From Thermoplasmatota archaeon (GTDB taxonomy: Archaea; Thermoplasmatota; Thermoplasmata; RBG-16-68-12; JAJISG01): a DNA stretch of 18,647 bases. Of the stretch, positions 1 through 18,647 are shown piece by piece (position 1 is the first letter of the stretch; every line of letters begins with the position of its first letter). The position numbers were made by a program, and so were the translations under genes. The stretch is taken from contig JAJISG010000075.1 in assembly GCA_022848835.1 (NCBI GenBank), positions 1-18,647 on the forward strand, written 5' to 3'. The notes below the pieces were generated by a model. It was not told the origin of the DNA. It worked only from the letters and a program-made list of their open reading frames with translations, and searched no databases.

Positions 1-690
1 ACCCACGATGATGAGGTGGGCATCCACGCGCCGAAGGGCTTGGAGGAGGTACTCGATGCCTTTGTGGCGGACGAGGCGACCCACGAAGAGCGCCAGGGCC
101 TCCTCCTCTCCGATGCCGTGCCTCTCTCTCACGGCCGATCCCGATGTGTGGGGGTCAAACCTCTCGGTGTCCACTGCGTTGGGAATGACCGTCGGATCGA
201 GACTCCAGAGGCTCCTAGAGGTGGCAGCGTAGGTCTGTGTGGTGGCGATTATGCCCGAGGCCTGTTTCATGCTGTAGGCCTCCAAGGTTCTCCTGTAGAG
301 GCCCGTGACGACGACTCCCAGGGGGCCCGGCACTTCCGGATCGCAGTGGTAGGTGATCACCAAAGGAGTCCCCGTGCTCCTCGAGACCCTGGCGGCGAAG
401 TAGGAGGCGAGAGGTGGTGGAGAGTGGGCGTGATAGAGGTCAGCGGAGACCCCTCCCAGTTCCCTGCCGAGAGTGGGGGTGATGGGAGACCTGAAGAGCG
501 TTAGTAGCACCTTCGACCTCAGGACTTCCATCCCCTGCACCTCTTCTCTGGAGGGTAGAGGTTCGTAGCGACTGGTCACGATGGTGACATCATGGCCCCT
601 CCTCTGTAGCTCGAGGGAGATATCCAGCACGTGAGACTCCACGCCACCCACATGAGGATGGAAGTAGGGGCAGACCTGCGCGATTCTCAT
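1..690 (-). CDS. GT4-family glycosyltransferase, N-terminal part (cut by window edge)
   Basis: This leftward frame is open from an ATG at 690 to the window edge, giving 230 codons and no stop, so the C-terminus is missing. The translation starts MRIAQVCPYFHPHVGGVESH, the typical start of a GT-B/GT4 glycosyltransferase: a first beta strand and the GGVE loop of the acceptor-binding Rossmann domain. Later come TYHCD near residue 107, VIPNAVDTERF near 170, and LFVGRLVRHKG near 203, which opens the donor-binding C-terminal domain. Family members transfer a sugar from an activated donor to a lipid or glycan at the cytoplasmic membrane face. The start lies 2 nt after the stop of the GlmU-like gene, so it is probably co-transcribed with the sugar-nucleotide genes and may use the UDP-sugar they make. 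Donor and acceptor cannot be told from the sequence. Confidence 0.9.
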   Translation of the reverse strand, partial: MRIAQVCPYFHPHVGGVESHVLDISLELQRRGHDVTIVTSRYEPLPSREEVQGMEVLRSKVLLTLFRSPITPTLGRELGGVSADLYHAHSPPPLASYFAARVSRSTGTPLVITYHCDPEVPGPLGVVVTGLYRRTLEAYSMKQASGIIATTQTYAATSRSLWSLDPTVIPNAVDTERFDPHTSGSAVRERHGIGEEEALALFVGRLVRHKGIEYLLQALRRVDAHLIIVG

Positions 691-692
691 GG

Positions 693-1919
693 TTAGTATA
701 TTCTGCTACCAGGGGCGACGTTTCCCCTTACTTCAGCCCCGGGGCCTATAGAGGTGTCCTCCCCTATGATGGTGCCCACATCTATCGAGACGTTAATTCC
801 CGTCTTCACCCGGTCCCCCATGATCGCACCAAGCTTCCTGAGGCCCGTGTCTATCCTACGACCCTTCACCATGACAGATATGGTCCCCCCGTCCAGCCGC
901 TGATTGGCCACCTTTGTGCCCGAACCGAAGTTGCAGCCCACGCCTACGATGCTGTCCCCAACGTAGTTCTGATGGGGTATGTGACTCTTCCTCATGATGA
1001 TGGAGTTCTTGACCTCGCAGGCGTTCCCCACCCTACACCCTTTCCCGATGTAGGTGGAGGGGCGGATGTAGCAGTTTGGCCCCACATCGCTCCCCTCGTC
1101 TAGGTAGACCGGTCCCTCCAGGTAGGCTCCCGACCTGACAGTGGCCCCCTTCGCCACCTTCACTGGCCCCCTGAGCACGGCATCCTCCTCCACATCACCC
1201 TCCACTTGTCCCTTCAGACTCTCCAGGAGAACCTCGTTCGCCCTCAGCAAATCCCAAGGATAGCCCACGTCGAGCCAGGGCCCTTTCAGCCTGTGGACCA
1301 GGGTGTCCTCCTTCTTCAGCAGGAGTTTCAGTGTGTCGGTGATCTCATACTCCCCTCTGGGTGACCTGGGAGTCTTTCGTATCAGATCGAAAATCGTGTC
1401 GTTGAGGAGGTATATCCCCGCGTTGACCCACGGGCTGGCGGCCTTGGTGGGCTTCTCCTCAATGTTCACCAAGCGCTCGTCCTTCACATGGACAGAGCCG
1501 AATGACTCGGGCCTCTCTGTCTTGGCTACCGCTATCACGGTGGAGTCTCCCCTTCCATGTCTTCTGATCATCTCCTGGAGGTCCTTCACGTGGAAGATGA
1601 TGTCCCCGTTGAGGCAGAGGAAGCGTGAGTCCACATGACCCTCCGCCAGTGCGACGGCCGCGCCAGTGCCCTCCAGGGCCTCCTGCTCCGCGTAATCCAG
1701 GGGTAGGCCTAGGGAATCTCCGTGACGAAAGTACTCCTTGAGCCTCCGGCCCCTCCAACCGATCAGGATAGTGGCCGCCTCGATGCCCGACGACCTCAGC
1801 CTCTCCAATATGTGCTGTAAGAAGGGCTTCCCCGCCACTGGCAGGAGCGGCTTTGGGCGATTGGATGTGAGGGGTCGCATCCGGGTCCCCGCGCCAGCGG
1901 CCAGCAGAAAGGCTCTCAT
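693..1919 (-). CDS. glmU: GlmU-like bifunctional sugar-1-phosphate nucleotidyltransferase / acetyltransferase
   Basis: A 408-aa protein. Residues 1-230 form a nucleotidyltransferase domain: MRAFLLAAGAGTRMRPLT is the LxxGxGTRxxPLT nucleotide loop, followed by RPKPLLPVAGKP, LNGDI at 103-107 (metal-binding Asp) and WVNAGIYLL at 164. Residues 240-408 are a left-handed beta-helix of hexapeptide repeats with IPHQNYVGDS (His316) and CNFGSGT, which match the acetyltransferase site of archaeal GlmU homologues such as ST0452. The family makes UDP-GlcNAc or dTDP/UDP-glucose from the sugar 1-phosphate. The ATG at 1919 overlaps the mutase stop by ATGA, the usual sign of translational coupling. An upstream in-frame start near 2042 would sit inside the mutase gene and adds residues unlike the family, so I rejected it. 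Exact sugar specificity is uncertain; UDP-GlcNAc is favoured by the mutase neighbour and the acetyltransferase motif. Confidence 0.93.
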   Translation of the reverse strand: MRAFLLAAGAGTRMRPLTSNRPKPLLPVAGKPFLQHILERLRSSGIEAATILIGWRGRRLKEYFRHGDSLGLPLDYAEQEALEGTGAAVALAEGHVDSRFLCLNGDIIFHVKDLQEMIRRHGRGDSTVIAVAKTERPESFGSVHVKDERLVNIEEKPTKAASPWVNAGIYLLNDTIFDLIRKTPRSPRGEYEITDTLKLLLKKEDTLVHRLKGPWLDVGYPWDLLRANEVLLESLKGQVEGDVEEDAVLRGPVKVAKGATVRSGAYLEGPVYLDEGSDVGPNCYIRPSTYIGKGCRVGNACEVKNSIIMRKSHIPHQNYVGDSIVGVGCNFGSGTKVANQRLDGGTISVMVKGRRIDTGLRKLGAIMGDRVKTGINVSIDVGTIIGEDTSIGPGAEVRGNVAPGSRIY

Positions 1920-3214
1920 AATATAGCCTCGGAGACCTTCGAATGGAGGCCGGCATATATCTCCCTTGCCCTCGCCTCCTCCCGCGCCTCCACGGTAATC
2001 CTCATCTTCGGCTCGGTTCCTGATGGCCTCACTAGTGCCCACGCATCGTCAAACGCCAGTCTCCAGCCATCTAGGCGTGAGACCTCCACCACCTCCATGG
2101 ACTCCAGCTCCGCCGCGAGCCGCTCACTCTTCGCCTCAGTCGGGTCGTAGGTGATGGAGCCTCGAAGTATTGGGTAATCTGGGATCTCCTCTACCAAGCT
2201 TCTGAGGTTTTCCCGTTGGAGGATGGAGCAGAGGTAGGCGGCGGCATAGACGCCGTCGGGGTAGAGGGCGTAGCCAGGAAAGATCCACGTTCCGGAGGCC
2301 TCGCCTCCTAGATCCGCCTCCTCCCTGAGGACAGACTCGGCCACAAAGACGTCGCCCACCCTGGTGCGAACCACCCTCTCTTCGCCTAGGACATCCTCCA
2401 AGACCATGGAGGCATCGACAGGGACGACCACCTTCCCGGCCTTGAGAGCCTGGGCGAACAGGATCAGCAGCTTCTCGGCCTTCACCACGTCGCCCTCCTC
2501 ATCCACCGCCACCATACGGTCCCCGTCGCCGTCATGGGCGATTCCCACACCACAGCGGGAGCTCACCACCGCCTTCCTCAGATCCCCCAGAGCCTCATTC
2601 ATCGGCTCCGCCCCCCTCCCAGGAAAGGAGCCATCGGGTTGAGAGTGGAGGGTGAGCACCCGACAGCCCATCTCTCTCAACACTAGGGGAGCTATGAGGC
2701 TCGCAGCACCGTTACCGCAGTCCAGAACGACCTTGACCTCCGAGGGCTCAATTGCTGCGAGAATCGCCTCCTTATGCTCGATCAAGGCTCCCTCGTACCT
2801 AAAGAGCTGCCCAATCCCGTTCCAGCCTTCATGCGAGGGTTCCGACTCCATGGCATCCTCCACTCTCGACCTCAAATCCAGATCGAAGGGCATGCCGGAG
2901 GAGCTCCAGAGCTTCAGCCCGTTGTACTCAGGAGGGTTATGGGAGGCGGTTATGATACCACCGAAGTCGAACCTGGCAGCCATGTGAGCTATCGTGGGGG
3001 TGGTGACAATCCCACAGTCGTGGACATGGACACCTCCAGAAGTGAGGCCAGCCACCAAGGAGGCTTGGAGAGGAACACCACTATCTCGTACATCCCGGCC
3101 GACTGCTGCCTCGTCGAAGATGGTGGCCAGGGCAGAGCCCAGCCTCAGAAAGAGCCTCTCGTGGACCTCCGTTGGATATCGACCGCGGATTCCCGAGGTG
3201 CCGAAGAGATTCAC
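1916..3214 (-). CDS. glmM: Phosphoglucosamine / phosphomannomutase family protein
   Basis: A 432-aa alpha-D-phosphohexomutase, full length for archaeal members. All four signature loops are present: TASHNP with phosphoserine Ser91, the metal loop DGDGDR at 228-233, the sugar-recognition loop GEASG at 304-308, and the phosphate-binding RPSGTEP at 396-402. The N-terminus MNLFGTSGIRGR is standard. The reaction interconverts hexose(amine) 6- and 1-phosphate, here probably GlcN-6-P to GlcN-1-P, because the next gene is a GlmU-like enzyme overlapping it by 4 nt. The start is GTG at 3214, with a TATA-like GCTTTATC centred 26 nt upstream and no Shine-Dalgarno sequence, so a leaderless message is likely. 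A phosphomannomutase or phosphoglucomutase role cannot be excluded, as archaeal members are often promiscuous. Confidence 0.93.
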   Translation of the reverse strand: MNLFGTSGIRGRYPTEVHERLFLRLGSALATIFDEAAVGRDVRDSGVPLQASLVAGLTSGGVHVHDCGIVTTPTIAHMAARFDFGGIITASHNPPEYNGLKLWSSSGMPFDLDLRSRVEDAMESEPSHEGWNGIGQLFRYEGALIEHKEAILAAIEPSEVKVVLDCGNGAASLIAPLVLREMGCRVLTLHSQPDGSFPGRGAEPMNEALGDLRKAVVSSRCGVGIAHDGDGDRMVAVDEEGDVVKAEKLLILFAQALKAGKVVVPVDASMVLEDVLGEERVVRTRVGDVFVAESVLREEADLGGEASGTWIFPGYALYPDGVYAAAYLCSILQRENLRSLVEEIPDYPILRGSITYDPTEAKSERLAAELESMEVVEVSRLDGWRLAFDDAWALVRPSGTEPKMRITVEAREEARAREIYAGLHSKVSEAIL

Positions 3215-3234
3215 GGTGTCGAATGGAGTCGTGG

Positions 3235-3242
3235 GATAAAGC
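3235..3242 (-). promoter_or_regulatory. TATA-like box of the mutase operon
   Basis: Minus-strand GCTTTATC is centred about 26 nt before the GTG at 3214, consistent with leaderless transcription of the glmM-glmU-glycosyltransferase operon. Confidence 0.55.
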
Positions 3243-3297
3243 TTTTTGAGGCCTAGTCAGGTGGCGATTTGGGTCGGCCATATGCCTGACTGCAAAA

Positions 3298-3307
3298 GCT
3301 TTAATAA
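3298..3307 (+). promoter_or_regulatory. TATA-like box of the 73-aa gene
   Basis: GCTTTAATAA predicts transcription starting near 3329, about 35 nt before the gene. This leader contains a clear Shine-Dalgarno GGAGGGTG at 3352-3359, unlike the leaderless genes around it. Confidence 0.5.
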
Positions 3308-3363
3308 CGGACGCCAGTATTGCTCGTCGGCCTCGAACTGGCCGGGTGTAAGGAGGGTGTAAT

Positions 3364-3585
3364 GTGGTAATGGAACCTATAAGCGCGGAGAGGGCTATCG
3401 AGATTGCGCGACAGAAGGGGCTTTTGCCTGGAAGGGTGAGAGGCACCAACGGCATTCAGTTCACCAAGGGTAGCAACGAACGCCTTGAGGTCATCTCCTG
3501 GGATGAGTTTAGGCAACTCCTTGCGAGGAGGGGCCTTCAGGTGTACGAGAGCGGCGGCTGGATGAAGATAATGAAGAGGAAGTGA
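3364..3585 (+). CDS. Small conserved-looking protein, 73 aa, function unknown
   Basis: I do not recognise the family. The protein is soluble and basic, with a predicted helix at the start (SAERAIEIARQKGLL), a middle segment GIQFTKGSNERLEVISWDEF, and a C-terminal pattern FRQLLARRGLQVYESGGWMKI that looks like helix plus beta hairpin. This suggests a small alpha/beta or winged-helix-like fold. It has its own TATA-like box and a strong Shine-Dalgarno GGAGGGTG at 3352-3359. That spacing suits the GTG at 3364 best; ATG 3370 is the alternative and removes two residues. The ATG at 3362 is followed at once by a stop. It is convergent with the GHKL ATPase gene, with 14 nt between stops. Expression signals and normal composition support a real gene. 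Confidence 0.75.
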   Translation: MVMEPISAERAIEIARQKGLLPGRVRGTNGIQFTKGSNERLEVISWDEFRQLLARRGLQVYESGGWMKIMKRK

Positions 3586-3599
3586 GAGTCCCTCTCTCC

Positions 3600-5228
3600 C
3601 TACAGTTCCTCCTCTGCTCTGATCTGAGCCTCGATGGCGGCCTCCAGTAACTTAGCCTCGTCCTCAGTGCCGTTGTAGCACTGAAGGACTAGCTCCTTGG
3701 TGTATAGCTTCAGGAGGTACCTGTACCACCTCCTGTGTGTAACACTCTCCCTCTCATAGTCGGGATGACCCTTGTTGATGTAGACCATGTGCTGATTGGG
3801 AGCATACCTGGAACGCCAGGACACACCGTCGGTGATGAACTCTGGAAGGGGAAGGCCTACCAGGCGCCTCCTCTTGAGTCCACTAGTGCCCCCGTTACCC
3901 TTGGATGCCGGTCTCTTCACAACCCCTGTGGAGGCTCTTCGAACCGGTGGGCCAGCTATGAAGAGGGAGTCCGGTCTGTTCTTCGCAATCCTGAAGATGT
4001 CCAGATGGGGCAGCTCACGACACACCCTCTCCAGGTCCCCCTTGAGCCTTCTGATGACCCGCCTCAGACCGACCTTCTCCCGCTGAGCGTCCTGAATCTT
4101 GATAATGCTGCTCAGCTCTTCTTCGATGCCCTTTAGCGCGTTCACGAAGGTGTGATACCTCTCATCTTGGAGGAACTGCCCCCGAGTGGGCCCCGAAAGC
4201 CTTCCGCCGTCGAACCTCACCCAACCCTGTATCCTCCTCACATCCCACGGAGGGCAACGCAGCTCCTCAATCTCCGTGATGCTCCTGTAGACACGAGTCG
4301 CCCCGGCGCCCTCTTCCTTGGCCCTCAGGACGGGCACTACGGCGTTCGAGTCCTCCTTCTCCAAGACGTAGAGCTCAAGACGCACGGGACCGTAGTCGGT
4401 GAGCAGGGTGGGCCTGTGGAAGAGAGCCCCCTCGAAGGCCCTCTCCTTCGGGATGACATCGTACTCCTTGCTCCGGTCCCTCACCCTGACGGTGAGGCCC
4501 TTCTCCAGCAGCCTGCTCCAAAGCTCCTCTTCGATGGCCTTCTTCACTTTAGGTCCCGTCCACACCCTGGGATTCCGAAGTTTTCTGATCGTGATAGCTG
4601 TCCCTGGGTCGTTCCTCCCGCCCTTCGACCTCTCTATGTGAGCCGTCAAGGTCTCCGCATCGATCCTCAGTGTGTAAGTGGAGGACTTGCCGTTCCTGGG
4701 TAGGTCATACTGCTCTGAGAGGCTGGGGTAGCCTCCGTAGTCCGTCCTCGTCTCGATGATCATCTCTCGGCCTATGGTCCTGAAGCCGAACAGTCCCACG
4801 GCAAACTCTCCTTGGGCACCCTTGTAGTCCTCAAGCTTGCCCTTGAAGGATTTCGCGACTCTGGTGATCACCCCTTTCAAATCTGGAACTCCCCTCTCAT
4901 CGGGAACGAAACCGCGGCCGTGGTCCTTGATTGTGATGTAAGAGTCCGAGCCACGCCTCACTATCCTTACTTCGATGTGGCCCCTCATCTCGTAGCCCGG
5001 AGGGTACTCGTCGATGGCGTTCTCCACCTGCTCCAGAAGAGCCTTCCATGGACCCTGGCTATCGGCCAAGAGTTTGATGGCTGCTATCCTGTCCCCTATG
5101 TCAGCCTGGACCTCTATCTCGGCAGCCTCAGGTAGCTTCCGGGACCTTCGAAGGGCTTTGAATATCCTCCGGAAGGCCCGTCTCAGTCCGGAGAGGGCTC
5201 CTCCCTTCTTCCTTGAAGCGGGCTCCAC
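3600..5228 (-). CDS. GHKL-superfamily ATPase (Hsp90/MutL/Topo VIB-like fold), 542 aa, role unknown
   Basis: The N-terminal 230 residues carry the Bergerat ATP fold: N-box LLEQVENAID with Glu66 (general base) and Asn70 (Mg), G1 box KDHGRGF with Asp102, a G2-like glycine loop GAQGEFAVGLFGFR at 137-150, and a later GTAITI at 209-214. Residues 230-370 look like a transducer or middle domain, ending GWVRFDGGRLSGPTRGQFLQD. A basic linker near 410-450 leads to a C-terminal helical domain ending in an acidic helix. The first 35 residues are very basic. No histidine-kinase, DHp or topoisomerase partner is nearby. Start GTG 5228 has a TATA-like box centred 29 nt upstream, so it is probably leaderless. 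The ATPase fold is confident. The role is not known; DNA repair, chaperone or defence functions are all possible for this fold. Confidence 0.85.
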   Translation of the reverse strand: MEPASRKKGGALSGLRRAFRRIFKALRRSRKLPEAAEIEVQADIGDRIAAIKLLADSQGPWKALLEQVENAIDEYPPGYEMRGHIEVRIVRRGSDSYITIKDHGRGFVPDERGVPDLKGVITRVAKSFKGKLEDYKGAQGEFAVGLFGFRTIGREMIIETRTDYGGYPSLSEQYDLPRNGKSSTYTLRIDAETLTAHIERSKGGRNDPGTAITIRKLRNPRVWTGPKVKKAIEEELWSRLLEKGLTVRVRDRSKEYDVIPKERAFEGALFHRPTLLTDYGPVRLELYVLEKEDSNAVVPVLRAKEEGAGATRVYRSITEIEELRCPPWDVRRIQGWVRFDGGRLSGPTRGQFLQDERYHTFVNALKGIEEELSSIIKIQDAQREKVGLRRVIRRLKGDLERVCRELPHLDIFRIAKNRPDSLFIAGPPVRRASTGVVKRPASKGNGGTSGLKRRRLVGLPLPEFITDGVSWRSRYAPNQHMVYINKGHPDYERESVTHRRWYRYLLKLYTKELVLQCYNGTEDEAKLLEAAIEAQIRAEEEL

Positions 5229-5252
5229 CGCAACTTGAGGGGGCTCCGCCTG

Positions 5253-5262
5253 TCTTTATAGG
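5253..5262 (-). promoter_or_regulatory. TATA-like box of the GHKL ATPase gene
   Basis: Minus-strand CCTATAAAGA is centred about 29 nt before the GTG at 5228, a leaderless-type spacing. Confidence 0.55.
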
Positions 5263-5288
5263 TAACGACACTGCTATCAAAAGTGATT

Positions 5289-5459
5289 CTAGGACTCCTC
5301 TGCCACCGGCTCCTCCTCGATCAAGGTGAAAAAGGTGAACTTCACGGCGTCGCTAGGGCAGTAGCAGATCTGGTGGAGGTACCTCTTGCCTCGAACCTCC
5401 ACCTCTTCCGTGCGAACGACCTCCTCCACCTCCTCCCTGCAGATGGGGCAATAGGGCAT
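5289..5459 (-). CDS. Zinc-ribbon microprotein, 56 aa
   Basis: The frame runs from ATG 5459 to TAG 5289, 56 codons plus stop. The protein begins MPYCPICREEVEEVVRTEEV and continues to HQICYCPSDAVKFTFFTLIE, with an acidic tail. Cysteines 4, 7, 32 and 34 form CPIC...CYC, a plausible four-Cys zinc site of rubredoxin-knuckle type. The central segment VEVRGKRYLH is typical of small archaeal zinc-ribbon proteins. A TATA-like CATTTATAGA is centred about 26 nt before the ATG, so it has its own leaderless promoter. It is divergent from the tRNA-Leu gene and lies just upstream of the GHKL ATPase gene in the same orientation; readthrough is possible. Partner and function are unknown; RNA or protein binding is typical for such ribbons. 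Confidence 0.8.
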   Translation of the reverse strand: MPYCPICREEVEEVVRTEEVEVRGKRYLHQICYCPSDAVKFTFFTLIEEEPVAEES

Positions 5460-5480
5460 CGTCAAGCCTACCGTTAGCCC

Positions 5481-5490
5481 TCTATAAATG
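5481..5490 (-). promoter_or_regulatory. TATA-like box of the zinc-ribbon gene
   Basis: Minus-strand CATTTATAGA is centred about 26 nt upstream of ATG 5459. Confidence 0.6.
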
Positions 5491-5512
5491 ACTTCGTAGA
5501 CATGTTGGGAAT

Positions 5513-5521
5513 CTTAAATAG
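5513..5521 (+). promoter_or_regulatory. TATA-like box of tRNA-Leu
   Basis: CTTAAATAG is centred about 28 nt before the first base of the tRNA, the expected spacing for an archaeal tRNA promoter. Confidence 0.6.
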
Positions 5522-5544
5522 AGGGTGAAGGATTCAGCAGGTGG

Positions 5545-5629
5545 GCGGCGGTAGCCAAGCCAGGTCAACGGCGCTAGATTCAGGGTCTAGTCCCATAGGG
5601 GTTCCCAGGTTCGAATCCTGGCCGCCGCA
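5545..5629 (+). tRNA. tRNA-Leu, anticodon CAG
   Basis: An 85-nt class II tRNA. The acceptor stem GCGGCGG/CCGCCGC is perfect. The D stem is GCC/GGC. The anticodon stem CTAGA/TCTAG closes the loop TTCAGGG, giving anticodon CAG, which reads CUG. A long variable arm CCC-ATA-GGG and a T arm CCAGG-TTCGAAT-CCTGG follow. The discriminator is A, as for leucine. CCA is not encoded. No intron is seen. The 3' half of this gene, from the anticodon stem to the discriminator, recurs twice downstream, so the gene probably serves as an integration site. Confidence 0.96.
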
Positions 5630-5646
5630 TTCACTGGAACACATGT

Positions 5647-5901
5647 CTAGTCACGATATATTGTCCGCCTGTGGCCCACTGTTAGGATGTAGATCGTCTT
5701 GCTCTCCCAATCTACATCCACAATGACGCGATAATCTCCCACACGAATCTTGAAGGCATCCACTCCCCTGAGTCGCGACAGGTAGCGACGCGGGCGTTCG
5801 GCGACCTGCTGCAGTTTCTTGGCAAGCCTTTCCTGGGTGTCTCCGGCTAGCTTCTCGAACTTGTCTGCCGCCAGCCGAGAGAACTCCACCTGGAAGGGCA
5901 A
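5647..5901 (-). CDS. RelE/ParE-superfamily toxin (module 1)
   Basis: An 84-aa protein of the usual size for RelE-type toxins. It opens with PFQVEFSRLAADKFEKL and ends FKIRVGDYRVIVDVDWESKTIYILTVGHRR, the core beta-sheet pattern (RVGDYRVIY...VGHR) of archaeal RelE homologues. Family members cleave mRNA in the ribosomal A site or act as gyrase poisons; the archaeal type is usually an endoribonuclease. The arginines of the C-terminal strand (RVGDYR, GHRR) are candidate active-site residues. The start is TTG at 5901, since no ATG lies in frame after the preceding stop; GTG 5889 is an alternative. It begins 4 nt after the antitoxin stop. Its 3' end lies only 18 nt from the tRNA-Leu gene. Confidence 0.9.
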   Translation of the reverse strand: MPFQVEFSRLAADKFEKLAGDTQERLAKKLQQVAERPRRYLSRLRGVDAFKIRVGDYRVIVDVDWESKTIYILTVGHRRTIYRD

Positions 5902-5905
5902 GAAG

Positions 5906-6130
5906 TCACTCGCCCCGGAGCAGATCGCTCATGGGGACGGACTTTCCTTCCCGAATCTGACGACGGCTGAGAAATATCTCCTCAATAGTCTCCAGACTGA
6001 GCTCCTCCTCTAAGGCCCGGGCGAGGACATAGCGCACGAATTCGGATTTCGACGGGAATCCTCTCTGCCTGGCCGCTTCAGCGATGAGCTCTGCCAGTTC
6101 CGGCGTTACCTTGAGGCTGATGGTCTTCAC
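5906..6130 (-). CDS. Ribbon-helix-helix antitoxin (module 1)
   Basis: A 74-aa protein starting MKTISLKVTPELAELIAEAA (GTG start at 6130). The first strand KTISLKV and the helices LAELIAEAARQRGFPSKSEFVRYVLARALEEE form a ribbon-helix-helix DNA-binding unit. The acidic C-terminal segment SLETIEEIFLSRRQIREGKSVPMSDLLRGE should wrap and neutralise the toxin. It is first in a two-gene operon with the RelE toxin, as is normal for these modules. A direct repeat of GTATTAC spaced by one helical turn lies just upstream and is a good candidate for its own operator. Confidence 0.9.
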   Translation of the reverse strand: MKTISLKVTPELAELIAEAARQRGFPSKSEFVRYVLARALEEELSLETIEEIFLSRRQIREGKSVPMSDLLRGE

Positions 6131-6138
6131 TCTCTATG

Positions 6139-6156
6139 GTATTACGGTCGTATTAC
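6139..6156 (-). promoter_or_regulatory. Promoter/operator of module 1: GTATTAC direct repeat
   Basis: The heptamer GTATTAC occurs at 6139-6145 and 6150-6156, an 11-bp period (one helical turn). The minus-strand reading GTAATAC overlaps the likely TATA box, centred some 20-26 nt before the GTG start. Ribbon-helix-helix dimers typically bind such one-turn repeats, so this is a likely autoregulatory operator. Confidence 0.5.
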
Positions 6157-6203
6157 TTAGGCTTTCCCGGATGAGGTCCCTCCCAATGAACCGACTAGGA
6201 AGA

Positions 6204-6262
6204 GCTAGATACAGGGTCTAGTCCCGTAGGGGTTCCTAGGTTCGTAATCCTGGCCGCAGCAT
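6204..6262 (+). repeat. Copy 2 of the tRNA-Leu 3' half (attachment-site-like repeat)
   Basis: This stretch matches tRNA positions 5573-5630 at 54 of 58 bases plus one inserted T in the T loop. It starts exactly at the 5' side of the anticodon stem and ends one base beyond the discriminator. The anticodon stem CTAGA/TCTAG, the variable arm and most of the T arm can still form. The 5' half of a tRNA is absent upstream. It most likely is an attachment-site remnant from insertion of the interval 5631-6262 into tRNA-Leu. Confidence 0.9.
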
Positions 6263-6300
6263 AAACCGTAAGATGACTTTCGATCCCCATCCAAAAGATT

Positions 6301-6573
6301 CTATCGATAATCCCTGCCTCGGCGGAACACCTCGATCACCTTCACATCCGTCTCCTCGATTAGGTACACGACTCGATACGCACCGACACGCAGTCGATGC
6401 TTCAGAGGCTTGGTGCCCACCAAACGCTTGATATCCACTCCTGACCTGGGCCTGAGAGGGTCTTTGGACAACTCCCCCAGTCTATTGACAATCTTCTCCC
6501 GCTGGGCTTCATCGAGCCGTCTGAGCTGTTTTGTGGCTGTCTCGGACAGGAGAATCTGGTACGACAAACGCAT
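6301..6573 (-). CDS. RelE/ParE-superfamily toxin (module 2)
   Basis: A 90-aa protein: MRLSYQILLSETATKQLRRL, then a helical hairpin DEAQREKIVNRLGELSKDPLRPRSG, then LKHRLRVGAYRVVYLIEETDVKVIEVFRRGRDYR. The RVGAYRVVY strand and C-terminal Arg-rich FRRGRDYR are characteristic of RelE endoribonuclease toxins. It is clearly different from the module 1 toxin (shared motifs only), so the two modules were acquired separately rather than duplicated. ATG 6573 follows the antitoxin stop by 30 nt, with AGGTCGG just before it as a weak Shine-Dalgarno sequence. Confidence 0.9.
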   Translation of the reverse strand: MRLSYQILLSETATKQLRRLDEAQREKIVNRLGELSKDPLRPRSGVDIKRLVGTKPLKHRLRVGAYRVVYLIEETDVKVIEVFRRGRDYR

Positions 6574-6603
6574 CCGACCTGACTGTAGTGATAGGCGCCG
6601 CCG

Positions 6604-6801
6604 TCAGAGATTCTCCAACGGAATGAACTTCTCTTCCTCGAGAATCCGGTTCCACCTTCTGTTGAGTTCTCTCATTGAAGCTTGTTCTACAAGGCGCCGA
6701 ATGATTTGATCATAGGTATCACCTTTCTTCCCGAACTCCTTAAGTAACTCCTTGGTTTCCCGCCGCACGGAGATTGTAGTCACATCTGGCATAACGACCA
6801 T
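6604..6801 (-). CDS. Small VapB/RelB-like antitoxin (module 2)
   Basis: From ATG 6801 the protein is 65 aa: MVVMPDVTTISVRRETKELL, then KEFGKKGDTYDQIIRRLVEQA, then an extended charged tail RELNRRWNRILEEEKFIPLENL. The pattern TTIxVxxETKxxLxxFxxKGxTYDxIIxxL is the archaeal antitoxin family often paired with RelE or PIN toxins. A TATA-like CTATAAGT centred about 26 nt before ATG 6801 supports that start; ATG 6792 (MPDV...) is equally acceptable to the family. A longer frame from 6876 would include the TATA box and has hydrophobic residues unlike an antitoxin, so it is rejected. The partner toxin follows 30 nt downstream. Confidence 0.85.
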   Translation of the reverse strand: MVVMPDVTTISVRRETKELLKEFGKKGDTYDQIIRRLVEQASMRELNRRWNRILEEEKFIPLENL

Positions 6802-6822
6802 GGACAATATAGATAGCATGAT

Positions 6823-6830
6823 ACTTATAG
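6823..6830 (-). promoter_or_regulatory. TATA-like box of module 2
   Basis: Minus-strand CTATAAGT is centred about 26 nt upstream of ATG 6801. Confidence 0.55.
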
Positions 6831-6903
6831 TTGCATGGAAAAGAGGGCACCGCCCAATTTCAGTCGTAATCAACAAGGTCCGCGTAGAGTAGCTACAGTT
6901 GAA

Positions 6904-6959
6904 GCTAGACTTGCGGTCTAGTCACGTAGGGGTTCCCGGGTTCGAAGCCTTGCAACCGC
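6904..6959 (+). repeat. Copy 3 of the tRNA-Leu 3' half, more decayed
   Basis: Aligned without gaps to 5573-5628, 45 of 56 bases match. The anticodon stem CTAGA/TCTAG is intact but the loop is changed (CTTGCGG), and the T-stem and acceptor 3' strand carry several changes. It shares G with copy 2 at the variable-arm position where the intact gene has A. The greater divergence fits the oldest attachment-site remnant in the array. Confidence 0.8.
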
Positions 6960-6961
6960 CC

Positions 6962-7174
6962 TCGTCCGATGTCGAGTCTGCCATAGCAGCATCGTCTTGG
7001 CCGAGACGGCCGCCACAACGAGAACGTGTAGTCGGATTGGCTGGACGGAAGATGTCTCGAACAGGACCACCGGCGGAATGTGGAGAGAGACTGGTAGGAA
7101 ATTTCAGAAAATGTGAGGAAGTCCGCCCAGGTCAGCCAAGGAATCTTCCTCCGACATTAACCTCAATCAGGCCT
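6962..7174. other. Gene-free stretch after copy 3
   Basis: Neither strand shows a frame with convincing protein character, and I see no promoter or stable repeat. It separates the last tRNA-like copy from the 3' end of the frameshifted gene at 7175. It may be decayed cassette DNA. Confidence 0.4.
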
Positions 7175-7787
7175 CTAGGCGAAAGGCTGAACCGATCCAG
7201 CCATCGCTACGAACTCTTCGTCTGTCAGATGGCCCATAATGTTCAATTCACGCCAGCCCTGCCACCATCTGACCTGTGGGACTTCTCCGTGACCGATCAT
7301 GCCTACGTGCCCGTCGATATTGACCCGCTCCAACCTACCCTTCGTCTCCTCGATGGCAGATACGATGAAGGCCTCCTGTTCCTCCGAGGTCATCACACCG
7401 GCAGGCGTCTCGAGGGGAATGACCGCCCCTGCCTCGACCCGTTCAGACTGACGAAACTCCCCCGATTCCAAGGGTTCCCTGTCGAAGACTATGTAGTAGA
7501 CGCACACCGGTTCGTACAATTCCTGCGATGGGCAATTCGTGAGGCAGATACGAAGGTAACAGAAGGCCAGCTAATTTGAGATCGGGTTCTTCAGGGTCCA
7601 CTAACTCGCCAGTTATGAGGACAAACCTGCCAAATCCGTACGGCTCGATCCATTGGTCGCAAATGCAGTGCGCTTTGGAAGCAAGAAAGGCGGTATGATT
7701 ATCGCTAACGTAACAGCCAGGAACCCGTGGGGCTTTTTCAGCGAAGATCGGCGGTGGATAGGCTACCTTCCACAGATCTGCCCACAT
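7175..7787 (-). pseudogene. Unrecognised gene apparently split by a frameshift near 7571-7580
   Basis: Two leftward frames overlap head to tail. The first runs from ATG 7787 (MWADLWKVAYPPPIFAEKAP) through SDNHTAFLASKAHCICDQW and FVLITGELVDPEEPDLK. Its later part (LAGLLLPSYLPHELPIAGIV) loses normal character. The second frame opens just after a TAG at 7571-7573, reads LAFCYLRICLTNCPSQELYEP, then has ordinary charged protein sequence (SEEQEAFIVSAIEETKGRLERVNIDG) to its stop at 7175. Shifting one base near 7571-7580 joins them into about 200 residues. The joined protein has cysteines clustered at CICDQW and CYLRICLTNC. I do not recognise the family. It starts 40 nt after the stop of the cysteine-rich microprotein, so the two may share a transcript. 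A sequencing error or two genuine short genes remain possible. Confidence 0.5.
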
Positions 7788-7827
7788 GAAGCCGAGCGAG
7801 ATCGAGCAATCTCCACCGCTTCAATAA

Positions 7828-7953
7828 CTAGGCTGAGCAACAGGAACAGCCGCAGCCACAAGCGCAGCCTTCCTTCGAGGTGGGAATTATCGGTAAGGTT
7901 TCGCTCCTCTTAGGGGTGGCACCCTCAACCCGCTTTGCAGAGACTTCTCCCAC
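7828..7953 (-). CDS. Cysteine-rich 41-aa microprotein
   Basis: The frame from GTG 7953 to TAG 7828 encodes 41 residues: a charged N-terminal part (GEVSAKRVEGATPKRSETLP), then IIPTSKEG, then the C-terminal tail CACGCGCSCCSA. Six cysteines fall in the last 12 residues, alternating with Gly/Ala/Ser. A TATA-like GTATAAATAAG at 7976-7986 is centred about 28 nt upstream of the GTG, so the start is set by a leaderless promoter; a longer open frame to 8073 would run through this box. Such a tail could bind metal, as in a metallothionein, or could be the core of a ribosomally made, modified peptide (Cys/Ser/Gly-rich thiazole type). No cyclodehydratase or YcaO gene is visible in the window. Function is unknown. 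Confidence 0.55.
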   Translation of the reverse strand: MGEVSAKRVEGATPKRSETLPIIPTSKEGCACGCGCSCCSA

Positions 7954-7973
7954 GAACCATTGGAAAGCTGGTC

Positions 7974-7987
7974 TCTTATTTATACTG
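7974..7987. promoter_or_regulatory. AT-rich TATA element, possibly bidirectional
   Basis: Minus-strand GTATAAATAAG lies about 28 nt before GTG 7953. On the plus strand TTTATACT is centred about 28 nt before ATG 8011. One element could therefore drive divergent leaderless messages. Only the leftward use is supported by a convincing reading frame. Confidence 0.45.
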
Positions 7988-8010
7988 TTAAGAGGGGAGC
8001 GTCGGGATTG

Positions 8011-8226
8011 ATGGCTTTGGGAATACTTGCTGTCTTCTCGACTGCATGCATGGGCGCCTCGTACCTTCTCCAAGGCGAGTGCGTCCTGGGCTGGTGGCGG
8101 AAGGCATTCCGACTACCCGACAATGTGGCGCGCGATAGGTCTCACCAAGGTCCGGACGGGCCTCCCGGAGCCAGCGAAGATGTACCACGAATCATGGATT
8201 TCCATAATTCATCGCATCTGAACTAA
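8011..8226 (+). CDS. Possible short secreted or membrane protein, 71 aa (weak)
   Basis: ATG 8011 starts MALGILAVFSTACMGASYLL, a hydrophobic stretch resembling a signal or membrane anchor, followed by a hydrophilic tail. A TATA-like element sits about 28 nt upstream. Against it, the tail (DRSHQGPDGPPGASEDVPRI) looks like out-of-frame sequence, and the neighbouring plus frame reads a more protein-like TMWRAIGLTKVRTGLPEPAK. It may be a decayed or frameshifted gene, or no gene. Between 7954 and 8294 I see nothing else. Confidence 0.2.
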   Translation: MALGILAVFSTACMGASYLLQGECVLGWWRKAFRLPDNVARDRSHQGPDGPPGASEDVPRIMDFHNSSHLN

Positions 8227-8294
8227 TCCGTTGAGTAATTGTTGACCATTCTCGTGGCCTGCATGAAAGCATAGCGGGTAGTGGGGGCAAAGGG

Positions 8295-8579
8295 CTATTC
8301 AATAGACGAAAGGAAGTCCTGCATCGGAACGGCAGGCAATGTATCAGCGAAAAGAAACCCGTCAGAGGCGATCAAAGCGCTGATCTTCATCATGGTCGCG
8401 TCGTCCGGCGCTTCCACTACAGCGATAAAGTCGTATGATCCAAGAGTCCCCCAGGCCGATACGATCCTCCCGCCCTGTTCCTCTAAGATCCTCGAGTCAC
8501 CCTCAAAGACAGACCTTCCCTCCTTGATGAGTTTCCTGCCTTCATCCGTCAGCCTTACTAATCGAATATATGTCGGCAT
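8295..8579 (-). CDS. GYD-domain protein
   Basis: A 94-aa protein covering a complete GYD domain (PF08734): PTYIRLVRLTDEGRKLIKEG at the start, GGRIVSAWGTLGSYDFIAVVEAPDD in the middle (the GxYD and VVEAPDD signatures), and a helix-plus-strand end TMMKISALIASDGFLFADTL. The fold is a dimeric ferredoxin-like alpha/beta barrel of unknown biochemical role, widespread in archaea and bacteria. The start is ATG 8579 with GGGAGG at 8583-8588 just before it and a TATA-like box at 8612-8619. It appears monocistronic. Confidence 0.9.
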   Translation of the reverse strand: MPTYIRLVRLTDEGRKLIKEGRSVFEGDSRILEEQGGRIVSAWGTLGSYDFIAVVEAPDDATMMKISALIASDGFLFADTLPAVPMQDFLSSIE

Positions 8580-8611
8580 TTTCCTCCCGAAAGCGGCGAA
8601 CGTGGGCAGAG

Positions 8612-8619
8612 GCTATAAG
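8612..8619 (-). promoter_or_regulatory. TATA-like box of the GYD gene
   Basis: Minus-strand CTTATAGC predicts transcription starting near 8588, giving a very short leader that contains GGGAGG. Confidence 0.45.
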
Positions 8620-8817
8620 GATTTCTTCTGAGCTACCACCTAAGAGAAAAGAGGTCTGCAGGCCCCTAACACAGTCCAGTTCCTAGAGCCTCGAAACGAT
8701 TAGGAGGGTTGTCTGGGCTGTGACGTGTAGAGGCAGTATTGTACGCGAGGCACGGGCCCTCCCGGGACAGGCGGAGGACTCGGTTCCCGGGGCTCAAACG
8801 GGTCCCAAGGATCCGGT

Positions 8818-9753
8818 TCAGAAGGGTCGGGTCCCGAGGGTTGTGCGAATTTGAATCCTCTTCCCATAGCGTTCCACCTCCATTTCGATGCTCTCTTCAC
8901 TCCGTCTAGCCTTGAGTAACTCCACAAGGTATCGCAGATCGGTGACAGGCGCGTTCTCAATAGAGAGGATAACGTCCCCCACTTTCAGGCCTGCGGCTTC
9001 AGCAGGTCCGTCTGGGCTCAGCTCTACTACAAACACGCCCTGAAACGCAGACAGCCCATAACGGTGGGCTAGCGCTTGAGTCACATCATAACCCGTTATC
9101 CCCAGCCAGGGTCTCTGAACGCGGCCATGCTCGATAATCTGCTTCGCAATTTCCAAGGCCTCATTGATCGGGACGGCGAAACCGATTCCTTCGGCATGTG
9201 GGATCATCGCGGTATTTATCGCCACCACCGTTCCCTCCAGGTCCAAGAGGGGCCCACCGCTGTTGCCTGGGTTCACAGCAGCATCCGTCTGAATCATCTT
9301 AAGGCTGTTCCCGTTGCCCGCCCTTAGGTTCCGTCGAAGGGAGCTTACCACACCGGAGGTGACCGTTGGCCCTCCAGCTAGGCCCAGAGGGTTGCCTATC
9401 GCCAAGACAGGCTGACCGACTTTCAATTCGTTAGAATTCCCGAAGTCCGCTGGCTTCAGCGCGCCGCTCTCCACTTTGATGACCGCTATGTCCGTCTCTT
9501 CGTCAGCCCCTATCACCGACCCGCCCAGAACATGTCCATTGGACAGTGTGATGATGGTCTTCTCTCCCCCGGAGATTACATGTTGACTCGTCAGAATGTG
9601 CCCTCGCTCGTCCAGGATTACTCCAGAGCCGATGCCTCGGCGATACGGTCCGCAGTAGGATCTGGAGGGACTAGAGGTTGCACTCACGCTAACAACGCTT
9701 TCAGATGCCCGTTCCACAGCTTGGGTAAAGGCCTCTTGGAGTTGGCTCATCAT
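8818..9753 (-). CDS. htrA: HtrA/DegP-type serine protease with one PDZ domain, apparently cytosolic
   Basis: From ATG 9753 the protein has 311 residues. The chymotrypsin-fold protease domain carries the triad His58 (TSQHVI), Asp88 (TDIAVIKV) and Ser165 (GNSGGPL), with the S1C landmark QTDAAVNPGNSGG. A single PDZ domain follows (about 216-305: WLGITGY, PDGPAEAAGLKVGDVILSIE). The family degrades or refolds damaged proteins. No signal peptide or membrane helix precedes the protease domain; the upstream in-frame TTG at 9819 would add only Ser/Thr/Tyr-rich residues. A TATA-like AACTTATC centred 27 nt before ATG 9753 supports this start. The gene is divergent from a winged-helix regulator gene. In another frame the sequence over and after its stop encodes a proline-rich tail. 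Confidence 0.92.
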   Translation of the reverse strand: MMSQLQEAFTQAVERASESVVSVSATSSPSRSYCGPYRRGIGSGVILDERGHILTSQHVISGGEKTIITLSNGHVLGGSVIGADEETDIAVIKVESGALKPADFGNSNELKVGQPVLAIGNPLGLAGGPTVTSGVVSSLRRNLRAGNGNSLKMIQTDAAVNPGNSGGPLLDLEGTVVAINTAMIPHAEGIGFAVPINEALEIAKQIIEHGRVQRPWLGITGYDVTQALAHRYGLSAFQGVFVVELSPDGPAEAAGLKVGDVILSIENAPVTDLRYLVELLKARRSEESIEMEVERYGKRIQIRTTLGTRPF

Positions 9754-9776
9754 GTGGGTCTTGATGGTCGAGGAGG

Positions 9777-9784
9777 GATAAGTT
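9777..9784 (-). promoter_or_regulatory. TATA-like box of htrA
   Basis: Minus-strand AACTTATC is centred about 27 nt upstream of ATG 9753, a leaderless-type spacing that also decides the start. Confidence 0.5.
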
Positions 9785-9943
9785 GACCAGGGATTGGAGG
9801 AGTAGGTCACACCGCCCAACGTCTGAAGGGCTCTCGAATAGGATGATGGGTGAATGGATCTGACTGTCTGATGTAAAGGGCAACATGCTCGCTCGGTCGG
9901 GGAGGTTTTTGGAACTATGTCGCCACCCGTAACGGGGGCTCAA

Positions 9944-9958
9944 GGTTTATGGTATATG
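9944..9958 (+). promoter_or_regulatory. TATA-like box of the regulator gene
   Basis: GGTTTATGGTATATG holds two overlapping TATA-like options centred 25-31 nt before ATG 9979. The frame-opening ATG at 9949 lies inside this box and so is unlikely to be the start. Confidence 0.5.
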
Positions 9959-9978
9959 ACCGTCTTGATTCTGTAACG

Positions 9979-10569
9979 ATGCAGGAGCCACCCTTTTCCA
10001 CTACAGAATTCCCCGCATTATCGGACCGCGATCTTGAGGTCCTCTCCCTGCTCGGTGAGAAGGGCGACTCCCATGTCGCATTCCAAGGCATGAAGCGTCG
10101 TCTCGGCTTGCACCAGGAATCGCTCGCGCGTACACTCCGACGGTTGCAGGACGATAGGCTCATCGAAAGGTCCAGCCAGGGATACCAGCTCAGCCCGCGG
10201 GGCCTCCACCTAGCTCAGGCACTTCGAGAACAGACCAGTGCGCCCTCCCTCCCAGTTCTGAGGACCGTCCTGCCTGATCGCCACGAGGCCCTGCAAGCAG
10301 CAGAAGCCCTTCGTCATCGCTGGTTTGGTCAGCTCCGATGGTACGGCCACTCTGAAGACGTTCGAGGCGTTACCCTCTCATGGACCACAGAGGACGGGGC
10401 CATCCATTTGGACGCCCGATTCGAGGGTATCCTATTCTCCGTGGACGCCCGACTGGCCGATCCCTCCCGCATCCCTGAGGCCATCGTCGCCGCTCATCGC
10501 CTCCTCTATGAGGTCATGCAAGCATATGTTGGAGCTGGACAACGCGCCCTGCCGGCACCGGACAGCTAG
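9979..10569 (+). CDS. Winged-helix (MarR/Lrp-like) transcription regulator
   Basis: A 196-aa protein from ATG 9979. Residues about 14-80 form a winged helix-turn-helix: LSDRDLEVLSLLGEKGDSHV, FQGMKRRLGLHQESLARTLRRLQDDRLIERSSQGYQLSPRG, with the recognition helix around HQESLARTLRRLQ and the wing at IERSSQGYQLS. The C-terminal 110 residues (YGHSEDVRGVTLSWTTEDGA, then LDARFEGILFSVDARLADPS) look like an effector or dimerisation domain that I do not recognise. The gene is divergent from htrA with 225 nt between starts and may control itself and htrA, but no clear palindrome was found there. Confidence 0.85.
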   Translation: MQEPPFSTTEFPALSDRDLEVLSLLGEKGDSHVAFQGMKRRLGLHQESLARTLRRLQDDRLIERSSQGYQLSPRGLHLAQALREQTSAPSLPVLRTVLPDRHEALQAAEALRHRWFGQLRWYGHSEDVRGVTLSWTTEDGAIHLDARFEGILFSVDARLADPSRIPEAIVAAHRLLYEVMQAYVGAGQRALPAPDS

Positions 10570-10632
10570 ACTTCAGCGTTCGTGAGTCGTGTGTCGAGTG
10601 TCTGGGTCACAGCATAGGGAGATCCGGTAGAC

Positions 10633-11046
10633 ATGGGCAGGGCGGAAATGTATGAGTCTCATAGGAGGGGGATAGCGACGACGAGCGACAAGACGGCACC
10701 AGAGGGCGATGTGGAAGCATACATTGCAGAGGTCGATCGGTCGCTCCGCGAAGTGGTGGAAGCTCTTCGGCAGCTCGTTTTGAAAGGGGCACCAGGTATT
10801 GAGGAGGGGATCAAATGGGGCCAGCCCTGCTACTCCCGGAACGGCAATATCTGCAACATCAGTGCGGACCGGGGTCATGTCAAGTTGGGCTTCTTCAAGG
10901 GCGGGGATATCACTGATCCTGAGGGTCACCTAGAGGGAACGGGAAAGAAGATGCGCCACATTAAGGTTCGACTACTGGAAGATATTCAGGAGGAGGCGTT
11001 CGCAGCCTTAGTCCGAGAGGCGGTGAATCTCAGTAGAAGAGAGTAA
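10633..11046 (+). CDS. DUF1801 (YdhG-like) protein
   Basis: A 137-aa protein with the DUF1801 core: DVEAYIAEVDRSLREVVEAL, then PGIEEGIKWGQPCYSRNGNI, then HVKLGFFKGGDITDPEGHLEGTGKKMRHIKVRLLEDI. The motifs KWGxPxYS, LGFFxG, GTGKxMRHIKV and the final helix are complete. The family fold is small alpha/beta; its biochemical role is not established. The start may be ATG 10633 or ATG 10648, which follows a purine-rich GGGCAGGGCGGAA. No TATA box is evident, so it may be transcribed with the winged-helix gene 63 nt upstream. Its 3' end lies against a truncated secreted-protein fragment on the other strand. Confidence 0.88.
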   Translation: MGRAEMYESHRRGIATTSDKTAPEGDVEAYIAEVDRSLREVVEALRQLVLKGAPGIEEGIKWGQPCYSRNGNICNISADRGHVKLGFFKGGDITDPEGHLEGTGKKMRHIKVRLLEDIQEEAFAALVREAVNLSRRE

Positions 11047-11204
11047 GCGATAGAGCCTCCTGGAGTGGCCTCCGAGATGGTGGCACCTCCTACAATGATA
11101 GAGACGGGCGCAGCGTCAAATGCCACTCCAGGCTGAACCAACAGGACGGTGACCAACGTGGTGCACACAAGCCCGAATCTGGCAAATCCTCCAGGTCCGA
11201 ACTT
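11043..11204 (-). pseudogene. 5' fragment of a secreted or surface protein gene
   Basis: A leftward frame out of register with the stress-protein gene reads KFGPGGFARFGLVCTTLVTVLLVQPGVAFDA, shown here by its parts: basic n-region (K, R), hydrophobic core LVCTTLVTVLLV and a cleavage-like VAFDA. It continues APVSIIVGGATISEATPGGSIAYSLLL. The last part resembles the start of a beta-sandwich repeat (EATPGGSIAYSL, as in DUF11-like domains). From about 11043 it runs antisense into the end of the DUF1801 gene, where the pattern is lost and a stop follows near 10986. GTG 11168 is the only evident start. It looks like a gene cut off at a rearrangement border. Confidence 0.45.
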
Positions 11205-12067
11205 CAGCGCCCCCGTCGGAAGATGCGGCGCCAGCCTCTCCTCTTCTCGCGGGCCCTCACAACCAGTATGGGGATACGGGCCCTCTTGACGAGCTCCTCG
11301 GAGACGGACCCCAAGATGAAATGCCTGATGCCTCCCATCCCGTGGGATCCTATGACAATGAGGTCGTATCTCTCGGATGAGGCTTCACTCAAGATCTGGT
11401 CAGCCACCTTCCCATGGCGAACCTTCAGCTCGACCCTCACTCCGGCCTTTTTCAGCGTCTCCAGGGCCTTATCGAGAGCCCGTTTTGTCTCCGGTTCAGG
11501 CTCCGGCTTTTCCGAAACTCGCCTTAGAAAGAGTGCGGGTTCCGTCTCCGCCACATAGAGCAAGGTGACTGGGGTCTCCAAGGCAGCTGAAACCGACGCT
11601 CCGAACTCCACAGCCTGCTGGCCATAGGGGGAACCTCCAGTACAGAAGAGGAGCTTCTTCAGCTCCTGGCGTCGCCCCCAGAGTATGAGGACATTGACCT
11701 TTGCGTGGTGGAGGATAGAGAGGACCTCCGCTCGGGGGAAGACCTTCTTGAGGCCCCTCCGACCTCTGAATGAGAGGATGACCAGATCGTAGTCCCCTTC
11801 GTGGATATCCGACATGAGTTCCGCTGCAAGGCCTCTCTTGACCTCGGCCTCTACCTCCGGTGCGATCTCCTGCAAGAGGGTCGTCTCCTTCTTGAGCAGG
11901 GGCTGGATGGACCTCGTCTCTTCCACAGTCTCAACGATGATCCAGTAGTCCATGGGTGAGTCTAGGGCCCTTGCGAATTCGACGGCATACCTCAGGGACC
12001 TCTCTTCCACCTTCTTATCGGTGGCAAGAAGGATGCGACCCCTCTTCTGCTGCTTTGCCTGCACCAT
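11204..12067 (-). CDS. Tandem universal stress protein (two UspA domains)
   Basis: A 287-aa protein. Domain 1 (about 10-131) begins RILLATDKKVEERSLRYAVE and lacks the ATP loop (LSFRGRRGLKKVFPRAEV). Domain 2 (about 136-271) begins KKLLFCTGGSPYGQQAVEFG and contains the full ATP-binding signature G-2x-G-9x-G-S: Gly240, Gly243, Gly253, Ser254, followed by PILVVR. So only the second domain should bind nucleotide. The C-terminus is strongly basic (KRRGWRRIFRRGR). Members act in the cytoplasm in stress responses and often regulate transporters. The gene lies 52 nt after the Na/Pi-transporter-like gene and probably shares its transcript, suggesting a regulatory partnership. The start is ATG 12067, preceded by AGGGTGAAGG. 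Confidence 0.92.
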   Translation of the reverse strand: MVQAKQQKRGRILLATDKKVEERSLRYAVEFARALDSPMDYWIIVETVEETRSIQPLLKKETTLLQEIAPEVEAEVKRGLAAELMSDIHEGDYDLVILSFRGRRGLKKVFPRAEVLSILHHAKVNVLILWGRRQELKKLLFCTGGSPYGQQAVEFGASVSAALETPVTLLYVAETEPALFLRRVSEKPEPEPETKRALDKALETLKKAGVRVELKVRHGKVADQILSEASSERYDLIVIGSHGMGGIRHFILGSVSEELVKRARIPILVVRAREKRRGWRRIFRRGR

Positions 12068-12119
12068 CCTTCACCCTTTCCCATTCAGTAGTCTAACTTG
12101 ATACAAATTACTACCCATG

Positions 12120-13277
12120 CTATACCACCAACAAGATTAGTGGGACGGCGACCATCACGATCACGAAGCCCGTCAGGGCCCGGTTGCTGTGAAAGATCCA
12201 GTGGAAGAGCCACAGGACTGTCCTGCTGTAGTACCTGTACAGAAGTAGCACCAGTAGGGAGATGCCCCCCACACTGAGCATTGCTACCAGAACGAGGTTG
12301 ACAGCTGCGTTGTTGGCAATCAGGAAGGCGACCAGCAAGGTGTCCATGAAGGTGGTGATATTGGCCCCCAAGATGTAGGGTATGACATCCCTCCGGCGGA
12401 TGTATCCCTTCAGATACAGGGGCACGAGCATGCCCAAGGATAGGGATACGCTCGTGGAGATCAAGGTTATACCGGCTCCCAGCAGAAAGGAGAAGAGCGG
12501 CACTTCCAGGAAGCGGTGGATGGCGGATACCGCCACCTCCTCCACCTCTTTGCGGTGAAAGGCCCTGTCGAAGAGGGAGAAACCGGCGTACAAGGAGCCA
12601 ATGGAAAGAGCGAAGACGAGTCCTAGTGGGAGGGTGTCCAAGGCGTAGGTCACCAATGGGCCAAAGAGCATCGTCATGCCGTCGAGGAGGAGGGGAGGAG
12701 TGCCCAAGCTCAGCTCACTGAGGAAACCGGTGGAGAGGATGACAAAGCCAAGGAAAACGGCCGGAATGTAGACAGAGTAGGTCACGAGAAAAGACAGGAC
12801 CCCCATGGACAGGCTCTCCTCCCTGCCGCCCCCTCTCGCCATAGCCACCATGCCTATAACAATCACGATAAAGGAGGCTCCGAAACGGGATCCCATGACC
12901 AGCATGTATGCCGAAATCAGGTCCAATACTCCCGCGTCGAGTAGGCCTAGGGCCACGGCCGCGATGGGAGAGCCGCTCAGAACCGCGTATGTGACGAGCC
13001 ACCCGAATCCCAGGGCACTAGTGGGAGAGACGAGTAGCGTGCCAAAGAGGGGCTCTAGGAAGGGTGCGAGGCCCTCCGCTGATGCCTTCATGAGCTGGAT
13101 GCCTAGTACGAAGGCGAAGCTCCCCAGGGCCGCAAAGAGTATCTTCTTGAAGATGGAGAGCCACGCTATGCCTCTGACCTCCTCCAGAAGGTAGGTCTCA
13201 GCCAACCTCTCACCGGCGACCCTGAGGGCATCATCCTCAGACGTCTCATCGGGGCGACGTTTCAATGCCCCCAGCAT
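12120..13277 (-). CDS. Na/Pi-cotransporter-like membrane protein
   Basis: A 385-aa polytopic membrane protein with about nine hydrophobic segments after a 40-residue charged N-terminus. The two-fold repeat of the PF02690 family is visible: LVSPTSALGFGWLVTYAVLS in the first half, and ITLISTSVSLSLGMLVPL plus ILGANITTFMDTLLVAFL (the GANIGTT-like motif) in the second. The QSSS motifs of classical Na/Pi symporters are degenerate in both halves (SGSPIAA, STSVSLS), so the substrate may not be phosphate. It sits 36 nt after the TauE/SafE-like permease gene and 52 nt before the stress-protein gene, all leftward, suggesting an ion or oxyanion transport unit. Confidence 0.82.
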   Translation of the reverse strand: MLGALKRRPDETSEDDALRVAGERLAETYLLEEVRGIAWLSIFKKILFAALGSFAFVLGIQLMKASAEGLAPFLEPLFGTLLVSPTSALGFGWLVTYAVLSGSPIAAVALGLLDAGVLDLISAYMLVMGSRFGASFIVIVIGMVAMARGGGREESLSMGVLSFLVTYSVYIPAVFLGFVILSTGFLSELSLGTPPLLLDGMTMLFGPLVTYALDTLPLGLVFALSIGSLYAGFSLFDRAFHRKEVEEVAVSAIHRFLEVPLFSFLLGAGITLISTSVSLSLGMLVPLYLKGYIRRRDVIPYILGANITTFMDTLLVAFLIANNAAVNLVLVAMLSVGGISLLVLLLYRYYSRTVLWLFHWIFHSNRALTGFVIVMVAVPLILLVV

Positions 13278-13313
13278 CTCCCGAGCCTCGCATAAAGGTA
13301 TCCTGCAAGAGGG

Positions 13314-14105
13314 CTATCCCAGGGCCAGGTCCATGAGGAGCTTCCCTGCTGCGACGAAGAGGACTAGGATGAAGATGAGGGCGACTGATCTGGCCCTCAA
13401 CTTCTCAAGCCCCCAGCGAGAGCCCAGGAAGGAACCGATGAGGACAAGAGGCCAGAGGACAGCCAGAACGCCATAGTCCAAAGGGGAGGGGCCTCCGAAG
13501 ACGAAGTAACTGGCGATGCCTATCGTGGAGATGGGTATTATCATCAGGGTGGATGTTCCGATGGCCAGTCTAGTCCTACGACCCAGGAGGTAGACCATGA
13601 TGGGGACGTTTGCGACGCCCCCGCCGATGCCCAGACTTCCCGCGAGGAAGCCCGACGAGAGCGTGGTCGTGGAGGCCATCGTGAGACGCGGGCGGGTCAT
13701 CCTGGAATCATCGTCGCGATCGAAGGTCTCAACTCTTCGCAACCAGTCACGGAGCATCTTCATCCCCACGACTACAAGAACGATAGAGAAGAACGCCAGA
13801 AAAACCACCCTCGAGGAAGCCAGGGTGAAGAGAGCCCCTATGACTGCGCCGATCAAGGCGCCGCCTACAAGGAAGGTCGCTAGTCTCCCGTTCACCAGGC
13901 CCCGCCGATGATGATTGTAGGTAGCGGAGATGGCGGTAGCAATGGTGAAGGCCAAGGACATGGGCACTGCCACCTCCTTGAGAGAGGTCACAAACGTGAG
14001 GAGGATGGGGACGAAGAGGTGACCGCCTCCCATGCCCAAGTTGGAGTAGACGAAGGCCACTAGGAAGAGCAGCAGAGCTACCAAACCCAGCAGCAGCGGG
14101 TCCAT
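13314..14105 (-). CDS. TauE/SafE-family membrane permease
   Basis: From ATG 14105 the protein has 263 aa and about seven or eight membrane helices. The repeated family motif is clear in both halves: YSNLGMGGGHLFVPILLTF near residue 20, and SGFLAGSLGIGGGVANVPIMVYLLG near 155, with a hydrophilic loop (RRVETFDRDDDSRMTRPR) between. Family members export or import sulfonates, sulfite, sulfoacetate or similar anions; substrate cannot be assigned. The open frame extends to 14288, but the extra residues are non-family and run through the divergent promoter region. ATG 14126 is another possible start. A TATA-like AT-rich run is centred about 27 nt upstream of 14105. It probably leads a three-gene unit with the next two genes. 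Confidence 0.9.
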   Translation of the reverse strand: MDPLLLGLVALLLFLVAFVYSNLGMGGGHLFVPILLTFVTSLKEVAVPMSLAFTIATAISATYNHHRRGLVNGRLATFLVGGALIGAVIGALFTLASSRVVFLAFFSIVLVVVGMKMLRDWLRRVETFDRDDDSRMTRPRLTMASTTTLSSGFLAGSLGIGGGVANVPIMVYLLGRRTRLAIGTSTLMIIPISTIGIASYFVFGGPSPLDYGVLAVLWPLVLIGSFLGSRWGLEKLRARSVALIFILVLFVAAGKLLMDLALG

Positions 14106-14227
14106 GTACGGTCCATGTGAGAACATGGGAAAAAGATGCGCCTGGTGGATTGCGGAGGGAGTCTCCTTCACGAAGGCTGTCGTCCCCCAGAGTAAGGGCT
14201 TTAGGCGATCTTTCCGTAGGGGTATCG

Positions 14228-15085
14228 TTGAAGTACCTTTTGCGCTACGGCGAGATAGGTCTGAAGAGCAGCCGTGTCCGCCGCACAATGAAGGAGAGGT
14301 TGATGGCCAACACGTCTAGGCTGTTCAGGCAAGAAGGGGGCCGATGCGCCTTCCGCGAAGAGGAGGGGAGGCTCTTCCTGGAATCGGACTACCGTGATGC
14401 CAGTGCGGTTCTAGCGAGAGTTTTCGGACTCGTCTCCTGTAGTGAGGTGGTGGAGACCTCCTCATCCCAGCAGGAGATGATTGAACTCTGCCTAGAGATA
14501 GCGGGCCGCCAGCTTACTAGGGGACCCTCCTTCGCAGTCCGGGTGAGAAGAGTGGGGAACCATCCCTATACGAGCATGGATATCGCAAGACAGGCGGGCT
14601 CTGCCATCCTCTCCGCCTTCCCTGAGCTCAAGGTGAATCTGACTGAGCCCGACTGGAAGGTCTTTCTGGAGATACGAGGTGAGAAGGCCTACGTGTACTC
14701 AGAGATACTTCAGAGTCCTGGTGGTCTTCCCCTGGGAACCCAGGGAAGGATCCTGGCATACGTAGAGGGTGCTGAAGGAGTGTTGGCGGCGTGGCTCATG
14801 ATGAAACGGGGGTGTTGGGTGACTCCTGTCTTCCTAAAGGAGAAGAGGTGGGCTAGAGCCCTAGCTTACTGGAACCCTGACCTGGTTGTACACCGAGTGG
14901 GCCTGCTGAAGGAGATGAAGGATTTGGCTGAGGTGGAAGGAGCGATGGGATACGCTTATCCATGGCGCTTGGAGGGAGTGGGGGCGGAGGACCTGAAACC
15001 CGCCTTCTATCCATTGGTCGGCGCATCTCAAGCCAGGTTGGAGAGGCTGAGAGAAAGGGTGCTGGAACCCGTCGGGATGGCTTGA
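14228..15085 (+). CDS. ThiI-like THUMP-domain protein with degenerate PP-loop
   Basis: A 285-aa protein from TTG 14228, which gives the canonical ThiI start MKYLLRYGEIGLKSSRVRR; a longer frame from 14117 adds non-family residues. The N-terminal ferredoxin-like domain and THUMP domain (about 65-165: VRVRRVGNHPYTSMDIARQA, VNLTEPDWKVFLEIRGEKAY) are intact and should bind tRNA. The typical bridge GGLPLGTQGRILAYVEGAEG follows, then VLAAWLMMKRGCWVTPVFLK. In true ThiI this segment is the PP-loop SGGIDSPVAAYLMMKRG, which adenylates U8; here VEGAEGV replaces SGGxDS, so ATP activation is probably lost. It may be an RNA-binding paralogue of 4-thiouridine synthase. It is divergent from the permease gene, with a weak TATA-like GCTTTAGG about 26 nt before the TTG, and converges with rpl15e with only 2 nt between stops. 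Confidence 0.85.
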   Translation: MKYLLRYGEIGLKSSRVRRTMKERLMANTSRLFRQEGGRCAFREEEGRLFLESDYRDASAVLARVFGLVSCSEVVETSSSQQEMIELCLEIAGRQLTRGPSFAVRVRRVGNHPYTSMDIARQAGSAILSAFPELKVNLTEPDWKVFLEIRGEKAYVYSEILQSPGGLPLGTQGRILAYVEGAEGVLAAWLMMKRGCWVTPVFLKEKRWARALAYWNPDLVVHRVGLLKEMKDLAEVEGAMGYAYPWRLEGVGAEDLKPAFYPLVGASQARLERLRERVLEPVGMA

Positions 15086-15087
15086 GG

Positions 15088-15714
15088 CTACTTGCCCTTA
15101 CTCGAGTGGGCCCTTATCGACGGTCTGATCTTCTCTGCTCCCTTGCCCTTCTTCCTGAGGCCGCGACCCCTCTTCCCCGCCGAGGTAATGCCCCTGAAAA
15201 CCCTACCCCTGTTCGCCGAACGAAGAAGCCAGTTGACCGCCTGATCAGATGCTATCGAGGGGTGATGCGTATCCACCAAGATGACTTCGTAGTACTTGTA
15301 GCGGCCATCCTCTCCCACCCAGTATGAGTTCAGGACCTCCAAATTGGGATGTCTCCTGGCCGCCCTCTCCTCGGCTATTCTCTGGATGCTTTTGGCCATG
15401 GTTATCTTCGATATGCCCTTCCTCTTGGGTTTTCTACCCCCCTTAATGGTGTGCTTCCGAAGGCCCCCCCTTCGGACCCTGGATCTTACGATAACGAAGC
15501 CCTGTTTGGCCTTGTAGCCCAAGGCCCTTGCCCTGTCGATCCGGGTGGGCTTTTCCAGCCTCTCCATGGAGGAACCCCTCCTCCACTGAATCATCCTCTT
15601 TCGAAGGAGTTCGCCAACGTAACTCTCGTCCGGAGTGGCCCATGCTTCCCTGACGTAGTGGTAAAGGCTACGATGCCTTGACTGGGGACCCTTTTCCGGT
15701 TCTTCTCCCTCCAT
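15088..15714 (-). CDS. rpl15e: Ribosomal protein L15e
   Basis: A 208-aa, strongly basic protein of the large ribosomal subunit. Typical L15e segments run throughout: [10 protein letters not shown], then [50 protein letters not shown], then [21 protein letters not shown] and the basic [11 protein letters not shown]. Compared with usual archaeal members, which begin near [10 protein letters not shown], it has an extra 15 or so N-terminal residues ([15 protein letters not shown]). The start ATG 15714 is firmly set by GGGGAGGG at 15721-15728, so the extension is probably real. It has its own TATA-like box upstream and is downstream of the polymerase gene by 110 nt. Confidence 0.97.
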
Positions 15715-15764
15715 CTTCCCTCCCCTAGAGGCGTCTGGCAGAGGGGGTTTCTACCCTCACCCCG

Positions 15765-15773
15765 CTATTTATC
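15765..15773 (-). promoter_or_regulatory. TATA box and leader of rpl15e
   Basis: Minus-strand GATAAATAG predicts transcription from about 15742. The roughly 28-nt leader contains the strong Shine-Dalgarno GGGGAGGG at 15721-15728. Confidence 0.65.
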
Positions 15774-15824
15774 CCTTGTGGCGTGGCAGAGGGAGTAGAA
15801 CCGCTGAAGACCGAAAGTGAGCCA

Positions 15825-18206
15825 TCACATGAAGTCCTCTAAGGTGAGGGACCGGTCCGTCTTCCTTGGCCTCGACCTTGGTTTCTCGGCGGAGCCCTCT
15901 TTGAAGAGGGTCGACTGCTGACTGCCCGCAAGTAGGCTCTTCTCGTCCCACCCGAAGACCTCGCTGATGTACCCAAGGGTCTGGGCCAGTCGGCGGGCGT
16001 AGTACTCCCAATCAGGAGTCCCCTCGAAAGGCTTCCCGCTCAGGTAGGGCTGCACATCCATGGGCGACTTATGGGCGTTGATAACTATCCACGAAACCTT
16101 CATTCCAGGAACGAAATCGTAACCCATGGCCTCCAGTTTGTGGGCTGCCTGGACATTGGGCATGGCGTCGGGGTTCACGTACTTCGACGGCTCCTTCACG
16201 CTTCTGGAGATGACCAGCTTCTCCACTGGCGGCTTCCCCGCCTGAACCTGCACAATGGTGTTCCGGGCGAACCTCACCGCCCCCTCGATGTCGTTGCTCA
16301 GTATGCTCTCCAAGACCTCTGTCTGGGACTCGCTCTGGAGGTCGAAGGCATCGGTTCGTCTTATCTCATATCCACGGACGGTGAGCTCCTCCTCTGGCCA
16401 CACCACCTTGCCAGCGTACCTCTTCTTCTTTCCGTGGGAGAAGAAGGTCCTGAAGACCTTTTCAAACTCCAGACGCATGCCCTTTCCGGAGAGCTTCTCG
16501 GCTAGCTCCCTCCCCGTCTTCATGCACTCCTCCAGGGTGGTGACCCCTGGAGAGAAGAAGACACTGTCTGTATCGCCGTAGATGACCCTGTTGCCCTTCG
16601 CCTCGAGACGGTTGATAACCTCCCTTATGTTCTCCCGGGCGAAGGCCGTGATGCTCCCGCCGATCTTGGGGTTGGTGAAGCGGTAGAAGGAGGATGCTAG
16701 GACACCGTAGAAGGCGTTCATCAGGACCTTGACAGCATCCTGGAGACGGCGGTGGTACTCCCTCTCCTCCTTTGAATCCGCCTGCTCCATCTTCTTCCTA
16801 ATCTCATCCCGCTGCCCCATGAGGTCCTTGAGGATGCCTGGTAGAAGACCCACCCTCTTCTCCCTGGTGAGGAAGCGGACCCCCGTGGGGCTTACGATCT
16901 CTCCTGTTTCGTGGAGCGTGGTGAAGCAGATGTTGTTCTCTATGATGAGACTGGGATACATGGCCCTGAAGTCCATGCCCACGACCCATTCATAGAGCCC
17001 GGGATCGATGCTGTGCACATATCCGCCGACGATAGACTCGCCGCTTCCTCGCCGCTTCATCATGGGAACCCCGAAGCCCTCTCGATCGGCGATGCGTATG
17101 AGGATGGAATCGATGAGGTTGGACGTCCTGCCGTTCAGGACGTCGTCCAGGGGCAGCTTCGAGACTGTAGCCAGGTCCATGGCCTTCTCCACGCTGGCAA
17201 GTCTCTCCAGGATTCTGAGGGAGAGCTCGGCGTCCTTGAGACAGTACTTCACGACCAGATCCGGGTCTCTCTCCCACTCCTCGTCTATCCTACTCCTGTC
17301 CACATCCATCTTTCCCTCCCCGAAGAGGAGTTTGGAGACATGGTCCAAGGTTTCCTGCTTTGGCTTCAGCTCGCTCTTGACGCTCCACCAGGCATCGGCA
17401 ATCACACGACCATGGAGGCGCCAGAGACGCTCACTGAAGCTTCTCAATGTGTCAAAATCCCGGCCTAGGGGAAGGTCACCGAGGCCCCCCTTACGGGCCC
17501 TCTCCAAGAGCGCTGGGATATCGTACCCTCCGATATTGTAGCCCGTTATGATGTCGGGGTCCTCCCTCTGTACCAGGCTCACGAAGTCCCTGAGGATCTC
17601 TCGCTCACCCCCCCTAAGGGCCGTGAGCTCCAGTTCGCCGTCGTTCCTAAGGGCGACGCCCAGCGTGAAGAGCCTGCCGTCCTTGATACTGTTCTCTATG
17701 TCGAAGCTGAGGACCTTCAGGGATGGGTTGAAGGGGCTGCACTCCTCGAACCTCTCGGCCTGGAGCACCAGGTCCGTGGTGTAGTGGCCCGTCACCTCCT
17801 CGCCGTACACGCGGAAGCAGGAGCCGAGGTCCATATCATACATGAAACGGTGAACGAAGGGGATGTCGGCCGCCAGCACATCAGAGTCGTACTGCCGACA
17901 CCTGTTTCGATACTCGGGGGTCCGCCAGGGGTGCTTCATGACGACCTGGAAGCACCGCTTCTTCTCCAGAGGCGCCACCTCCAGCTGGACCTCCCTCAGG
18001 TCGACCACCTCCTCGTCCCTCTCCAGGGTTCCCAGCAGAGACTGAGGCGGCTCTATGGTGTAGAAGTATGGTCTGAAGCCCCGGTACTCCGCCGTGATTG
18101 ATCTCCCCTCCCGGGTCCTGCCGAAGAGCTGGATGACCGGTTCGTCCCCGTCCCCCTCTCTCCGGTAGGAAGCTGCAAGGAGCTTCACATCATGATGCTC
18201 AACCAT
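15825..18206 (-). CDS. polB: Family B replicative DNA polymerase
   Basis: A 793-aa polymerase with proofreading exonuclease, the usual length, and no intein. Exonuclease motifs: ExoI FDIEN (Asp169, Glu171), ExoII TGYNIGGYD (Asp229), ExoIII YCLKDAE (Tyr321, Asp325). Polymerase motifs: A MDFRAMYPSL (Asp412), B KVLMNAFYG (Lys493, Asn497), C YGDTDS (Asp545, Asp547). The uracil read-ahead pocket seen in Pyrococcus Pol-B (Pro36, Pro115, Arg119) is matched by Pro46 in FRPYFY and by Pro116 and Arg120 in DIPFVHR, so stalling at template uracil is expected. The C-terminus ends RSLTLEDFM, a degenerate PCNA-interacting tail (LxxF without the Gln). It starts 1 nt after the YchF stop and is probably co-transcribed. 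It acts in chromosome replication with PCNA. Confidence 0.98.
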   Translation of the reverse strand: MVEHHDVKLLAASYRREGDGDEPVIQLFGRTREGRSITAEYRGFRPYFYTIEPPQSLLGTLERDEEVVDLREVQLEVAPLEKKRCFQVVMKHPWRTPEYRNRCRQYDSDVLAADIPFVHRFMYDMDLGSCFRVYGEEVTGHYTTDLVLQAERFEECSPFNPSLKVLSFDIENSIKDGRLFTLGVALRNDGELELTALRGGEREILRDFVSLVQREDPDIITGYNIGGYDIPALLERARKGGLGDLPLGRDFDTLRSFSERLWRLHGRVIADAWWSVKSELKPKQETLDHVSKLLFGEGKMDVDRSRIDEEWERDPDLVVKYCLKDAELSLRILERLASVEKAMDLATVSKLPLDDVLNGRTSNLIDSILIRIADREGFGVPMMKRRGSGESIVGGYVHSIDPGLYEWVVGMDFRAMYPSLIIENNICFTTLHETGEIVSPTGVRFLTREKRVGLLPGILKDLMGQRDEIRKKMEQADSKEEREYHRRLQDAVKVLMNAFYGVLASSFYRFTNPKIGGSITAFARENIREVINRLEAKGNRVIYGDTDSVFFSPGVTTLEECMKTGRELAEKLSGKGMRLEFEKVFRTFFSHGKKKRYAGKVVWPEEELTVRGYEIRRTDAFDLQSESQTEVLESILSNDIEGAVRFARNTIVQVQAGKPPVEKLVISRSVKEPSKYVNPDAMPNVQAAHKLEAMGYDFVPGMKVSWIVINAHKSPMDVQPYLSGKPFEGTPDWEYYARRLAQTLGYISEVFGWDEKSLLAGSQQSTLFKEGSAEKPRSRPRKTDRSLTLEDFM

Positions 18207-18207
18207 G

Positions 18208-18647
18208 CTAGGCCCTCGAGACTATCTTGATCACGTCACCATCCTGCAGCTCGTAGTCGTGACCCACGACCCTCTTGGTCTTCGCATTTACGGCCCTGAT
18301 GAAGCTGTCCCCCAGGTCTGTATGCACCCTGTGAGCTAAGTCTCTTGCTACGCTCCCCGGTGGCATGAGATACGCGTCCGGAAGGACGTTCCCCTCCTTG
18401 TCTGCCCAGTGGGTCTCATCCTCCACCGGGTAAACCACGATCATCCCCAGCACACGGAAGATGAGCTCCTCAATACACCCCTGCACGCCTGTGGAACCGA
18501 ACCCATCGATGTGATCCCTGATCCTATTCAGGCCTTCCTTTTGCGCCTCAGTTAACTTCGACCCCTCCCTCATCTCGAAATCTGCAGCCCCCGGAACATA
18601 TTCCACCAGACCTGATTTGGTTGCCCTGCGAAGGGCCAGCTCGCACT
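18208..18647 (-). CDS. YchF/Obg-family GTPase, C-terminal part (cut by window edge)
   Basis: The frame is open to the window edge, so the N-terminal G domain is outside. The visible 145 residues begin CELALRRATKSGLVEYVPGA and include GFGSTGVQGCIEELIFRVLG, VYPVED, NVLPDAYLMPPGS, then a TGS domain VARDLAHRVHTDLGDSFIRA ending YELQDGDVIKIVSRA. This layout is that of archaeal YchF-like translation-associated GTPases/ATPases (COG0012/COG1163 group) rather than Obg or DRG proper. The TGS domain commonly contacts RNA or the ribosome. Its stop lies 1 nt before the polB start, indicating an operon. Confidence 0.9.
   Translation of the reverse strand, partial: CELALRRATKSGLVEYVPGAADFEMREGSKLTEAQKEGLNRIRDHIDGFGSTGVQGCIEELIFRVLGMIVVYPVEDETHWADKEGNVLPDAYLMPPGSVARDLAHRVHTDLGDSFIRAVNAKTKRVVGHDYELQDGDVIKIVSRA

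Follow-up and report, generated by a model that had tools for sequence, protein, structure and literature searches.

Serial toxin-antitoxin cassettes bounded by tRNA 3'-end copies at tRNA-Leu(CAG) and other tRNA genes in a Thermoplasmata order

The tRNA-Leu(CAG) array of the window

The window, i.e., the complete stretch of 18,647 nucleotides that was analysed, is contig C260 of the draft archaeal genome G000 (1.46 Mb, 94% complete), and the relatives of this genome in the public record are MAGs labelled Euryarchaeota or Thermoplasmata. An ARAGORN scan of the whole window identified one tRNA gene, an intact tRNA-Leu(CAG) representing the attachment site (Table 1), and a repeat search revealed a 56-nt unit occurring in three in-register copies at 5573, 6204 and 6904. 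When the tRNA-Leu was searched against its own genome, copies 2 and 3 were recovered with E values of 3.9e-17 and 1.8e-8, whereby BLAST matched copy 2 to the intact gene at 53 of 58 columns (91.4%) and copy 3 at 45 of 56 (80.4%). The sequence-only reading which preceded this work had described an intact tRNA-Leu followed by two direct repeats of its 3' half, and ARAGORN, repeat search and BLAST confirm this arrangement; its count of 45/56 matches for the outer copy stands, that of 54/58 for the inner one is replaced by the BLAST figure. Both copies start at nt 29 of the tRNA, the first base of the anticodon stem, and in neither case did the preceding 40 nt contain a detectable tRNA 5' half (shuffle p 0.97 for copy 2 and 0.09 for copy 3). 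Flush terminal inverted repeats are absent at the array, the sole imperfect inverted pair (18 nt) between 5000 and 8000 being located outside the cassettes, and similarity was not found between the 1.3 kb to the right of copy 3 and the region past the copy of genome G001.

Table 1. Positions of the features of the array and of the anchor gene within the window
Feature	Position	Strand	Basis
73-aa gene anchoring the syntenic tRNA-Leu(CAG) locus, outside the cassettes	3364..3585	+	12-genome alignment
Intact tRNA-Leu(CAG), attachment site	5545..5629	+	ARAGORN
Cassette 1 body, 574 bp, tRNA to copy 2	5630..6203		bounded by repeats
TA1 toxin (predicted), ParE/RelE superfamily, 84 aa	5647..5901	-	PF05016 ParE_toxin, 1e-13
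TA1 antitoxin (predicted), ribbon-helix-helix, 74 aa	5906..6130	-	PF01402 RHH_1, 2.3e-7
Copy 2 of tRNA-Leu 3' half (nt 29-85)	6204..6261	+	BLAST, 91%
Cassette 2 body, 642 bp, copy 2 to copy 3	6262..6903		bounded by repeats
TA2 toxin (predicted), ParE/RelE superfamily, 90 aa	6301..6573	-	PF05016, 8.7e-8
TA2 antitoxin (predicted), DUF7557/VapB-like, 62 aa	6604..6792	-	PF24434 DUF7557, 2.9e-5, just under cut-off
Copy 3 of tRNA-Leu 3' half (nt 29-84)	6904..6959	+	BLAST, 80%

As had been proposed, each interval is occupied by one leftward toxin-antitoxin (TA) pair. Both toxins match PF05016. Among solved structures, the TA1 toxin matches chains of RelE, including E. coli RelE (e.g., 4v7k, 2.6e-8), and for the TA2 toxin one solved relative was identified (1wmi chain A, 1.1e-5). 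The antitoxin families differ, being ribbon-helix-helix in TA1 and DUF7557/VapB-like in TA2, hence the two pairs are not duplicates of each other, which likewise agrees with the earlier reading. With a toxin domain adjoining a small antitoxin gene of DNA-binding type (just under the family cut-off for TA2), the layout is that of type II systems, and judged by family membership TA1 and TA2 are probably ParE/RelE-type TA pairs. The distance from toxin stop to preceding tRNA sequence amounts to 17 nt (TA1) and 39 nt (TA2), that from antitoxin start to the next copy to 73 and 111 nt; the antitoxin had thus been placed correctly before the next copy, at distances (74-103 nt) which the measured values revise.

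The tRNA-Leu(CAG) locus in relatives

With the 73-aa anchor gene 123 loci were obtainable, the best 80 of which were fetched. Among these best 80 of 123, there are 40 in which tRNA-Leu(CAG) resides no more than 2.5 kb downstream of the anchor gene; another 5 have it within 3 kb, and in locus L155 it is found just upstream. The 40 loci were scanned downstream of the tRNA to the contig limits (2 bp to 10 kb), and none of them was found to contain a half copy, the best matches being 16 nt in L135 (E 0.001) and 24 nt in L151 (E 0.008). In longer fetches from G003, G008, G013, G018 and G034 a TSUP-type gene follows 2-4.5 kb downstream of the tRNA-Leu, again with no copy. As syntenic tRNA-Leu loci of relatives thus carry no copies, with a right boundary that is not resolved to the base there, the conclusion that the window block was inserted and is not ancestral is supported.

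Occupied forms of this locus were identified in G000 (two TA pairs), in G001, where a 9.3-kb interval carries molybdopterin oxidoreductase and Fe-S subunit genes, and in G011, where the interval of 6.5 kb includes an ORF of 1804 aa as well as a RelE homologue situated 94 nt ahead of the copy. In G017 a tRNA-Leu at a different place is followed by an interval of 0.55 kb, which contains one ORF of 153 aa pointing leftward. Copies of the Leu 3' half are also present away from tRNA genes: two of them reside within 2.6 kb between two genes of G000:C72, the homologues of which are 94 bp apart in G001 (tblastn matches), and G002, G007 and G014 possess a repeated block of ~315 bp ending in a Leu 3' half. 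This block was considered as parent element and rejected, no intact tRNA-Leu being present in the stretches fetched around it. Two further tRNA-Leu sequences, that of G010:C9, into which an insert has come, and the one of C175, are not 3' copies and were set aside.

Cassettes at other tRNA genes

For a census of 3'-end copies, Rfam-tRNA loci with 1.5 kb on each side were taken from three genomes (G000, all 27; G013, best 30 of 63 less 5; G011, best 30 of 39), giving 85 unique tRNA genes; the five loci removed belong to the tRNA-cluster contig G013:C94, which showed many weak matches, none with E<1e-4. At E<=1e-4, eight same-strand downstream copies were identified at seven of the 85 tRNA genes, and upstream or antisense copies at none. 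TA pairs account for 5 of the 8 intervals and a Fic gene for 1 of 8: the two at tRNA-Leu of G000 hold one TA pair each, as do those at tRNA-Pro of G000 (there beside a methyltransferase piece), tRNA-Thr(GGT) of G013 and tRNA-Ser(GGA) of G011, and the remaining intervals contain a Fic/Doc family gene (tRNA-Thr(TGT), G011), a 336-aa gene with no Pfam match (tRNA-Ala, G013) and an RRM protein gene (tRNA-Thr(GGT), G011), the two RRM cassettes of G011 holding paralogous genes. Approached from the toxin side, using both window toxins at E<=1e-6 in the same three genomes, 6 of 12 distinct homologous loci turned out to be enclosed by a tRNA and its 3' copy if the 6.5-kb interval of G011 is included.

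In total, 22 bounded cassettes were counted, some of which were found through toxin searches, with the long islands left out. They are located at the tRNAs for Leu (G000 2, G017 1), Pro (G000 1), Thr(GGT) (G013 1; G011 2, second copy with E 0.007; G017 1, E 0.001), Thr(TGT) (G011 1), Ser (1) and Ala (12, i.e., G013 1, G021 1, G022 1, G028 1, G029 2, G030 1, G031 1, G032 3, G033 1). Besides the 9.3- and 6.5-kb tRNA-Leu islands, a third interval of G029, the weak copy of G024 and the beta cassettes (see below) of G009 and G016, for which no bounding copy was found, were excluded. As 13 of the 22 carry TA pairs, 3 carry Fic genes and 6 carry other genes, the earlier designation as TA cassettes holds for the majority and not for all of them. 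Insertion of cassettes at tRNA genes turns out to be general beyond the window. The 6 of 22 cassettes with other genes, together with the tRNA-Leu intervals of 6.5 and 9.3 kb, count against the explanation preferred below.

The tRNA-Ala(GGC) site was reached through the RelE search, which biases its share of TA genes and leaves its insertion pattern unaffected; positions are counted from the first tRNA base. In 12 of the 21 genomes scanned purF lies just upstream. The tRNA-Ala of G036 runs directly into the flank (nt 52-1565, 88% identical to the flank of G029) and therefore constitutes an empty site; that of G024 likewise runs into the flank, which has deletions there, with only a weak copy. 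In G028, G022 and G030 a beta cassette (DUF7557 antitoxin and ParE toxin) is followed by a 3' copy and then by the common flank, and the same order of cassette, copy and flank was found with a Fic cassette in G031 and with an HxlR and SnoaL cassette in G021. Tandem occupation is seen in G029 (beta, copy, alpha, copy, flank) and in G032 (alpha, beta, Fic), the alpha cassette encoding a PIN-like protein, which scores slightly below the PIN_3 cut-off, together with a MazE-like antitoxin, and G033 begins with alpha. Empty and filled states (G036 versus G028, G030, G031 and G029) share one right flank, and left-flank homologues (purF or a GNAT gene) were seen in G036, G031, G028, G022, G029, G032 and G033 and not seen for G021, G024 and G030. 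Related genomes with zero or other cassettes, the search for which had been recommended, hence exist both as tRNA-Leu loci with no copies and as empty, single and tandem states of tRNA-Ala, and the objection that the block might be ancestral and never empty is countered by the same loci.

With distances taken between successive 3' ends, the beta unit comprises 707 bp in G029 and 708 bp in G032, the alpha unit 947 and 939 bp, and despite these kept lengths their order is reversed between the two genomes; elsewhere beta comprises 711 bp (G028), 618 bp (G030) and 590 bp (G022). At the DNA level, the beta units of G029 and G032 agree at 89% of 783 columns, which include the module and both bounding repeats, and G029 beta is 76-80% identical to beta of G028, G030 and G016 at the same tRNA-Ala. 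Order-swapped beta and alpha units with one site each make up an array of modular cassettes. The idea that full-size, integrase-bearing elements entered tRNA genes in succession and shrank, leaving att scars and TA genes behind, has in its favour the longer tRNA-Leu islands of G001 and G011, the methyltransferase piece in the tRNA-Pro interval of G000 and the fact that tRNA targets and tandem integration are known for archaea (PMC6563490, in part). Yet the unit lengths of beta and alpha are kept at different array positions, an outcome not expected from independent decay. The cassettes terminate flush with tRNA 3' ends, an integrase match (PF00589) is absent from all intervals and the modularity at tRNA-Ala speaks against this idea as well, so that such accretion and decay is a less likely, if still serious, alternative.

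All three copies in G032 are 100% identical over 24-25 nt and those of G029 are 100, 88 and 95% identical, so that the rise of divergence with distance, which had been deduced from the two points of the window, fails in both tRNA-Ala arrays. At tRNA-Ala the common stretch extends beyond the tRNA itself; between the 3' ends of G032, for example, it amounts to 75-76 nt (83-87%).

Duplication in tandem of entire tRNA genes along with adjacent genes and subsequent loss of the 5' halves, which had been named as a competing origin, would account for copies reaching into the D-arm, as identified in G001 (shuffle p 0.003), in G000:C72b (p 0.005) and in G017, the copy of which matches the tRNA of that genome from nt 16 onwards, and for the paralogous RRM cassettes of G011. 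However, window copies 2 and 3 have no 5' half upstream, the antitoxin families of TA1 and TA2 differ, adjacent cassettes are otherwise mostly unrelated and the tRNA-Ala of G036 directly enters the flank. Duplication is therefore contradicted at the tRNA-Leu of G000 and at tRNA-Ala, the RRM pair excepted, and is highly improbable as an explanation.

Cassettes use at least the tRNAs for Leu, Pro, Thr, Ala and Ser. The TA pair at tRNA-Pro(TGG) of G000 shares 58 of 73 antitoxin and 61 of 80 toxin residues with beta of G032, its orientation to the tRNA being opposite to that of beta at tRNA-Ala. As the same pair occurs at both sites, one module family occurs in two families of the order, at tRNA-Ala in the first and at tRNA-Pro in the second; modules are thus common to different tRNAs. 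At Leu, Thr(GGT, G013), Ser and Pro the TA genes point leftward, the antitoxin starting ~55-125 nt before the copy, and those of the Ala beta cassettes point rightward, with the toxin stop 21 nt before the copy in G029 and G032. A start at the anticodon stem, which had been taken as exact, applies to the window and to Thr (nt 26 and 29), and other copies start either at intermediate points (nt 41 at Pro, nt 37 and 42 in two Ala copies) or close to the T-loop (nt 50-53 in the remaining Ala copies, nt 54 at Thr(GGT) of G011, nt 68 at Ser). Considering that copy extents and TA orientation differ between tRNAs, one recombinase may not explain all cases, and more than one recombination system may be at work. 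Repeat lengths at Leu and Thr (45-58 nt) fall within the range of 29-69 bp quoted for crenarchaeal att sites, which fits insertion of cassettes at tRNA genes (PMC6563490, in part).

Recombination at tRNA 3' ends and known systems

In this Thermoplasmata order, the 3' ends of tRNA genes have repeatedly received discrete modules by precise insertion. For the window, the array is on balance best explained by two mobile cassettes of ~0.6-0.7 kb, each consisting of a TA pair and a tRNA-Leu 3'-half copy, which were inserted serially at the 3' half of tRNA-Leu(CAG) by an integrase acting in trans. A circular cassette would recombine with the tRNA via the common 3' segment, which would rebuild the tRNA on the left side and leave a copy of its 3' end on the right; this is the simplest route to such an arrangement, and each new insertion would consequently push older cassettes outward. 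The TA genes may hold the cassette in place by addiction, and a tyrosine-type integrase may be supplied by other elements, a trans-acting integrase being the leading agent because archaeal elements commonly use tRNA genes in this way (PMC6563490, in part). Leu 3' halves at non-tRNA sites and the recombinase, for which PF00589 identified no candidate, count against this explanation, as does the fact that no excised form was seen.

PF00589 was the only profile searched, and with it no recombinase for the cassettes was identified. At E<=0.01 it is absent from 10 of the 12 genomes with bounded cassettes (G000, G011, G013, G017, G021, G022 and G028-G033), and G011 (12 matches) and G033 (2) have none in a cassette interval, as holds for each of the 22 intervals. 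The host integrase for which the earlier reading had advised a search was not found with PF00589 in G000, a 94%-complete draft, even at E<=1. Completeness ranges from 64 to 94%. Apart from G017 and a few others the genomes are drafts, and individual loci may therefore be misassembled; for the pattern as a whole this is unlikely, as many independent genomes show it.

The scarcity of PF00589 matches (10 of 12 genomes with none), the common stretch of G032 extending past the tRNA-Ala end and the number of tRNAs used would suit a route on which circles bearing a tRNA 3' end join the tRNA by host homologous recombination, the 3' end being the only site needed. Against this, most of the common stretches comprise 18-58 nt, which is short for homologous recombination, a repeat that stops at a tRNA 3' end usually points to an integrase, and the drafts (64-94% complete) were searched with PF00589 only; an integrase-free origin is accordingly considered less likely, if still a serious alternative. 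A broader idea, put forward tentatively, is that tRNA genes may serve as integron-like platforms with no dedicated integrase, on which TA-stabilised cassettes would circulate among tRNAs and lineages, the 3' end being a general recombination site for host recombination or an unrecognised recombinase.

Viral carriers were considered and rejected: in viral contigs neither the TA1 nor the TA2 toxin has a relative, and a degenerate pattern of the tRNA-Leu 3' half had no exact match there. For the beta toxin a single relative was found, a weak and partial one (35 residues, 40%). On plasmids the TA1 antitoxin had no match and the beta antitoxin one, of 38%, on a Methanohalobium plasmid.

Archaeal integrative elements commonly target tRNA genes, and tandem integration is known (PMC6563490, in part). 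The cassettes resemble such elements and genomic islands, i.e., the iMGEs of Thaumarchaeota, in integration at the 3' part, a restored tRNA, a direct repeat on the far side and tandem occupation (PMC6563490, in part); an intact tRNA with a far-end 3' copy was found, as was, at tRNA-Ala, an empty site with the same flanks. Unlike the iMGEs, they contain a single TA pair or else one or two genes (~0.6-1.4 kb), are modular and order-swapped and encode no integrase matching PF00589 in the 22 intervals. With integron gene cassettes, including those of archaeal integrons, they share small units of one gene or one TA pair, one site each, arrays growing from a fixed end and the frequency of TA genes, TA proteins making up 10.5% of archaeal integron cassette proteins with predicted function (PMC9668308, in part). 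Archaeal integron arrays depend on intI and attC (PMC9668308, in part). In contrast, the site is here a tRNA 3' end and, by inspection, not attC, 10 of the 12 hosts have no match to PF00589, the profile used to find IntI, and several attachment genes are used per order.

Tycheposons of Prochlorococcus are integrative elements at tRNA genes with cargo, several kb or more in size, that possess their own recombinase. Both they and the cassettes reside at tRNA genes, the latter being sub-kilobase TA units. Casposons, some of which insert at tRNA 3' ends, produce short target-site duplications. Unlike in casposons, the intervals described here hold only TA or few small genes, the repeats are much longer and flush terminal inverted repeats are absent at the window array; casposons, which are mentioned in PMC6563490 (in part), are likewise archaeal. 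Within the literature covered (titles and abstracts, with subscription journals mostly outside), no description of integrase-less TA cassettes at tRNA genes was found.

Serial TA cassettes with no integrase of their own, located at a tRNA gene and bounded by copies of its 3' end, as first read from the window, are supported in all tests run, and the whole looks like a stripped-down, integron-like collecting of genes at archaeal tRNA genes. The empty, single, tandem and order-swapped states of tRNA-Ala make the movement of chromosomal TA loci directly testable. If true, few units that integrate at tRNA genes would be smaller than these combinations of one TA pair and a tRNA end, cassette arrays like those of integrons could arise without an integron, and a concrete route for the spread of chromosomal TA pairs would be given.

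Copies of the tRNA-Leu 3' half away from the array

Within the window's own genome (G000), two tRNA-Leu 3'-half copies on contig C72 flank a leftward ORF of 368 aa and lie within 2.6 kb separating two genes which almost adjoin in the related archaeal genome G001; no tRNA was found in this 2.6-kb stretch. A decayed 3' half on contig C271 is located between a VOC-type gene and a DsrE gene, and a homologue of the former likewise adjoins the 3'-half copy in G001. Three further genomes (G002, G014 and G007) carry, at several non-tRNA sites, copies of a block of about 315 bp (68-90% identity) whose flush end is a tRNA-Leu(CAG) 3' half; at least some copies hold a leftward ORF of about 75 aa, and the block's initial 30 or so nt were also found elsewhere.

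Coordinates of tRNA-associated features
Feature	Genome:contig	Locus	Positions
3'-half copy	G000:C72	L047	3224-3278
3'-half copy	G000:C72	L047	4575-4639
Decayed 3' half	G000:C271	L114	4278-4332
VOC-type homologue at G001 copy	G001	L044	1958-2458
315-bp block	G002, G014	L049, L050, L051, L052, L055	
315-bp block	G007	L066	
tRNA-Leu(CAG) with hairpin-like units		L135	10320-10600
Tandem RRM intervals	G011:C50	L348	1501-2790
tRNA-Leu-like gene, T-arm-region insert	G000:C175	L116	6319-6348
tRNA-Leu-like gene, T-arm-region insert		L117, L118	
Closely packed tRNA genes	G013:C94	L328, L333, L334, L338, L339	

Tandem units behind tRNA genes

Behind one tRNA-Leu(CAG) lie two units that resemble hairpins; they measure about 92 bp apiece, and both are closed by the final 14-16 nt of the tRNA. 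At a tRNA-Thr(GGT) of G011 two tandem intervals each contain a gene for a small RRM RNA-binding protein.

Unusual tRNA loci

The tRNA-Leu-like gene on contig C175 of G000, for which ARAGORN returned no call, recurs at matching positions in G001 and G013, and its anticodon appears to read TAA. The tRNA-dense contig of G013 (5.5 kb) possibly originates from another organism or a virus.
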